A stretch of 64,000 bases of DNA from the NCBI RefSeq assembly GCF_003584125.1, contig NZ_QXFL01000001.1, forward strand, positions 620,001 to 684,000, written 5' to 3'. Source of the DNA: Aurantiacibacter zhengii (lineage in GTDB: Bacteria; Pseudomonadota; Alphaproteobacteria; Sphingomonadales; Sphingomonadaceae). Below are positions 1 through 64,000 of the stretch, in pieces (within the stretch, counting starts at the first letter, position 1; each line of letters opens with the position of its first letter). Both the position numbers and the translations under genes were made by a program. Under the pieces are notes generated by a model that was given only the letters and a program-made list of their open reading frames with translations, was not told where the DNA came from and made no database searches.

Positions 1-1
1 G

Positions 2-484
2 CCGGTGCCTTCTCCCACCCCCACGCCTACGCAGGCCCAGCCGCAGGCTGCACCCGTGCAGGTGGTGACGCCCAGTTTCGACAACTGGATGGACGCACCG
101 CAGACGCCGGGTGACTGGCGCTATGCCGGGAACGCGGGCGATCCGCTGGCCTCTTTCGGCACCGGGCGCACGCCCGATACCGTGCAACTCATCATCCGCT
201 GCGAGCGTGCATCGCGCCGCGTCAGCATCGCCCGCGCCGGAACCGCGCCGGGCCAGGTGGAAATGCTGATCCGCACCGAAACACAGGACCGCCGACTGAC
301 TGCCAGTCCGTTCCGCGAGGGCGATATCGAGCTGATCGTCGCGCAGCTTGCCGCCAGCGATCCGCTGCTGGATGCAATGGCTTTTTCGAAGGGACGTTTC
401 GCGGTGGATGTGACCGGCAAGAGCCCGATCTATGCGCCCGCCTGGCCGGAAATCACCAGGGTGATCGAGGATTGCCGCAGGTAG
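2..484 (+). CDS. C-terminal part of an uncharacterised protein, cut by the window edge
   Basis: The reading frame is open from the first full codon, so the GTG at position 5 is probably internal and the gene begins outside the window. The visible part starts with a Pro/Thr/Gln-rich stretch, typical of a flexible periplasmic linker, followed by a compact domain of about 130 residues with the motif DAPQTPGDWRYAG and a single late cysteine (IEDCRR). A linker of this kind after an unseen N-terminus suggests an exported or membrane-anchored protein, but that is inference. I do not recognise the family. Confidence 0.7.
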   Translation, partial: PVPSPTPTPTQAQPQAAPVQVVTPSFDNWMDAPQTPGDWRYAGNAGDPLASFGTGRTPDTVQLIIRCERASRRVSIARAGTAPGQVEMLIRTETQDRRLTASPFREGDIELIVAQLAASDPLLDAMAFSKGRFAVDVTGKSPIYAPAWPEITRVIEDCRR

Positions 485-631
485 CCCTGGCGAACGCACG
501 ATTATCGCTGTGAAAAAGAATAATACAAGTCTTGCGTTCGGCCTCTGCGTGATTCACAAATGCATGCAAGACCAGCGGTCCACGCGGTCTTGCCCCCGGT
601 GAAACGGCAGGGTTCTGGCTCAAAAGCGCGA

Positions 632-644
632 AAGGAGGTGATCC
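632..644 (+). promoter_or_regulatory. Perfect 13-nt Shine-Dalgarno sequence
   Basis: AAGGAGGTGATCC is the exact reverse complement of the conserved 16S rRNA 3' end (GGATCACCTCCTT). It lies just before the ATG at 646, with 7 nt between GGAGG and the start codon. Ordinary genes use 4-6 bases of this complementarity, so a full 13-base match is unusual and would bind 30S subunits very tightly. Confidence 0.75.
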
Positions 645-645
645 G

Positions 646-702
646 ATGTCTCATGGTTCAGCAGGGAGGTCGGTGATGACCCATGCGGAGCATATTCGGT
701 AA
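646..702 (+). CDS. 18-residue small ORF
   Basis: The ORF reads MSHGSAGRSVMTHAEHIR and then stops with TAA. It has three His and three Arg residues and no hydrophobic segment. Its only strong support is the perfect Shine-Dalgarno directly upstream at ideal spacing and the terminator about 55 nt after the stop. It could encode a functional micropeptide or be a decoy ORF that loads ribosomes on the RNA. Function unknown. Confidence 0.45.
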   Translation: MSHGSAGRSVMTHAEHIR

Positions 703-756
703 CTTCTACTCGCCGAGTAAGGTTTCGTGGGCGGTCTAACTGACCGCTGACCATGC

Positions 757-799
757 GAAGGCCAGTTACGCATCGAGCGTAGCTGGCCTTCTCATTTTT
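757..799 (+). terminator. Strong rho-independent terminator
   Basis: A 15-bp stem (GAAGGCCAGTTACGC against GCGTAGCTGGCCTTC, one G-U wobble) with the loop ATCGA is followed by TCATTTTT. It ends the short transcript that starts near 566. Confidence 0.85.
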
Positions 800-891
800 G
801 GGGCGTACCCTTCATTATGCCGAGGCTCCCGGAGGGAGGTCGGCGACGACCCGGCAAAGCAACCGTTGCGAGCTGACCTTGCGAGCAACCC

Positions 892-957
892 GGAATGTCG
901 GCTTTCGTCAGACATGCAGGAGACGGCGAACGTCCGCGATTGGGGTGGGAAGCCGAC
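892..957. repeat. Interspersed intergenic repeat, copy 1 (partial)
   Basis: The arm GGAATGTCGGCTTTC is followed by AACGTCCGCGATTGGGG and TGGGAAGCCGAC. The same arms recur at 1216-1340 and 1769-1889 (AACGTCTG or ACCGTCTG, then GGGTGGAAAGCGGAC-like). The arms are inverted relative to each other, so the unit can fold. I recall similar GTCCGC/GGAAAGCGGAC elements between genes in sphingomonads, but have not searched for them. Confidence 0.55.
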
Positions 958-960
958 CCT

Positions 961-1164
961 CTAAGTCGCTCTTCTGGTCTTGGAGCGAATAATTAGCGCG
1001 AGGATGAGGCAGAGCATTGAAGCCGCTAAGACCAATTGTGATGGCGTAAACAGAAGAGCATCTAGTCGCAAGCTTTCCGCCATGTTCGAGACCCAGGTCA
1101 TGCCGCCGAGCACGCCGAGCAGAAATGCAGAAGCCCACGCCAAAAGGTCAGCGACAAGTTTCAT
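961..1164 (-). CDS. Small two-helix membrane protein, unknown function
   Basis: The protein has about 67 residues (MKLVADLLAWASAFLLG onwards) and two hydrophobic segments, roughly residues 5-25 and 43-61, ending in the basic tail IRSKTRRAT. The frame stays open up to 1245, but the extra N-terminus is encoded inside an interspersed repeat. The ATG at 1164 has GAGG 8 nt upstream, so I prefer it. No family is recognised. It lies in a repeat-rich, gene-poor stretch and could be a chance ORF. Confidence 0.4.
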   Translation of the reverse strand: MKLVADLLAWASAFLLGVLGGMTWVSNMAESLRLDALLFTPSQLVLAASMLCLILALIIRSKTRRAT

Positions 1165-1215
1165 CCCTAGTACCTCATTGCTTATTTCATTGGTCATAGG
1201 CTCGCAAATTCGTTC

Positions 1216-1340
1216 AACGTCCGCAATCGGGTCGCTAGCTGACATGCGGCTTTTGGCCCCAAGAGTGGCAAAGCGGCCAGTCCGCTTTTGGGCGTGTCGT
1301 CCCCGTTATCGAACGTCTGATTAGGGGTGGAAAGCGGACT
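1216..1340. repeat. Interspersed intergenic repeat, copy 2
   Basis: It begins AACGTCCGCAATCGGGTCGC and ends GGGGTGGAAAGCGGACT, with AACGTCTG inside. Both ends match copy 3 closely. Read on the minus strand, the left arm encodes SASDPIADV and so creates a false N-terminal extension for the small membrane gene next to it. Confidence 0.6.
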
Positions 1341-1353
1341 GAAGTTTCTCTGC

Positions 1354-1707
1354 TCAAAGGGTGACCAGGATTAGCTCTCTGCCAGCTAGTGGGACGCCCA
1401 CAAAAGTATCAGGCACACCAACCACCTCGTAGATTTCGTACGGTTTGTCGGCCAAGGATACCGTCTCGAAGTATTCAAAGGTTACATCATAACTGACGTC
1501 AATCTCAGAAGAGACTGCGCTGGCGTGTTCGTTGGGAAAAGTCGGCTTAGGCGAAGCGACGACCTTCGGCGCTTCCGCATAGAGCGATGAGCGCATCGAA
1601 ATCTGCTGAAACCCAGCGGTCAGACTGGGAACCTCTTGTTCCGAACACGAAACAGTAAACACTGCCGAGATGCACAGAGCTGCTGCAGATCCTCGACCTA
1701 TTCTCAT
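1354..1707 (-). CDS. Putative exported or lipoprotein of unknown function
   Basis: The protein has 117 residues. The N-terminus MRIGRGSAAALCISAVFTVSC has a basic start, a hydrophobic core and a cysteine in a lipobox-like setting (TVSC; the -3 residue is atypical). The start at 1707 is chosen because AAAGGG lies 6 nt upstream. The frame runs open to 1818, but that extension is largely encoded by the adjacent repeat (SANDPIADI). The mature part has many beta-prone residues and no recognisable domain. It probably sits in the periplasm. Confidence 0.5.
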   Translation of the reverse strand: MRIGRGSAAALCISAVFTVSCSEQEVPSLTAGFQQISMRSSLYAEAPKVVASPKPTFPNEHASAVSSEIDVSYDVTFEYFETVSLADKPYEIYEVVGVPDTFVGVPLAGRELILVTL

Positions 1708-1768
1708 GCGCAGCCCTTTGTTCCGAGTAACATCGATCAGCTTATGGGCTTTGATCTCCAAGTCCACA

Positions 1769-1889
1769 ATGTCCGCAATCGGGTCGTTAGCGGAAAGTCC
1801 GCTTTCATCTCCAATCATGGTATTGCTGCCAGTCGGTTTTCAGGACCGCCCCCTGTGCCAACCGTCTGTTTATGAGTGGAAAGCGATCG
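1769..1889. repeat. Interspersed intergenic repeat, copy 3
   Basis: It starts ATGTCCGCAATCGGGTCGTT, followed by AGCGGAAAGTCCGC, and ends ACCGTCTG with TGAGTGGAAAGCGATCG. It shares both arms with copy 2 and the right arm with copy 1. It overlaps the 5' part of the frame upstream of the small exported protein gene. Confidence 0.6.
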
Positions 1890-1992
1890 ACCAAACAAAC
1901 TGGGCTAACGTTTTAATCTCGCAACAAAGAGCGCGACGGTTCGATACGAAGGCGAGCGTATCTCTGGAAAAGGCTACGCACGTCGTTGGCAG

Positions 1993-2763
1993 CTAGTCGA
2001 TAGAGCCGCCATCTGCATGGCGCGCACGCCAGTAATTTGCGCCGGTCTGATCCTGCTGCCTGATATGCGGGACGTCCACTTGCTGTGCTGGATCGAGCGT
2101 CACCCCGAGATAGTCGGCAGTTTGCGCTACCGCCTCATCGGGATTTTCGACGACATCTTCGTACCATAGCACCAGCGGAGTTATGCCGGTCTCACGGTAC
2201 ATTTGTTGCCAGGCTTTTTCCTGGATAGCCAGCTCATGCCTGGCACGAAGCACAACTGCCTCGGAATACTCGGGAGCCTCGCCCGGGCCGGCTTCCTGCT
2301 CGGCTCTCCATATGCCCGAAAGGCTTGCCCGTGCCAGCGAGATGGCGTGGGCATCTTCGTCCCGTCGGCGGAGTTGGACGACTTTGCTTGCAGGCCCCGC
2401 TCGCAACAGAAAGCGCATCGCCGAGGCAAGAAGTGCCGGGTTGGTGCGGGCGAGTTCCTCCATCTGGAGGGGGAATGCCTTCACGCCGAAGACACCATTG
2501 GGCGAAGTCCGCCGTGCCAGCACCATTTTCCAGAGCTTTATCTGGCCTTCGGGCGAGGTGCTGACGGCGCCCTGCGGTCCGCTGGGCTGGAAATTGAGAT
2601 ACTCAAGTGGCGCGCCAAGGCAGCCGGTACGCCATAACAGATGACTGAGATACGTGCTGCCCGTCCGCGGGACGCTGGCCAGAATGTAGGGTTGCGCCAA
2701 GCCCGCAAATTCGGGCCAGTCGAACCGTTCTTCGTGACCAGTGATGATACCCTCGACGGACAC
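1993..2763 (-). CDS. Stf0-type sulfotransferase
   Basis: This 256-residue protein resembles Stf0 sulfotransferases, which move sulfate from PAPS to a sugar or lipid hydroxyl. The PAPS 5'-phosphosulfate-binding loop is clear at residues 30-40 (SVPRTGSTYLS), and an acidic/aromatic C-terminal half follows (LVLWYEDV, then DYLGV), as in the family. It starts with GTG, supported by GGAGG 6 nt upstream. The substrate is unknown; family members act on trehalose glycolipids and other cell-surface molecules. It stands alone, transcribed away from ilvE. Confidence 0.8.
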   Translation of the reverse strand: MSVEGIITGHEERFDWPEFAGLAQPYILASVPRTGSTYLSHLLWRTGCLGAPLEYLNFQPSGPQGAVSTSPEGQIKLWKMVLARRTSPNGVFGVKAFPLQMEELARTNPALLASAMRFLLRAGPASKVVQLRRRDEDAHAISLARASLSGIWRAEQEAGPGEAPEYSEAVVLRARHELAIQEKAWQQMYRETGITPLVLWYEDVVENPDEAVAQTADYLGVTLDPAQQVDVPHIRQQDQTGANYWRARHADGGSID

Positions 2764-2968
2764 TTATTGCCTCCAGGCGGTTCATACTCTCGCTCGTCGT
2801 GCGATGCACTACGAGAGGTGGTGACGCATAGTGATGATCTAGCCAGAGTGCAAAGCCACCAATTTGGTGCCCCACATGCGGATACTGCGGACATGCGGGA
2901 CGTAAGCTTTCCGGTGGAAGACGCGAAGCTCTTGCCTCTCCCCGCGCCCTTGCCTAATCGGCTAGCCC

Positions 2969-4045
2969 ATGAAATTCGAGCATATCCAGCACCCCGCACC
3001 CGTCCCCGGCGCCACCCGTGCGCAGGCCATTGCAGATCCCGGTTTTGGCAAGGTGTTCACCGATCACATGGTGATGATCGACTATGACGAAGGTGAAGGC
3101 TGGCACAGTGCCACACTCGGCCCATGCGAGCCGATCCCGCTCCACCCAGCGGCGAGCGTGCTGCACTATGCGCAGGAAATCTTCGAGGGGTTGAAGGCCT
3201 ACAAGCTGACTGACGGCACGATGGCGTTGTTCCGGCCCGAGGCGAACGCCAAGCGTTTCAACGCCAGTGCCAAGCGCCTCGCCATGCCGGAATTGCCCGA
3301 GGACCTGTTCATCGAGTCGGTGAAGCAGATCGTGAAGAAGGATGCCGACTGGTTCCCCGGCGTCGAAGGCGGTTCGCTCTACATCCGTCCCTTCATGTTC
3401 GCCAACGAGCACTTCCTGGGCGTGCGTCCGGCGACGAAATACAAGTTCATCGTGATCCTCTCGCCCGCTGGCAATTACTTCAAGTCAGGCGCACCGGCGG
3501 TGTCCGTGTGGATCAGCGAATATACCCGCGCCGCCCCCGGCGGAACGGGCGCTGCCAAGTGCGGCGGCAACTACGCTGCCAGCCTCGTCCCCACAGGAGA
3601 GGCTTTTGCTAAGGGGCACGACCAGACGGTGTTCCTCGATGCTGCCGAACGCAAGTGGATCGAGGAACTGGGCGGTATGAACCTGTTCTTCGTGTTCGAC
3701 GACGGGCGCATGATCACACCCCCGCTGGGCGGCACGATCCTGCCCGGCATTACCCGCGATTCCATCATGACCCTGGCGCGCGAACAGGGCCTCGACGTGG
3801 CCGAGGAAATGTATTCCATCGACCAGTGGCGCGACGATGCGCAAAGCGGCAAGCTGGTGGAGACTTTCGCCTGCGGTACGGCTGCGGTCGTGACGGCGGT
3901 GGGCAAGGTTGCCGGGCGCGACGGTGAATTCACCATCGGCAGCGGCGGGCCGGGCCAGTTGACCAGCACACTTCGCGAGAAGCTGGTCGGCATCCAGCGC
4001 GGCACCGTGGAAGATACGCACGGCTGGGTGATGAAGCTGGACTAG
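2969..4045 (+). CDS. ilvE: Branched-chain amino acid aminotransferase
   Basis: This cytosolic PLP enzyme (358 residues) makes the last step of Ile, Leu and Val synthesis, or the first of their breakdown, using glutamate/2-oxoglutarate. The PLP lysine is Lys197 in GTGAAKCGGNYAAS. The N-terminal substrate region HYAQEIFEGLKAY and the C-terminal phosphate-binding region TFACGTAAVV are typical of the long fold-IV type. Length fits the family. It converges on the GST gene, and the two 3' ends overlap by 4 nt. Nothing visible suggests special regulation. Confidence 0.95.
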   Translation: MKFEHIQHPAPVPGATRAQAIADPGFGKVFTDHMVMIDYDEGEGWHSATLGPCEPIPLHPAASVLHYAQEIFEGLKAYKLTDGTMALFRPEANAKRFNASAKRLAMPELPEDLFIESVKQIVKKDADWFPGVEGGSLYIRPFMFANEHFLGVRPATKYKFIVILSPAGNYFKSGAPAVSVWISEYTRAAPGGTGAAKCGGNYAASLVPTGEAFAKGHDQTVFLDAAERKWIEELGGMNLFFVFDDGRMITPPLGGTILPGITRDSIMTLAREQGLDVAEEMYSIDQWRDDAQSGKLVETFACGTAAVVTAVGKVAGRDGEFTIGSGGPGQLTSTLREKLVGIQRGTVEDTHGWVMKLD

Positions 4046-4692
4046 AGCGCCAGCGCCACCGGCTCCTGCCCCGGCTTCCACGGCTTTTCCCGCTGCATCA
4101 CAGTCTTGAACAGCGGCGACTGCAGATGCCGTTCCAGCCATGGGTGCAGGTTCGGCAGGTCGGCCGCATCGAACCACTCGCGATCATGGTTGGCGAATTG
4201 ACGGATGAAGGGGAAGATCGCCGCGTCCGCAATACCGCGCCGCTCTCCGCATAGCTGGCCGCCTTTGGCCAGCCGCGCGTCCAGCTTTTGCAGGAATTCC
4301 AGACCACGCGCGCGGTGCGGCAGCGGGTCACAATCGCCGTAGCGGTTGGGGTATTTGTAATGGTCGAGCGCATGCTTGAAGGGACCGTCGCATTCGGCGA
4401 TGAGTTCCGGATCATCACGCTCCAGCCAGCCTTCGGGATCGTTCCGGGCAAGCGCCCAGCGCATCACTTCGATGCTTTCCTCGATCACCGGTCCATCGGG
4501 CAACACCAGCACCGGTACCGTGCCCTTGGGCGAGGCTTCCAGCATGGCATCGGGCTTGTCCGACAGCTTCACCTCGCGCAGTTCGCACTGCGTCCCGCTC
4601 ACCACCAGCGCCAGGCGGGCGCGCATGGCGTAGGGGCAGCGGCGGAAGCTGTAGAGGATGCGGTCAGGAATGGTCGTCTGGCTCCGGGTCAT
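4042..4692 (-). CDS. Glutathione S-transferase family protein
   Basis: This 216-residue protein has a thioredoxin-like N-terminal domain (residues 10-85). The active-site region is [13 protein letters not shown], where Cys19 replaces the Ser/Tyr of classical GSTs, as in omega/beta-like or DsbA-like GSTs. The cis-proline motif is [12 protein letters not shown] and the glutathione contact is [11 protein letters not shown]. An all-helical C-terminal domain follows. It probably does glutathione-dependent thiol-disulfide exchange or detoxification. Its start overlaps the end of trhO by 29 nt on the same strand, so the two are probably co-transcribed. Confidence 0.85.
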
Positions 4693-5662
4693 CGTCCTTC
4701 ACAAGCTGGCTGGGCAGTACCGCCCCGACGTGGGCACGCCCCTGTGCCATAGCAAGCTCTTCCTGCCGCTGCCGCTCGCGATAGGCCTCGCGCTGTTCGT
4801 CGGTGCGTTCATCCCAACAGGCGGGGCAGCTGACGCCTTCCTCGTAGTGTTCGGATTGCATGTCCTGTGCGCTGACCGGGCGACGGCAGGCGAAGCACAG
4901 GCCGTAGCTGCCCAGCGCGAGGCCATGGCCCACGGTCACGCGCTGGTCGAACACGAAGCACTCGCCGCGCCACATGCTGAGGTCTTCCGGCACCGTTTCG
5001 AGGTATTTCAGGATGCCGCCGTTCAGGTGGTAGACCTCCTCCACCCCTTCGGCCTTCAGGAAGGCAGTGGACTTCTCGCAGCGGATGCCGCCGGTGCAGT
5101 ACATCGCCACCTTGGGCTGCTTGCCCTCCCCCAGCAACCGCGCGCGCTCGGCGCGGAACCACTCGGGGAAGTCGCGGAAGCTGGGAGTCTTTGGATCGAT
5201 CGCGCCTTCGAACTGGCCCACCGCCACTTCGTAGTCGTTGCGCGTGTCGATCACGATCGTGTCCGGGTCGGCGATCAGGTCGTTCCAGTCCTGCGGATCG
5301 ACGTAGGTGCCCGCGTTGTGCGCAGGGTCGAGATCGCCCTGCCCCATCGTCACAATCTCCTGCTTTAGCCGCACCTTGGTGCGGTGGAACGGCATGGCGA
5401 CAGCGCCGGAGAACTTCACTTCGATATCGGCACAATCCGGCAGCGCGCGAATGTGACCGAGCACCGCGTCGATGCCCGCAGGCGTGCCCGCGATGGTGCC
5501 GTTGATCCCCTCCTTCGCCAGCAGCAGCGTGCCCCGCACGCCGCCCGCCCGGCAGGCCGCCAGCAACGGCCCGCGCAGCGCGGCGGGATCCTCGAACGTG
5601 GCAAAGCGATAGAGTGCGGCGACGCGGATGGGCGCGTTGTCGATAGGAAGCGGGATGGCCAT
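4664..5662 (-). CDS. trhO: tRNA uridine(34) 5-hydroxylase TrhO (UPF0176, rhodanese domain)
   Basis: TrhO hydroxylates U34 of tRNAs in an oxygen-dependent step toward 5-oxyacetyl- or methoxyuridine. The protein (332 residues) has the UPF0176 N-terminal domain ([12 protein letters not shown], residues 49-60), a central rhodanese domain with catalytic Cys189 in [12 protein letters not shown], and a C-terminal cysteine-rich segment (CFACRRPV, then CPACWDERT) that may bind zinc. The start at 5662 ([11 protein letters not shown]) is chosen over the upstream open frame because family similarity begins there. It is divergent from pufL. Confidence 0.9.
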
Positions 5663-5847
5663 GCGCCGCCCCTTAGCGATCCGCTGGCGGCGAGGCCAGA
5701 CCGCCGCGCGGGCGGGCCTGGAACACAGTGAACGGTGCCCTGCAGCAGAATCCGCCAAATGTGTCGCTGCGCATGGCGGGTACCGCGCCACGCGCTCCAG
5801 CAGGATGTTTGAATTGCCAACACAAACTGGACACCGCTTTCCGGGAG

Positions 5848-5865
5848 TGTTAGGCAAGCTAGACA
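5848..5865. promoter_or_regulatory. PpsR/CrtJ-type palindrome (box 1) upstream of pufL
   Basis: TGTTAGGCAAGCTAGACA is a perfect TGT-N12-ACA site. PpsR/CrtJ proteins are known to bind this motif, often as two adjacent copies, to repress photosynthesis genes under oxygen. It lies 41 nt upstream of the pufL start. A single 6-base match is common by chance in this much DNA; the tandem arrangement and position give it weight. No confident -35/-10 could be placed. Confidence 0.75.
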
Positions 5866-5873
5866 AGTTGTAG

Positions 5874-5891
5874 TGTAAGTCTAACGGCACA
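5874..5891. promoter_or_regulatory. PpsR/CrtJ-type palindrome (box 2) upstream of pufL
   Basis: TGTAAGTCTAACGGCACA is a second perfect TGT-N12-ACA site, 8 bp after box 1 and 14 bp before the pufL ATG. Eight-base spacing between two boxes is a known layout for cooperative CrtJ/PpsR binding. A repressor here would cover the promoter or the start of the pufLMC transcript. Confidence 0.75.
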
Positions 5892-5905
5892 GTTGGGGTG
5901 TCCGC

Positions 5906-6754
5906 ATGTCCATGCTCAGCTTCGAACGCAAGTACCGGGTGGCCGGGGGCACCCTCGTCGGCGGCAGCTTGTTCGATTTCTGGGTTGGGCCTTTCTATGT
6001 CGGGTTCTTCGGCGTCACGACAGCGATATTCGCGCTCGTGGGGACGCTCCTCATCATCTACGGCGCAGCCATCGGGCCGACCTGGAACATCTGGCAGATC
6101 GACATCGCCCCGCCCGCCATCGAATACGGTCTGGGTTTCGCGCCGCTGAAGGAAGGCGGGCTCTGGCAGGTGATTACCATATGCGCCGTGGGTGCCTTCT
6201 GTTCATGGGCGCTGCGACAGGTCGAAATAGCCCGCAAGCTTGGCATTGGTTTCCACATCCCCATCGCGTTCTCCGCCGCGATCTTCGCCTACATCAGCCT
6301 TGAGGTGATCCGCCCGGTGATGCTGGGCGCGTGGGGACACGCCTTTCCCTATGGCATCTTCAGCCACCTCGATTGGGTTTCGAACGTCGGTTATCAGACC
6401 CTGCATTTTCACTACAATCCGGCGCACATGATCGCCGTGACCTGCTTCTTCGGCACCACGCTGATCCTGGCGATGCACGGAGGGGTCATACTTTCGGCCG
6501 TGAATCCTCCGGACGGGGAGGAAGTGAAGCACGGCCAGCACGAAAACCAGTATTTCCGCGACACCATCCTCTATTCCATCGGTCCGCTCGGCATCCATCG
6601 CCTTGGCTGGTTTGCCGCCATCAACGCCGGCCTGTGGAGCGCGGTGTGCATTCTTATCAGCGGGCCGTTCTGGATCGACGGCTGGCCTTACTGGTACGAC
6701 TGGTACCTGCAACTGCCGTTCTGGAACGACATGGGTCTGGACGGACTCCACTGA
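5906..6754 (+). CDS. pufL: Photosynthetic reaction centre L subunit
   Basis: This is a 282-residue, five-helix inner-membrane protein of the type II reaction centre; with M it holds the bacteriochlorophylls, bacteriopheophytins and quinones. Cofactor residues are all present, shifted by one from Rhodobacter sphaeroides numbering: His154 (accessory BChl), His168/His174 (special-pair region FHYNPAH), His191 and His231 (iron), Glu213 and Ser224 (QB proton delivery). GGGG lies 7 nt before the ATG. The stop overlaps the pufM start (TGATG). Unlike normal puf operons, no pufBA precede it; only 243 bp separate it from divergent trhO. Two PpsR-type boxes lie in that gap. Confidence 0.97.
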
Positions 6755-7806
6755 TGGCCTCCTTTCACAGCCTCTATTCCCAGATCCAGATTCACGGGCC
6801 TCACGACGAGGGCATTCCGCTGCGTGGCCACGAGTTTCCGCGCATCGGCAAACCATTTCTTAGCCGCTGGATCGGCAAGATCGGCGATCCGCAGATAGGC
6901 CCAACCTATCTCGGCTTCTGCGGTATCGCCTCGCTCATCTGCGGCTTCATCGCCATCGAGATCATCGGCCTCAATTTCCTCGCCCAGGTAAAATGGAACC
7001 CCGTTGCCTTCATCGAGGGGATAGCCTGGCACCGGCTTGACCCGCCGGATGCGAAGTGGGGTTTTTCGCCCTTCGTCCCGCTGGAGGAAGGGGGCTGGTG
7101 GATAATGGCGGGCTTTTTCCTCACCGCGTCCATCCTGCTGTGGTGGGGGCGCATCTACCTGCGGGCCAAGGCGCTGGGAATGAACACGCATGTCGCCTGG
7201 GCTTTTGCCTCCGCGATCTTCCTCTACCTTTCGCTGGGCTTTATCAGGCCAATGCTGATGGGATCGTGGCACGAGGCACCGCCGTTCGGCATCATTCCGC
7301 ATCTGAACTGGACGGCATCTTTTTCCGTCCTTTACGGCAACTTCTACTACAACCCGTTCCACTGCTTCTCGATCGCGTTCCTCTACGGCTCGGTCCTGTT
7401 GTTCGCGATGCACGGCGGCACAATCCTCGCAACTTCGCGCTTCGGCGGGGAGCGGGAGACCGAGGAGATCATGGATCGCGGCACTGCGGCCGAACGTGGG
7501 GCGCTGTTCTGGCGCTGGTGCATGGGTTTCAACGCCACGTTCGAATCGGTGCACCGCTGGGCCTACTGGTTCGCCGTGCTGACAACCTTCACCGGTGCCA
7601 TCGGCATTCTCCTTACAGGAACGGTGGTAGACAACTGGTACCTGTGGGGCGTCAAGTGGGGCCTGGCTCCCGACTATCCGCAGACCTACCCCGACATGGT
7701 GCTGCCACCCGAGATCGCCGAGCAGGTACGCGCCGCAGCCGACAGTTCGCAGACCGCCGTCGATACGCTGCCGCCGCCGCCCCCGGCGATGGAGGGCGCA
7801 CCATGA
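6754..7806 (+). CDS. pufM: Photosynthetic reaction centre M subunit
   Basis: The 350-residue partner of PufL binds the other half of the special pair and the QA site. Ligands are intact: His183 (accessory BChl), His203 (special pair, NPFHCFSIA), and His220, Glu235 and His267 (iron). Signatures such as [10 protein letters not shown] and [15 protein letters not shown] are conserved. It carries about 40 residues beyond the usual end near WGLAP, finishing in a Pro/Ala-rich tail ([13 protein letters not shown]). It is translationally coupled to both neighbours: TGATG with pufL and ATGA with pufC. Confidence 0.97.
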
Positions 7807-8963
7807 AGCCGGCACCCGAGAAATCACGCACAAGTATAGTGGGCATCGTGGCCTTGGCTGCGGCGGCAGTGACCCTGCTGTTCCTCATCGTGGTGCCCAA
7901 GTGGGATGCGCCGTGGGATCCGATCGAATCGCGCGAATGGGGCTGGCGCGGGATAGCGATGAACACTTTCACCTCGGAACGCACGCGCACCGACCCGCTC
8001 AACCTGATACCGCCGGAGATACCGGCTTTCGAACCGAGCGGACAACCGGCATCGGCCGTCTACCAGAACCTGCAAGTGCTGGGCGGCCTTGATTCCGCCC
8101 GCTTCGACCACCTGATGGCATCGATCACCGAATGGGTCGCCCCCGAGCAAGGGTGCGGCTATTGTCATGACCTGACCGAAGGGTTCGCATCCGATGCCAT
8201 CTACACCAAGCAGGTCGCCCGAACGATGCTGCAGATGGTTCGCGACATTAACAGCAACTCTCGCCATGTCGGCCAAACGGGCGTTACCTGTTACACCTGT
8301 CACAGGGGCCAGAACATCCCGTCGAAAGTGTGGTTAAGGGGTGCCGAGCCTAAGCCGCCGATGGGCGGGATCGTGGGCATGCCGCCCCCGTGGAACCGCA
8401 CTGCCGAAAACATGCGCGATTTCTTCCCCCGCCGCCCGTTCGAGGATTACCTGCTGGATGACAAGACGATCACCGGCGCCCAGGCGCGCGCGGTATCGGG
8501 CGAGGTGGCCGATCTCAGCAAGCTTGAAGACATCTACATTTTGATGATGCAGATGTCAGATGGAATGGGCGTCAACTGCACGTTCTGCCACAACAGCCGC
8601 GCTTTTGCCGACTGGTCGCAAAGCACACCCGCCCGCATAAACGCCTGGTATGGCATTCGCATGGTCCAGCGGCTGAACAACGACTATCTCGTAGGATTGC
8701 AGGACATCTTCCCGGCGAACAAGCTGGGGCCACTGGGCGATGTGGCCAAGGTGGACTGCGCCACGTGCCACAACGGCATGTCACGCCCGCTGGGCGGGGC
8801 ACCGATGGCGGCGGGTTACGAGGCACTCCATGCCACAGGCATATCGCGTGATGCCATCGTGCGAGAGACCGCTTACGAAACACGCAACGCGCGCATGGCC
8901 GAAATCCAGGCACCGCCGCCCGATCCAGCAGGACTGGTGCAGGGCGAAAGCGACGGCGAGTAG
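7803..8963 (+). CDS. pufC: Reaction-centre tetrahaem cytochrome c subunit
   Basis: PufC donates electrons to the oxidised special pair from the periplasmic side. The protein (386 residues) has four haem-attachment motifs: CGYCH (118-122), CYTCH (163-167), CTFCH (259-263) and CATCH (319-323). Methionine-rich helices (ARTMLQM, YILMMQM) can supply axial ligands. The N-terminal hydrophobic segment (residues 11-31) has no lipobox cysteine, so it is probably held by an uncleaved helix rather than by lipid. The start overlaps pufM (ATGA). It converges on puhC with 44 bp between stops. Confidence 0.96.
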
Positions 8964-8985
8964 GAGTGCCGGCTGGGCCTTGTCG

Positions 8986-9011
8986 CTAGCAGGCCGCTGG
9001 CAGGCCGCTAG
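8986..9011. other. Inverted repeat between convergent pufC and puhC
   Basis: CTAGC pairs with GCTAG, and inside them GGCC pairs with GGCC around the loop GCTGGCA, with one bulge. It sits where the two convergent transcripts meet and includes the puhC stop. It has no T tract on either strand, so it may stall or stabilise 3' ends but is not a convincing intrinsic terminator. Confidence 0.4.
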
Positions 9012-9448
9012 CCGTGGCTCCGATCGAGATAGCCCGCGAAAGCATCGACGCTCGCCCGGCCAAACCCCTCCAGCTTCACCGCGCGACCGGTCTCGGGATC
9101 GGCCAGTTCGAGGTGACCGCCAGCATCGCGTTGAACCAGCAGGTGGTACTCGCTTGCTTCATCGCGCAGCGGCTGCTGCATCGCCAGCGCGCGGACCGCG
9201 GTCATCGCGAATGTATCACCTTCTACCACGAGCCGGGTCAGCTGATGCCCCTGCTCGTCCGATACCAGCATCTCCCCGCCGGGCAGCGGGGTGAACACCA
9301 GCATCCTGCTCTCCGGCGCATCGACAAGGGCGGCGGTCTCCAGCCGGCCGACTTCGTAGTGGCGGGCAAGCGGTATGGTGGTGACGGTAAACCCCACGAG
9401 CAGCGCCGCGCCGATCAGGGCGCCGCGCGGCACTCTTATCTCAGACAC
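9008..9448 (-). CDS. puhC: Photosynthetic complex assembly protein PuhC
   Basis: This 146-residue protein has one N-terminal membrane helix (ALIGAALLVGFTVTTIPLA) and a periplasmic domain with LVDAPESRMLVFTPLPGG and GFGRASVDAF, features of PuhC. PuhC helps assemble the reaction centre and its LH1 antenna. It starts with GTG and overlaps the end of puhB by 8 nt, making it the last gene of puhABC. Its LH1-related role is odd here because no pufBA are in the window. Confidence 0.85.
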   Translation of the reverse strand: MSEIRVPRGALIGAALLVGFTVTTIPLARHYEVGRLETAALVDAPESRMLVFTPLPGGEMLVSDEQGHQLTRLVVEGDTFAMTAVRALAMQQPLRDEASEYHLLVQRDAGGHLELADPETGRAVKLEGFGRASVDAFAGYLDRSHG

Positions 9449-10112
9449 GGGCTTCAGCCCCTACAGGCGTCTGGGCACGTGCCTTGTCCTTCACCGGGGA
9501 TTGCGAAGGATGGCGGATCCCGGGCGCGGCCCGCATCAGTGCGTCGACCAGTATCTGTCCTGCGGGCGAATCTGCAGGAAGAGCGCGAAGCAGGGGCACG
9601 GGCTGCTTCCACTGCGTGGCCAGCGCGTGCGGCCACAGCGCCAGCCAGGCAATCTTGTTGGGGCGGCGCAAGGTCAGGGCGATATCGCGGCTGCCGCGGC
9701 GATCCCGCTCGCCCACATGGGCAATCTGCCGCAGCGGGATGTTGACCGTTCGCGTCAGCGCCACGCCCACCTGCAGGATCACGCGGCGATCGGTGATAAT
9801 ATAAGTGCTGGTGGTTGCGAGAAGCCATGACCCGAGCTGCACGAAGGCGAGGATGACCGCGGCAAACGGCAGCACCAGCAGCGGGCTCAAGGCGATCTGC
9901 ATCAAGCCTGCCCCCTGCTGCACCGTAGCCAGCAGGGGCAGCAGCGCTACCAGCGCGAGATAGGTCGCCAGCATGGGCCAGCGAAAGAGATAGCGCGACA
10001 GTGCCGAGCGAGCGGGCTTGCCGTGCCACAGCACGCGCTCCCCTTCGGGCAACGGGCCCGGCAGGCCTAGCTCGATATCGATGGGCTGGTTTCGGGGCGC
10101 CGGGGCGGTCAT
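9441..10112 (-). CDS. puhB: Photosynthetic complex assembly protein PuhB
   Basis: This 223-residue membrane protein is a reaction-centre assembly factor. The N-terminal soluble part (GPLPEGERVLWHGKPA) is followed by two closely spaced membrane segments (about residues 47-66 and 75-99) and a PH-like domain (YIITDRRVILQVG, then IPLRQIAHV). The start at 10112 overlaps the puhA stop as ATGA, showing tight coupling. The unrelated upstream frame extension to 10205 lies inside puhA and is ignored. Confidence 0.9.
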   Translation of the reverse strand: MTAPAPRNQPIDIELGLPGPLPEGERVLWHGKPARSALSRYLFRWPMLATYLALVALLPLLATVQQGAGLMQIALSPLLVLPFAAVILAFVQLGSWLLATTSTYIITDRRVILQVGVALTRTVNIPLRQIAHVGERDRRGSRDIALTLRRPNKIAWLALWPHALATQWKQPVPLLRALPADSPAGQILVDALMRAAPGIRHPSQSPVKDKARAQTPVGAEARV

Positions 10113-10888
10113 GCGGGATCGTGGATCTGGCCCTGCCGGCCGGAGAATCGCAGTCCGCCAGCGAAGAAGCCGTTCAAACGGTCTTCTTCGCGCATGGTTA
10201 TGCAATCGTCGGCCGCGCGCACCGGCACGCGGCGCAGGTCACTTTCGGCAAGGGTCGTCGCGCGCACGATACGATCTTCCGGCAAGGCCTCGGCAAAGAA
10301 CGCCGGAACGAGGCGGCGCCCTTCGGCTCCGTCGATAGAAACTTCGTAATAGCGCAGGAAAAACTCGGCGCGGTTGAACCACAGATCGTGGACCTTGCCG
10401 ACCTTGCGTTCATCGGCGGAATAGAGGTCCCAGCCGCGCGGATCGGGATCGCCGGATGGAATGTAATATTCCTGGTAGTCGTTCAGCGGGATGAGCTTGG
10501 GATCGCCCTCCACGTCAAGGTCGGGCTTTTCCTCGCGCAGCCGAGTCCACGCTGCCGCACCCACGCCTTCCATCAGCGGATCGGCGCCGGGCAGCATGGG
10601 AAAGCCAATCGGGGGTAGCTGGTCAGCGGGCCGGACATTCTCGGGCTCTTCGACACGGGGAACCTGTACCGTACCGCGACCGTGGGGCCGGTTGAATATC
10701 TTGGGGGAGGGAACCGCCGGAAAACCCTCGGCCCGGTGGATACGCCCGTCGGGGCCCTCCATCTCCAGCGGGTACCCTTCTCGCTTGTCTTCACGGCGCA
10801 GGTGGTAGACCAGCCCGGCGAAGAACAGGACAAAGGCGATCACGCACAGGATGGCGGCGTCGAGGTTTCCGACCAGATTTTCATCCAT
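10109..10888 (-). CDS. puhA: Photosynthetic reaction centre H subunit
   Basis: The H subunit caps the cytoplasmic face of the L-M core and shapes proton transfer to QB. The protein (259 residues) has one N-terminal membrane helix (ILCVIAFVLFFAGLVYHLRREDKREGYPL, within residues 13-41) followed by the PRC-barrel-type cytoplasmic domain, including DPRGWDLYSADERKVGKV. The start MDENLVGN at 10888 is preferred; an ATG three codons upstream (10897) is possible. It is first gene of the puhABC unit. A PpsR-type box lies about 55 nt upstream. No lhaA or bch genes precede it, unlike in standard clusters. Confidence 0.95.
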   Translation of the reverse strand: MDENLVGNLDAAILCVIAFVLFFAGLVYHLRREDKREGYPLEMEGPDGRIHRAEGFPAVPSPKIFNRPHGRGTVQVPRVEEPENVRPADQLPPIGFPMLPGADPLMEGVGAAAWTRLREEKPDLDVEGDPKLIPLNDYQEYYIPSGDPDPRGWDLYSADERKVGKVHDLWFNRAEFFLRYYEVSIDGAEGRRLVPAFFAEALPEDRIVRATTLAESDLRRVPVRAADDCITMREEDRLNGFFAGGLRFSGRQGQIHDPA

Positions 10889-10942
10889 GGCTCGCATCTA
10901 TCGCATCGCCTGCAAGGTGTCCAACATAATTGTCGGAAGTGG

Positions 10943-10960
10943 TGTATAGTTTACTAAACA
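10943..10960. promoter_or_regulatory. PpsR/CrtJ-type palindrome upstream of puhA
   Basis: TGTATAGTTTACTAAACA is a perfect TGT-N12-ACA motif, extended by a flanking G and C (GTGT-ACAC). It lies 55 nt upstream of the puhA start. On the minus strand, TGAACC and TATACA with a 17-bp spacer could form a weak -35/-10 whose -10 falls inside the box. Having the same motif at both ends of the island supports shared control. Confidence 0.65.
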
Positions 10961-11258
10961 CACTAGGTTCACTTATTGCCGTTAAGGGATCATCACGGCG
11001 TTTGTTTTCCCGTTGGCGAAACGGGATCGAAAGTACACCTGCGAAGGCGATGCTGCAGAAATCTACGATGGCTCAAAATCGGTAGACGAGGGTGAAGCTG
11101 AGAGGGCTTTCGATGACTTCTTAGCCCGTTGTGGTCCGCCCAGCTTCGACGATTGCGTCTAGCCATTTCTTCGTGTCCACAATCGGACCGTAAGCAGAAA
11201 GTCCGATCTCGGCAGCACTGACACAGGGAAACCGCGCGCTATCCTGCGTCCACTCGAC
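10961..11258. other. Gene-free spacer after the reaction-centre island
   Basis: Between the puhA control region and the oxidoreductase gene I find no convincing ORF, tRNA or terminator. It is lower in GC than its neighbours and contains one repeat-like segment at 11174-11205. It marks the right edge of the reaction-centre island. Confidence 0.6.
11174..11205. repeat. Diverged copy of the interspersed repeat arm
   Basis: TGTCCACAATCGGACCGTAA followed by GCAGAAAGTCCG matches the left arm of the repeats at 1216 and 1769 (TGTCCGCAATCGGGTCGTTA, then GCGGAAAGTCCG) with a few changes. Only this arm is seen. Confidence 0.5.
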
Positions 11259-12266
11259 TCACCCCTCCATTGTCACCACGATCTTGCCCTTGGCGTGGCC
11301 TTCTTCCAGTTCGGCCATTGCCTTTTCTATGTCGTCGAAGGGATAGCGGCTGTCGATCACCGGCTTCAGGTCGCCGCCAGTTGCCATTTCGGCGAGGTAG
11401 GCGAGTTCGCTGCCGCTGGGGTGCATGAAAATGTAGCGATAGTCAGCGCCTGCCTTCCGGGCCTGCTTGCGCAGGTCGCGGCTCATGGCCCAGAACACGG
11501 CGGCAAGACCGTAGCGGCCGCCAAGATCGCTCGTGGCAGTGCGCGGTTCGGGGGTGCCGGCGATGGAGACCACACGCCCGCCTTCCTTCACCACCTTGAA
11601 ACAGCGCGAAAGGGTGTCATCGCCGATCAGGTCGAACACGCCATCTACGGGATCGATTACGTCCTCGAACTTCTCGTGCTCGTAATCGATCACCACGTCC
11701 GCGCCCATGTCCTTCACCAGTTCGCGCCCGCGCTCGGATGCGGTAGTGACGACTTCCGCGCCAAGGTACTTGGCGATCTGGATGGCGAAGGTACCCACGC
11801 CGCCTGCGCCGCCGGTGATCAGCACACGGAAGCCCGGCCCGATTTCCAGTTCGTCGCGCAATGCCTGCAACGCGGTAAGTCCCGCCAGCGGAATGGCGGC
11901 GGCGGTTTCGAAGTCGATGCTTTCGGGAATCGGGGTCAGGAATTCCTCCCGCACCACGGCATATTCGGCAAAGGCGCCCAGCCGTTCCTTGCCCACGCGG
12001 GCGAAGACGCGGGTGCCTGGCGGAAAGCGCGTGGCGGCCCTGCCGTTCGCTTCGACAACGCCTGCCAGTTCGTTGCCCATCGTGATCGGCAGCTTCAGCC
12101 GCAGGATCGGCTTCAGCGCGCCCTCGCGGATCTTGTAATCGACGGGGTTGAGACCGGCAGCCTTTACCCGCACCAGCACTTCGCCAAGGCCGGGCGTGGG
12201 CCGCTCCACCTCGCGCATCTGCGCCTTGTCGGCATCGCCGTATTCGGTGAGGGTGTAGGCTTTCAT
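11259..12266 (-). CDS. NADP-dependent quinone oxidoreductase/MDR-family alcohol dehydrogenase
   Basis: The protein (335 residues) belongs to the medium-chain dehydrogenase superfamily without structural zinc, like quinone oxidoreductases. It has the N-terminal GroES-like fold (VRVKAAGLNPVDYKIREG), substrate-side motif MGNELAGVV, and the nucleotide-binding motif GGAGGVGTFAIQIAKYLGA, followed by DYEHEKFEDV. It probably reduces quinones or enones using NADPH in the cytosol. It stands alone on the minus strand and its exact substrate cannot be read from sequence. Confidence 0.85.
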   Translation of the reverse strand: MKAYTLTEYGDADKAQMREVERPTPGLGEVLVRVKAAGLNPVDYKIREGALKPILRLKLPITMGNELAGVVEANGRAATRFPPGTRVFARVGKERLGAFAEYAVVREEFLTPIPESIDFETAAAIPLAGLTALQALRDELEIGPGFRVLITGGAGGVGTFAIQIAKYLGAEVVTTASERGRELVKDMGADVVIDYEHEKFEDVIDPVDGVFDLIGDDTLSRCFKVVKEGGRVVSIAGTPEPRTATSDLGGRYGLAAVFWAMSRDLRKQARKAGADYRYIFMHPSGSELAYLAEMATGGDLKPVIDSRYPFDDIEKAMAELEEGHAKGKIVVTMEG

Positions 12267-12355
12267 CGGAACGCTCCATAGGTATCGGTGAGTGGCGCGA
12301 ACCCCGCGCCCTTTAGCTCACCAACACCCGCGACAGCGCCGATGTTCCGCCAGCC

Positions 12356-14014
<1,659 letters not shown>

Positions 14015-14157
14015 TCGGAACATCCTTCGATTGGTAACAGGCGCAAGCATCTAGCCCAGCACAAAGCCGGAGTCACGCGCGCTTGGCGCGATCCGCAGGC
14101 GCTTTTACACCGGCGTTGCAGGGGCGTGAAACCCACGGATGTGCGTGACGGGGGCTG

Positions 14158-14613
14158 TCAGCCGATAAGGTCAGGCAGCGCCATGGCCCCCTGCGTTTCC
14201 GCCTGTGCCGTCATCCGGCGGGCATCTTCCCACGCCCGCGCCATCAGAGCCTCGGCCAGCATGGCCTCCACCGGGTTGATACCGATGCGGGCCTGATCGA
14301 GTGCAGCGCTGGAATAAAGGAAAATGTTGCGCTTTGCCTCGCCCGTTTCCGGCACCTGCGCGCTGGCAAACTGGCGCTCGTCATTCGCCAGTTCCACGGC
14401 CACGCGGTGTTCGCCTGCTTCCAGTCCTTCGAAACGATAGGTGCCCTGGGCATCGGTCACGGTGGAAAGACCCAGCTCTGGGATGACGACCTGCGCACCG
14501 GCCACGGGACGCGCGGTGGAATCGTTCACCGTGCCCGAAAGGTCTCCGGCAAAGGCGGAGGTCGGCAAGGCGATCAGCGCTGCAGCGCTGGCGAAAATGG
14601 CGATGCGGGTCAT
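14158..14613 (-). CDS. Exported protein with a carboxypeptidase-regulatory-like (CarboxypepD_reg) domain
   Basis: The protein (151 residues) has a signal peptide (MTRIAIFASAAALIALP, cleavage after AFA) and a beta-sandwich domain of the TonB-receptor plug-preceding/CarboxypepD_reg kind: GTVNDSTARPVAGAQVVIPE, then TDAQGTYRFEGLEAGEH. Such domains usually precede a TonB-dependent receptor, but here the rest is a short helical tail (NPVEAMLAEALMARAW). It is probably a free periplasmic protein; the role is unknown. Confidence 0.75.
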   Translation of the reverse strand: MTRIAIFASAAALIALPTSAFAGDLSGTVNDSTARPVAGAQVVIPELGLSTVTDAQGTYRFEGLEAGEHRVAVELANDERQFASAQVPETGEAKRNIFLYSSAALDQARIGINPVEAMLAEALMARAWEDARRMTAQAETQGAMALPDLIG

Positions 14614-14678
14614 GCCCGCATCTGAACAGTAACAGTGTTACGCCTTGAAGACTCTTAGGTGACACGGACGCGACCGGC

Positions 14679-15695
14679 CTAGGCCGCAGCCAGCAGTTCC
14701 TCCGCCCCGGGCGAGGCTTCCAGCAATTCGATCAGCGCGCGTTCCCAGCGGTTCTGGTACTGGGTGCGGCGCGGCAGGCGCATACTTTCGCGCCATTCCT
14801 CCTGCCGGGCGATCAGGTCGATCACGGCGGGGTGGACATAGCTTTTTCGCGTTACCGCCGGCGTGTTTCCAAGGTATTCGGCCACCCGTTCCAGCACTGA
14901 CTTGATCGTCAGCACCTCCCTGGCTTCTCCAAGCAGCCGCAATGCCATCACGCTGGCATGCCATGTGCGGAAATTCTTTGCAGAGAACGCCGCGCCCATC
15001 GTTTCCGAAAGGTAAGCGTTGACGTCGCCCGAAGTGACATCGTGCGCCACGTTTTCTGCATCTATCCAGCAGAACAGGTGCTGGCCGGGCAGGTCCTGCA
15101 TCTTGCGCACGCACGTGGCCAGCGCCGTATCGGACAGTTCCACCTCGCGCTTCTTGCCGCCTTTGCCGGTATAGCGCAGGCGCAAGGTGCGCCCGGTAAG
15201 CTCCGCATGGCGTCGACGCAGGGTTGTCGCCCCGAAACTGCGGTTCTCGCGCGCGTAGTTCGTATTGCCCACGCGGATAGCGCCAAGGTCCAGCAGGCGC
15301 ACCACGCTGGCCGTTGCGCGGTCGCGGTGCAGGTCACGCATCCGCATGTCCTCCTCCACCCGCTTGCGCAAAAGGGGCAGGCGCTTGCCGAAAGCCACGC
15401 ACCCGTCGAACTTCTCGCTCTCGCGCCAGCTGCGAAACTCAGGGTGATAGCGGTATTGCTTGCGGCCCTTGGCATCGAAGCCGGTGGCAAGGATATGGCC
15501 GTTGGGCGCCGGGCAGAACCACGCATCGACATAGGCGGGCGGCAGGGCGATGGCGTTCAGGCGCTTTTTCTCCGCCGGATCGGTAATCAGCTTGCCGTCG
15601 GGATCGTAATAGGCCCAGCCCTTCCCAGCCCCCTTGCGAGTGATGCCGGGAAGGCTGTCATCCACGTGGATGAGGTTGGACGGGCGCGTTGCCAT
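14679..15695 (-). CDS. DNA topoisomerase IB
   Basis: This 338-residue protein is a bacterial/poxvirus-type IB topoisomerase, which relaxes supercoils through a 3'-phosphotyrosine link. The catalytic tyrosine is Tyr286 in TRKSYVHP. The beta-hairpin lysine motif YTGKGGKKREV and the arginine-bearing segment RVGNTNYARENRSFGATTL are present. The N-terminal domain shows GKGWAYYDPDGK and GRKQYRYHPEFR. It is a complete gene beside an AmpG-like transporter and has no visible partner. Confidence 0.92.
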   Translation of the reverse strand: MATRPSNLIHVDDSLPGITRKGAGKGWAYYDPDGKLITDPAEKKRLNAIALPPAYVDAWFCPAPNGHILATGFDAKGRKQYRYHPEFRSWRESEKFDGCVAFGKRLPLLRKRVEEDMRMRDLHRDRATASVVRLLDLGAIRVGNTNYARENRSFGATTLRRRHAELTGRTLRLRYTGKGGKKREVELSDTALATCVRKMQDLPGQHLFCWIDAENVAHDVTSGDVNAYLSETMGAAFSAKNFRTWHASVMALRLLGEAREVLTIKSVLERVAEYLGNTPAVTRKSYVHPAVIDLIARQEEWRESMRLPRRTQYQNRWERALIELLEASPGAEELLAAA

Positions 15696-15751
15696 GGTCC
15701 GCGCTTAACGGACTGATATGGCGCGCGGTTCCGCACGATGAAATTTAGCGC

Positions 15752-17095
15752 TTAGCTGACGGGAGCCCGCGGTCCCGGTGCTTCTGCCACCTCGGCCACG
15801 ATTTCCCGCGGCGCCCCGGCACGGCGGGGGAATTTCACCACCAGCATCAGCAGCAGGCCGATGCCGTGCAGGCCCAGAACGATGATGAACATGCCGGGCA
15901 GTCCTCCCAGGCTGCCCGACAGGCCGAAAACCCACGCACCGATGCTGATGCCGAAATTGCTGCACGCCATGTAGAGCGTGAACTGGGTCGCTGCGACGCT
16001 GGGATGGCACAGCCGCATCGAGATCGGCAGCGCCGCCACGGTCAGCAGGATGTCGAACACGACCCAGCCGAACACGAAAACATAATAGAGCGAAGGATCG
16101 CTCCAGATCGACTGCGCGGCCAGCATCAGGGTGGAAAGCGCCATGAAGATAATGAAGTACCCTATCGTCGCCTTCTTCGCGCCGAAGCGGTCTCCGACCC
16201 AGCCACCCAGGCTCAGGCCCAGGATGCCCGCGACAAGCTGGGCCGTGCCGACGGCGCCGGTGATGGCGGCTTCGTCCCACCCCACTTCGCCCGCGCCCAG
16301 CACCGGCGTGATGGCGGTGAACATGCCCATGTGAAATCCGCGCACCAGCAGGATGGGCAGCCACAGCAGGCTGACGGGCAGGAGCAGCGACTTTGCCGTG
16401 TTGGTGATGATGGGCCACCACGCGCCCAGGTGGATTTCCGCGTTGCGCGGATGGGTCCGCCCCTCGCTCCACGGCAGGCGCCGTTCCCCGTCGCGCTCGC
16501 GCAGCAGCAGGATGTGTGCGGTGATCAGGGCGATGAAGCAGGCCGCCAGGGCATAGGCGGCAGACGGGCCGAAATTGGCTATGGCCACGCCCGTCAGGCC
16601 CGTGGCCATGGCAATGCCGATAGACTGGCCCCCGAACATCATGCCGCTGGCCCGCGCCCGCTCTTCCTCTTCCATGATGTCGACAGCAAGCCCGTCCACC
16701 GCGACATCCTGGAACGTGGTCGCCATGTTCACCACGAACCCGGCGATGCCCAGCAGGAGGATGTCGTCGACATCTGGCCGCATCACGGCGCAGGCGATCA
16801 GCAGCGCGATCATCACGCATTGCGCCCCCGCGATCCACGCGCGGCGGCGGCCCATGGGCAGAAAAGTGTACCGGTCCATGATGAATCCGTTCACCAGCTT
16901 CAGCGTCCACGGCAGTGCCGTCAGCCCAAGCACGTAACCAATATCCGACGCGTCGGCCCCGTTGGTCGCCATCCATGCCGGGATCGCAAACCAGAATAGC
17001 CCGATCGGCACGCCTTGCGCGACGTAGAGGATGAACAGCGTGAACAGCCGCAAGCTGCCCGACTGCGCCAGGATGAGTCTGCCGTCAGGCTGCAT
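15752..17095 (-). CDS. MFS transporter, AmpG-like (PAT family)
   Basis: The protein (447 residues) has about 12 hydrophobic segments. The N-terminal part (ALPWTLKLVNGFIMDRYTFL, then GRRRAWIAGAQ) and the helix TTFQDVAVDGLAVDIM resemble AmpG, the importer of cell-wall anhydromuropeptides, and related PAT members that import acyl-CoA or siderophores. The start at 17095 (MQPDGRL) is chosen as the first ATG; a TTG at 17104 with AGGGGG upstream is an alternative. Substrate unproven; peptidoglycan recycling is one possibility. Confidence 0.8.
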   Translation of the reverse strand: MQPDGRLILAQSGSLRLFTLFILYVAQGVPIGLFWFAIPAWMATNGADASDIGYVLGLTALPWTLKLVNGFIMDRYTFLPMGRRRAWIAGAQCVMIALLIACAVMRPDVDDILLLGIAGFVVNMATTFQDVAVDGLAVDIMEEEERARASGMMFGGQSIGIAMATGLTGVAIANFGPSAAYALAACFIALITAHILLLRERDGERRLPWSEGRTHPRNAEIHLGAWWPIITNTAKSLLLPVSLLWLPILLVRGFHMGMFTAITPVLGAGEVGWDEAAITGAVGTAQLVAGILGLSLGGWVGDRFGAKKATIGYFIIFMALSTLMLAAQSIWSDPSLYYVFVFGWVVFDILLTVAALPISMRLCHPSVAATQFTLYMACSNFGISIGAWVFGLSGSLGGLPGMFIIVLGLHGIGLLLMLVVKFPRRAGAPREIVAEVAEAPGPRAPVS

Positions 17096-17285
17096 GTTCG
17101 CCAAAGATACCCCCTGTATCTTGCGACCTGATGCGACCCAGGCGTGCAGTATGCGCACAAGACAAGCGCAAATGCAAAACCGCAGCAAGGACGGCTGCCG
17201 GCGGGGTAAACCTATGCTTGCTTGCAGCACCGCAGCCCGCAACCCATCTTGCGCGCCGACGACCCGTTTCTGGAGAGCCTAGTCC

Positions 17286-18152
17286 ATGTCCGATACCTAC
17301 ACCCCGCCCGCAGTCTGGCAGCCATCCGAGAACGGAGGCAAGTTTTCCGGTATCAACCGCCCCACCGCCGGCGCGCGGGAGGAGAAGGAGCTGCCGGTGG
17401 GCGAGCATCCGTTCCAGCTCTATTCGCTGGGTACGCCCAACGGCATCAAGGTGACGATCATGTTCGAGGAGCTGCTCGAACGCGGCTATGCCGGTGCGGA
17501 ATACGATGCGTGGAAGATAGACATCTCGGAAGGCGACCAGTTCGGCTCGGGCTTCGTCGATCTCAACCCGAATTCGAAAATCCCCGCCTTGCTCGACCGG
17601 TCCGGCGACGAAGCTTTCCGCGTATTCGAAAGCGGCGCGATCCTGCAGCACCTGGCAGAAAAGTTCGACTACCTGCTGCCTAAGATCAACCCGGCCCGCG
17701 CTGAAACGCTGAGCTGGCTAAGCTGGCAACTGGGCACCGCCCCGTTCATCGGCGGCGGCTTCGGCCATTTCTACGAATACGCGCCGGAGAAGTACAAGTA
17801 TCCCATCGACCGCTATGCGATGGAAACCAAGCGCATCTTCGACGTGGCAAACAATCGGCTGGGCGAGATCCGCTTCCTGGCGGGCGACGATCTGACCATT
17901 GCCGACATCGCAACCTATCCCTGGCTCAGCGCGCTGTACCACGGTGCCTACAGCGGATCTGACAGGTTCCTATCGCTGCACGAATACGAAAACGTCGGCC
18001 GCTGGGTGAAGGAAATCGACGCGCGTCCCGCTGCCATTCGCGGTCGACTGGTCAATTCCAAGGCCATGCCCGAACGCCACAGCGCCGCCGATTTCGGCAA
18101 GATCGAGGACAAGAGCCTGTTCGATCCGGTGCGCAAGCGTATCGGCGACTAA
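17286..18152 (+). CDS. yghU: YghU-like glutathione-dependent disulfide-bond oxidoreductase
   Basis: The protein (288 residues) is a nu-class GST-like enzyme. Its long N-terminal leader is YTPPAVWQPSENGGKFSGIN, the thioredoxin-like domain contains SLGTPNGIKVTIMFEELLERG, and LNPNSKIPALLD and FESGAILQHLAEK bind glutathione. The C-terminal helical domain has DDLTIADIATYPW. YghU reduces organic hydroperoxides and disulfides with two bound glutathiones. It lies just before tRNA-Gln and divergent from the AmpG-like transporter. Confidence 0.9.
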   Translation: MSDTYTPPAVWQPSENGGKFSGINRPTAGAREEKELPVGEHPFQLYSLGTPNGIKVTIMFEELLERGYAGAEYDAWKIDISEGDQFGSGFVDLNPNSKIPALLDRSGDEAFRVFESGAILQHLAEKFDYLLPKINPARAETLSWLSWQLGTAPFIGGGFGHFYEYAPEKYKYPIDRYAMETKRIFDVANNRLGEIRFLAGDDLTIADIATYPWLSALYHGAYSGSDRFLSLHEYENVGRWVKEIDARPAAIRGRLVNSKAMPERHSAADFGKIEDKSLFDPVRKRIGD

Positions 18153-18215
18153 GGCCATAGCCAAAAGGGGCGGGTTGCGCGCTGCGATCCGCCCGCTATA
18201 TGAGCGCGCTCCTGC

Positions 18216-18290
18216 TGGGGTGTAGCCAAGTGGTAAGGCACCGGTTTTTGGTACCGGCATTCGCAGGTTCGATCCCTGCCACCCCAGCCA
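18216..18290 (+). tRNA. tRNA-Gln (anticodon TTG)
   Basis: A full cloverleaf is visible. The acceptor stem TGGGGTG pairs with CACCCCA, the anticodon stem is CCGGT/ACCGG with loop TTTTGGT (anticodon TTG at 18248-18250, reading CAA/CAG), and the T arm is GCAGG-TTCGATC-CCTGC. G is the discriminator and CCA is encoded at 18288-18290. Confidence 0.97.
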
Positions 18291-18324
18291 CTTTTCCCAC
18301 CCGCAACCGTATCAGAGACCGCGA

Positions 18325-19569
18325 TCAATCCCGCGGGCGGCGGCTGACGAACACCAGCCCGGTCACGGTCAGAACGCTTGTTCCCAGCACGACCAGTGCA
18401 GCGCCCGCTGCGCCCAGCGCGTCGACCAGCCATGGCAGCGCCAGCAGGCCGATGGCCGTGGGAATGCCGCGCAGCAGGAAATTGGTGATCGCCCTGCCAT
18501 GCGCCAGCAGCAGCGCCTCGAGGCTGGCACCGGACAGTTCCAGCGCGGCGGCGGCGGCAAGGATGATCATCGGCCAGTACGCAGCCAGGAATGCGCTGCC
18601 CGCAATGGCAATGATGATCCATTCGCCTGCGACAAGGCCGAAGCCGATAACGACCGCGCCGGTAACGATTGCGATGCGGGTCATCTTTGCTGCCAGCAAG
18701 CGCGCATTCTCGGGATCGCGCACCAACTCGGGATAGACCGCGCGAAGCAGCGCCTGCGCCAGTTTTAGCAGTCCCTCGCCCAGTTGCGCGGCCACGCGGT
18801 AGATGCCCGCCAGCGCCGCGCCGCCGAAAGCGCCGACCAGCAGCACCAGCAACTGGCGGCTGGCAATGGTCAGCATGCCGGAAAGCGATGTGCCGATGAC
18901 GAAGCTCCACGCCTTACCGTCCTGTTCAGCCCCGGCTTCGCGGGGAAGGCGCGACAGGCTGAAGCGCCGCCAGTCTATCCGCTCCGTCTGGCCCGCCATC
19001 CACCAGTACATTGCGGCGGTCGCAATTTCGGCGATGCCCCAGACGACGAGGAAGGCGGTAATATTCGGTGCGAATACCGCAACCACGCCGGCCCCGGCAG
19101 CGCGCATGACGCTGGTGGTCGAATCCGCCGCAGCAGCGCGGGCATATTTGTCATGCACGCGCAGCAGCCCGGTCGGCGTGGAGCGGATGGCGAGCAGCGA
19201 AACGAGGGTGAACAGGAAGGTCGGCATGCGCAGGTCCGGCGCGATGGGTAGCCAGTCGCCCGCCAGCCAGAGGATCAGCGCCGCCGCCACGGTGCCCGTG
19301 ACGATGGTCAGCGCGTCCAGCGCGAGAGCAAACCCGGTGGCGGTGCCGCGATCTTCCGCCGTCTGTCCCCAGCGGACGACGGCCTGCCATGTCTGGAAGC
19401 TGGTAAAACCTACAACCAGTTGCGCGAAGGTGAAGGCGATGACGAACTGGCCGAACCCTTCCAGTCCCAGCGCGCGGGTGGCAAGCGCCAAATAGACGAG
19501 GCTGAGCACCGCGTTGATGCCGCGCGCGCCCATCAGCCAGCCGGTGTTCTGTAGTGCGCGGCGCATCAT
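18325..19569 (-). CDS. Polysaccharide/oligosaccharide flippase family membrane protein
   Basis: The protein (414 residues) has roughly 12 membrane segments and the N-terminal pattern of Wzx/polysaccharide export proteins (TGWLMGARGINAVLSLVYLALATRALGLEGFGQF, residues 8-42). Such proteins flip lipid-linked saccharides across the inner membrane. No glycosyltransferase lies directly beside it, so the substrate is unknown. It ends close to tRNA-Gln on the opposite strand. Confidence 0.8.
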   Translation of the reverse strand: MMRRALQNTGWLMGARGINAVLSLVYLALATRALGLEGFGQFVIAFTFAQLVVGFTSFQTWQAVVRWGQTAEDRGTATGFALALDALTIVTGTVAAALILWLAGDWLPIAPDLRMPTFLFTLVSLLAIRSTPTGLLRVHDKYARAAAADSTTSVMRAAGAGVVAVFAPNITAFLVVWGIAEIATAAMYWWMAGQTERIDWRRFSLSRLPREAGAEQDGKAWSFVIGTSLSGMLTIASRQLLVLLVGAFGGAALAGIYRVAAQLGEGLLKLAQALLRAVYPELVRDPENARLLAAKMTRIAIVTGAVVIGFGLVAGEWIIIAIAGSAFLAAYWPMIILAAAAALELSGASLEALLLAHGRAITNFLLRGIPTAIGLLALPWLVDALGAAGAALVVLGTSVLTVTGLVFVSRRPRD

Positions 19570-19633
19570 AGGCAGCCGCCCTGCCCCACCCTTGCGGGAA
19601 TTGCAAAAGCCAACTTATCGCCGGTAAATCGGA

Positions 19634-20308
19634 TCAGTCGCGCGGGGGCAGCGGTTCCTGCGGATTGTTGGGCACCAGGATCAGCTCGCCCTGCTCGATC
19701 CGTACGCTGGCGAGGCGCGATAACAGGTTCATGCCGATCACGTTGGTATCACCCAGCCCCGGCGCGATCACCGCGTCGAGGCCGTTGGCAGCGACATTGC
19801 CAAAGCGCAGCGACTCGATGTTCGTCAGGTGCGCAGCCACCGCGCCGTTAGCCGTCTGCAGGCGGATCGGCAGCCCGCCGTCGCGCGGCTCGAGCCCCGC
19901 GATCTGCGCGGTTCGTTCGCTTACCGCGGTCAGCGTGGCACCGGTATCGACCATGAAGGGAAAGCGCTGGCCGTTAACCTCTGCGTCCAGCCAGTAATGC
20001 CCGTCACGCGACAGGGCTACGCGAGTTTCCCCGCCCTGCACCACCTGCTCGGGCATTCCCAGTTCGGGCACGGCCATGGAAAAGCGCGGGTCCAGCCGCG
20101 AAAGTTGCAGCACCACCAGCACCAAGATCGCCATCAGCGAAAGCGTGCTGGCAAAGCGCAACAAACGCCCCAATGCCGGCACCCGCGATATCAGCATCGA
20201 ACCCAACACGCCTGCCGCCATCGCGGCGATAGCCGCCATCAGCAGACCCGACTTGGGTATCTCGCGGATCATCATGGCGATCTGGTCGAAGATGGCGGCG
20301 GGGTCCAT
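19634..20308 (-). CDS. Membrane-anchored retropepsin-like aspartic protease (TIGR02281 type)
   Basis: The protein (224 residues) has two N-terminal hydrophobic segments followed by a single-lobed aspartic protease domain. The catalytic motif is PFMVDTGATLTAVS, and the late glycine-rich hydrophobic motif is TNVIGMNLLSRL. Such clan AA proteins act in the periplasm as dimers. The start at 20308 is an ATG; a TTG three codons upstream is possible. It stands between the flippase and egtD; partners are unknown. Confidence 0.85.
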   Translation of the reverse strand: MDPAAIFDQIAMMIREIPKSGLLMAAIAAMAAGVLGSMLISRVPALGRLLRFASTLSLMAILVLVVLQLSRLDPRFSMAVPELGMPEQVVQGGETRVALSRDGHYWLDAEVNGQRFPFMVDTGATLTAVSERTAQIAGLEPRDGGLPIRLQTANGAVAAHLTNIESLRFGNVAANGLDAVIAPGLGDTNVIGMNLLSRLASVRIEQGELILVPNNPQEPLPPRD

Positions 20309-20353
20309 GGCGGGCAATATAGGGCGCGATGCCCGAATTTGCGAAGGCCGTTT

Positions 20354-21340
20354 CTAGGGCGCGGCGCGCTTGATCGTGGCTTCGGCCAGAATCACGGAAA
20401 AGCGCCCCTGCGCATCGGTCCAGCGTGCGATCGGCGTCCAGTGGCCCGCCAGCAACAGCGTGTTCGAACTGCGCGCGTCGAACTTGTGGCTGTTCTCGGT
20501 ATGGATGGTCTCGCCTGCCCGCATGGAGAAACTTCTGTCTGCCACGCTGAAAGTCACATCCTCCTCCGCCACGGCGTGCATCTCGATACGGGCGAAGGTG
20601 TCGTTCCAGCGTGCCTCGTGATGAAATTTCTGCACCGGGATGGTGCCATCCAGCTCCCGGTTGATGCGGCGCAGGAGGTTGAGATTGAATTCCGCCGTCA
20701 CGCCGCGTGCATCGTCGTAGGCGGCTTCGAGCACATCCTTGTCCTTGATCAGGTCCATGCCGATCAGCAGCATGGCATCGGTGCCCAGCGTTTCCCGCAT
20801 GGAGCGCAGCAGGTCGACCGCGCTACGCGGCACCATGTTGCCGATGGTGGAGCCGGGAAAGAAGCCGAGCTTGGGCATATCGGCCACCTCGGCCGGCAGC
20901 TGCACTTTCTTCGTGAAGTCCGCTTCGACCGGATAGACCGGCAGGCCCGGGAACTTGGCAGACAGGTCGGCTGCGGCGGCGCGCAGGAAATCGCCCGCAA
21001 TATCCAGCGGCACATAGGCTCCCGGATCGATGGCCTCGAGCAGCAAGGGCGTCTTCACCGAGGAGCCCGAGCCGAACTCCACCACCGCGCGGCCCGAACC
21101 GACAGCGTCGGCAAATTCCTGGCCGCGGTTCTCCAAAATCTCTTTTTCCGAACGGGTCGGGTAATACTCGGGGACCTGCGTGATGTCCTCGAACAACTGC
21201 GAACCCGCATCGTCGTAGAGCCAGCGCGCCGGAATCGCCTTTTGCGGCTGGCCGAGGCCTGCCAGCACGTCGGCACGAAAGGCGCGGTCGACCCCGTCCT
21301 CGTCGAGATCGACGAGCTGGATGCCTTCGGAATTTGCCAT
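20354..21340 (-). CDS. egtD: L-histidine N-alpha-methyltransferase EgtD
   Basis: EgtD makes hercynine from histidine with three S-adenosylmethionines, the first step of ergothioneine synthesis. The protein (328 residues) has the family motifs ARWLYDDAGSQLFEDITQ near the N-terminus, VEFGSGSSVKTPLL for SAM, FFPGSTIGNM, and a C-terminal FARIEMHAV with FSMRAGETIHTENSHK for histidine binding. The start at 21340 overlaps the egtB stop (TGATG), so it is coupled to egtB. Confidence 0.93.
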   Translation of the reverse strand: MANSEGIQLVDLDEDGVDRAFRADVLAGLGQPQKAIPARWLYDDAGSQLFEDITQVPEYYPTRSEKEILENRGQEFADAVGSGRAVVEFGSGSSVKTPLLLEAIDPGAYVPLDIAGDFLRAAAADLSAKFPGLPVYPVEADFTKKVQLPAEVADMPKLGFFPGSTIGNMVPRSAVDLLRSMRETLGTDAMLLIGMDLIKDKDVLEAAYDDARGVTAEFNLNLLRRINRELDGTIPVQKFHHEARWNDTFARIEMHAVAEEDVTFSVADRSFSMRAGETIHTENSHKFDARSSNTLLLAGHWTPIARWTDAQGRFSVILAEATIKRAAP

Positions 21341-22614
21341 CAGATATCCTTTGCCAGCCGCAGGCCGGTGAATTGCCAGCGCTGCTGGGGATAGAAGAAA
21401 TTGCGGTAGCTGGCCCGCGAATGGCCGCGCACGGTGGCGCAACTGGCACCTTTTAGCACCCACTGGCCGGCCATGAACTTGCCGTTGTATTCGCCCACCG
21501 CGCCTTCCGCGGGTTGGAACCGCGGATAAGGAAGATAGGCCGAGCGCGTGAACTGCCATACATCGCCGAACAGCTCTGCCGTGCCAACAGGCGTCGGCGG
21601 CACGGCAGCGTCCAGCTGGTTGCCCGCGCTGGCATCGAAGCGCTGGCCCGTCTCGGGTGCGTCCTGTCCGCGGGCGATGGCTTCCCACTCGAATTCCGTG
21701 GGCAGGCGGCACCCCGCCCAGGAGGCGAAAGCATCGGCTTCGAAATAGGAAATGTGCGACACCGGCGCATCCGGATCGCGTTCCTGCCAGCCTGCGTGCG
21801 TGAAATGCTCGCCCCCCGCGCCCTCGCCGCGCCAGTAGAGCGGCGCGGTAATGTTGCAGCGGTTCAGCCAGTCCCAGGCATCGGACAGCCAGAGCCGATG
21901 GTCCCCATAGCCACCGTCGGCGATGAACTGGTCCCACTCCCCGTTGGTAACGAGGCGGCGCGACATGGCGAACGGCTCCAGCAATGTGCGGTGCGCCGGG
22001 CCTTCGTTGTCGAACCCGAAACCTTCCGACTGGTGGCCGACACGGGCGATGCCGCCGGGATGCTCGATCCAACCGTCCGCCTGTGCCGGCGCTGCCGGAC
22101 CCGGCCTGTCCCACATTGCGGGCCCGAGCGGGTTTTTGGAAAACGCATGCTTAATGTCGGTCAGCAGCAGTTCGATGTGCTGTTGTTCGTGTGCGAGACC
22201 CAGTTCGATCAGGTCAAGGCAGCGCTCGTCATCCAGCAGCGGCTCCATCGCCGCGTTCACATGAGCGCGCCATTCCAGCACGTCGGCCAAAGTCGGCCGG
22301 GTGACAAGGCCGCGGTTGCCGCGCGCGATGCGCTCTCCCTCGGTCTCGTAATAGGAATTGAACAGGAACGGAAAAGCCTCGTCATACAGGCGGTAGTCGG
22401 GCAGGTGATCGCGCAGCAGGAAGGTCTCCCAGAACCACGTGGTGTGGGCCGCGTGCCACTTCGCAGGGGATGCATCTTCCATAGACTGGATCGTGGCATC
22501 AGCCTCGCTCAGCGGCGCCAGCAACCCTTCCATCAGGCTGCGGGTGGCCACGAAACGGTCTGCGAGCGCGCCCGGGGGCGTGCTGGAACCTTTGCGGATA
22601 CTGGTCTGGGGCAA
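21340..22614 (-). CDS. egtB: Ergothioneine biosynthesis sulfoxide synthase EgtB
   Basis: EgtB is a non-haem iron enzyme joining hercynine to a thiol (gamma-glutamylcysteine or cysteine) with oxygen. The DinB-like N-terminal half supplies iron ligands HAAHTTWFWE and HEQQHIE; the C-terminal half is an FGE-sulfatase fold (CRLPTEFEWEAIARG, QWVLKGASCATVRGHSR). The frame is open to 22710 only by a TTG. The TTG at 22614, with GGGAG at good spacing, gives about 424 residues and fits the family's usual start. It is the first gene of an egtB-egtD pair; no egtC or egtE lies beside it. Confidence 0.92.
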   Translation of the reverse strand: MPQTSIRKGSSTPPGALADRFVATRSLMEGLLAPLSEADATIQSMEDASPAKWHAAHTTWFWETFLLRDHLPDYRLYDEAFPFLFNSYYETEGERIARGNRGLVTRPTLADVLEWRAHVNAAMEPLLDDERCLDLIELGLAHEQQHIELLLTDIKHAFSKNPLGPAMWDRPGPAAPAQADGWIEHPGGIARVGHQSEGFGFDNEGPAHRTLLEPFAMSRRLVTNGEWDQFIADGGYGDHRLWLSDAWDWLNRCNITAPLYWRGEGAGGEHFTHAGWQERDPDAPVSHISYFEADAFASWAGCRLPTEFEWEAIARGQDAPETGQRFDASAGNQLDAAVPPTPVGTAELFGDVWQFTRSAYLPYPRFQPAEGAVGEYNGKFMAGQWVLKGASCATVRGHSRASYRNFFYPQQRWQFTGLRLAKDI

Positions 22615-22715
22615 GGCCGTCTCCCGGGGGGCTTTTTCCTGTGTCCTACGAACGAATGCCAAATCGGGTTTCCGATTAACACCCGCAAGGCACAGAAAAA
22701 ATCGGGACAAAGTGC

Positions 22716-24527
22716 CTAGGCAGCGCGCCTCACCTGGTTGCGTCCGGCTCCCTTGGCCTCGTACAGCGCGGCGTCGGCGCGGCCCAGCAGGCAGTCGCCC
22801 GTGTCACCTTGGCGAAAGTACGCAAGGCCCGCACTGATGGTGACCCGGGGCAGGCGTGTTCCGGCAAAGCCCTGGCCCACCGCCTCACACAGACGCTCGG
22901 CAAGCTGACTAACGGCATGCTCCGGCGTGCCCGCGATCAGCCAGACGAATTCCTCCCCGCCGATGCGGCCCACCACATCGCCTTTCCGCGCCTTGCTGCG
23001 CGCAATTTGTGCCACTTTCTGGATGACCTCGTCGCCCGTCTGGTGGCCATGGGTGTCATTCACGGCTTTGAAATGGTCGATATCGAACAGGATCGCGGCC
23101 AGCGGTCCGCCGTAGTTTTCCGCTACCACCACCATGTTGTCGAGCCGGGCCAAGGTATGGCGCCGATTCGGCAATCCGGTAAGCGAATCGGTATTGGCCA
23201 GCTTCTGCGCCTCCGTCGCCAGCTTCATCGCGCGGTTGCGCGCGGTGTCGAGCGCTTCCTCGCGGCGGACCTGCTCGGTCACGTCCATCGCCACGCCAAA
23301 CACCGCCGACCGCTCGCCGCGCCGGTCGAATTCGTTGCGCACGGACATTTGCAGCACGCGTTTCAGCTGGTTGGCCGGCCTGATGCAGAACGTGAAGCGA
23401 TAGGTATCGAGCGTTTCCCGGTTTCGTTCGATATGCTCGAAAAGCTCCTCGCCGCCGGGCGGCATGCGATGCCTTACATCGCCCGGATCGGGGGCAAGCG
23501 ATCGCGGCAGGCCCAGCATTTCCAGCATGTTTGGCGAATAATCCTGCCTGCCCCCTGCCAGATCGAGACGCCAGCGGCCGATACGCGCGGTTTCCTCCGC
23601 CAGGTTGAACAGCATCAGGCTCTCGCGCATTTCCCGGTTGCGGGCGATCAGCTCACGCTGCAGCTGCTGCCGGTGCATCAGCGTGGCAGCAACCGGCAGG
23701 GCCGTGGCCAGCATGGTCACCATCCACGTCTGGAAGACCAGGGTCGCCTCCGCCGCGCTGACGCCGAGATAGGGCATCGGCGATCCGGACACGACGCTCA
23801 GCGCCGTGGCGACCGCGGCATAGACTAGCACGACCAGCAGGCTGGCCATCTGGCCATAGCGGACCGCGGCAATAACCATCGCTGCAACCAGCAGCGGCAT
23901 CAGCGTGACCTCGTGGACCTGCAGAGCAAGCAGCGACAGCAGCGCGCAGCCAAGCAACAGGGTGTAAAGCGAGCGCTCCACCGTCCCGTCATCCACCCCG
24001 CTTCCGCGCGAAGTCAGGTTGCGCAGCACCATCAGCAGGACCGGGGCGAAAATCACCACGCCCAGCACATTGGCAAGGTACCACCAGGCGAACTGGGCAA
24101 ACGTCTGCTCCGCGCGAAACGGGATGGCTATCAGCGCGCCCGCCAGGCATCCCGCCATGGCGGCGGCGAAAAGGCCACATATCTGCTGGAATCGGCGCGG
24201 CAACCGGGCGCGTCCGCCAAGCACGCGTACGCTGACCATCGCGATCAGCGCGGATTGAACGACGCTTGAAATGGCAAAGGCTGTCGCGAGCAGGAGGGGC
24301 GTGCCGATCAGGTAAGACGTTGCCGCCTGCATCGGCAGCAGGACGAGTGCCAGGCGGATCCAGTGCTGCTGCCTCACCCCGTAGAAGGCAGCGACCATGG
24401 CGCCCGCCGGTGCCCAGACCACGATGACGCCGCCCAGCATATCGCGCAGCACCAGCGATCCGAGCGCCAACATGGCCCAGACCACTCCCGCCAACACCGG
24501 ATCCCGCAGCGCGCGCCACACTTGCAC
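22716..24527 (-). CDS. Membrane-bound diguanylate cyclase (MASE1-like sensor, PAS, GGDEF)
   Basis: The protein (603 residues) has an N-terminal multi-helix membrane domain resembling MASE1 (about residues 10-290), a PAS-type segment (LFNLAEETARIGRWRLDLAGG onward), and a GGDEF domain (about 445-600). The active site is GGEEF near 523, and RKGD five residues before it is an allosteric product-inhibition site, so it should be an active c-di-GMP synthase with feedback. GTG at 24527 is chosen because GGGAG lies 8 nt upstream; the frame extends to 24551. No EAL domain is present. The sensed signal is unknown. Confidence 0.88.
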   Translation of the reverse strand: MQVWRALRDPVLAGVVWAMLALGSLVLRDMLGGVIVVWAPAGAMVAAFYGVRQQHWIRLALVLLPMQAATSYLIGTPLLLATAFAISSVVQSALIAMVSVRVLGGRARLPRRFQQICGLFAAAMAGCLAGALIAIPFRAEQTFAQFAWWYLANVLGVVIFAPVLLMVLRNLTSRGSGVDDGTVERSLYTLLLGCALLSLLALQVHEVTLMPLLVAAMVIAAVRYGQMASLLVVLVYAAVATALSVVSGSPMPYLGVSAAEATLVFQTWMVTMLATALPVAATLMHRQQLQRELIARNREMRESLMLFNLAEETARIGRWRLDLAGGRQDYSPNMLEMLGLPRSLAPDPGDVRHRMPPGGEELFEHIERNRETLDTYRFTFCIRPANQLKRVLQMSVRNEFDRRGERSAVFGVAMDVTEQVRREEALDTARNRAMKLATEAQKLANTDSLTGLPNRRHTLARLDNMVVVAENYGGPLAAILFDIDHFKAVNDTHGHQTGDEVIQKVAQIARSKARKGDVVGRIGGEEFVWLIAGTPEHAVSQLAERLCEAVGQGFAGTRLPRVTISAGLAYFRQGDTGDCLLGRADAALYEAKGAGRNQVRRAA

Positions 24528-24628
24528 CTGGCAAACTCCCTGAAAAATCAAGGTTTAGCATAGCCGCGGTTAGTTAACGGCCAGCGCAAAGCAGGCCAGG
24601 TATTATCCCCGGAAGGGGACAGGAAAGC

Positions 24629-26008
24629 CTACTCTGCCGCTTCGCGCGCTTCGCCAAGTTCGAGATTGATCATCTCGGCCAGCATGAACGACAGTTCCAG
24701 CGCCTGCGCGGCGTTCAGTCGCGGATCGCAATGGGTATGATAGCGATCGGCGAGGCCAGCATCGGTAATGGCCACCGCGCCGCCAGTGCACTCTGTCACG
24801 TCCTGCCCGGTCATTTCGACATGGATGCCGCCAGCGTGGGTGCCTTCGGCGCGGTGAACCGCGAAAAAGCCACGCACTTCGGACAGGATGCGGTCGAAAG
24901 GCCGCGTCTTGAAGCCGCTTTCGGACTTCACGACATTGCCGTGCATCGGATCGCAGCTCCACACCACCGGGTGGCCTTCGCGCTGGATGGCGCGCACCAG
25001 CGGCGGCAGGCCGTCCTCGACCTTGCCCGCGCCGAACCGACTGATCAGCGTGATCCGTCCCGGTTCGCGCGCGGGGTTGAGCACGTTCAGCATCTGCAGC
25101 AGCGCATCGGGCTCCAGCGAGGGGCCGCATTTCACGCCGATTGGATTGTTGACCCCGCGCAGGAATTCCACGTGCGCGCTGTCCATGAAGCGGGTGCGGT
25201 CCCCGATCCACAGCATGTGGGCGGAGGTATCGTACCAGTCGCCGGTCAGCGAATCCTGCCGCGTCATCGCCTGCTCGTAAGGCAGCAGCAGCGCCTCGTG
25301 GCTGGTGTAGAAGGTCGCGGTCTTGAGCGATTGCTGCTCTTCGATATCGATTCCGCAGGCCTCGATGAAGTCCAGCGCCTCACCAATGCGGTCGGCGATC
25401 TGCTTGAACTGACCGGCCCACGGGCTGCGGTCCATGAAATCCAGCGTCCAGCGGTGGACTTCGCGCAAGTTGGCGTAACCACCGCCCGCAAAGGCGCGCA
25501 GGAGGTTCAGCGTCGCCGCCGCCTGTGAATAGGCGCGGACCATGCGCTGCGGATCGTTACGGCGCGATTCGGGCGAGAAGTCGATACCGTTCACGTTGTC
25601 GCCGAAATAGCTGGGCAGCGTGATGTCGCCCTGCGTTTCGTAATCGGAACTGCGCGGCTTGGCGAACTGGCCCGCCATGCGCCCGACCTTCACGACCGGC
25701 ATCTTGCTGGCGAAAGTCAGCACCGCGGCCATCTGCAGGATCACGCGGAAGGTATCGCGGATATTATTGGGCGTGAATTCGGCGAAGCTTTCCGCGCAGT
25801 CGCCGCCCTGCACCAGAAAAGCCTCCCCCGCAGCAACCTGCGCCAGGTCGGCCTTCAGATTGCGGGCTTCACCGGCAAACACCAGCGGCGGAAACCCGGC
25901 CAGCGTGCCCACGGCCTCTGCCAGGGCGTCCGCGTCTTCGTACTTTGGCAGGTGCTTCGCGGTGAAACGGTCCTGCTTCCAGCTATCGGGTGTCCAATTG
26001 TCTGCCAC
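24629..26008 (-). CDS. Class II 3-deoxy-D-arabino-heptulosonate 7-phosphate (DAHP) synthase
   Basis: It catalyses phosphoenolpyruvate plus erythrose-4-phosphate to DAHP, the first shikimate-pathway step. The protein (459 residues) matches the plant/mycobacterial class II type: [15 protein letters not shown] (metal-binding Cys), [33 protein letters not shown] and [19 protein letters not shown]. Length is right for class II. It starts with GTG ([10 protein letters not shown]). No other aromatic-pathway genes are near. Feedback control is likely but not readable. Confidence 0.95.
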
Positions 26009-26144
26009 GTATCCACTCGTTCATGTCGCCCGCTCCCCGCCGGGCCGAAAAGTCCAAAAGTGTCGGGGAGCCACGGCTCCTACAGTCAGGCTTGGCGGGG
26101 CGCAAAGGTTACATGCGAAACGGGCGAATGCGAACTTTGGCGTG

Positions 26145-29084
26145 TCAGCGGCCCGACATTGCCTCCCCGCCAGACGCGCCACCGTTTTCGGGCAGCACCG
26201 AGATACGCAGCCCCGGACGTGCCGCCAGATATCGCTGAGCCAGTGCCTGCAGTTCCTGCGGGGTCGCGTCGGAATAGTCGCTGTAGAGCGACTGCAGGTA
26301 AATCGCCCGGTTGCGATCGAAGGCAGCGCCTTCCAGCTGGTTGAGCCAGAAGGTATGGCCGGTGCTGGCGCGCTCTATGCGCTGGCGAACCGGTTCCACC
26401 ACGCGGGCCAGTTCGTCCGCCGTCGGTCCGTTTTCGGCAAGGTCGGCGACAATCGTCTCCGCCTCTTCATAAAATGCCGGGACAAGCGCGGGGTCGATCT
26501 GCGCGAGGGCGAAGATAAGCCCACCCGACTGCGTGTCGAGCGGCCAGCTGGAGGTGACGAAGGGCGAATAGGCCGCCCCCGCGCGCTCTCGCAGACCGTC
26601 CATCAGGCGGTTGGAAAAGACCTGGGTAAGGAGATCGAGCTTGCGGCTCTGCACCAGTCCGGCAGACCCGCCCGCCGTGGGCCAGGCGATGACGGCAGCG
26701 GCCTGGTCGGAATCGCCCTGGTGGGTCAACCGAACGGGGCCACTACCAATTTCGGGAAACTCCAGCGGGCGGCTGGCGATGTCCTCGCTCAGCGGCATGC
26801 GCGGATCGAGCGCGCCGAAGGTGCGGGACAGTGCCTCCACGGTTGCGGCGCGGTCAATGTCGCCAAACACGGCCACCTCGACCGGTCCTTGCGCGAGGAG
26901 GCGCGACCAAGTGCGGCGGAACCCTTCGGCAGTAGCGGCCTCGATCTGGTCCGGCGTCGGGGTTGCAAAACGCGGATCACGGTCACGCAGCAGCCAGTCC
27001 AGATCGCGGTTCAGCACCCCGTTGGGATCGCGGTTGTACGATTCGTAACCCAGCAGCGCGCTGGCCTTGGCCCGCTCGAACGGTGCCGGATCCCAGCCCG
27101 GCATCTGCAGCTTGGCAGCGAACAGATAGAGCTGGTTCGCCAGGTCTTCCTGCCGGGTCAGCCCTTCGAACACGAAGGCGCCGTCCTCGATCCGGAAATC
27201 GAAGCCAAGCTTGCTGCCTGCCGCAGCGCGGTCAAGGTCGTTCTGATCCAGCGGGCCGACGCCCGAATTGACCAGTGCGATGGGAGCAAGGTGGGCATAG
27301 GCCGCCTCGTCATCGTCGAACCCGCGCCAGCCTGCGCCGAAGCGGACACGCACGGTGACGCGGCCCGGCTCGTTGTTGCGACCGAACAGCAGCGCGCGCA
27401 CACCGTTGTCGAATTCCAGCTTTTCCACGTCCAGCACGCCCAGCGGTTCGCGCAAGGAGGGAAGCGTGGGCTCCCCGATTTGCGGCAGGTCGGCAAAGTC
27501 GATGGGTTCGGCATCGTCACGCGCATCGGCCAGCGCCACGGCGGGCGATTGCAGTGCGGCGCGCAGTTCAGCCTTGTCCGCATCCAGCGGATCGGGCGTC
27601 AGCATGATGGCGCGGATGACCTCGCCATCGAACAGGCCCTGCGTGGCCTCCTGCACCTGCTCCGGCGTGAAGCGTTCGCTGATGGAGCGGAAGACTTCGA
27701 GGAAGGTCTCCGGACTGGCAACAGCCTCGCGAATGTCGACGGCCTGCGTAATCTGGTCTGCCAGCTGCGATCCGGCCTGGATACGCGACTGTTCCACCAT
27801 GTCCACGAAGGCGACATCGAACAGGGCGACAGCCTGGTCGATCTCCGCCTGGCTGGGGGGATGGTCCAGCGCATCGGCGATCACGCCGCGCACATCGGCC
27901 AGCGCCGCCTCCCAGTTCTCACCCAAGGGAGTGATCGAAACGAAGGTGCCATCCACCGTGCGGCTGATCTTGTCCCGCCCGACGGAAGCGAGCAGGTAGC
28001 TGCCCCCTGCCCGTGCGCGGGTCTCCAGCCGCCGGTTCAGCACGGCAGAAGCGACCTGCGATAACAGGTTGCGGCGGTTGTATTCGAGGTTGTCGACCAC
28101 CTGCACCCACGGTCGCATAACGGCAAAGGTCAGAGCGCGGGTCTGGCCGGGTTCGACGATGATTTCCACCTCGCCGACCGGATTGTCGGGATCGGCACCA
28201 GCGGGCGCGACGGGATCACCAAAGTCAGGCGCGGGCACGGGTTCGCCCGGCACTTCCCAGTCGGCGAAATATTTTTCAACCATGCTGGCGAGCACGTTCA
28301 CATCGGCATCACTAACCAGCACGACGGTGGCGTTTTCCGGACGATACCAGCGCTGGTGGAAAGCCTGCACCGCTTCGGCAGAGGCCCCTTCCAGCGTCTC
28401 CACCGTGCCGATGGGGCTGCGGTTGGCAAGCCGCTGTCCGGCGAACAGCGTCTGCGCCGTCGCCTCCTGCACGCGGCGCGCAGGACCGGCCCGTTCCCGC
28501 CGTTCGGAAAGCACGATTGGCACGTCGGTCGCGACATTGTCGGCCGAGAGCGTGGGCTGTGTCACCATGCCGGTGAACAGGCGCACGGCATCGTCCATGC
28601 TGGCACGCGTCGCATTGGGAAGGTCCAGCTTGTAGACCGTTTGCGTCGGGCTGGTGGTGGCGTTGGTATCATTGCCCAGCGCCGCGCCCTGCCGCTGGAA
28701 GTGCGGGATGGCCTCGCCCGATCCGAAATAGACCGACTCGCGAAACACCAGGTGCTCCACCAGGTGGGCAAAGCCGCGCTCTTCCTCGCGCTCGTTGATC
28801 GAACCGGCATCGATGGCGACACGCAGGCTCATCTGGCAGGGCGGAACCCCGTTCTGCCGCACCGCGTAACGCACGCCGTTGGGCAATTCCCCGAACAGCC
28901 ACTGTTCGTCGATGGGGATGTCGGTGCCGCGATAGATCCACGGATCGTCCGGCTCTGCATATTCCGGCGCGTCCGCCTGGGTTGCCGCAATCGTGCAATT
29001 GGCCTGGAACTGCGCAAAGGCAGGCGTTGGGGCAAGCAGGACTAGCGGAAGAAAAGAAAGCGCGGCGCGCGAGAGAAATGTCAT
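26145..29084 (-). CDS. Exported M16-family zinc metallopeptidase
   Basis: The protein (979 residues) begins with a signal peptide (LSRAALSFLPLVLLAPTPAFA). The inverted zinc motif is HLVEH (107-111) in GFAHLVEHLVF, preceded by VAIDAGSINE, the hallmark of pitrilysin/insulinase peptidases. The second half repeats the fold without the zinc motif, as expected for a fused two-domain PqqL-like enzyme of this length. It should act in the periplasm on peptides. The start at 29084 has GGGA upstream; the open frame to 29633 overlaps the opposite NifU-type gene and is ignored. Confidence 0.9.
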   Translation of the reverse strand: MTFLSRAALSFLPLVLLAPTPAFAQFQANCTIAATQADAPEYAEPDDPWIYRGTDIPIDEQWLFGELPNGVRYAVRQNGVPPCQMSLRVAIDAGSINEREEERGFAHLVEHLVFRESVYFGSGEAIPHFQRQGAALGNDTNATTSPTQTVYKLDLPNATRASMDDAVRLFTGMVTQPTLSADNVATDVPIVLSERRERAGPARRVQEATAQTLFAGQRLANRSPIGTVETLEGASAEAVQAFHQRWYRPENATVVLVSDADVNVLASMVEKYFADWEVPGEPVPAPDFGDPVAPAGADPDNPVGEVEIIVEPGQTRALTFAVMRPWVQVVDNLEYNRRNLLSQVASAVLNRRLETRARAGGSYLLASVGRDKISRTVDGTFVSITPLGENWEAALADVRGVIADALDHPPSQAEIDQAVALFDVAFVDMVEQSRIQAGSQLADQITQAVDIREAVASPETFLEVFRSISERFTPEQVQEATQGLFDGEVIRAIMLTPDPLDADKAELRAALQSPAVALADARDDAEPIDFADLPQIGEPTLPSLREPLGVLDVEKLEFDNGVRALLFGRNNEPGRVTVRVRFGAGWRGFDDDEAAYAHLAPIALVNSGVGPLDQNDLDRAAAGSKLGFDFRIEDGAFVFEGLTRQEDLANQLYLFAAKLQMPGWDPAPFERAKASALLGYESYNRDPNGVLNRDLDWLLRDRDPRFATPTPDQIEAATAEGFRRTWSRLLAQGPVEVAVFGDIDRAATVEALSRTFGALDPRMPLSEDIASRPLEFPEIGSGPVRLTHQGDSDQAAAVIAWPTAGGSAGLVQSRKLDLLTQVFSNRLMDGLRERAGAAYSPFVTSSWPLDTQSGGLIFALAQIDPALVPAFYEEAETIVADLAENGPTADELARVVEPVRQRIERASTGHTFWLNQLEGAAFDRNRAIYLQSLYSDYSDATPQELQALAQRYLAARPGLRISVLPENGGASGGEAMSGR

Positions 29085-29202
29085 GCTGTCCCTTAGGCCA
29101 TGAAGCGATGAAGCAAGGGTGAATAGTCGTGAAGAAAGCCTTGCGCCACCCAAGCGGTTCCCGCCCTTGCGGGTGCCCCGCCCCGCGCCTACATCGCACA
29201 GC

Positions 29203-29784
29203 ATGTTCATCGAAACCGAAACAACGCCCAATCCTGCCACGCTGAAGTTCCTTCCGGGCCAGCAGGTGATGCCGTCCGGCACCCGCGATTTCGCCACGCC
29301 GGAAGAGGCCGAGGCCAGTCCGCTGGCGCAGGCTCTGTTCGACACAGGCGAAGTGACCGGCGTGTTTTTCGGCAGCGACTTCGTTTCCGTCACCGCCGCG
29401 CCGGGCGTCGCCTGGGCCGACCTGAAGCCGCAGGTCGTGGCCGTGCTGCTGGACCATTTCGTGTCGCAGGCGCCATTGTTCACTGGCGGTGATGCCAGCG
29501 GCATTTCCGTGCCGCCGGAGGACGAGGAAGCCGATCTCGGCGATGACGAGGGGACGGAAGAGATCGTCGCGCAGATCAAGGAACTGATCGAGACGCGTGT
29601 GCGCCCCGCCGTTGCCAACGATGGCGGCGACATCCGCTATCGCGGTTTCCGTTCCGGCGTGGTGTACCTGGCAATGCAGGGCGCCTGTTCGGGCTGCCCC
29701 AGTTCCACTGCCACGTTGAAGCACGGGATCGAGGGATTGCTGAAGCACTACGTCCCCGAAGTGCAGGAAGTGCGCGCGGCCTGA
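29203..29784 (+). CDS. NifU-family Fe-S cluster carrier (Nfu/NfuA type)
   Basis: The protein (193 residues) has an N-terminal Nfu_N domain (MFIETETTPNPATLKFLPGQ, FFGSDFVSVT) and a C-terminal NifU-like domain with the cluster-binding CxxC in MQGACSGCPSSTATLK and RPAVANDGGDIRYRG. It carries Fe-S clusters to target proteins in the cytosol. The ATG at 29203 is the standard family start. It heads a plus-strand run toward the nitroreductase, tsaB and rimI. Confidence 0.93.
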   Translation: MFIETETTPNPATLKFLPGQQVMPSGTRDFATPEEAEASPLAQALFDTGEVTGVFFGSDFVSVTAAPGVAWADLKPQVVAVLLDHFVSQAPLFTGGDASGISVPPEDEEADLGDDEGTEEIVAQIKELIETRVRPAVANDGGDIRYRGFRSGVVYLAMQGACSGCPSSTATLKHGIEGLLKHYVPEVQEVRAA

Positions 29785-29858
29785 TTGCGCTGCGATTGAA
29801 CGATTGCGCGCCTCTCGCGTTGGCTGGGTGAAACCAATCCACCGGAGATAATCCCCCC

Positions 29859-30452
29859 ATGACCGACACGCTTTCCGATTCCGACCTCGACCTGATTTTC
29901 CGCGAAGCGCGCAGCATGAATGGCTGGCAGGACCGCGAAGTCACCGAGGAGCAGATCCACGCCATTTACGAGCTTGCGAAAATGGGGCCGACTTCGGCCA
30001 ACCAGCAGCCGGGCCGTTTCGTGTGGTGCAAGTCGAAACAATCGAAGGAACGCCTGGCAAAGTGCGCCAGCGAGGGCAATCAGGATAAAATCCTGACCGC
30101 TCCCGTCTGCGTCATCATCGGTTACGACCTCGACTTCCACGAGCACCTGCCGTGGCTGTTCCCGCATACGGATGCGAAGAGCTGGTTCGAAGGCGACGAG
30201 GAAGGCCGCCGCGAACACGCGTTCCGCAATTCTGCCCTGCAAGGTGCCTACCTCATGCTGGCGGCACGGTCGCTGGGCCTCGATTGCGGCCCGATGTCGG
30301 GTTTTGACCAGGATGCGACGACGAAGGAATTCTTCGCCGACCAGCCGCGCTACCGTGCCGACTGGCTGTGTTCCATCGGCTATGGCGACCGCACGACCAT
30401 CTTCGAGCGCAGCCCGCGCCCCGATTTTGACCGTTTCAACCAATTGATCTGA
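29859..30452 (+). CDS. RutE-like nitroreductase (malonic semialdehyde reductase family)
   Basis: The protein (197 residues) is an FMN-dependent nitroreductase-fold enzyme with the RutE pattern: REARSMNGW at the N-terminus, LAKMGPTSANQQPGRF for FMN, and SLGLDCGPMSGFDQ. RutE reduces malonic semialdehyde in pyrimidine breakdown, but no other rut genes are near, so its real substrate may be another aldehyde or nitro compound. GGAG lies upstream of the start. Confidence 0.85.
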   Translation: MTDTLSDSDLDLIFREARSMNGWQDREVTEEQIHAIYELAKMGPTSANQQPGRFVWCKSKQSKERLAKCASEGNQDKILTAPVCVIIGYDLDFHEHLPWLFPHTDAKSWFEGDEEGRREHAFRNSALQGAYLMLAARSLGLDCGPMSGFDQDATTKEFFADQPRYRADWLCSIGYGDRTTIFERSPRPDFDRFNQLI

Positions 30453-30478
30453 TCGCAAACGCCCCCTAACCGGGGTGG

Positions 30479-31114
30479 GTGAGAACGCTTGCGATAGAAT
30501 GTGCGACAGAGGCCTGCTCTGCGGCCCTGTTCGATGGTTCCGCACTGGTCGATGGCCGGTGCGAGACCATCGGACGCGGCCATGCCGAGCGGCTGGTGCC
30601 CATGATCGCCGAATTGCCTGGCAGAGGGCGTGCAGACCGCATCGTGGTCTCGCTTGGTCCTGGAAGCTTTACCGGAGTTCGGATCGGACTTGCCGCCGCC
30701 CGCGCCCTTGGCCTTGCCTGGGGTGTGCCTGTACTGGGTTATCCGACGCTCTACCTCGTGCGTGCGCGCGGCAGCGAGGTGCAGTCCGGCGCAGTCACCG
30801 TTTGCATGAACGGCGGGCACGGCGAATATTTCGTGCAGAACTTCGCTGCCGAGGGAACCGCGCAGGACGAAGTGCGCTCGCTTCCCCCTGAACAGGCTGC
30901 GCAGGCCGCCCGGCACCGGGTGATCGCGGGTAACAGGGCGCAGGCAGTGGCAGACCTGCTGGACGGGGAGGTGCTGGCGCTGGAACTGCTGCCAGATGCC
31001 AATTACGCCTGCCTGCTGGACGATGCCTACCTGTCCCCCGACCTCACCCCGATCTATGGCCGCGGCCCCGATGCGAAGGTGCCGATGCCCAGGGTACGAG
31101 GGCGCGACCTGTGA
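30479..31114 (+). CDS. tsaB: tRNA t6A synthesis protein TsaB
   Basis: TsaB is the scaffold subunit that works with TsaD and TsaE to make N6-threonylcarbamoyladenosine at position 37 of ANN-decoding tRNAs. The protein (211 residues) has the ASKHA-fold signs LAIECATEACSAALF and VVSLGPGSFTGVRIGLAAA. It starts with GTG. Its stop overlaps the rimI start (GTGA), the usual tsaB-rimI coupling. Confidence 0.93.
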   Translation: MRTLAIECATEACSAALFDGSALVDGRCETIGRGHAERLVPMIAELPGRGRADRIVVSLGPGSFTGVRIGLAAARALGLAWGVPVLGYPTLYLVRARGSEVQSGAVTVCMNGGHGEYFVQNFAAEGTAQDEVRSLPPEQAAQAARHRVIAGNRAQAVADLLDGEVLALELLPDANYACLLDDAYLSPDLTPIYGRGPDAKVPMPRVRGRDL

Positions 31115-31566
31115 CTGACGCGCTGGATGCCATCATGGCCGTCATGGAAGACGCCTTCGATTCGCAGTATGGCGAGGCATGGACACGCCGCCAGGTGGCG
31201 GATTCGCTCACCTTGCGGAACGTATTCTTCACGCTGATCAATGCAGACGGCACGACCGATGGCGAGCCCGAAAAAGTGAGCGGCTTTGCTCTCACTCGCC
31301 AGGTACTCGACGAGGAAGAAATACTGCTTATCGCCGTGCGTCCGTCGTGTCGCGGGAATGGCGTAGGAAAACAGTTGCTTGCCGAAGTCATTGATCGCGC
31401 CCGAGCCAGAAATGCCGCACGCATTTTTCTTGAAATGCGCGACGGAAATCCGGCCGAGCATCTTTATCGTCGATTTGGTTTCGAAAAAATCGGCCATCGT
31501 CGCGGCTATTACCGCGGCGCTGTAGGCGGACCATTGGATGCCATTACTTTTGCGAAAGATATTTGA
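31111..31566 (+). CDS. rimI: Ribosomal protein N-acetyltransferase RimI-like
   Basis: The protein (151 residues) is a GNAT acetyltransferase. The acetyl-CoA loop is RPSCRGNGVGKQLL, followed by IFLEMRDGNPAEHLYRRFGFEKIG, typical of RimI, which acetylates the N-terminus of S18. It starts with GTG and overlaps tsaB by 4 nt. About 170 bp of AT-rich DNA follow before mucR. Confidence 0.88.
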   Translation: MTDALDAIMAVMEDAFDSQYGEAWTRRQVADSLTLRNVFFTLINADGTTDGEPEKVSGFALTRQVLDEEEILLIAVRPSCRGNGVGKQLLAEVIDRARARNAARIFLEMRDGNPAEHLYRRFGFEKIGHRRGYYRGAVGGPLDAITFAKDI

Positions 31567-31735
31567 AGAAAGCACTTAAGTAAGCGCAATCTTAATACGA
31601 TTTCCTATTCGCGACCTTTTTTTCCGGAATTTATCTACCGAAACCCTTGTGAATACTCTGTGAAGGCGTAAATGCCCCGCATCCTTCCCGGCAAGAGGAA
31701 GGTTGAATAACGGGTCCCGCAATACAGAGGTACAC

Positions 31736-32170
31736 ATGGAAGTTTCCGAAAACGGCGCGAATGAAATGCTGATCACTTTGACAGCAGACATCGTTACCGC
31801 CCACGTCGCCAACAATAATGTCGATGGTGAAAGCCTGCCGAAACTGATCGAAACCGTCTATGGCGCGCTTTCCGGTCTCGGCAACGAAGAAGTCGTCGAA
31901 GAACGCCCCGAGCCTGCCGTTTCCGTGCGCGCTTCGGTAAAGAACGATCATCTCGTTTGCCTGGAAGACGGCAAGAAGATGAAGATGCTCAAGCGTCACC
32001 TGATGACCGATCACGGCATGACGCCGGAAGAATATCGCGAGCGCTGGAATCTGCCTGCCGACTACCCGATGGTCGCACCGGATTATGCGGAAAAGCGCCG
32101 CGAGCTGGCGAAGAAGATCGGCCTCGGCCGCAAGCCCGGCCAGAAGCGCGGTCGCAAGAAGGCCAGCTAA
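31736..32170 (+). CDS. MucR/Ros-family transcriptional regulator
   Basis: The protein (144 residues) has the ROS_MUCR zinc-finger core HLVCLEDGKKMKMLKRHL, followed by MTPEEYRERWNLPADYPMVAP, and a very basic tail (KPGQKRGRKKAS). In alphaproteobacteria such proteins repress surface polysaccharide, motility and virulence genes and often bind AT-rich DNA, including their own promoters; the AT-rich upstream gap fits that. The start at 31736 is chosen over an upstream frame start at 31703. A strong terminator follows. Confidence 0.92.
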   Translation: MEVSENGANEMLITLTADIVTAHVANNNVDGESLPKLIETVYGALSGLGNEEVVEERPEPAVSVRASVKNDHLVCLEDGKKMKMLKRHLMTDHGMTPEEYRERWNLPADYPMVAPDYAEKRRELAKKIGLGRKPGQKRGRKKAS

Positions 32171-32204
32171 TCCCCTGAAGTCGGCGCAACTGTCGCGCTT
32201 GAGT

Positions 32205-32249
32205 GAAACGCCCCGGGCCTTTATGGCTTCGGGGTGTTTTCATTTTTTT
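32205..32249 (+). terminator. Rho-independent terminator after mucR
   Basis: GAAACGCCCCG pairs with CGGGGTGTTTTC (G-U wobble) around a 14-nt loop, followed by ATTTTTTT. It lies only 13 nt before the fur start codon. Confidence 0.85.
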
Positions 32250-32262
32250 GGCGGGACTTGCC

Positions 32263-32691
32263 TTGCATCAGCAGATCGACCTTGAAGCCCTTTGCGCCGA
32301 ACGCGGCCTGCGGATTACCGACCAGCGGCGCGTAATCGCGAAGGTGCTGTCGGAGAGCACCGATCACCCGGACGTGGAAAAGGTGCACGAGCGGGCCAGC
32401 GCGGTCGATCCCAAGATCTCCATCGCCACCGTATACCGCACCGTGCGCCTGTTCGAGGAGGCAGGTATCCTCGATCGCCACGACTTCGGCGATGGGCGCG
32501 CCCGTTACGAAGCCGCGCCGGAAGCGCACCACGATCACCTGATCGATGTGGAAAGCGGCAAGGTCGTGGAATTCGTCGATCCTGAACTCGAGGCTCTGCA
32601 AAAGCAGATCGCAGAGAAGCTGGGCTATCGCCTGGTCGATCACCGCATGGAACTTTACGGCGTGCGGATCGACCGCGACAACAAGAGCTGA
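32263..32691 (+). CDS. fur: Ferric uptake regulator family protein
   Basis: The protein (142 residues) has the winged-helix domain (LRITDQRRVIAKVL, ISIATVYRTVRLFEEAGIL) and the metal-binding HHDHLIDVESGKVVEF. Its C-terminus lacks the CxxC zinc site, as is common in alphaproteobacterial Fur/Mur. I take TTG at 32263 (reading MHQQIDLEALC) as the start, since homologues begin with that sequence. The longer frame to 32203 would translate through the mucR terminator. It precedes plsC by 11 nt. Confidence 0.9.
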   Translation: MHQQIDLEALCAERGLRITDQRRVIAKVLSESTDHPDVEKVHERASAVDPKISIATVYRTVRLFEEAGILDRHDFGDGRARYEAAPEAHHDHLIDVESGKVVEFVDPELEALQKQIAEKLGYRLVDHRMELYGVRIDRDNKS

Positions 32692-32702
32692 GACCGCACG
32701 GC

Positions 32703-33461
32703 ATGGCACCCGCTGTGGCCCCACCTGCGGCGACCGCCATATCGCCGCTGGGCTGGTTGCTGATCGCCTTGCGCATATCCATCATGCTGGTCTTGCTGGT
32801 GGTATGCGTTCCCCTGCACTACCTCTGGAAAGTGCTGGGTCTGCGCCGTTTGTGGCCGCGTGTTTTCCTGTCCGGGGTGGGCATGGCCGCCGGCCTCGAC
32901 CTGCGTCGCCACGGCAAGCGGCAGCCGGGCGCGCTGCTCCTTTCGAACCACGTGAGCTGGCTGGATATCTTGGCGTTGTCCCACGCTGCCAACAGCGCCT
33001 TCATCGCGCACGACGGGCTTGCGCAATTCGGTTTCCTGAAATGGCTGTGCAGCATGAACGACACCGTCTTCATCGCTCGCCATCGCCGGTCGGACGTCGG
33101 CAACCAAGCCGACCAGATCCGCGAGGCACTGGCCAATGACGGAACCCTGACGCTGTTTCCCGAAGGAACGACGAGCGACGGCACCGCGATCATTCCCTTC
33201 AAGTCCAGCCTGCTCGGCGCGCTGGAGCCGCTGCCGGAAGGCGCGACGGTGCAACCGGTCGCACTGGTCTACGACGATGCGCCGGAAGTCAGCTGGGTGG
33301 GCGAGGAGCCGGGACTGGACAATTTCAAGCGCGTGCTCGCGCGGTTAAGGCCCGTGCGGCTCGACGTGCATTTCCTGCCGCCCGTCAGCGGCGACGATCT
33401 TGCCAACCGCAAGGCCATCACTGCGGCGGCCCATCATGCCATCGGGTCGGTCGTGAATTAG
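32703..33461 (+). CDS. 1-acyl-sn-glycerol-3-phosphate acyltransferase (PlsC family)
   Basis: The protein (252 residues) is a lysophospholipid acyltransferase making phosphatidic acid at the inner membrane. An N-terminal hydrophobic segment (residues 15-45) is followed by the acyltransferase motifs NHVSWLD (HX4D) and FPEGTTSDG. It follows fur closely and leads into miaB with 47 bp between, so it may be in the same transcript. Confidence 0.9.
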   Translation: MAPAVAPPAATAISPLGWLLIALRISIMLVLLVVCVPLHYLWKVLGLRRLWPRVFLSGVGMAAGLDLRRHGKRQPGALLLSNHVSWLDILALSHAANSAFIAHDGLAQFGFLKWLCSMNDTVFIARHRRSDVGNQADQIREALANDGTLTLFPEGTTSDGTAIIPFKSSLLGALEPLPEGATVQPVALVYDDAPEVSWVGEEPGLDNFKRVLARLRPVRLDVHFLPPVSGDDLANRKAITAAAHHAIGSVVN

Positions 33462-33508
33462 CGGGGCAATTGAACCGAGCCCGCACTTCGCCTAAGAGCG
33501 CGCGCATC

Positions 33509-34852
33509 ATGAAACCTACCGACACCCCCAAGACCTACAGGGTCAAAAGCTTCGGCTGCCAGATGAACGTCTACGATGGCGAGCGCATGGCCGAACTGCT
33601 GGAGGCCAAGGGCATCACTCCCGCGCCCGAAGGCGAGGCGGCGGACATGGTGGTGCTGAACACCTGCCACATCCGCGAGAAAGCGACGGAGAAGGTCTAT
33701 TCCGACATCGGCAGGCTGGTGAAATCCGGTGCCGAAGCAGGGAAGGAACCGCTGATCGCCGTCGCGGGCTGCGTGGCGCAGGCAGAGGGCGAGGAGATCA
33801 TGAAGCGCGCGCCTGCCGTGGGCATGGTGGTGGGCCCGCAGGCCTACCACCGGCTGGGCGACATGCTCGATCGTGCGGTAAAGGGCGAACGCTCCACCGA
33901 TACGGACATGCCGGAAGATGCCAAGTTCGCAGCGCTTCCCAAACGCCAGAAGGTGTCGCCCACGGCTTTTCTCACCGTGCAGGAAGGGTGCGACAAGTTC
34001 TGCACCTATTGCGTGGTACCCTACACGCGGGGCGCGGAGATTTCGCGCCCGTTCAGTGACCTGGTTGATGAAGCTGCGAAACTGGTGGACGCCGGAGCGC
34101 GCGAGATCACCCTGCTGGGGCAGAACGTGAATGCCTGGAGCGGCGAGGACGCGAAGGGTCATGCGGTTGGCCTCGACGGCCTGATCCGGGAACTGGCCGG
34201 GCTGCCCGACCTGCAGCGCATCCGCTACACCACCAGCCACCCGAATGACGTGACCGACGGCCTGATCGCCGCGCATGGCGAAGTCGACAAGCTGATGCCC
34301 TACCTGCACCTGCCGGTGCAAAGCGGCAGCGACCGCGTCCTGAAGGCGATGAACCGCTCACACACGGCCGAGAGCTATCTCAAGCTGCTCGAACGCTTTC
34401 GCGCGGCGCGGCCGGACATTGCGCTATCGGGCGATTTCATCGTCGGCTTCCCGGGTGAGACCGAGGCGGAGTTCGCACAGACGCTCGATATCGTCGATGC
34501 GGTGGGCTACGCGCAGGCCTTCAGCTTCAAGTACTCCCCCCGCCCCGGAACGCCCGCCGCCAGCATGCCCGATCACGTGGCGATGGAGGTGATGGACGAA
34601 CGGCTCCAGCGCCTGCAGGCGCACCTGAACCGCGACCAGTATGCCTTTAACAAGGCGAGCGTTGGCAAGACCTGCGACGTGCTGATCGAGCGCAAGGGCC
34701 GCAAGCCGGGCCAGTGGCTGGGCAAGTCGCCGTGGCTGCAGTCGGTGTTCTTCGACAGCGAATTGCAGATCGGCGACACCGTGCGCGCCGAACTGGTCCA
34801 CGCCGGTCCCAGCTCCCTCCAGGGGCGGCTGCTGGAGCACGCGGTCGCCTAG
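33509..34852 (+). CDS. miaB: tRNA-2-methylthio-N6-dimethylallyladenosine synthase MiaB
   Basis: MiaB is a radical-SAM enzyme adding the methylthio group to i6A37 of tRNA. The protein (447 residues) has the N-terminal UPF0004 domain with three cysteines (KSFGCQMNVYD, LNTCHIREK, AGCVAQ), the radical-SAM motif CDKFCTYCVVPYTRG, and a C-terminal TRAM domain. The start at 33509 fits the family. It is the first gene of miaB-phoH-ybeY-corC, a conserved alphaproteobacterial order. Confidence 0.95.
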   Translation: MKPTDTPKTYRVKSFGCQMNVYDGERMAELLEAKGITPAPEGEAADMVVLNTCHIREKATEKVYSDIGRLVKSGAEAGKEPLIAVAGCVAQAEGEEIMKRAPAVGMVVGPQAYHRLGDMLDRAVKGERSTDTDMPEDAKFAALPKRQKVSPTAFLTVQEGCDKFCTYCVVPYTRGAEISRPFSDLVDEAAKLVDAGAREITLLGQNVNAWSGEDAKGHAVGLDGLIRELAGLPDLQRIRYTTSHPNDVTDGLIAAHGEVDKLMPYLHLPVQSGSDRVLKAMNRSHTAESYLKLLERFRAARPDIALSGDFIVGFPGETEAEFAQTLDIVDAVGYAQAFSFKYSPRPGTPAASMPDHVAMEVMDERLQRLQAHLNRDQYAFNKASVGKTCDVLIERKGRKPGQWLGKSPWLQSVFFDSELQIGDTVRAELVHAGPSSLQGRLLEHAVA

Positions 34853-34967
34853 CCTGTTGTTGCGTAACGGTGACTTTCCACCGCCATCTTGACCTGTCCA
34901 GCTTGCCAGCGCGCGGGTGAAGCCTATCTTTGCCCGTAGCCAATCGAAAGGAATCGCCAAGAGCCGC

Positions 34968-36026
34968 ATGGCACGCAAACCTCCCCGTGACGCCGGCGAC
35001 AATGCCGCCACGATCGCCCATCCCGAACAACGACGCGACGCCTCAAGGCGTGCCAGGGTGGAGGTTTCGTTCGATGACCAGACCACGCTTGGCGCATTGT
35101 TCGGGGAATTCGACGCCAATCTCGTACAGATCGAAAACCGCCTGGGCGTCTACATCGCCGCGCGCGGCGACACGGTTTCCATCGAGGGTACGGAGGACGA
35201 TGTCGCCCGCGCCCGCGATGTGCTTGTCAAACTGCACGAGAAGCTGCTGACGGGTGAGGATATCGATGCCGGCGCGATCGACGCGCTGATCACCATGGCG
35301 GACCAGCCACTGCTCGATGGCATTGTCACCGGCGCGGCCAAGGGTCCGCCGATCATGATCCGTACCCGCAGGAAGACGATCACGCCGCGCAGCAATATGC
35401 AGGCGGACTACATGCGCCAGCTGAACAGTCGCGACATGATCTTCGCATTGGGGCCAGCGGGCACGGGCAAGACCTATCTGGCCGTCGCGCAAGCAATCAG
35501 TCAGCTGATCACCGGCAGCGTGCAGCGCCTGATCCTTTCGCGCCCCGCGGTCGAGGCTGGCGAGAAGCTGGGCTTTCTGCCGGGAGACATGAAAGACAAG
35601 GTCGATCCCTACCTTCGCCCGCTTTACGACGCGCTTTACGATTGCATGCCGCCCGAGCAAGTGGATCGCCGGCTTGCCAGCGGAGAGATCGAAATCGCAC
35701 CCATCGCCTTCATGCGCGGTCGCACGCTGGCCGATGCCTTCGTCATCCTGGACGAGGCGCAGAACACCACGCGCGAGCAGATGAAAATGTTTCTCACCCG
35801 TTTCGGCCAGAACAGCCGCATGGTGATTTGCGGCGACCCGCGCCAGGTCGACATTCCCGGCGGTGATCGCATGAGCGGCCTTGCCGATGCAGTGGAGCGC
35901 GTCGAGGGGCTGGAAGGCATCGGTGTAACCCGGTTCACCGCCGCCGACGTGGTGCGCCACCCCATCGTGGGCCGCATCGTGGAAGCCTACGAAGGCCCGG
36001 CGGAAGGGCGCGGTCACGCCGACTGA
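34968..36026 (+). CDS. phoH: PhoH-like ATPase
   Basis: The protein (352 residues) has an N-terminal KH-like segment (GALFGEFDANLVQIENRLG) and a P-loop NTPase domain: Walker A GPAGTGKT, Walker B VILDEAQN, and ICGDPRQVDIP. PhoH2-like proteins act on RNA together with YbeY, which follows at once. The start at 34968 is preferred; the frame extends to 34917. It ends 4 nt before ybeY. Confidence 0.93.
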   Translation: MARKPPRDAGDNAATIAHPEQRRDASRRARVEVSFDDQTTLGALFGEFDANLVQIENRLGVYIAARGDTVSIEGTEDDVARARDVLVKLHEKLLTGEDIDAGAIDALITMADQPLLDGIVTGAAKGPPIMIRTRRKTITPRSNMQADYMRQLNSRDMIFALGPAGTGKTYLAVAQAISQLITGSVQRLILSRPAVEAGEKLGFLPGDMKDKVDPYLRPLYDALYDCMPPEQVDRRLASGEIEIAPIAFMRGRTLADAFVILDEAQNTTREQMKMFLTRFGQNSRMVICGDPRQVDIPGGDRMSGLADAVERVEGLEGIGVTRFTAADVVRHPIVGRIVEAYEGPAEGRGHAD

Positions 36027-36030
36027 TCCC

Positions 36031-36522
36031 TTGGAACTCGAAATCGACATCGAAGAGTGGCCGGCAGGCGACTGGGAGGCCCTGGCCGATCGTGTAGCCG
36101 AAGCCGCGCAGCAGGTAGCGCCAGAACTCGCCAACCCGCGCCTTGTCACCAGCCTGCTGTTCACCAGCGACGCGCACGTGCACGAACTCAACCGCGAGTG
36201 GCGCCAGCGCGACAAGCCCACCAACGTGCTCAGCTTTCCAATGCTGGAGCGCGGCGATCTCGTCCATCTCGACCCTGACGAGGGGCCGCCTGAAATGCTG
36301 GGCGACATCGCCCTCGCCCACGAAACCTGCGCCCGCGAAGCCGAGGCCAAAGGCGTGGCGCTGGAGCATCACGCCGCGCACCTGATCCTTCACGGCCTGC
36401 TCCATCTGGCTGGCCACGATCACGAAATTTCGGACGAGGATGCGGAGAAAATGGAAGCGCTGGAAGTGAATGCGCTTGCACTAATGGGGATAGCCAACCC
36501 ATATAGCGAAACCAGTTCCTGA
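36031..36522 (+). CDS. ybeY: Endoribonuclease YbeY (rRNA maturation factor)
   Basis: YbeY is a zinc-dependent RNase for 16S rRNA 3'-end maturation and ribosome quality control. The protein (163 residues) carries the motif HGLLHLAGHDHE, with the three zinc histidines, and NREWRQRDKPTNVLSFP. It starts with TTG 4 nt after phoH, so translation is probably coupled. Confidence 0.95.
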   Translation: MELEIDIEEWPAGDWEALADRVAEAAQQVAPELANPRLVTSLLFTSDAHVHELNREWRQRDKPTNVLSFPMLERGDLVHLDPDEGPPEMLGDIALAHETCAREAEAKGVALEHHAAHLILHGLLHLAGHDHEISDEDAEKMEALEVNALALMGIANPYSETSS

Positions 36523-36542
36523 ACGGAGAAAGTAACAGGGCA

Positions 36543-37493
36543 ATGCCCGATAGTGACAGACCTGACGATTCCCAGACCGGAGAATCGGAGAGTAGCAGCG
36601 GCGCCAGTAGTTCGGGGGGGCTATGGAATGCCATCCGCGGACTGTTTGACGACCAGGGCGACACCAGCCTGCGCGCGCAGCTGGAAGAAGCAATCGACGA
36701 GCACGAGGACGAGGCTGCGAATGGCCGCGATCATCCTTCGAAGGGGGACCTTTCCTCCGTCGAACTGACCATGCTGCGCAACCTGCTGCATTTCAGCGAG
36801 CACGATGCCGACGACGTGGCAATTCCGCGCAAGGAGATCATCGCAGTCGAGGCGACCGTGCCGTGGAAGGAGATGGTCGACCTGTTTGCCGAACACGGCA
36901 TCTCGCGCATGCCCGTCTATCGAGACCAGCTGGACGACGTGATCGGCATGATGCACCTGAAGGACGTGTTCGCCTATCTCGCCAGCGGTAAGGAGCCGCC
37001 TTCCGACTGGACCGTGCTGATGCGCCAGCCGCTCTACGTGCCGCAGGCCCGCGGTGCGCTGGACGTGCTGGCCGACATGCGCCAGCGGCGCGTACACCTG
37101 GCCATCGTGGTAGACGAGTTTTCCGGCACCGACGGCATTATCACCATCGAGGACCTGGTCGAGGAAATCGTCGGCGAGATCGAGGACGAGCACGACGAGG
37201 CCCCGATCGAGCAGGTCGTCGCCGTGGATGTCGGGGTCTGGGATGCCGATGCCAGCGTAGAGCTGGACGATGTCGCCAAGGTTGTCGGCGATCCGGCCCT
37301 GGCCGAGGTGGAGGAGGCAGTCGACACGCTGGGCGGCCTTGCCTTCGTGCTGGCAGAGGAAGTGCCGCAACCCGGCACGATCCTGGACCATCCCAGCGGC
37401 TGGCGGATCGAAGTCACCGCCGGGGATGAAACGCACGTCACCCGCCTGCGGCTTCATGCGCCGGTCCGGGAAGAGAGCCTGGAAGACGCCTGA
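36543..37493 (+). CDS. HlyC/CorC-family CBS-domain protein
   Basis: The protein (316 residues) has no membrane segment. It has an acidic, low-complexity N-terminus (residues 1-60), two CBS domains (starting at PRKEIIAVEATVPW and LYVPQARGALDVLADM), and a C-terminal CorC_HlyC domain. CorC-type proteins modulate magnesium or cobalt efflux. In many relatives the apolipoprotein N-acyltransferase gene lnt follows; here a LysR gene follows instead. Confidence 0.9.
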   Translation: MPDSDRPDDSQTGESESSSGASSSGGLWNAIRGLFDDQGDTSLRAQLEEAIDEHEDEAANGRDHPSKGDLSSVELTMLRNLLHFSEHDADDVAIPRKEIIAVEATVPWKEMVDLFAEHGISRMPVYRDQLDDVIGMMHLKDVFAYLASGKEPPSDWTVLMRQPLYVPQARGALDVLADMRQRRVHLAIVVDEFSGTDGIITIEDLVEEIVGEIEDEHDEAPIEQVVAVDVGVWDADASVELDDVAKVVGDPALAEVEEAVDTLGGLAFVLAEEVPQPGTILDHPSGWRIEVTAGDETHVTRLRLHAPVREESLEDA

Positions 37494-37613
37494 CAGCCAT
37501 CAGAGTGACAAGTTCCTCGTCCTGCACACTTTTTTGGTGCAGTGCGGCAAAAACTTGCCCCCCACTGCAAATTCGGTCTCGACAGAGGCCGGTTTTCTAT
37601 CGAGATTGCATAA

Positions 37614-38492
37614 ATGCGCCGCCTGCCCCCACTTCGCGCCTTGGAAGCGTTCATTCGCGTGGTCCGGCTGGGGTCGGCGCGCTCTGCCGCCAGTGAACTG
37701 GGGTTGAGTCCGTCGGCTTTGTCCCGGCGAATCAGCAACCTGGAAAGCTTCACCGGGCGCAAGCTGTTTTCACGCTCTGGCCAGACCATGCGGCTGACCG
37801 ACGAGGGCCGAGTCTTTTACGATGCCGTCGCCCCGCACCTGGAATCGCTGGCGGCGGCAGTGGAGTCGCAAAGTGAAAGCCTTCAACTGATGCGCCTGCG
37901 GCTGGGCGTGATGCCGCTGTTCGGCACGCAGCGGCTGTTCCCGCGCCTGAACGAACTGCGCAAGGTTCATCCGCGCCTGCATCTGGATATCGACACCGGG
38001 CCGCATCTGGTCGACAGGGTGGGCGATACGCTGGATGCCGCCATCACCCTTACCCACATGCCCGATCGTTCGCTGTATTCGATCCAGCTGGACCAAAATA
38101 CCGTGCACGCCATCGCCAACACCGATCTGGTCGCCGAACTGGGCGAAAACCCAGGTATCGAGGCGCTTTCGCGGCAGACGTTCCTGCTGCACACGGACAT
38201 GGTGATGAGCTTCGATGCGTGGAAAGCGGCGCTGGGGCTGGAGAAGCTGCAACCGGCCGCTATCGATCACTACGATTCAGGCCAGCTTATCCTGGAGGCG
38301 GCGGCACAGGGCATGGGCATTGCCGTAATGCACGACGATCACCTTAACCGCATCAACGATCCGCGCCTGGCCCGCCTGTTCGACAAGGAGATCGCGAGCC
38401 CCTATTCGTACTGGTTCGTCTGTCGTCCGGCAGACCTGGAAGCGCGGCCCGTGCGTATTTTCCACGACTGGGTAAGAGACGCCGGTCTCTAG
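37614..38492 (+). CDS. LysR-family transcriptional regulator (GcvA-like)
   Basis: The protein (292 residues) has an N-terminal helix-turn-helix (LRALEAFIRVVRLGSARSAA, LGLSPSALSRRISNLE) and a periplasmic-binding-like effector domain. The N-terminus resembles GcvA-type regulators. No target is obvious: the divergent side holds corC on the same strand, and the next gene ppiB converges. A bidirectional terminator follows. Confidence 0.9.
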   Translation: MRRLPPLRALEAFIRVVRLGSARSAASELGLSPSALSRRISNLESFTGRKLFSRSGQTMRLTDEGRVFYDAVAPHLESLAAAVESQSESLQLMRLRLGVMPLFGTQRLFPRLNELRKVHPRLHLDIDTGPHLVDRVGDTLDAAITLTHMPDRSLYSIQLDQNTVHAIANTDLVAELGENPGIEALSRQTFLLHTDMVMSFDAWKAALGLEKLQPAAIDHYDSGQLILEAAAQGMGIAVMHDDHLNRINDPRLARLFDKEIASPYSYWFVCRPADLEARPVRIFHDWVRDAGL

Positions 38493-38520
38493 CCGGTGCC
38501 ATTCAAGGACCGGAAATGAA

Positions 38521-38546
38521 AAGGGGCGCCTCAGCGGGCGCCCCTT
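38521..38546. terminator. Bidirectional intrinsic terminator between lysR and ppiB
   Basis: AAGGGGCGCC pairs perfectly with GGCGCCCCTT around TCAGCG. It is followed by GTTG on the plus strand and by TTCATTT on the minus strand, serving both convergent genes, better for ppiB. Confidence 0.85.
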
Positions 38547-38552
38547 GTTGCA

Positions 38553-39017
38553 TCAGGCGACGGTGGCCTTGACGATCTTGCCCGGGTTGGCGGGCGGCTC
38601 GCCGGTCGGCAGCGCGTCGACATGTTCCATGCCGCTCTCGACCTCGCCCCAGACGGTGTACTGGTTATCGAGGAAGCGGGCATCGTCGAACACGATGAAG
38701 AACTGCGAGTTCGCGCTGTTCGGGTCCTGCGTGCGCGCCATCGAGCAGACGCCGCGAACGTGGGGTACGTTGTTGAATTCCTGCTTCAGGTCGGGCTTGT
38801 CCGAACCGCTCATGCCGGTGCCGGTGGGATCACCGCCCTGCGCCATGAAGCCGGGGATCACGCGGTGGAAGACCACGCCGTCGTAGAAGCCTTCCTTCGC
38901 CAGTTCGGTAATGCGGGCTACGTGATTGGGGGCCACGTCACCGCGCAGCTTGATCACGACGTCGCCGCCCTTGCCATCGCCGCAATCGAGGGTGAAAGTC
39001 AGTTTCTCTTCGGCCAT
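38553..39017 (-). CDS. Cyclophilin-type peptidyl-prolyl cis-trans isomerase
   Basis: The protein (154 residues) is a cytosolic cyclophilin without a signal peptide. The active site is FYDGVVFHRVIPGFMAQGGD with NSANSQFFIV further on. It speeds proline isomerisation in protein folding. The start at 39017 has GGAGA upstream; the open frame to 39131 is spurious. It is divergent from mgtE. Confidence 0.94.
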   Translation of the reverse strand: MAEEKLTFTLDCGDGKGGDVVIKLRGDVAPNHVARITELAKEGFYDGVVFHRVIPGFMAQGGDPTGTGMSGSDKPDLKQEFNNVPHVRGVCSMARTQDPNSANSQFFIVFDDARFLDNQYTVWGEVESGMEHVDALPTGEPPANPGKIVKATVA

Positions 39018-39129
39018 TCCAGTGTCTCCTTGCAAAGTTGGGGGCGCGTTAGAGGATCGCTGCGCGAAAGTCACGGCTACCGTGTTGCTGCGCCTTGCTT
39101 TTGCGGCCACAGGGCATAGACCGCGAGAC

Positions 39130-40563
39130 ATGGCCGATACCGACCTTCACGAACATGATGCCGAAGCCGCCACGCCCGAGGACAGGGTCCAGGGCGAAGG
39201 CCGGCAGTTCGACGAGGAAAACCGGCTGAAGCCAGAGTTCGTGCGCCAGGTTCGCGAGAGCCTGCGCGATGACAACGAGGATAGCACCTACGACCTCGTA
39301 GAACCGCTGCACCCCGCCGACATCGCCGACCTTTTCGAACTGTTGGAGCGGGACGACCGACGCGAACTGGCCGGTGCCATCACCGACCTGATGAGCGGCG
39401 AAGTCGTGGCCGAGCTGAACGACTACGTCCGCGAGGACATGCTGGAGGATCTTCCGCCAGAAGCCGTAGCGGAAATCGTCGGGCAGCTGGATACCGACGA
39501 TGCCGTCCAGCTGATCGAAGACCTCGACGAGGGTGACCAGCGCGCCATCCTGGCCGAAGTGGAAGCGGGCGACCGCGCGGTTATCGAGACCGCCCTCGCT
39601 TACCCAGAGGAAACCGCGGGTCGCCTGATGCAGCGGGAGCTGATCGCGGTACCGGATTCCATGACCGTGGGCGACCTCATCGATTACCTGCGCTCCGAAG
39701 AAGGACTGACCACCGAATTCTGGGAAGTGTTCGTGGTGGATCACCGGTTCCACCCGCTGGGCACCTGCCAGCTTTCGTGGATTCTGCGCACGCCGCGGTC
39801 GGTGAAGATCACCGACGTGATGAAGCGCGACCAGACGCTGATTCCGGTGGAGATGGACCAGGAAGAGGTCGCGCTGCGTTTCCAGAAATACGCGCTGATC
39901 TCTGCTGCGGTGGTGGACGAGAACGGGCGGCTGGTCGGCCAGCTGACCGTCGATGACATCGTGCACATCATTTCCGAGGAAGCTGGCGAGGATACACTGC
40001 TGCTCTCGGGTGCTGGCGAAGGCGACATTAACGAGCCGCTGCGCGATGCCTATTCGGCGCGCGTGCGCTGGCTGGTGGCGAACCTTGGTACCGCCGTGGT
40101 CGCCTCTGCCATCATCGCCTATTTCGGGGCGGCGATCGAGCAACTGGTGGCGCTGGCCGTTCTTATGCCGATCGTCGCCAGCATCGGCGGGAATGCGGGT
40201 ACGCAGACCATGGCCGTAACCGTGCGCGCCATCGCCATGAACCAGCTGACCAAGTCCAACACCTCGCGCCTCGTGCTGCGCGAACTGAAAGTGGCCCTGA
40301 TGAACGGGGCCACCATCGCGGTGCTGATCGGCCTGGCCACGGCGCTGATCTTCAGCCCGCAGCTGGGCGCGGTGATTGCCGTGGCCATGGTCATCAACAT
40401 CATCGTTTCCGGCATGGCAGGCGTTCTGGTTCCGGTCACATTCGAACGGCTGGACCAGGATCCGGCCGTGGCGAGCAGCGTCTTCGTGACCATGATCACC
40501 GATTCCATGGGCTTCTTTGCCTTCCTCGGCCTGGCCGTCGCGAGCGGTCTCGTTTCCATGTAA
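39130..40563 (+). CDS. mgtE: Magnesium transporter MgtE
   Basis: The protein (477 residues) has an MgtE N domain (EPLHPADIADLFELLERDDR), a CBS pair (about residues 155-285) that senses Mg2+, and five C-terminal membrane helices with the pore region MPIVASIGGNAGTQTMAVT. It is a Mg2+ channel gated by cytosolic Mg2+. No riboswitch-like leader is seen in the 112 bp upstream. Confidence 0.95.
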   Translation: MADTDLHEHDAEAATPEDRVQGEGRQFDEENRLKPEFVRQVRESLRDDNEDSTYDLVEPLHPADIADLFELLERDDRRELAGAITDLMSGEVVAELNDYVREDMLEDLPPEAVAEIVGQLDTDDAVQLIEDLDEGDQRAILAEVEAGDRAVIETALAYPEETAGRLMQRELIAVPDSMTVGDLIDYLRSEEGLTTEFWEVFVVDHRFHPLGTCQLSWILRTPRSVKITDVMKRDQTLIPVEMDQEEVALRFQKYALISAAVVDENGRLVGQLTVDDIVHIISEEAGEDTLLLSGAGEGDINEPLRDAYSARVRWLVANLGTAVVASAIIAYFGAAIEQLVALAVLMPIVASIGGNAGTQTMAVTVRAIAMNQLTKSNTSRLVLRELKVALMNGATIAVLIGLATALIFSPQLGAVIAVAMVINIIVSGMAGVLVPVTFERLDQDPAVASSVFVTMITDSMGFFAFLGLAVASGLVSM

Positions 40564-40810
40564 CGCCAACACGGGCCACAGTTCGGGTTCGACCCCGAGT
40601 GCGCTTGTGAAACGTCATCGGGATAGAACGTCAGCAAAGCGAATGACTTTGGAGAATGCGGCATTAATCATGATTGAATTATGCCTTTGAACGCAATGGA
40701 CATTCTGGTATAATTCAAGAATAGCCAGCGGTTTTGAAAGAAACCGATAATAATTCCGGCATCCCAATCCCACTGAAATACAAATTCTTCCTTTAAACGG
40801 AGAACTGCTC

Positions 40811-41203
40811 ATGTCCGTGCATGAAGCGCTGGACCGGTTGGAAGAGACCTATCGCCTCATGGTTTCAGCCACGCTCTCGGATCGGCTTCCGGACGCTGCG
40901 GAGATCCTTGCGCTGCGCCAGCGTTTTGCCATCGAGTTCGGCAACCTGATGCTGGCCCTGAAGGACGACCTCAAGGGGCAGGGAAATCATTCGCTGCACG
41001 ACGAGGTGCTGGACCGCCTGAAAACCCTGCGCATCCGGCTGATGTCCTACACGCTGGCGTGGCAACCGGCGCAAATAGAGGAAGATCCCCTTGCCTATCG
41101 CGAAGCGGCGGAGGGCATGGCCGAAATGGTCCAGCGGTTCATCACCGATACGCGCACCCTGCTGAAGCATGCCGCATCGGGCCGCGACCGGGGCGAGCCT
41201 TGA
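40811..41203 (+). CDS. Small helical protein of unknown function
   Basis: The protein (130 residues) is predicted largely alpha-helical, rich in Leu, Glu, Arg and Asp, with heptad-like stretches (HEALDRLEETYRLMVSATLS; LDRLKTLRIRLMSYTL), so it may dimerise as a helical bundle. GGAGA lies 8 nt upstream of the ATG. No known family is recognised. The 247 bp between mgtE and this gene are AT-rich and hold its likely promoter; nothing else was found there. Confidence 0.7.
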   Translation: MSVHEALDRLEETYRLMVSATLSDRLPDAAEILALRQRFAIEFGNLMLALKDDLKGQGNHSLHDEVLDRLKTLRIRLMSYTLAWQPAQIEEDPLAYREAAEGMAEMVQRFITDTRTLLKHAASGRDRGEP

Positions 41204-41234
41204 GTCCCCCGCCGCCCATCCTATCTTGGGAGCA

Positions 41235-41624
41235 ATGCCGCTTCACCTGACCAAGATTGCCTTCGGAGCGGCCAACTTCACCGATATCGAGAGCTGGTAT
41301 GCCGGTCGGCGCAGTCCGCATGTCACCACCCGCTATCGTCCAACGAAGTGGGAACAGTGCATCGGCGGATCGCTGTTCTGGATCCACCAGCACAATATCG
41401 TCGCCCGGTCGAAAATACTCGGTTTCTCGCAGACCGATAACGGCCGCTGGCTGATCGAACTGGAGCCGGAACTTGTCCGGGTCATGCCCCGGCCCAAGCG
41501 GGCGCACCAGGGCTGGCGCTACCTCAAGGGCGAGCCACCCCGTGATCTGGCGGAGGGCGAGGAAATCGGGGAGATCCTGCCCGGCAAGCTGGCGGGCAAG
41601 TTGCAGCGCCTTGGGCTGATCTGA
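41235..41624 (+). CDS. DUF1489 family protein
   Basis: The protein (129 residues) matches the conserved alphaproteobacterial family DUF1489: PLHLTKIAFGA, WIHQHNIVARSKILGF and RAHQGWRYLKGEPPRDL. The function is unknown. The start at 41235 has GGGAG just upstream. It lies 31 bp after the small helical gene and may share its transcript. Confidence 0.88.
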   Translation: MPLHLTKIAFGAANFTDIESWYAGRRSPHVTTRYRPTKWEQCIGGSLFWIHQHNIVARSKILGFSQTDNGRWLIELEPELVRVMPRPKRAHQGWRYLKGEPPRDLAEGEEIGEILPGKLAGKLQRLGLI

Positions 41625-41738
41625 GGCAGTGGCCCAGATTGGCGCAGCACCGGGGATATGCAACTCCCGTATTGTGCGCCGCAGCATATCGTTCTAATAA
41701 GGGCAGGAACCAAGGTTAGTGCAACTGGTTACTGCGTC

Positions 41739-41939
41739 ATGAATTCCAAGGAACAGCATATCCGACCCGACGAGAAGCTGATGGCTCGACTGCACAAGGC
41801 GTGCAGCGTGTCTCGCAATGGCGGGGCGTTCGAGATGCGGGAGCGCGAAGGTGGCGATTACCTCGTCGAACCGCGCGCCACTGTGCGCAAGCGTTCGACC
41901 CTCGGTGCATCCATCAATTACAGCCCCAGCAACGCCTGA
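41739..41939 (+). CDS. Small uncharacterised protein
   Basis: The protein has 66 residues, basic and hydrophilic (MNSKEQHIRPDEKLMARLHK onward), with no membrane segment or known motif. No clear Shine-Dalgarno is seen before the ATG, so either the start or the gene itself is uncertain. It is kept because the codon pattern looks coding and the length fits the gap. Confidence 0.5.
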   Translation: MNSKEQHIRPDEKLMARLHKACSVSRNGGAFEMREREGGDYLVEPRATVRKRSTLGASINYSPSNA

Positions 41940-42038
41940 AGCGGCTTGGTCGCATTTGACGCACGTTTGCGCGTCTCCGGTTGGCTGGCTCGGAACATTG
42001 CCCCGGCCTTTCCCGTTGATCGGAAAAGGAGAATGCAA

Positions 42039-42287
42039 ATGCCCGAACGCCAGAGCCGTCACCCCGATAACGATCTGATCGACAGCATGCAGGATGGTGC
42101 CACGCCATCGCAAGGTAGCCGATCGGGAGGTGAAGTGAACACCCGCGTCGGCACGCGAGACGAGATCAACCGCGCAACCGACCCCGACAACCGCGAGCCC
42201 GAAGTGGGCAGCGACAATCCGGCGCAGGATGCCAAAAAGGGCCCGAAGACCCGCGCCGCGATCCAGGACGAACGCAACGACTCCTGA
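42039..42287 (+). CDS. Small hydrophilic, probably disordered protein
   Basis: The protein (82 residues) is very rich in Asp, Arg, Asn, Gln and Gly (RSGGEVNTRVGTRDEINRAT; DPDNREPEVGSDNPAQDAKK), so it is probably unstructured, like stress or desiccation-linked small proteins; that role is only a guess. The ATG at 42039 is chosen for AAGGAG at 7-nt spacing over an ATG at 42033. A terminator follows. Confidence 0.65.
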   Translation: MPERQSRHPDNDLIDSMQDGATPSQGSRSGGEVNTRVGTRDEINRATDPDNREPEVGSDNPAQDAKKGPKTRAAIQDERNDS

Positions 42288-42324
42288 TCAGGCAAGCCGC
42301 TGAGCGGCCCTTAGATAATGTAAG

Positions 42325-42364
42325 ACCTCGTCGGCGCATTGAAGCGACGGCGAGGTTTTCTTTT
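42325..42364 (+). terminator. Rho-independent terminator
   Basis: ACCTCGTCG pairs with CGGCGAGGT (one G-U wobble) over a 14-nt loop that can add a CGC/GCG stem, followed by TTTCTTTT. It ends the unit with the small hydrophilic protein. Confidence 0.8.
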
Positions 42365-42406
42365 GCTCGACCATAATATGCAGCGCGCTCAAAAATGCCA
42401 CAGCGC

Positions 42407-43087
42407 CTAGCCCGCATTTTCCTTTGCGACGATCTGCGACAGAGCTTGGGCGAAGCTTTCCGGCTCCTGCGCGCCTTGCAGCATGTACTTGTGGTTGACG
42501 ATAAAGGTCGGAACGGCGGCAATCCCGCCGCTGACCCCGCGTTCCTCTTCCGCGCGTACGGCAAGTTCGAGCGCCTCGTCCTCCAGCGCCTCGCGTGCTG
42601 CCTTGCGGTCAAGGCCGACGCCCTCGCAGATATCCGCCAACACCTCGCGGTCAGCCATGTTACGGCGCTGCTGGAAATGGGCGGCGAACATCGCCTCCTT
42701 CAACCGCGTCTGCTTCTCCGGCCCGTGACTGGCCAGGGCCCAGCGCAGCAGCTTGTGACAGTCGAAGGTGTTCCACATCATCGCAGGCGGTGCTTCGCCC
42801 TCGCCTTGCCAGCTAATGGGAAAGCCGACCCGCTCCGCCGCGCCCTCCAGTTCGGATCGCATGGCTGCAATCTGCTCCTCGCTGCGGTTGTAGGTTCTGG
42901 CGAGCTGTTCGGACTGCAACCTGCCTTTGGGCGGCATCTGCGGGTTGAGTTCGAATGGCATCCAGCGCACCGTTACTTCGACTGCGTCTCCGGCAAGGCG
43001 CACGCCTTCGGAAAAACTGCGCCAGCCGACCACGCACCACGGGCACATCACGTCGGACCAGATATCGACGACCACCGGCATGCTCAT
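42407..43087 (-). CDS. FrnE-like DsbA-family oxidoreductase
   Basis: The protein (226 residues) is a cytosolic thioredoxin-fold protein without a signal peptide. Its active site CPWC lies in DIWSDVMCPWCVVGW, and the cis-proline loop is IAAVPTFIVNHKYMLQGAQ. FrnE-type proteins do thiol-disulfide exchange or isomerisation in the cytosol. The start overlaps the nudC stop (ATGA), so the pair is coupled. Confidence 0.9.
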   Translation of the reverse strand: MSMPVVVDIWSDVMCPWCVVGWRSFSEGVRLAGDAVEVTVRWMPFELNPQMPPKGRLQSEQLARTYNRSEEQIAAMRSELEGAAERVGFPISWQGEGEAPPAMMWNTFDCHKLLRWALASHGPEKQTRLKEAMFAAHFQQRRNMADREVLADICEGVGLDRKAAREALEDEALELAVRAEEERGVSGGIAAVPTFIVNHKYMLQGAQEPESFAQALSQIVAKENAG

Positions 43088-43989
43088 GCCATGTTCTCCA
43101 GCCAGTGGTTCAACAGGTAGTGGGCGATGGCCGTGCGCGGCGGGGGAAGGAAGCTGTGAGCATCCGTCGGGTTGGCCATGGCATCCGCCACTTCATCCCG
43201 CGTGAACCAGCGCGCGTCCTCGATCTCGGTCTCGTCGATCAACAGATCGCGTCCTTCGGCAAAGGAGTGGCAACCGATCATCAACTGGCTGGGGAACGGC
43301 CAGGGCTGGCTGGCGATGTAGCTGACATCGCGCACGCGCACGCCGACCTCTTCCCAGACTTCGCGCTTTACGCCTTCCTCGATGCTCTCGCCCGGTTCTA
43401 GGAAACCGGCAAGCGCTGAATAGCTGCGTTCCGGCCAGCCGCGCCCGCGCCCGACCAGTAGCGCCCCCTCGTGCTCGACCAGCATGATCGCGACGGGATC
43501 GACGCGGGGGAAATGCTGCGCCTCGCACGATAAGCAACTGCGCTGCCAGCCGCCCTTGGCAATCTGCGTGTTGCCGCCGCACTTGGCACAGAAGCGGTGC
43601 CGGGCGTGCCAGTCGGCTATCGAACGTGCGCCGCCGAACAGGGCCAGCTCTGCCGATGGCAACTGCATCAATGCCATCATCGTCTCGCGCATGGTGACGG
43701 CTTGGCGCATATCACCCTGCGGCGGAACGGCCACGAACAGCGGCGCACCCTGTCGCAGGCCCAGGTAGACAAGCTCCGCATTCTCGCCGGTCCCCGAGAG
43801 GTTGGTGGTCAGCAGCGCACCGTTCTCGAAGCGCGGCATCACGCCGTCTAGCGCCAGCAAGCGCGCATCGTCCCGCGCGCGAAGCTGCGCCAGTTGCGCG
43901 GGATCGGCACGGGCGTGATCGTCGCGGTCGAGGTCATGACCTGTAAAGGCGAGCGGTTCAGTCAACGGAACGCGGCCAGTTACGGGCAA
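43084..43989 (-). CDS. nudC: NADH pyrophosphatase NudC
   Basis: NudC is a Nudix hydrolase cleaving NAD(H) and removing NAD caps from RNA. The protein (301 residues) has a four-cysteine zinc ribbon (FCAKCGGNTQ, SCLSCEAQHFPRVDP), the Nudix box GFLEPGESIEEGVKREVWEE and the NudC signature SQPWPFPSQLM. The TTG start at 43989 overlaps the upstream hydrolase gene by 32 nt; TTG at 43965 is an alternative. Confidence 0.93.
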   Translation of the reverse strand: MPVTGRVPLTEPLAFTGHDLDRDDHARADPAQLAQLRARDDARLLALDGVMPRFENGALLTTNLSGTGENAELVYLGLRQGAPLFVAVPPQGDMRQAVTMRETMMALMQLPSAELALFGGARSIADWHARHRFCAKCGGNTQIAKGGWQRSCLSCEAQHFPRVDPVAIMLVEHEGALLVGRGRGWPERSYSALAGFLEPGESIEEGVKREVWEEVGVRVRDVSYIASQPWPFPSQLMIGCHSFAEGRDLLIDETEIEDARWFTRDEVADAMANPTDAHSFLPPPRTAIAHYLLNHWLENMA

Positions 43990-45310
43990 GCCTTGCCATG
44001 TCGTTCGCTACGGCCAGCGGGAAATCGCCCTGCACATCGTAGGCATCGACCGGCATGTACTGGGTCATCAGGGTATGGCGCAGGCCCCATCGCTTGTTGA
44101 CGAGACCCACCGTGCCAGCCGCGCCGAACCAACCGAACAGCCCTTCGGTCTCGCCCGTCCCGACCAGACCTCCCGCGCCAAAGCCGAAAGAGCGCCCGTT
44201 ACGCTGGAACCGGCCATTGGATGCCAGGGTTTCGGGAAACAGGTCGGACGTAGCCAGATCGACAGCAGCCGCGCTGGTGACCTGCGTATCTTCGATCACT
44301 CCGCGCCCCGCCAGCATCTGCAGGAAGCGGTCGTAATCGCGCGCGCTCGACACAAGCCCCGCACCGCCAAAGGGAAAGGCCGGTTCGTCCAGGTAGACCG
44401 AACTGGAAGGCAGGTCGATCGGCACCGGAATGCCGCCCAGCAGGAAATAATTGCCGGTAAACCGCTGAACGTCCTCCCGCTTCACGCGAAAGCCGGTGGA
44501 GGTCATGCCGCAGGGCGTGAAAATGCGGTCCTCCAGGAAGCTCGCAAAATCCTGCCCGCTTGCCACCTCGATCACCCTGCCCAGCAGGTCAAGACCTACG
44601 GAATAGCTCCAGCGCGTACCCGGTTGATAGACAAGCGGCAGTTCCGCCAGCCCGTCCGCGAAATCGGCGAGCGAAGGGGCGGGCGCGCCTCCGAAAATCT
44701 CCTGCGCAAGGGCCATGTTGCTGACCTTGCCGGGAACGATGCCGTTGGCACGGTAGGCGGCATTGATCGGACCGTTCTGCACGATGGTGTAACCAAGACC
44801 CGCAGTATGGGTCAGCAGGTGGCGGATCGTGATGGGCCGCACGGCCGGCTCCAGGTTGTCGCGCGTGATCGGACCGTCATACTGGCGCTGCACCTGCATG
44901 TTGGCGAATGCAGGCAGCACGTCGGCCAGCGGCTGGTCGAGTTCCAGAAGGCCGTCGTCGATCAGCATCACGGTCGCCAGGCCGGTGATTGGCTTGGTCA
45001 TCGAATAGATGCGGAACAAGGTGTCCTCGTCCACCCCGCCGCTCCCGCCGAACGTGCGCGTACCTGCGGCAATGGTATCCGCTTCACCCTGGCCAAGGCC
45101 GATGCGCGCCACCATGCACGGCACGATGTCCCGTTCGACATAGCCGCGCACGAGATTGGCCACCGTGGGCCAGCGGACCGCTGCGGATTCGCGCGCGAAA
45201 GCAGGCCCGCTAAAGGGAAGCGTAGCGGCGGCCGCGCCAACACCAATCATGGCGGAGGAGCGGAGCATCGTGCGGCGGGAAACGGATTGGGAGACGGACT
45301 GGTTCAGCAT
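43958..45310 (-). CDS. Exported beta-lactamase-family serine hydrolase
   Basis: The protein (450 residues) has a twin-arginine-like leader (SRRTMLRSSAMIGVGAAAA, cleavage after AFA) and the class C fold: SxxK motif YSMTKPITGL, YxN-type motif SYSVGLDLLG, and a late GxG segment (FGAGGLVGTGETEG). Such proteins are often esterases or D-peptidases rather than true beta-lactamases. The start at 45310 (MLNQSVSQ) is the ATG nearest the leader. Confidence 0.88.
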   Translation of the reverse strand: MLNQSVSQSVSRRTMLRSSAMIGVGAAAATLPFSGPAFARESAAVRWPTVANLVRGYVERDIVPCMVARIGLGQGEADTIAAGTRTFGGSGGVDEDTLFRIYSMTKPITGLATVMLIDDGLLELDQPLADVLPAFANMQVQRQYDGPITRDNLEPAVRPITIRHLLTHTAGLGYTIVQNGPINAAYRANGIVPGKVSNMALAQEIFGGAPAPSLADFADGLAELPLVYQPGTRWSYSVGLDLLGRVIEVASGQDFASFLEDRIFTPCGMTSTGFRVKREDVQRFTGNYFLLGGIPVPIDLPSSSVYLDEPAFPFGGAGLVSSARDYDRFLQMLAGRGVIEDTQVTSAAAVDLATSDLFPETLASNGRFQRNGRSFGFGAGGLVGTGETEGLFGWFGAAGTVGLVNKRWGLRHTLMTQYMPVDAYDVQGDFPLAVANDMARLARNWPRSVD

Positions 45311-45431
45311 CGGGCCGGCGACCTCAGGCAAGGGGTTGGCATCCAGGGGATTTGGCGTGGCGCAAGGCTTAGGCAGCGAAAACGGATGCCGCAACCTTGC
45401 ACGCAGGCGCTGTGTTATCTATCTATAACAC

Positions 45432-45653
45432 ATGCTGAACATCATCTCGATTCTCATCGGCCTGCTGTCGCTGGTCATCGTTATCCCGGCACAGATCCCG
45501 TTCTTGGGCTGGGCGAACTGGTTTGCCCTGCCCTTTGTCGTGGCGGGTGTGGTGATCGGGCAGCTTTCCAGCAGCAATTCGGGCCGGAATTTCTGCCTGA
45601 TCGTGCTGCTGATCGCCGCGATCCGGCTGACCTTGGGCGGCGGGTTTTTCTAG
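45432..45653 (+). CDS. Small inner-membrane protein
   Basis: The protein (73 residues) is nearly all hydrophobic, with two to three membrane segments (residues 1-20, 28-45, 52-70) and little loop. It is divergent from the serine hydrolase, 121 bp from its start, and its end overlaps the mutY end by 4 nt. The function is unknown. Confidence 0.75.
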   Translation: MLNIISILIGLLSLVIVIPAQIPFLGWANWFALPFVVAGVVIGQLSSSNSGRNFCLIVLLIAAIRLTLGGGFF

Positions 45654-46681
45654 TCCCGCTTTGCCAGTACCAGCCGCGCCGCCTTGGCGAACAGCGTGGG
45701 CAGGCCCGCGTCCTCGATAGCGTGGACCGGCCACCATTCGCCTTCGCCGTTGGGCGTCGGGCGTTCTCCCGCGTGAACCGCCACGCCAAGCTCGATATCG
45801 AAGTGGGTAAAGCCGTGTCGCACCACGCCGCCGGCCTTCCACGCACCTGATACCGGCGCCTCGCCGTGACCATCGCCGCGGGCCGACCAGCCATCGTCGG
45901 GCAAGGCGCGCATGCCGCCCAGCATGCCGGTGCCGGGCCGCTTAACAAGCCACACCTTTTCGTCTCGCTCGATCCAGAACGCCGTGCCTGTCCGGCTGGG
46001 CCGGGCTTTCTTCTTCGCCTTGACCGGTAATTCCAGCGGGTTACCCTCCGACCGGGCCCGACATTCGGCACTGAGCGGGCATAGCAGGCACTTTGCATCG
46101 CGCGCCGTGCAAAGGCTCGCGCCAAGGTCCATCATGGCCTGCGCGAAATCGCCCGCACGTTCATCCGGCGTGATCGTCTCGGTCGCCGCGCGGATGGCCG
46201 GGCGCGACCCCGGCAGCGGATCGCGGATGGCGAACAGGCGGGACACGACCCGCTCCACATTGGCATCCACCACCACCGCACGCTGGCCAAACGCAATCGC
46301 CGCAACGGCTGCCGCCGTATAGGCGCCTAGCCCTGGCAGCTTACGCAGCTCGGCCTCGGTTTCGGGAAATCCGCCCTGCTCCGCAATTACGCGGGCACAT
46401 TTCACCAGGTTGCGGGCGCGCGAATAATAGCCCAGCCCGGCCCAGGCGGCCATGACATCCTCTTCCGGCGCGGCAGCCAGCGCCCCGACGCTTGGCCACG
46501 TCGCCGTGAATTTCTCGAAAAAGGGGATAACAGCGGCAACAGTCGTTTGCTGCAGCATCACCTCGGAAAGCCAGACGCGGTACGGGTCCGGGCGGGGCGC
46601 ACCCGGTGGCGCCCGCCACGGCAGGGCGCGGGCGTGACTGTCATACCAGGCGAGAAGCTTGTCTGAAACGGTGGCGGACAC
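45650..46681 (-). CDS. mutY: A/G-specific adenine DNA glycosylase MutY
   Basis: MutY removes adenine mispaired with 8-oxoguanine. The protein (343 residues) has the helix-hairpin-helix LPGLGAYTAAAV, catalytic Asp in VVVDANVERV, the Fe-S cluster cysteines in LCTARDAKCLLCPLSAEC, and a C-terminal Nudix-like 8-oxoG-sensing domain. GTG at 46681 is chosen since the open frame upstream would overlap the divergent gene; no strong Shine-Dalgarno is seen. Confidence 0.92.
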   Translation of the reverse strand: MSATVSDKLLAWYDSHARALPWRAPPGAPRPDPYRVWLSEVMLQQTTVAAVIPFFEKFTATWPSVGALAAAPEEDVMAAWAGLGYYSRARNLVKCARVIAEQGGFPETEAELRKLPGLGAYTAAAVAAIAFGQRAVVVDANVERVVSRLFAIRDPLPGSRPAIRAATETITPDERAGDFAQAMMDLGASLCTARDAKCLLCPLSAECRARSEGNPLELPVKAKKKARPSRTGTAFWIERDEKVWLVKRPGTGMLGGMRALPDDGWSARGDGHGEAPVSGAWKAGGVVRHGFTHFDIELGVAVHAGERPTPNGEGEWWPVHAIEDAGLPTLFAKAARLVLAKRD

Positions 46682-46710
46682 GTCGCGGCTATGGCATGGG
46701 AGCGCCAGCC

Positions 46711-47259
46711 ATGAAACGCGACACACCACCGAAATCGGGGAAGACTGCCGGAAAGGGTGCAAAGCCCTACCAGCGCCCGCGCGGCGGCCCGGCGCGGCCG
46801 GTGTCCGAACTGGTACCGCAGATCGGGCGCGCCGCCTTTCGGCGCTATGGCTTCGTGCAATCCAGCGTTGTTACCCGCTGGCCCGAGATTGTCGGCCCTA
46901 CCCATGCCAAGGTCTGTTCGCCCGAAAGCATCCGCTTTCCGCCCGGAGAGAAGAGCGAAGGCATCCTGGAACTGGTCGCCCTGCCCGGTCATGCCACGCT
47001 GCTGCAGCATGTGACGCCGGAGATCATAGAGCGGGTAAATCGTTTCTTTGGCTATCGCGCCATCGCCCGCATCAAGATCCGGCAAGGCGCGGTTAAGCCA
47101 CCTGCTGCTCAAGAGAAGCGCGCTGCACCACCCTCGCTCAAGCCCATTCCGATGGAACTGGGCGATTCCCTGCGCGATGTCGGCGATCCTGAACTCAGGG
47201 CGGTGCTGGAGTCACTGGCGCGCAGCGTGGCGCGCAAGGAAGAGGACGAACAGGAATGA
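46711..47259 (+). CDS. DUF721 protein, DciA-like
   Basis: The protein (182 residues) has a basic N-terminus (KRDTPPKSGKTAGKGAKPYQ) and the DUF721 core VVTRWPEIVGPTHAKVCSPE and HATLLQHVTPEIIERVNRFFG. DUF721 includes DciA, the replicative-helicase operator of most bacteria, so a role with DnaB is likely but not proven here. The stop overlaps the following dsbA start (ATGA). This order, mutY divergent from DUF721-dsbA-smc, is common in the group as I recall. Confidence 0.82.
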   Translation: MKRDTPPKSGKTAGKGAKPYQRPRGGPARPVSELVPQIGRAAFRRYGFVQSSVVTRWPEIVGPTHAKVCSPESIRFPPGEKSEGILELVALPGHATLLQHVTPEIIERVNRFFGYRAIARIKIRQGAVKPPAAQEKRAAPPSLKPIPMELGDSLRDVGDPELRAVLESLARSVARKEEDEQE

Positions 47260-47951
47260 AACGTACGGCGGCCGCTGCATTGGCGGCGATTGCAATGTCT
47301 CTCGCGCTTTCGGCAGCACCTGCCATGGCGCAGAACTGGAATGCAGAGATCGTGGAGACCGACCAGGGCTATCGGGTGGGCGATCCTGAAGCGCCGCTGC
47401 AAATCATCGAATTCGTCAGTTATTCGTGCTCCCACTGCGCCGAGTTCGAGCGCGAGGCGGAGGCCGAGCTGCGCTATCTCTATGTGCACGAAGGTTATGC
47501 CGCGCTGGAAGTGCGGCATCTTATCCGCAATCCGATAGACCTTGCGGCAGCCCTGTTGACCGAGTGCGGTGAGCCCGCCCAGTTCTTCGACAATCACCGC
47601 GCCGTGCTGACCACCCAGGATAGCTGGATGGAAACCGCCCAAGGCTTGAACGAGGCGCAGATTCAGCGCTGGCAAAGCGGCACGATCAGCAGTCGCATGC
47701 GCGCCATCGCTGCCGACCTTGGTTTCGACGACCTTATGGAAAGCCGGGGGCTGTCCGCCAGCCAGGTTACCGCCTGCCTGAACGACGAGGGCCGCGCCCA
47801 GGAAATCGCCGAGATGTCCCGCGCCAATGCCAGCGAATACAATGTGCCGGGCACGCCCAGCTTCGTACTCAACGGCACCCTGCTGGACGGGGTGCATGCC
47901 TGGCAGCCGCTGCGCCAGGTGCTACTGGCCGCGCGCCAGAATAGCGAATAA
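47256..47951 (+). CDS. Periplasmic DsbA-family thiol oxidoreductase
   Basis: The protein (231 residues) has a cleavable signal peptide (LAAIAMSLALSAAPAMAQ) and a thioredoxin-fold domain with active site CSHC (FVSYSCSHCAEFE) and the cis-proline loop VPGTPSFVLNG. It probably introduces disulfides into exported proteins. It is coupled to DUF721 by ATGA overlap and followed by a terminator. Confidence 0.9.
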   Translation: MKRTAAAALAAIAMSLALSAAPAMAQNWNAEIVETDQGYRVGDPEAPLQIIEFVSYSCSHCAEFEREAEAELRYLYVHEGYAALEVRHLIRNPIDLAAALLTECGEPAQFFDNHRAVLTTQDSWMETAQGLNEAQIQRWQSGTISSRMRAIAADLGFDDLMESRGLSASQVTACLNDEGRAQEIAEMSRANASEYNVPGTPSFVLNGTLLDGVHAWQPLRQVLLAARQNSE

Positions 47952-47980
47952 GGCAGAGCGAACAGGGGACAAGCCTGTGC

Positions 47981-48012
47981 AAAAGCGCCGATTCGCGGGA
48001 AACGGCGCTTTT
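47981..48012 (+). terminator. Intrinsic terminator between the two dsbA genes
   Basis: AAAAGCGCCG pairs perfectly with CGGCGCTTTT across a 12-nt loop, 30 nt after the first dsbA. The T run is only the four bases of the stem end, so termination may be partial. Confidence 0.65.
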
Positions 48013-48090
48013 CAAATACCAACCAGCCGGTTCTAAACTGCGGGATTACCCGATCGGGCCGGACACGATCAAAACGGAAAGCTTTTGAAC

Positions 48091-48849
48091 ATGACCAATT
48101 TGCGCCGCATCGCTCTTGCCGCTCTCGCCGCGCCGCTGGCTTTGGCGCTGTCCGCCTGCGGCGACGATGCTGACGGTGAACTGACCTCCAGCGAACCGAT
48201 CGAACATATCGCCGCACCCGAAGGCCAGGCATGGACCGACGTTGTCCAGGTAACCGACAGCGACGGATACCTGCTCGGCAATCCCGATGCTCCGGTCAAG
48301 CTGATCGAATACGGCTCGCTGACCTGTGGCGCCTGTGCCAACTTCGCCCAGACCGGGGCGGACGCGTTGAAGGAAAAGTACGTTTCCACCGGTGTCGTCT
48401 CGTTCGAGCTGCGTAACCAGGTTCACAACGCCTTTGACCTGACGCTGGCCGCGCTGGCCCGTTGTTCCGCGCCCGAAAGTTTCCACCCGCTTGCCGACCA
48501 GGTATGGAAGAACTTTCCGCAGGTCATGGGCGACATGCAGAATGCCCAGTCGCAGCTCGCCAATCTGGGCGAGGTTCCGGAAAACCAGCGGTATATCGCG
48601 ATTGCCGAGGCCGCCGGGTTCCTTGATTTCTTCGCCGCGCGGGGCATCAGCCGAGACCAGGCCGCGTCCTGCCTCGCCGATAACGAAGCCGTACTGGCCA
48701 TCGCGGAGCGTTCGGACAAGCAGTCTGAAGAACTGGACGTGACCGGCACGCCCACCTTCATCCTGAACGGTCGCAAGCTCGATGAAAATCGCTGGCCCGG
48801 GATCGAAGCCGCTTTGCAAACCGCTGGCGCGCGCCCGGCGGAAGGCTGA
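48091..48849 (+). CDS. Lipoprotein DsbA-family thiol oxidoreductase
   Basis: The protein (252 residues) has a lipoprotein signal (LALALSAC) and a thioredoxin-fold domain with active site CGAC (GSLTCGACANFA) and the loop VTGTPTFILNGR. It is a paralogue of the previous gene, but anchored to a membrane by lipid. ATG at 48091 is chosen; a TTG at 48085 is possible. It lies 19 bp before smc. Confidence 0.9.
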   Translation: MTNLRRIALAALAAPLALALSACGDDADGELTSSEPIEHIAAPEGQAWTDVVQVTDSDGYLLGNPDAPVKLIEYGSLTCGACANFAQTGADALKEKYVSTGVVSFELRNQVHNAFDLTLAALARCSAPESFHPLADQVWKNFPQVMGDMQNAQSQLANLGEVPENQRYIAIAEAAGFLDFFAARGISRDQAASCLADNEAVLAIAERSDKQSEELDVTGTPTFILNGRKLDENRWPGIEAALQTAGARPAEG

Positions 48850-48868
48850 GGGTTAGCGGCGGGCGCCT

Positions 48869-51800
48869 ATGGAGTTTCGCAAGCTTAGACTTAGCGGCTT
48901 CAAGAGCTTCGTAGAGCCCGCCGAACTGCGCATAGAACCCGGCCTTACCGGTGTCGTCGGCCCCAATGGCTGCGGCAAGTCCAACGTGCTGGAAGCCATC
49001 CGCTGGGTAATGGGTGAAAACTCGCCCAAATCCATGCGGTCGGGCGGCATGGAAGATGTGATCTTCGCTGGCACCTCCACCCGGCCGCCGCGGGATTTCG
49101 CCGAAGTCGTCCTCCACGCGGTGGACGACAGGGGCGAACCGCTGGACGTGACCCGCCGCATCGAACGCGGCGCGGGCAGCGCCTATCGGCTGAACGGCGA
49201 CGACGTGCGCGCCAAGGATATCGGACTGCTGTTCGCCGATGCTGCCACCGGCGCGCATTCCCCCGCCCTCGTCAGCCAGGGCAAGATCGCGCAGGTCATC
49301 GCGGCAAAGCCCACCGAACGGCGGATGATGCTGGAAGAGGCAGCCGGGATCGCTGGCCTGCACGTGCGGCGCCGCGATGCCGAGAGCAAGCTGCGCTCGA
49401 CCGAGAAGAATCTCGAGCGGCTGGAAGACCTGATGGCAGGCCTCGATTCGCAGATCGGGTCGCTCAGGCGGCAAGCGAAGCAGGCCGAACGCTACAAGGT
49501 GCTGTCGGACCAGATCCGCGTGGCCGAGGCGCGACTAGTCTTCGCCCGTTGGCGCGATGCCGCCGCTGCAGCGGAGGCTGCGCGCAAGCAGGCGAAAGGC
49601 GCGGACGAGGCGGTTGCCGATGCCCAGACCGCCGCGAAAGACGCCCAGAAGGTGCAGGCCGCACTGGCTCAATCGCTGCACGAACTGCGCGATGAGCTGG
49701 CGGACCGGCGAGACGATGCCAGCGCCCACGGGCACCGCATGGCCGCTCTTGCCAGCCAGCTTGAAGCTGCCGAGCAGCGTCTGAAGGATCTCGACCGGCA
49801 GAAATCGCGCCTTGAGGAAGACCGGGTCGACGCAGATCGCATGACGCGCGATGCCGCCAATGCCCTGAAAGACCTCGAATCAGCGCTCGACAAGGGGGCC
49901 AAGGCACTGCTGGCAGACGAGGCGAAGCGCCCCGATATCGCTAAGGCCGTCGACAAGGCGGAGAGCGAGGGACGCAAGGCCGAACTCGCCTTGGCCAAGG
50001 CAACGGCGGACCATGCTGGCGTGGAGGCCGAATGGCGCGTTGCCGAAGCGGAGATCTCGCAGGCGCAATCGCGCGTTGACAGGCTGGATGCCGAAGCACG
50101 GCGGCTGGAAGACCAGCGCGCCGCCTTGCTGGGCGAGAGCGACCCCGACGAAGACGTTATCGCCGCAAAAAAGTCTGCCGAAGATGCCGCCGCCCGCCTC
50201 GCTGAACTTCGCGAGGGGCTGGAAACCGCCCGCTCCCGCAAGGACGAACTCGCCACCGTGCGCGACGAGGCCGCATCGCAGCTTTCCACCGCCCGCGCCG
50301 AACTCGCAGGCGTCGAGCGGGAATGGCAGGCGCTGAAGCGGGACCGTGAAGCGCGTGAGCGGCAGAAGAAGGGCGGCCACGGCCTGCCCGCTGCGCTCGA
50401 TCGCGTGTCTGCCGAGCCGGGCTACGAACGCGCGCTTGCCGCCGCGCTTGGCCGCGATGCCAAGGCACCGCTCGGCTCGCCCGAGGCGAAGGCGGAAGGT
50501 CGCTACTGGACCGGCTCCACGCCCCCTGCTCCGGTGGCAGACAGCCTTGCCGCTCACGTGCGCGATTGCCCGCAGGAACTCGCCGCCCGCCTCGCGCTGG
50601 TGCACGTTGTCGAAAGCGACGACGCGCGCGACCTCAAGCCCGGCGAATGGCTGGTGACGAAAGACGGCTTCCTGCGCCGCTGGGACGGCTTCGTCGCCCG
50701 CGGCGAGGGCGCTGCCGAAGCGGCACGGCTGGAAGCGGACAACCGCTTCGCCGCGCTGGAAGGCGAACTGCCCGCGCTGCGCGAAGCGGTCGAAGCGGCG
50801 TCCAGCGCGCAGGACGCGGCGCAAAGGGAACTGTCAGACCTGCAACGCGATCTCGTGGCGCAGGAACGCGGCATCAACGAAGCGGCCGAGGCCGAGCGGC
50901 AAGCCCTTCGCGCGCAGGATCAGGCAGAGGCACGGCGCGAACGGCTCGCCGCCCGGCGCGCGGAACTGGCGGAAAGCGGCAAGGACCTGGATGAGCAAAA
51001 GGCTGCGGCGCTGGCCGACCTGGAAGCCGCCAGGGCGAAAAAAGCCGAACTGCCCGACCCCGAAAGCGGCCGCGTTGCGCTCGAAGCCGCCCGCGCCAAG
51101 AATGAGGCCGCGCGCGAAGCCGCGCAGTCTGCCGCCGCCGCGCTCGCCTCGCACGATCAGGCGCTGGCGGTGTCGCGCGAACGCGTGGCGACGCAGCGCA
51201 AGGACATGGCCGCGTGGCAGGCCCGCGCCGGAGACGCGGCAAATCGCCTCGCCGGCATGGAAGCCCGCTTCGAGGAAATCGCCGAGGAGCGCGCTGTCAT
51301 CGCCGCCAAACCCGCCGGGCTGATGAAGGAGATCGAGGGCGGCGAGGCGGTTCGCGCGCGGCTGGGCGAGGAACTGGCCAAGGCCGAGGCCGCCGTGCGG
51401 GAGACCGAGGAACAGGCCCGCGCTGCCGATGCCCGGCTGAACGAGGTCAACGAAGCCCTTTCCTCTGCTCGTGAGAACCGCGCCACGCTGGCGACGCGCG
51501 CCGAGAACGAGGAACAGCGCCGCGAGGAGATGGCACGGCTATCGGGCGAACGCTTCCAGTCGCCGCCTCCGCTGCTGCCGCAGAAACTCGAATTCGACGA
51601 AGAGAGCGTGAAGCAGTCCGCCGCCGAGAGCGAGGAAATGGACCGCCTCACCGCCAGCCGCGAACGGATCGGCCCGGTCAATCTTGTCGCCGCCGACGAG
51701 CTCGAGCGGATCGAGGCCGAACACGGCGCGAGCGCTGCCGAGCAGGCCGAACTGGCCGAGGCGGTGGCGCGCCTGCGCGGCTCCATCGGCAATCTCAACC

Positions 51801-52291
51801 GCGAGGGGCGCGAGCGCCTGCGCAAGGCGTTCGAGGAAGTGGACGGCCATTTCCGCAAGCTGTTCGCCCGCCTGTTCGACGGCGGTCAGGCGCACCTGGC
51901 ACTGGTGGACAGCGACGATCCGCTGGAGGCCGGGCTGGAAATCTACGCCCAGCCGCCGGGCAAGCGGCTCCAGTCCCTCAGCCTGCTGTCAGGCGGCGAG
52001 CAGGCGCTGACGGCCACCGCGCTGATCTTCGCCCTGTTCCTGACGAACCCCGCCCCCATCTGCGTGCTGGACGAGGTCGACGCCCCGCTGGACGATGCCA
52101 ATATCGAGCGCTTCTGCGACTTGCTGGACGCGATGAACCGGGACACGAAGACCCGCTACCTGATCGTCACCCACAACGCCGTGACCATGAGCCGCATGCA
52201 CCGCCTGTTCGGCGTGACGATGGTGGAACGCGGCGTCTCCCGGCTGGTCAGCGTGGATCTGGGCGAAGCGGAAGCGATGGCGGCGGAGTAA
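48869..52291 (+). CDS. smc: Chromosome segregation ATPase SMC
   Basis: SMC forms ring-shaped dimers that compact and untangle chromosomes, with ScpA and ScpB. The protein (1140 residues) has Walker A GPNGCGKSN (31-39), long coiled coils rich in Ala/Glu/Arg (about 165-500 and 620-990), a hinge near 500-620 (AEPGYERALAAALG), the ABC signature LSGGEQALTA at about 1040 and Walker B CVLDEVDAPLDD. scpA and scpB are not nearby. Confidence 0.96.
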   Translation: MEFRKLRLSGFKSFVEPAELRIEPGLTGVVGPNGCGKSNVLEAIRWVMGENSPKSMRSGGMEDVIFAGTSTRPPRDFAEVVLHAVDDRGEPLDVTRRIERGAGSAYRLNGDDVRAKDIGLLFADAATGAHSPALVSQGKIAQVIAAKPTERRMMLEEAAGIAGLHVRRRDAESKLRSTEKNLERLEDLMAGLDSQIGSLRRQAKQAERYKVLSDQIRVAEARLVFARWRDAAAAAEAARKQAKGADEAVADAQTAAKDAQKVQAALAQSLHELRDELADRRDDASAHGHRMAALASQLEAAEQRLKDLDRQKSRLEEDRVDADRMTRDAANALKDLESALDKGAKALLADEAKRPDIAKAVDKAESEGRKAELALAKATADHAGVEAEWRVAEAEISQAQSRVDRLDAEARRLEDQRAALLGESDPDEDVIAAKKSAEDAAARLAELREGLETARSRKDELATVRDEAASQLSTARAELAGVEREWQALKRDREARERQKKGGHGLPAALDRVSAEPGYERALAAALGRDAKAPLGSPEAKAEGRYWTGSTPPAPVADSLAAHVRDCPQELAARLALVHVVESDDARDLKPGEWLVTKDGFLRRWDGFVARGEGAAEAARLEADNRFAALEGELPALREAVEAASSAQDAAQRELSDLQRDLVAQERGINEAAEAERQALRAQDQAEARRERLAARRAELAESGKDLDEQKAAALADLEAARAKKAELPDPESGRVALEAARAKNEAAREAAQSAAAALASHDQALAVSRERVATQRKDMAAWQARAGDAANRLAGMEARFEEIAEERAVIAAKPAGLMKEIEGGEAVRARLGEELAKAEAAVRETEEQARAADARLNEVNEALSSARENRATLATRAENEEQRREEMARLSGERFQSPPPLLPQKLEFDEESVKQSAAESEEMDRLTASRERIGPVNLVAADELERIEAEHGASAAEQAELAEAVARLRGSIGNLNREGRERLRKAFEEVDGHFRKLFARLFDGGQAHLALVDSDDPLEAGLEIYAQPPGKRLQSLSLLSGGEQALTATALIFALFLTNPAPICVLDEVDAPLDDANIERFCDLLDAMNRDTKTRYLIVTHNAVTMSRMHRLFGVTMVERGVSRLVSVDLGEAEAMAAE

Positions 52292-52309
52292 TCGAATCGC
52301 GTCGAACTT

Positions 52310-52618
52310 TCATCCGCCTCGGTAAAATGTGTGGCCGCGGTTCGGGGGTACAAATGCCTTTAAGATGTTTTCCGGCTCAACCTTTTCAGCTTCAAGTTCC
52401 AGTTCGGCTTCGTCGTCGGACAACCAGCAAGTCTGCCGATCTAGGTTTGTCCTCACCATGCCGAAAGCTCTTTCGGACGCGAACCTGACGTTCGATGCAA
52501 GCACATAGCGGTGACAGAAGAAACCTGCAGGTCTTGCGTCGATTTGCGGAAACCTGAATGCAGGTTGTTCGACAAGCCAATTCAGTCTTCCGTGAATATG
52601 AACAAGATAACAGCGCAT
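52310..52618 (-). CDS. Hypothetical protein
   Basis: The ORF gives 102 residues (MRCYLVHIHGRLNWLVEQPA onward) with an acidic stretch (DDEAELELEAEKVEPEN). It fills the gap between smc and soxR, lies just upstream of nothing on its strand but behind soxR, and has a weak AGGG before the ATG. No family is recognised. It may not be real. Confidence 0.35.
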   Translation of the reverse strand: MRCYLVHIHGRLNWLVEQPAFRFPQIDARPAGFFCHRYVLASNVRFASERAFGMVRTNLDRQTCWLSDDEAELELEAEKVEPENILKAFVPPNRGHTFYRGG

Positions 52619-52622
52619 ATCC

Positions 52623-53060
52623 CTAATCCAGAACCGCCCGCGGCCCCGGTCCTTTCAGGCCTAGCTTGTCATCCTTGTTGTAGAGCTGGCACTTCGTCAG
52701 GCTGAGGCAGCCGCAGCCGATGCACTGGTCCAGCTGGTTGCGCGTGCGGTTGAGAAGGGTAACTTTTGCGTCGATCTGTTCGCGCATGGCGCGGCTGATC
52801 TTGCGCCAGTCCTCTAGTGTGGGGTTGCGCCCTTCAGGTAGTCCGGCGAGGTGTTCTTCGATCTCCGCCAGGCCAAGGCCCAGTTTCTGCGCGATCAGCA
52901 CAAAGCTGACGCGGCGGATATCGCTGCGCAGGTAGCGCCGCTGGTTGCCGCCGCTGCGCAGGGGATTGAGTAACCCCTTCTCCTCATAGAATCGCAACGC
53001 CGAAACGGCGACGCCGGTGCGCTTGGCCAACTGGCCGATGCTGATGAATTGCGCCTGCAA
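52623..53060 (-). CDS. soxR: Redox-sensing transcriptional activator SoxR
   Basis: The protein (145 residues) is a MerR-type regulator: winged helix (LAKRTGVAVSALRFYEEKGLL, residues 12-32), dimer helix, and the [2Fe-2S] cysteines in CIGCGCLSLTKC. Oxidation of the cluster by redox-cycling compounds switches on target promoters. The soxR start lies 40 nt from a SoxR box that also fronts the divergent VOC gene, so it may also control itself. No soxS is present, as expected outside enterics. Confidence 0.95.
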   Translation of the reverse strand: MQAQFISIGQLAKRTGVAVSALRFYEEKGLLNPLRSGGNQRRYLRSDIRRVSFVLIAQKLGLGLAEIEEHLAGLPEGRNPTLEDWRKISRAMREQIDAKVTLLNRTRNQLDQCIGCGCLSLTKCQLYNKDDKLGLKGPGPRAVLD

Positions 53061-53095
53061 GATTTATCCCCGCTATCCCCGATTTCCACAAAAGC

Positions 53096-53126
53096 TTGAC
53101 CTCAACTTAACTTGAGGTTGCATCAA
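53096..53126 (+). promoter_or_regulatory. SoxR-box promoter of the VOC gene
   Basis: TTGACC (-35, 53096-53101) and CATCAA (-10, 53121-53126) are separated by 19 bp, the overlong spacer typical of MerR/SoxR promoters. The spacer holds the palindrome CCTCAACTTAACTTGAGG (53100-53117), one base from the known SoxR box consensus. This is strong evidence for direct SoxR control of the VOC gene. Confidence 0.9.
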
Positions 53127-53210
53127 TGGGCAAGCAGTGATTCGGCGCGTTCTGCAAGGGACGCGGCCAAATCGTTGCGAAACAACTGTTTGCCAGGAGA
53201 ATATCGCATC

Positions 53211-53585
53211 ATGTCTCAAGCCCGAATCGAACACGTCAACCTGACCGTATCCGACCTCGACAGCTCGATTGCCCTCTTCGAAAAGCTGTGCGGCTGGCAC
53301 GTGCGCATTCGCGATATACACGGCGTGCGAGGCGAGTTTGCCCATGTCGGCGGCGAAGATACCTACCTCGCGCTGTGGGCCGACGGCGCGGATTACTCGG
53401 GCCAGCAAAAGGGCAAGCCTTTGAACCATGTCGGCATCGAGGTTGCCGACCTGGCAGTTGCCGAACGGGTGGTGCTGGACGCCGGGCTCAAGACGTTCAG
53501 CCACGGAAAATACGAGCCCGGCCCGCGAACTTTCTATTTCTTCGACTGGGACGGGATCGAATTCGAAGTGGTAAGCTACGCATGA
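53211..53585 (+). CDS. VOC-superfamily (glyoxalase-like) protein, SoxR target
   Basis: The protein (124 residues) is a single VOC module: IEHVNLTVSDLDSSIALFEKLCGW, LNHVGIEVADL, and a metal-type glutamate near the end (GIEFEVVSY). VOC proteins include glyoxalases, antibiotic- and quinone-resistance proteins and dioxygenases; the exact role is unknown. The start at 53211 has CAGGAGA upstream. Control by SoxR suggests defence against redox-active compounds. Confidence 0.85.
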   Translation: MSQARIEHVNLTVSDLDSSIALFEKLCGWHVRIRDIHGVRGEFAHVGGEDTYLALWADGADYSGQQKGKPLNHVGIEVADLAVAERVVLDAGLKTFSHGKYEPGPRTFYFFDWDGIEFEVVSYA

Positions 53586-53601
53586 GGTGAGCGGGACGAC
53601 G

Positions 53602-54987
53602 TCAAAAGGCCTGTTCGTAGACCCGCGAGATGTCGCCATTCCATTCGCCCTGGTACAGGTCGAGCAGGCGCTGGGCGGGCACCTTGCCGCTGGCGACGAT
53701 GTCCTTGAGCGGGGCGAGGAAACCGCTTTCGTTGTCGCCCATGGAGTTCTGGCGGCCACGCGCCACCAGTCCGTCGTGCGCGATGTCGAGCACGTGCCGC
53801 GCCAGATCGCGCAGGGTGCCGCCACGCGGCAGCGGCGCATCGAGCGCCTGCGCGGGCACTGCGTTGCGCAGATGCTCGCGCTCTTCCATCGTCCAGCCCT
53901 TCACCAGGTCCCACGCTGCATCGAGCGCCGCATCATCGTAGAGCAGGCCGACCCACAGGGCGGGAAGAGCGCAGATGCGGTTCCACGGACCGCCGTCGGC
54001 ACCGCGCATTTCGAGGAAGCTTTTCAGGCGCACCTCCGGGAAGGCGGTGGAGAGGTGGTCCCACCAGTCGCTCGGCGTCGGCAGTTCGCCCGGAAGCGCG
54101 GGCAGTTCGCCCTTCATGAAGTCGCGAAAGCTTTGCCCGGCGGCATTGATGTAGGTGCCGTCCCGGTAGACGAAGTACATCGGCACATCGAGCATGTAGT
54201 CGACGTAGCGTTCGTAGCCGAAATCATCGTCGAACACGAAAGGCAGCATCCCGGTGCGGTGCGGATCGGTGTCCGACCAGATGTGGCTGCGGTATGATAG
54301 GAAGCCGTTGGGCTTGCCCTCTGTAAAAGGCGAATTGGCGAACAGCGCGGTGGCCAGCGGTTGCAGCGCCAGGCCAGTGCGGAATTTCTTCGCCATGTCG
54401 GCTTCGCTGGAATAATCGAGATTCACCTGGATCGTGCAGGTGCGCAGCATCATGTCGAGGCCCAAGTTGCCGACGCGCGGCATGTGGTTGCGCATGATTT
54501 CGTAGCGCTGCTTGGGCATGATCGGCAGGTCCTCGCGCGCCTTGTCCGGCCACATGCCGAGGCCCAGGAAACCCACGCCGCACGCCTCGCCCACCAGCTT
54601 GCACTGGTCGAGGTGGCGGCCGGTTTCGGCGCAGGTCTGGTGCAGCGTTTCCAGCGGCGCGCCCGACAGCTCTAGCTGGCCGGCAGGCTCCAGGCTGATC
54701 GTGCCGTCGCTGCCGCTCATGGCAATGGTGTTGACGGTGCCGTCCGGCCCGCGCTCTTCCACCGGCTCCCACCCGAACTGGCGCATCGACATCAGGATGT
54801 CGCGAATGCCGCCGTCCTCGGCATAGGTCGGAGCGCGGAAATCGGCAGTCCTGAAAACGAGCTTCTCGTGTTCCGTGCCGATTCGCCACTGCTCGCGGGG
54901 CTTTTCGCCAGCCTGCATCGGGGCGACCAGCTGGTCGCGGCTTTCGATCACGGGCTCCTGGCCCTCTGATGCCTTGCGCGTGCTCAT
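53602..54987 (-). CDS. gshA: Glutamate-cysteine ligase (plant/alphaproteobacterial type)
   Basis: It joins glutamate and cysteine with ATP, the first and limiting step of glutathione synthesis. The protein (461 residues) shows QWRIGTEHEKLVF, ISLEPAGQLELSGAP, MLRTCTIQVNLDY and FLEMRGADGGPWNRI, typical of the plant-like GCL type. It converges on the VOC gene with 16 bp between. Its product serves the several GST-like enzymes in the window and may feed EgtB. Confidence 0.94.
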   Translation of the reverse strand: MSTRKASEGQEPVIESRDQLVAPMQAGEKPREQWRIGTEHEKLVFRTADFRAPTYAEDGGIRDILMSMRQFGWEPVEERGPDGTVNTIAMSGSDGTISLEPAGQLELSGAPLETLHQTCAETGRHLDQCKLVGEACGVGFLGLGMWPDKAREDLPIMPKQRYEIMRNHMPRVGNLGLDMMLRTCTIQVNLDYSSEADMAKKFRTGLALQPLATALFANSPFTEGKPNGFLSYRSHIWSDTDPHRTGMLPFVFDDDFGYERYVDYMLDVPMYFVYRDGTYINAAGQSFRDFMKGELPALPGELPTPSDWWDHLSTAFPEVRLKSFLEMRGADGGPWNRICALPALWVGLLYDDAALDAAWDLVKGWTMEEREHLRNAVPAQALDAPLPRGGTLRDLARHVLDIAHDGLVARGRQNSMGDNESGFLAPLKDIVASGKVPAQRLLDLYQGEWNGDISRVYEQAF

Positions 54988-55050
54988 GGGTGCAAGCCTC
55001 TAGCGGAACAATGGCGATTGGCCACCAGCAATTTGTGTGGGCGGGCCCTG

Positions 55051-55830
55051 TCAGCCATCGCCATCCCAATCGCCGGCCAGCCCCATCCATAGCGCGGTGG
55101 CGGCAAGCGCGGCGGTTTCCCCTCGCAGTATCCGCGGACCCAGCGAGATGGGCCGCGCCTGCGGATGAGCGCGGATGGCCGCGCGTTCGGCATCGTCGAA
55201 ACCGCCCTCGGGCCCGGTAAGGATCGCGGCCTTGTGCGCGCCCTCCCCGCGCTCGGGATACTTCGTGAAAGTGAAGGCTTCTGCGGCTGGCCGTCCGCCC
55301 TCCTCGTCGGCGAAGAACATCAGGCGATCTGCGGGCCATTCGCGCAGCAGCGCATCGAGCTTCTGCGGCGCAGCCAGCGAAGGCAGCGCGGTGCGCGCGC
55401 ACTGCTCTGCCGCTTCGGTGACGATCGCACGCGCGCGCTCCGGGTTCAGTTTGTCTGCCACGCACCGGCGCGTGATGACGGGGTGGATGGCGGCAACGCC
55501 CAGTTCCGTGGCCTTTTCCAGCACCATGTCGAACCGGTCTTTCTTCAGGAGTGCCGGGCACAGCCAGAAATCGGGCACAGCTTCGCGCTCGCGCAGTTTT
55601 TCGGTCACCGACAGGGTGACGGAGCGCTTACCGACGTTCTCGACCGTGGCAAGCCACTCGCCGGTACGGTCATCGCACAGTATCACGGCATCGCCCGTGG
55701 ATACGCGCATCACCTTGGCCAGGTAATGTCCCTGCTGCCCGTCGATGCTAAGCGAGTCCCCAGCAGACAGGGCATTCTCCACGAACAGGCGCGGGGCGGA
55801 CTTGGGCGGCCATGCGGGTGTAGCGGGCAT
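55051..55830 (-). CDS. rsmE: 16S rRNA (uracil-1498-N3)-methyltransferase RsmE
   Basis: The protein (259 residues) is a SPOUT-fold methyltransferase. The N-terminal PUA-like domain (GQQGHYLAKVMRVSTGDAV) is followed by the SAM-binding knot with ILTGPEGGFDDAE and LGPRILRGETAA. It methylates U1498 of 16S rRNA. The start at 55830 is the family start; an upstream in-frame ATG at 55857 is unlikely. It lies 63 bp from gshA on the same strand. Confidence 0.93.
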   Translation of the reverse strand: MPATPAWPPKSAPRLFVENALSAGDSLSIDGQQGHYLAKVMRVSTGDAVILCDDRTGEWLATVENVGKRSVTLSVTEKLREREAVPDFWLCPALLKKDRFDMVLEKATELGVAAIHPVITRRCVADKLNPERARAIVTEAAEQCARTALPSLAAPQKLDALLREWPADRLMFFADEEGGRPAAEAFTFTKYPERGEGAHKAAILTGPEGGFDDAERAAIRAHPQARPISLGPRILRGETAALAATALWMGLAGDWDGDG

Positions 55831-55855
55831 GGTTTCGCCTTTAGCCACAATCCTC

Positions 55856-55875
55856 ATCCCGGCGAAAGCCGGGAT
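55856..55875. repeat. REP-like palindrome
   Basis: ATCCCGGCGAAAGCCGGGAT is a near-perfect 20-bp palindrome, and an inverted relative (GGCTTTCGCCGGGG) lies at about 55901-55914. Elements of this kind, CCCGGC-GAAA-GCCGGG, are widespread between genes in sphingomonads and other GC-rich bacteria. It separates rsmE and ubiA. Confidence 0.7.
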
Positions 55876-55938
55876 CTCGTTCGGATTGGCGAAAGATCAC
55901 GGCTTTCGCCGGGGTGGCCTGCAGGGTATGGCCGCCTC

Positions 55939-56850
55939 ATGTCCGCCGAGACCATCACGCCAGACAGCGAACACCGCTCGCTTGCCGAGCGCCTGCCCCA
56001 GCCCATGCGCGACTATGCGCTGCTGGCGCGGTTCGACAGGCCGATCGGGTGGTGGCTGCTGTTCTGGCCCTGTGCGTGGGGCACGTGGCTGGCAGGTGCG
56101 GGTCTGCAATGGCAGCTGGTCGCATGGTTCCTGCTGGGGAGCATCGCCATGCGCTCTGCCGGTTGCGTCTACAACGACATCGTCGACCGCGATCTGGACA
56201 AGAGCGTTGCCCGAACGGCCAGCCGACCCATCGCCAGCGGAAGGGTCAGCCCACGGGCCGCATGGGCGTGGCTGCTGGTGCTGTGCGGCCTCGGGCTGGT
56301 GGTGCTGTTGCAACTGCGTTGGCAAGCCCAGCTGGTGGCCCTCGGTAGCCTTGCGCTGGTGGCAGCCTATCCCTTCATGAAGCGTATCACATGGTGGCCA
56401 CAGGCGTGGCTGGGGCTGGTGTTCACCTGGGGCGCGCTGGTGGGCTGGTTTGCCTTGCGGGGCGACATGCTGGGCGTGCCCCTGGCCCTGTATGCCGGCG
56501 CGTTCTTCTGGTGCATGGGATACGATACGATATATGCCATGCAGGACCGGGAAGATGATGCGCTGGTGGGGATCAAGTCCTCTGCCCTTCGCCTCGGCAA
56601 GCAGGTAAAGCCCGGTGTGGCGGTATTCTACGCGGCTGCCGTCGCCCTGTGGGCCTTCGCCTTCTGGCAATTGCGCGGAGACTGGGTGGCGCTGCTGGCG
56701 CTTGCTCCCGCGGCGCTGCACCTTGGCTGGCAAGTGGTGACGCTGGACGGCGGCGATCCCGCCAATCCGCTCGATCGTTTCCGCTCCAACCGCTGGACAG
56801 GCGCGCTGGTGGCGGCTGCTTGCTTTGTCGTGGGAAATGCGGGCGGCTAG
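55939..56850 (+). CDS. ubiA: 4-hydroxybenzoate polyprenyltransferase UbiA
   Basis: UbiA attaches the polyprenyl tail to 4-hydroxybenzoate in ubiquinone synthesis. The protein (303 residues) has about eight membrane helices and both Asp-rich motifs, NDIVDRDLD and DREDD (in YAMQDREDDAL). ATG at 55939 matches the family start. It converges on the ICMT gene with 3 bp between. Ubiquinone also serves the reaction centre as QA/QB in this group. Confidence 0.95.
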   Translation: MSAETITPDSEHRSLAERLPQPMRDYALLARFDRPIGWWLLFWPCAWGTWLAGAGLQWQLVAWFLLGSIAMRSAGCVYNDIVDRDLDKSVARTASRPIASGRVSPRAAWAWLLVLCGLGLVVLLQLRWQAQLVALGSLALVAAYPFMKRITWWPQAWLGLVFTWGALVGWFALRGDMLGVPLALYAGAFFWCMGYDTIYAMQDREDDALVGIKSSALRLGKQVKPGVAVFYAAAVALWAFAFWQLRGDWVALLALAPAALHLGWQVVTLDGGDPANPLDRFRSNRWTGALVAAACFVVGNAGG

Positions 56851-56853
56851 ACG

Positions 56854-58209
56854 CTATTCGGCGGGCTGCGGGGCGGCATCCGGCTTGCGCGGGTTGGCCG
56901 CGCGGAAGAAGCGCGACAGGCGCGAAGTGATGACGCCATTCTCTTCCATCCAGTCGTAATAGGCGCGGTACTTCTCATCCTCGGCCAGCAGGTGTGCCTC
57001 TTCCGTCCGCGCGCGCCAGTAATATATGCCGCTCACGCAGGCGAGGAAAACCGTGTTGCGGATGGCGTCCGTCAGCGAATCCGATGTGACCAGGAAGGGC
57101 ATGTAGCAGAACCACCAGAAGGCGTTTTTCGACAGGTAGGCCGGATGCCGCGTATAGCGATAAGGCCCGTTGGTGATGACACCGCGGTAGGTAAGGTTCG
57201 AGAAGCGGATGCCAAAAGCGACCGTCGCCCAGGCGTAAATCCCCGTCAGGAAGACCAGCAAAGCGGCCCACAAGTAAAGCATCGGAGCGTTGCCCGCGAA
57301 CCAGAAGGCCCAGTCGGCAGTGTTGTATTCGTACTGGATCACCCCTCCGTTGCCCATGATGCCATAGACGAACGGGGGATAGCACAGCAGCGCCGCTACC
57401 CAGCCCGCGAAGAAGGGATTGCCGCTGCGGATATGCGCGTCGAGCGGGCGCAGCGTAAGCAGGTAGCCGACCGTGCCGATCTGCACGTCGATCACGAACA
57501 GCAGCTCGAACAGCGTCACGCCCAGCCGCACCGGATCGTGTACGATATCGGCACCGTTGGCCTCCACCACGGCAGCGAAGCCCGGAGGCAGGATGCCGAT
57601 CATGAACGCGCTGAAGAACCCCTTGATGATCCAGGCGCGCCAGTGCTTCTTCACCTGCTCGCCGTCCCACGCCTCGCGTCCGACAAGCATGGCCCCAAAG
57701 TGCCAGCAGTGATCCTTCGGGTTCACCATCACCCGGTCGATCCAGATCATGTAGGGGACGGAAAGGACGAACATGGGCACCACGGCCCAGCCGATCACCT
57801 GCATCGCGAAGAGGTAGTTCCCCTCCCAGTACCACCGGCCAAGCATGTAGAACGCGCCAATGATGAACCAGGTGGCCCAAAGCCCCGCAAGCTTGGTGAT
57901 CGAGATGTCGACCACCTCGGACACCGATCGCCTTCGCGACCAGTCGATGCCGGTGGAGGTATTGCGGTGGACCTTTTCGACCAGCAGCGACCATGCCGCC
58001 ATCGCCAGGCCCGTGAGCACCATTGTCGCCAGCGCGGCATTGGGACCCGACAGGCGTCCGCGCTCGTTCGCCCAGCCCATCATTTCGCAGATTTCGGGCC
58101 AACCGCGTGCGAATACGATACAGGCTAGCAGCGTGACGAGCCCTACAAGGCCCACCCACGGGGATACATCGCTAACCGGTGGCCGCGACTTGTGCGTCTG
58201 CGCGTTCAT
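56854..58209 (-). CDS. Large isoprenylcysteine carboxyl methyltransferase (ICMT)-family membrane protein
   Basis: The protein (451 residues) has about ten hydrophobic segments. Only the last third is a recognisable ICMT/DUF1295-type SAM methyltransferase (YRGVITNGPYRYTRHPAYLS, then EEAHLLAEDEKYRAYYDW). The first two thirds (residues 1-300) form a multi-helix domain that I do not recognise, with an aromatic-rich N-terminal region (GRWYWEGNYLF). Substrate unknown: phospholipids, quinones or a surface glycolipid are possible. Confidence 0.75.
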   Translation of the reverse strand: MNAQTHKSRPPVSDVSPWVGLVGLVTLLACIVFARGWPEICEMMGWANERGRLSGPNAALATMVLTGLAMAAWSLLVEKVHRNTSTGIDWSRRRSVSEVVDISITKLAGLWATWFIIGAFYMLGRWYWEGNYLFAMQVIGWAVVPMFVLSVPYMIWIDRVMVNPKDHCWHFGAMLVGREAWDGEQVKKHWRAWIIKGFFSAFMIGILPPGFAAVVEANGADIVHDPVRLGVTLFELLFVIDVQIGTVGYLLTLRPLDAHIRSGNPFFAGWVAALLCYPPFVYGIMGNGGVIQYEYNTADWAFWFAGNAPMLYLWAALLVFLTGIYAWATVAFGIRFSNLTYRGVITNGPYRYTRHPAYLSKNAFWWFCYMPFLVTSDSLTDAIRNTVFLACVSGIYYWRARTEEAHLLAEDEKYRAYYDWMEENGVITSRLSRFFRAANPRKPDAAPQPAE

Positions 58210-58302
58210 CCCCGCCCTGATAGGCGCGAAGGGTTAAAGGGCGGGTAACACCCGGACCATTTTCAACCGGGACGTCCCGCGGCGGGACAAATGCCCCTGG
58301 CG

Positions 58303-59670
58303 TCAGCGGTAGGCGTGGATCCTGCCCTTGTCGTCGAGGATATAGAGCATGTTGTTCGCCACGACCGGAGGCAGCGAAACGCCATCGTCCAGGCGGGTGA
58401 AATCAAACACCTCTCCGGTCATCACATCCAGGCTCTTCACATAGCCGCGACTGCTGGCAACCCACAGACGTCCGCTGGCCAGCACCGGACCGGTCCAGAA
58501 GATCGGCCCTTCGCGATCTTCCGCGTCGCGCCAGCGGTCAAGCTGGGTGATCCAGCGGATACGACCGGTTCCCCGCTGGATGGCGAGAAGCTGCGCCTCG
58601 TCGGTCAGCGTAAACACCCATTCGCCGATAACCGTTGGCGTGGAAATCCCTGCCAGCGTTAGTTCCCAGATGCGTTGGCCCGTCAGCAGTTCATAGGCCG
58701 CCATGCGACCGCCCTGACCAAGCGCATAGACGCGGCCCTGGTCGATGATGGGATCGGCGTCGACGTCGGTCAGCGTGCCGACCTGCGTGCTGATGGAAGT
58801 GCGCGCCAGCGCGTCGGACCACAGTTCGCGCCCGTTTTCGTAACGGTAGGCAACCAGTTCGCCGGTGGAGAACCCGGCGACAACGGTGCCCTGCGCGGCG
58901 GCAGGAGCAGCCACGCCGAACACGCCGGACTGACCGGAGGCAGCGGCACGCTGCCACACGATTGCGCCGTCTTCCGTGCGCAGCGCGAAAACCTGGTTAT
59001 CCTGCGTCATCACGAACACTTCGTTGAACGCGATTGTCGGTCCGCCGCGCAGCGGACCGGCGGGCTTCACGCGCCAGATTTCCGCACCGGTCTCCGCATC
59101 CAGGGCAACCACGTCGCCCACGCCGTTCGTCGCGTAGACGCGGCCTTCGTTATAGGCAGCACCGCCGCCGAAGGTCGCATCCTCCAGGTCGCCGGTCACC
59201 TCGATCTGGTGCCGCCACCGGCGCGCACCCGTTTGCGCGTCGAAAGCGTGAATTTCCGCCTGGGTATCGACCACGAACAGCTTTCCCGCACCTACGACCG
59301 GCGAGGCCGCAAGGCGGCGCGTCTTCGTCGTACCGGAAATGCTGGCGGTCCACGCCCGCGCGGGATTGTTCGACAGTGTCACATGACCTGCCACCTTGGC
59401 CGCGTTGCCACCAGCCTGCGGCCAGGTTTCGTTGGTGGTTGCGGTCGGCACGACGACCGTCACATTGGCCAGCGCCGGGTCGGCGGAGATATCGGTCGCG
59501 ATGCGCGAAAGGATCGGAATACGGTTGCCGTTCGTGGGCGTTTCGTCATCGTCCTTTCCGCCGCCAAACAGACCGCCGGCACAGCCAGCCAGAGCTAGGG
59601 CCATCAGCGGAGCGGCGATTCGGGTCGCCCATGTACGGTTCGGGCGGCGCAGGTTCATCATCGTTTTCAT
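58303..59670 (-). CDS. bamB: Outer-membrane assembly factor BamB
   Basis: The protein (455 residues) has a lipobox (MALALAGC) and an eight-bladed PQQ-type beta-propeller, shown by repeated GRVYA-TNGVGDVVALDAETG-type blades (IHAFDAQTGARRW, VVALDAETGAEIW). BamB supports BamA in inserting outer-membrane proteins. It is preceded by the yfgM-like gene with an 8-bp gap, the usual yfgM-bamB order. The normal partner der is not seen downstream. Confidence 0.92.
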   Translation of the reverse strand: MKTMMNLRRPNRTWATRIAAPLMALALAGCAGGLFGGGKDDDETPTNGNRIPILSRIATDISADPALANVTVVVPTATTNETWPQAGGNAAKVAGHVTLSNNPARAWTASISGTTKTRRLAASPVVGAGKLFVVDTQAEIHAFDAQTGARRWRHQIEVTGDLEDATFGGGAAYNEGRVYATNGVGDVVALDAETGAEIWRVKPAGPLRGGPTIAFNEVFVMTQDNQVFALRTEDGAIVWQRAAASGQSGVFGVAAPAAAQGTVVAGFSTGELVAYRYENGRELWSDALARTSISTQVGTLTDVDADPIIDQGRVYALGQGGRMAAYELLTGQRIWELTLAGISTPTVIGEWVFTLTDEAQLLAIQRGTGRIRWITQLDRWRDAEDREGPIFWTGPVLASGRLWVASSRGYVKSLDVMTGEVFDFTRLDDGVSLPPVVANNMLYILDDKGRIHAYR

Positions 59671-59678
59671 ACTCGCTT

Positions 59679-60470
59679 CTATTCGACCAGCTCGACCGAG
59701 GTATCTTCCGGTGCCTGGCCAGTCAGTTCGGCCAGGGTGGCATCGACATCCTCGATGGCATCGAAGCCCAGCAACCCGGCAAGCTGCCGCGTGCGGCTGC
59801 GAATGGATTGAGGCACATCTTCATTGCCCGACAGGGCCACCAGCAGGGCGCCGGCCTCGTCGGTCTTGTTCTGATCCAGGTAGGCGTGCGCCACCAGTTC
59901 GCCGGCGCTGCCGTAATAGGGACTGTCAGGCACCGCGAGCGGCCCCACGCGGTCGATCACTTCCTGTGGGTCCATCTCGTCATATCGCGCCGTCACGCTG
60001 CGGATGGTGGCGATGTTGCGGATTTCCTCGGGCAGGTCGCCATCGCTGGCGATTCCATCGTAGAGCGTGCCCGCTTCCTGCGTATCGCCGCGTTCCATCG
60101 CGATCCCGGCGCGCAGCATTGCGGCCATGGCCGCTGCGCCGCCTTCGCCATCTGCCAGTGCAGCCAGTTCCTGATCGGCTGCGTCGCTGTTGCCTGCATC
60201 CAGCTTGTCGATTGCCAGCACCAGCTCTTCGGATTGCCTCTCCAGGTCACTTTCCCGCTCGTGCTGCCACCACAGGAACCCGGCAAAGGCCGCCATGACC
60301 ACCACGAAGGCGATTGCCAGTGGCACACCAAATTTCTTGGCGAAATTGCCCACTTCGTCCTGGCGAACGGCCTCGTCCACCTCGCGCATGAGCATATCCT
60401 GCTCTGCGTCGGCGCGCCCCTGCGACTTTGAACGGGCTGGCAAATTGGGGTTGGTCGGTTCTTTGGCCAC
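59679..60470 (-). CDS. YfgM-like membrane-anchored TPR protein
   Basis: The protein (263 residues) has a cytoplasmic N-terminus, one membrane helix (LAIAFVVVMAAFAGFLWWQ, residues 51-69) and a periplasmic TPR-like helical domain (AAAMAAMLRAGIAMERGDTQ; AHAYLDQNKTDEAGALLVAL). YfgM links the Sec translocon to periplasmic chaperones. It starts with GTG and lies directly upstream of bamB. Confidence 0.87.
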   Translation of the reverse strand: MAKEPTNPNLPARSKSQGRADAEQDMLMREVDEAVRQDEVGNFAKKFGVPLAIAFVVVMAAFAGFLWWQHERESDLERQSEELVLAIDKLDAGNSDAADQELAALADGEGGAAAMAAMLRAGIAMERGDTQEAGTLYDGIASDGDLPEEIRNIATIRSVTARYDEMDPQEVIDRVGPLAVPDSPYYGSAGELVAHAYLDQNKTDEAGALLVALSGNEDVPQSIRSRTRQLAGLLGFDAIEDVDATLAELTGQAPEDTSVELVE

Positions 60471-60598
60471 TATCTGTCGATCATGCTGGATTTGATATCA
60501 AGCCGCGCTCTTTAACGGATGGCACAGGCTTTTCAATCGAAGAGGCGAGAGTGTCCCCGCCGGGGTGAACGCCCCATGAAGGGCCAACCTGCGCCAAG

Positions 60599-61738
60599 TC
60601 ACTGGCCTCGCGGATATTTCTGCATTAGCCCCCAGTAAAGCGCGCGATAACGTTCGATCATGCGCCGCTCGTCGAACTCCTCGCGCGCCTTCTGCCGGTT
60701 CGCCTGCCCCATGCGTTTGCGCAGGGCGGGATCGTTTGCCAGCCGCGTCAGCGACTTTCTCAGCGCGTCCTCGTCGCCTGCATCGACAAGTGCGGGGCCA
60801 TTGTCGCTTGCCACCATGGAGCCGATGTCGCCCACGCGCGGCGCGACGACGGGCAGTCCGGCAGCCATCGCTTCGACCACGGAGATCGGAAACTGTTCGG
60901 AATGGCTGGACAATGCAAACATGTCGAACAGTCCCACCAGCTTCGCCGGTTCCGCTACGAAACCGGGCAGGTGCACGCGGTCTTCCACGCCGCGGCGCTC
61001 CGCCTCTGCCAGCAGGGCGTCGCGCTCCGGCCCCTCCCCCGCGATCACCAGCTGCCATTCGGGCGGCATCCATTCCATCGCCCGCACCAGCATGTCGAGC
61101 TGCTTCACCGTGCGAAGACCCGCCATCGTCCCGAGCCAGAACTCGCCCTTGTGCTTGATGAGACCGGGAAGGATATCGCGCTTGGGCGGCGCGGCGAACG
61201 CACGGGTATCGATGCCGTTGGGAATACGCCGCACGCGGGTGCGCGGCTGGCTCCAGACGTTCAGAGCGATATCCTCGAGGGTGGCGGATGGCACCACCAG
61301 CGCCGCCGTGCGTCCTAGCGCGATCTTGCGATACCAGTTGCGCCGCTTCTTCAGGCGGTTCGCCTCGTCCTCGTTGAAGCCATCCTCATGATGCACCAGC
61401 GGCGGCAGCTTGAAGGCGTCGGCGAATACGGTGTGCGCCATTACCGCGTCGATCGCGCCCCAGTTGTAGGTGCAGACAAGGTCGTAGCCCGCCATCGCTT
61501 TCGCCAGTGCCGCCAGCCGTCCCGGAGTGGGTTTGCCGCCCAGGGCAGGGAATTTTGGCCACGACACGCGCGCCTTCTTGCCCAGCATCTGCGCAGCCCC
61601 GCGCCTTTCCAGGTCACCCGAGACAATCGCGTGGTCCACGTCCTTGCCCCATTCGTTGATGAGGCGGACATTGCGCAGTTCCTTGCCGCCGGCATCGAAG
61701 GTGGAATGCAGGTGCAGGATTTTCGGCGTCTTGCTCAT
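60599..61738 (-). CDS. Family 4 glycosyltransferase
   Basis: The protein (379 residues) has the GT-B fold. The N-terminal half begins KILHLHSTFDAGGKELRN, and the C-terminal half carries the nucleotide-sugar motif SSHSEQFPISVVEAMAAGLPVVA with the EX7E glutamates. It transfers a sugar in surface-polysaccharide or glycolipid synthesis. Its start overlaps the upstream hydrolase stop (ATGA), so the two are coupled. Target unknown. Confidence 0.9.
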   Translation of the reverse strand: MSKTPKILHLHSTFDAGGKELRNVRLINEWGKDVDHAIVSGDLERRGAAQMLGKKARVSWPKFPALGGKPTPGRLAALAKAMAGYDLVCTYNWGAIDAVMAHTVFADAFKLPPLVHHEDGFNEDEANRLKKRRNWYRKIALGRTAALVVPSATLEDIALNVWSQPRTRVRRIPNGIDTRAFAAPPKRDILPGLIKHKGEFWLGTMAGLRTVKQLDMLVRAMEWMPPEWQLVIAGEGPERDALLAEAERRGVEDRVHLPGFVAEPAKLVGLFDMFALSSHSEQFPISVVEAMAAGLPVVAPRVGDIGSMVASDNGPALVDAGDEDALRKSLTRLANDPALRKRMGQANRQKAREEFDERRMIERYRALYWGLMQKYPRGQ

Positions 61739-62601
61739 GCCCTCGCCACCTTGCCCAGCAGCCGTGCGATGGCTTCCAGCGCGGCGGGTTCTTCTAATGT
61801 GGGGGCATGGCCGACGCCGGGAACGGTGACCGTTTCCATCCCTTCGACCTCTTCACCCATGCGCCGGAAAGTGGCCTCCGAAAGCAGATCAGACAGCTCA
61901 CCGCGCAGGGCCAGCAGCGGTTTGCTCCCCAGCGACCTGAGCGCGGGCCACAAATCTACCTCTATGCCCGCTCCCGGCTGTGCAAAGGGCATGGCGATCT
62001 TCATGTCGTAGTCGTAAGCGATGCGGCCATTTCCCGAAACGCACATCAGCCGCTTGGTATGGCGTAGCCAGTCCTCGATCCCGTATTCGGGATAGATATG
62101 CTGGGAACTGTCGCGCATGGCCCATGCGGCGTGCATCCAAGTGGGGTAGCTGCGCCCCTGGCCCACGTAATCCCTGATACGCTGCAACCCCGCTTCCTCG
62201 ATAGCCGGACCGACATCGTTGATGACGGCACCGGCGATGTTCACGCCCGACTGCGCCAGCAGCATGGTGATGATCCCGCCCAGCGACGTTCCCACCAGAA
62301 CGACTTCGTCCAGCCCTGCTTGCTCGATCAGGGCGGTCACGTCCTCCACGTAGTTTGCGGGGGTGTAGCTGGCAGGATCCTTGGCATAGTCACTCTGCCC
62401 GCGTCCGCGCAGGTCTGGCGCAATCACCCGCCACTCGCCGGAGAAGGTTTCCGCCAGAGGCTCGAAATCGCGGGCGTTGCGAGTCAGGCCGGAGATGCAG
62501 ACTATCGGCGGGCGATCGTCCCGCCCGGGATAGTCCCGATAATGCAGCACCAGTCCGTCGCTGCTTTCCCACGTGCCCGTCGAATAGGCGGCGTCGCTCA
62601 A
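61735..62601 (-). CDS. Alpha/beta hydrolase
   Basis: The protein (288 residues) has an alpha/beta-hydrolase fold with oxyanion region ISGLTRNARDFEP, the nucleophile elbow VGTSLGGIITM (Ser in GTSLGG), and the catalytic His in VPGVGHAPTLEEP. The chosen TTG at 62601 has AAGGGG 6 nt upstream; no in-frame ATG is near, and the frame to 62874 overlaps selO on the other strand. It is coupled to the glycosyltransferase (ATGA). Confidence 0.85.
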   Translation of the reverse strand: MSDAAYSTGTWESSDGLVLHYRDYPGRDDRPPIVCISGLTRNARDFEPLAETFSGEWRVIAPDLRGRGQSDYAKDPASYTPANYVEDVTALIEQAGLDEVVLVGTSLGGIITMLLAQSGVNIAGAVINDVGPAIEEAGLQRIRDYVGQGRSYPTWMHAAWAMRDSSQHIYPEYGIEDWLRHTKRLMCVSGNGRIAYDYDMKIAMPFAQPGAGIEVDLWPALRSLGSKPLLALRGELSDLLSEATFRRMGEEVEGMETVTVPGVGHAPTLEEPAALEAIARLLGKVARA

Positions 62602-62662
62602 TTCAAGCCCCTTGTATGCGCGCACCTTGCGGGCGCGGTGTCGAAGGCCCACTAATGGATGG

Positions 62663-64000
62663 ATGCGACACGAACCGCAACCGGCCAAGTACACTCCCGA
62701 CACACGAATCGAGGCGGTGGCGGATTTCCTCGCCGATCCCGTTGCAGCGGCACGGTTTCCGCTGGCCACTCTGCGCTTCCGCAATGACAGGTGGGACAAG
62801 GCGGTCGGCCTTGCCTCATTGTCGGACGAGGATTGGGTGCGCCATTTCGGCAGGTTCGATCCGCTTCCGGACAATCTGCCCCAGCCGCTGGCGCTGCGAT
62901 ATCACGGCCACCAGTTCCGCGTGTACAATCCGGAAATCGGCGATGGGCGCGGCTTCCTCTTCGCCCAGATGCGCGACGGGGGTGGCCGCCTCCTCGACCT
63001 GGGTACAAAGGGCAGCGGCACGACACCCTATAGCCGCACGGCCGACGGACGGCTGACGCTGAAAGGCGGCGTGCGGGAGATCCTTGCTACCGAGATGCTG
63101 GAAGCACTGGGGGTCAACACGTCCAAGACTTTCTCCATCATTGAAACCGGCGAAGCGCTGGAGCGGGGCGACGAACCCTCGCCCACGCGGTCCGCCGTCA
63201 TGGTGCGCCTCAGCCACGGCCATATCCGCATTGGCAGTTTCCAGCGCCTCATGGCTCTTGACGAGAAGGATCATCTCGAACGCCTGGTGGACTATTGCCT
63301 GACCACCTATCCCGGCCCTCCCCCGCCGGAGGATGCACCGGGGCGCGACGAACCGGCCATCCGGCTGATGCACCAGGTGACAGAGCGCATGGCAGACCTT
63401 GCCGCCAGCTACATGGTGGCAGGATTCGTCCACGGTGTGCTCAACACCGACAACATGAACATTTCCGGCGAAAGCTTCGATTACGGTCCATGGCGGTGGC
63501 TGCGGCAGTGGGATCCGGGGTTCACCGCTGCATATTTCGACCACAGCGGCCTTTACGCCTTCGGTCGCCAGCCGGAGGCGATCCGCTGGAACCTGGGCCA
63601 GTTTGCCATCGCGCTGCGGCCCCTGGTGGAAGCACAGCCCCTGATCGCCGCGCTGGAGCGGTTCGGCCCTCTCTATCACCACGCAATGGCCAGACGGTTC
63701 TGCTGGCGCCTGGGCGTGAAGTCGCGCGGCCTGGAGGCCGACGCGGGCGTCATCGAAGCTGCCGAGAAAACGATGCGGGAGCGCCGGACGGGTCCCGACG
63801 ATTTCTTCTTCCGCCATCGCGGCGGCCGCGATGCCCAAAGGGGCCTGGTGGAGGCGTTGGAGGGCTATGAGCCGCTTGATAGTAGCCACGATTTCTGGAG
63901 CGAGGGAGCTCCTGAATCCATGCTGATCGACGAGGTGGAAAGCCTGTGGTCCGCGATAGACGAGCGCGACGACTGGGCACCCCTTCACGATAAAGTCGCG
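62663..64000 (+). CDS. selO: Protein adenylyltransferase SelO (YdiU/UPF0061), cut by the window edge
   Basis: SelO is a pseudokinase-fold enzyme that AMPylates Ser, Thr and Tyr of partner proteins, linked to redox control. The first 446 residues are visible; the frame stays open to the last base. Key segments are YHGHQFRVYNPEIGDGRGF, DLGTKGSGTTPYSRTADGRL, LKGGVREILATEMLEALGV and VHGVLNTDNMNI, the active-site loop. The start at 62663 gives MRHEPQPAKYTPDTR. The promoter lies in the 61-bp gap to the divergent hydrolase. The C-terminus is missing. Confidence 0.93.
   Translation, partial: MRHEPQPAKYTPDTRIEAVADFLADPVAAARFPLATLRFRNDRWDKAVGLASLSDEDWVRHFGRFDPLPDNLPQPLALRYHGHQFRVYNPEIGDGRGFLFAQMRDGGGRLLDLGTKGSGTTPYSRTADGRLTLKGGVREILATEMLEALGVNTSKTFSIIETGEALERGDEPSPTRSAVMVRLSHGHIRIGSFQRLMALDEKDHLERLVDYCLTTYPGPPPPEDAPGRDEPAIRLMHQVTERMADLAASYMVAGFVHGVLNTDNMNISGESFDYGPWRWLRQWDPGFTAAYFDHSGLYAFGRQPEAIRWNLGQFAIALRPLVEAQPLIAALERFGPLYHHAMARRFCWRLGVKSRGLEADAGVIEAAEKTMRERRTGPDDFFFRHRGGRDAQRGLVEALEGYEPLDSSHDFWSEGAPESMLIDEVESLWSAIDERDDWAPLHDKVA

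Follow-up and report, generated by a model that had tools for sequence, protein, structure and literature searches.

A probable second type II reaction-centre cassette beside the resident photosynthesis gene cluster of Aurantiacibacter zhengii

Described double sets and the layout of the island

Citromicrobium sp. JL354 was described in 2012 as carrying an incomplete photosynthesis gene cluster, pufLMC-puhCBA (PMC3338782). This incomplete set was reported to be unlike its complete counterpart and to have a slightly lower GC content (PMC3338782). A Fulvimarina-like donor of the extra cluster is a published proposal, and a 2025 review terms the double set of JL354 unique.

A further second reaction-centre (RC) set, pufLMC-puhA-puhB without bch or LHC genes nearby, was found in Methylobacterium sp. 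2A (locus L010), another contig of which holds another pufLM and an LHC pair. This cassette resembles the island described here in a tandem of TGT-N12-ACA palindromes before pufL and in its closeness to the islands in the trees, but differs in having puh co-directional with puf, Ser/Glu at L213/M44 and a long branch. It gave no puhC match at E ≤ 1e-8.

In the window (the whole 64-kb stretch of DNA that was analysed), pufL-pufM-pufC (5906-8963, plus strand) are convergent with puhC-puhB-puhA (10888-9008, minus strand), and antenna and pigment genes are absent from this island. The plus-strand arm consists of pufL for the L subunit (5906-6754; 282 aa; PF00124, Photo_RC, E = 4.1e-93), pufM for the M subunit (6754-7806; 350 aa; PF00124, Photo_RC, E = 1.7e-97) and pufC for the tetrahaem cytochrome subunit (7803-8963; 386 aa; PF02276, CytoC_RC, E = 1.1e-102), the product of which has four CXXCH motifs and no Cys in residues 1-50. 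On the minus strand lie the assembly genes puhC (9008-9448; TIGR03054, 77.6 bits against a cut-off of 55) and puhB (9441-10112; NF040894, 139.4 bits against a cut-off of 110), and puhA for the H subunit (10109-10888; TIGR01150, E = 7.5e-81; Pfam PRCH), which has an alternative ATG start at 10897. PuhA, PuhB and PuhC all exceed their NCBIfam cut-offs; in Pfam, PuhB has a PH-domain match alone and the search with PuhC gave no match. Open reading frames, Pfam and NCBIfam agree with the six RC genes and the positions given in the preliminary description.

The chromosomal neighbours, both outside the island and on the minus strand, are trhO on the left (4664-5662; PF17773, UPF0176_N, and PF00581, rhodanese; 94% to the close relative G338) and a zinc-type MDR oxidoreductase on the right (11259-12266; PF08240/PF13602; 93% to G338). 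Their Pfam domains bear out the borders named earlier, and the gap between trhO and pufL measures 243 bp, as had been claimed.

By its published description, JL354 shares with this genome the same six contiguous genes and a complete cluster elsewhere (PMC3338782). The gene content here is that of a Citromicrobium-type incomplete cluster: pufLMC and puhABC are contiguous, and a cluster with pufBALMC, bch and ppsR lies elsewhere. The Citromicrobium precedent named in the preliminary description is real (PMC3338782). The JL354 set lies inside an integrative conjugative element, whereas the island here occupies a variable trhO-MDR slot with no match nearby to three conjugation-type proteins, and the complete cluster of JL354 has no pufC (PMC3338782), whereas the resident cluster here has its own. 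The gene set itself is already published; within the reach of our searches, what appears to be new is its occurrence in a further genus, together with the palindromes, the swap at Q_B and the wider lineage.

The resident cluster and the palindromes before the island operons

A second puf set of the same genome was located on contig C24 (26000-28826), and its PufL is 70% identical to that of the island. Besides separate copies of pufLMC and puhA, this resident cluster holds the sole pufBA pair of the genome, and ppsR, which adjoins a gene for a B12-binding protein. NCBIfam models recognized bchC, X, Y, Z, P, G, B, H and L, acsF, puhE, puhA and PpsR-CrtJ on C24, so the model-verified set holds nine bch genes, with bchD, F, I, M, N and O outside it. 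The resident puhB was found by tblastn, and for a resident puhC there was no tblastn match to the island puhC. The resident cluster shares with the island the same RC subunits, but in addition it possesses pufBA, bch, acsF, puhE and ppsR. Because this cluster has an RC set of its own, the island constitutes a second one. The preliminary description had called for a genome-wide search for such a cluster, and had named as refutations a direct junction with bch/crt genes on the same contig or a genome devoid of a bacteriochlorophyll pathway; neither applies, as a cluster with pufBA, bch and ppsR lies elsewhere in the genome.

A whole-genome search for LHC (PF00556) gave two matches, both on C24, and 15 resident-cluster proteins used as tblastn queries at E ≤ 1e-15 had no match in the window; the claim that the island has no antenna or pigment genes thus held. 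Composition was uninformative, with a GC of 0.62 for the island against 0.62 and 0.64 for its flanks.

Two PufL sets occurred in 7/397 family genomes, namely the present genome plus six from genus g7, which we infer to be Citromicrobium. An island without a resident cluster was found in 0/397. Of ten g7 genomes, six have both sets, one has the cluster only and three have neither. In all ten genomes tested for LHC (eight of them with two RC sets), there was one pair (two matches), always beside a cluster of the pufBA type.

TGT-N12-ACA, the PpsR/CrtJ consensus (PMC5362033), occurs twice before the island pufL (5848-5865 and, 26 bp from it, 5874-5891, plus strand) and once before puhA (10943-10960, minus strand). 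The interval in the preliminary description runs from 5848 to 10960 and is thus bounded by the outer edges of two of these palindromes, which it did not mention. Upstream of pufL and puhA in seven islands, 16 such sites were counted in 3,710 bp, against 0.33 expected from the rate elsewhere within the same 20-kb loci. A palindrome lies within 250 bp upstream of pufL in 7/7 islands and of puhA in 6/7, although these and the other conservation counts are not independent because four of the six g7 islands are near-copies at one common site. In G100 there was none within 250 bp before puhA, the next being about 320 bp upstream. In the same upstream regions, the spacing controls N10, N11, N13 and N14 gave 1, 1, 2 and 6 matches, respectively, and the six at N14 mean that this control is not clean.

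The 26-bp tandem is present in the window and in G100, and the same distance separates the pair of CrtJ sites of bchC in R. capsulatus (PMC5362033). The resident bchC is also preceded by a TGT-N12-ACA site, and the genome encodes PpsR (PpsR-CrtJ, TIGR02040; 384 bits against a cut-off of 275.4). Judged by the consensus, PpsR may bind at the island sites. Scans for sigma-70 promoters gave no useful result.

Catalytic residues, selection and lineage

The His ligands of the special pair, accessory BChl and Fe, as well as Glu L212 and Ser L223, are conserved in 7/7 islands, and Glu M234 is present in the window protein, the only one considered for this residue (positions were assigned by motif, in the usual RC numbering). 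Exactly one acid was found at L213/M44 in 71/71 RCs. The islands have L213-Asn/M44-Asp at this Q_B acid pair, in contrast to L213-Asp and a non-acid M44 in 21 family clusters. All six genes have full-length frames in 7/7 islands, and dN/dS was 0.01-0.31 across the six genes (8 of the 21 possible island pairs). These frames and ratios mark the island genes as intact and subject to purifying selection. Their products are predicted to form a type II RC that would bind bacteriochlorophyll and separate charge.

These results bear on the suggestion that the island is a decaying remnant of a full cluster that has lost its pigment genes. The island genes are indeed a subset of those of a cluster, and a deletion in a cluster like that of the congener G251, which has convergent pufLMC and puhBA arms, would yield the island layout. 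However, the six intact frames, the purifying selection in the eight tested pairs, the conserved ligands and acid pair, and palindromes retained in islands with differing flanks all make this remnant reading highly improbable.

It is also conceivable that the island RC is a spare or condition-specific set that replaces the resident RC under certain oxygen, light or electron-donor conditions. In favour of this, the Q_B acid pair is not the same in the two RCs, and their PufC proteins are 48% identical; the resident PufC has a lipobox-like N-terminus (LAGC), whereas the N-terminal Cys is absent in the island PufC, and in the g7 genomes with two sets the island PufC is the sole PufC match at E ≤ 1e-10. 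Yet the same palindrome type before the island operons and the resident bchC suggests that the two are controlled together and not in opposite directions, and we regard replacement as unlikely.

In the L+M, C and L+M+C trees, which extend the PufL/PufM comparison proposed in the preliminary description, the islands form one clade and the family clusters another, but a common origin was not rejected on L and M alone. The AU p values, which are nominal, come from quick trees and belong to several tests, were as follows: grouping the islands with own-genus clusters was rejected on L+M+C (p 0.001), with their own PufC on PufC (p 0.003), and with the family weakly on L+M+C (p 0.035), whereas on L+M the islands could be placed with the family clusters (p 0.43), with own-genus clusters (0.19) or with their own cluster (0.098), the sole L+M rejection being that with g7 clusters (p 0.017). 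Thus, by the trees that contain PufC, the island lineage is separate from the resident one, and L+M alone is compatible with a common origin. If the resident RC genes had been duplicated locally and had then diverged quickly, a scenario that L+M leaves open for own-genus and own clusters, the PufC and L+M+C trees would not reject it as they do. It would also need a fresh origin of the two-gene L213/M44 swap, and the resident puf and puh are co-directional and about 17 kb apart instead of convergent; duplication is therefore very unlikely.

The nearest relatives of the islands were the divergent cluster of G251 and the stand-alone cassette of Methylobacterium sp. 2A, both on long branches. Long-branch attraction might explain why G251 groups with them. 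With G251 omitted, the link to Methylobacterium persisted (98 SH-aLRT); in the L+M+C tree, L010 stood opposite the islands across the midpoint root.

The trees used hand-chosen contig-database loci: 26 of 80, plus L201, for L+M; 25 of 80 for PufC (rows were obtained for 70 of the 71 loci selected); and 20 of 80 for L+M+C (47 of 48 gave a row, L016 being without PufC). Contig-database rows at least 90% alike were dropped (from 108 to 82), as was L085 with its short PufM match, and the double entries L006 and L118 were omitted from the first tree. The PufC and L+M+C trees do not include the G314 island (L120), and the family member L193 lay outside the tested family group in the PufC tree.

Taken as a reading of sequence, the island is probably a second type II RC cassette that belongs to a foreign lineage, answers to the resident PpsR and is supplied with bacteriochlorophyll by the resident pathway. 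Such a cassette would be self-contained, with L, M, tetrahaem PufC, H and two assembly factors. The resident PpsR would switch it together with the resident cluster, and its RC would receive bacteriochlorophyll a from the resident pathway and work either antenna-less or inside an LH1 built from the resident pufBA. The cell would then gain another RC, one whose Q_B proton wiring and cytochrome subunit both differ from those of the resident RC. The route into the genome may have been a recent transfer, or descent from an older acquisition common to g7.

Insertion slot, mobility and significance

Compared by blastn with locus L144 of G338, the window showed homology up to 5715 and again from 11258. 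The block without DNA homology at this trhO-MDR site (5716-11257) contains the whole island. No repeat pair joining 5716 and 11257 was present among the 20 of 39 direct families and 25 of 41 inverted pairs listed. Three conjugation-type proteins, encoded about 23 kb from the G006 island, had no match in the window or the 20 kb upstream (L128). As to plasmid carriage, PufC against 72,556 plasmid records gave seven matches, all below 60% identity, the best in a Methylobacterium aquaticum record that bears no gene annotation. When the query was the cassette PufL from Methylobacterium sp. 2A, 11 plasmid records matched at 60-80%. In a class-level PufC search, 18 of 385 genomes reached E ≤ 1e-70, and the best-scoring PufC besides the own island was 45% identical, which speaks neither for nor against the published Fulvimarina-like donor.

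Another scenario to consider is that the island was acquired long ago and then passed down vertically through g1 and g7, being lost many times, as opposed to a recent transfer into this genome. The island adjoins a shared trhO-GST pair, identically oriented, in G377 and this genome, and synonymous divergence from G377, near saturation, is comparable for the island genes (0.85-1.46) and for trhO (1.19) and GST (1.12). Against this, neither the 13 further g1 genomes listed nor the sampled members of other genera have the island, the slot is occupied by other genes in G338 and G316, the right-hand flank of G377 does not match that of the window, and other g7 genomes carry the island at other locations. 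Vertical descent is a possibility, although we lean against it.

Beyond the foreign cassette preferred for this genome, we tentatively put forward a broader reading that we do not yet favour. The islands may represent a separate lineage of mobile, antenna-less "satellite" RCs, which would be wired to the host PpsR by palindromes that travel with them and would work beside the host RC. Their hosts would be alphaproteobacteria already making bacteriochlorophyll, their Q_B proton path and cytochrome would differ from those of the host, and the members seen would be the window, the six g7 genomes and Methylobacterium sp. 2A.

A set of the JL354 type is now found in a second genus and, differently arranged, in Methylobacterium, each genome having one antenna pair. 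If the island is active, one cell would build two RCs that differ in lineage and proton wiring. Such a cell would be a natural experiment on how far an RC depends on its own cluster, and would show a way for RC genes to spread apart from whole clusters. Surveys based on pufM may also count some cells twice.

The reaction-centre island and the resident cluster

As the preliminary description had proposed, the window carries a compact six-gene reaction-centre (RC) island, in which three puf genes on the plus strand (pufL-pufM-pufC, 5906-8963) and three puh genes on the minus strand (puhC-puhB-puhA, 10888-9008) lie tail to tail, with 44 bp from the pufC stop to the puhC stop. All six genes are recognised by family models (Pfam, NCBIfam), and the closest PDB sequence matches are 9m8m chain L for PufL, 9m8m chain M for PufM and 3wmm chain C for PufC.

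A genome-wide look (3.80 Mb in 29 contigs) for a complete cluster with its own pufBALM and bch genes, recommended in the same description, led to a resident cluster on contig C24; the window itself is C1:620001-684000. An LHC pair was located by LHC profile search at 25.5-25.8 kb, and resident pufL, pufM and pufC at 26.0-28.9 kb. NCBIfam identified bchC, X, Y, Z, P, G, B, H (on its 3' part), L, acsF, puhE, puhA and PpsR-CrtJ; resident puhB was found by tblastn. We infer that the bacteriochlorophyll pathway is complete in the genome, with bchD, F, I, M, N and O, and likewise lhaA, presumed present outside the set covered by these models. The genome encodes two RCs and a single antenna gene pair. 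A B12-binding protein adjoins ppsR on C24, as expected of AerR/PpaA.

The N-terminal hydrophobic stretch of the island PufC (window 7803-7952) has no Cys, while resident PufC (L006:7810-7960) has an LAGC lipobox-like sequence; the two proteins may thus be anchored differently in the membrane.

Phylogenetic position and distribution

In the careful PufL+PufM tree of 71 rows, also suggested beforehand, the two puf sets took separate positions: the islands formed one clade (100/100) and the family clusters, including the genome's own, another (100/99). Closest to the islands were the cluster of G251, a genome of the same genus, and a Methylobacterium sp. 2A cassette (L010), at 100/97 with the bootstrap not settled; both are long branches. 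The PufC tree again joined the islands to G251 and L010 (SH-aLRT 99). In the tree of all three proteins the islands received 100, and a branch of 100 parted them, G251 and L010 from all other rows.

AU tests were performed on quick trees; several were run, and the p values are single-test. Grouping the islands with the family gave 0.43 on PufL+PufM, 0.002 on PufC and 0.035 on all three; with own-genus clusters, 0.19 on PufL+PufM and 0.001 on all three; with the own cluster, 0.098 on PufL+PufM and 0.003 on PufC; and with clusters of g7, another genus with islands, 0.017 on PufL+PufM. Therefore, PufL+PufM alone fits more than one origin, and the case is carried by PufC.

The puf and puh arms of the G251 cluster converge, and gene loss between and outside such arms would produce the island layout. 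This divergent photosynthesis cluster (L196-L199, G251:C1:1830001-1910000), ungrouped with the family's clusters, looks acquired.

In a sample of 397 family genomes, PufL was present in 76, two PufL in 7 and the island alone in none. The seven are the window's genome and g7 members G006, G100, G162, G211, G314 and G377; among ten g7 genomes, six had both sets, one the cluster only and three neither. Island-like PufC at E<=1e-100 occurred in 2 of 396 order genomes (the window's and G006). Among 11 other listed genomes of the window's genus, PufC matched at 46-47% in four and was absent from seven, and the PufC search of the order found no island in two further ones. No PufC match at E<=1e-10 besides the island's was found in g7 genomes; in Citromicrobium JL354, too, the complete cluster is described as having no pufC (PMC3338782). 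We infer that g7 is Citromicrobium. The same paper bears out the Citromicrobium precedent named in the preliminary description.

Of the PufL loci from a contigs database (best 80 of at least 595 kept), 75 came with a bch gene in the retrieved sequence. Another four matched none of the 12 queries (bch, acsF and puhE): three of these were shorter than 6 kb, and the fourth was L010 (16.8 kb). The L010 cassette (L010:7900-14726) is a second RC set, pufLMC-puhAB, that stands alone and has a pair of TGT-N12-ACA sites ahead of its pufL; at L010 14726 there is a 36% match to the resident B12-binding protein of the window's genome. A second pufL and an LHC pair lie on a different contig of this strain. 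The available portions of two Methylobacterium papers, PMC6798729 and PMC8561711, do not mention a second RC set, and puf genes of strain 2A were possibly outside their scope.

A variable slot between trhO and MDR

The trhO-MDR interval (window 5663-11258; L144 10351-12182; L145 10799-12655) is a variable slot in the window's genus, holding the RC island, a kinase-like ORF with a response regulator, or a Na/Ca exchanger. In the close relative G338 (trhO 94%, no PufL match), DNA homology to the window ends at 5715 and restarts at 11258, with the kinase-like ORF (PAS/HWE type by eye) and response regulator in place of the island; G316 carries the exchanger. A dispersed repeat of ~74 bp at ORF starts (window 1217-1294 and 1771-1844) occurs at nine places in the genome at E<=1e-4 and also in G338.

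The g7 islands occupy three settings: a common one (G006, G314, G162, G211), that of G100, and that of G377. Three conjugative-looking genes, the first recognised by Pfam as TrbI and the rest judged from position only, lie ~23 kb from the G006 island, which fits the ICE reported for JL354 (PMC3338782). A ParA/VirC1-like ATPase is found ~9 kb upstream of the G377 island. Recent transfer and old descent would both be viable for the island: G377 and the window share the trhO-GST neighbourhood, and synonymous divergence between their islands resembles that of trhO and GST.

Intactness, the Q_B site and promoter palindromes

All seven islands have full-length frames, the His ligands of special pair, accessory BChl and Fe, and four PufC CXXCH motifs; Glu M234 is present in the window protein. 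dN/dS was 0.01-0.31 in the 8 island pairs compared (of 21), some of which approach saturation at synonymous sites. The Q_B site of the islands combines Asn L213 with Asp M44; that of the 21 family clusters tested pairs Asp L213 with a non-acidic M44 (Gln, Asn, Ala or Gly). Each of the 71/71 RCs has an acid at one of these positions and not at the other. The swap may be compensatory, as in Blastochloris viridis. Such two-gene covariation is difficult to reconcile with a decaying copy.

The earlier statement that regulators are missing holds for genes but overlooks TGT-N12-ACA (PpsR/CrtJ-type) palindromes at the island promoters. The 64 kb window has 11 such sites versus 5.5 expected (at least 11 in 1 of 100 shuffles), three of them in the two island promoters. 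Across the seven islands, the pufL and puhA upstream regions (3,710 bp in all) contain 16 sites versus 0.33 expected; a site precedes pufL in all seven (at -36 or -37 in 6/6 g7 islands) and puhA in six. The window and G100 have two sites 26 bp apart, and the Methylobacterium cassette 25 bp; other fetched loci (1.18 Mb including photosynthesis clusters) gave 18 site pairs 19-40 bp apart. Resident bchC has one site ~110 bp upstream, and R. capsulatus bchC has two, at -4/-21 and -30/-47, i.e. 26 bp apart (PMC5362033). The available portions of the open literature on double sets and PpsR sites (PMC3338782, PMC3176799, PMC4919336, PMC12654162, PMC5362033, PMC8239185, PMC6798729, PMC8561711, PMC12016528) report no PpsR sites, Q_B swap or further genus for the island.

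The island is a second RC cassette of the Citromicrobium type, predicted to function and likewise predicted to be under the resident regulator, and it may be in use by the cell.
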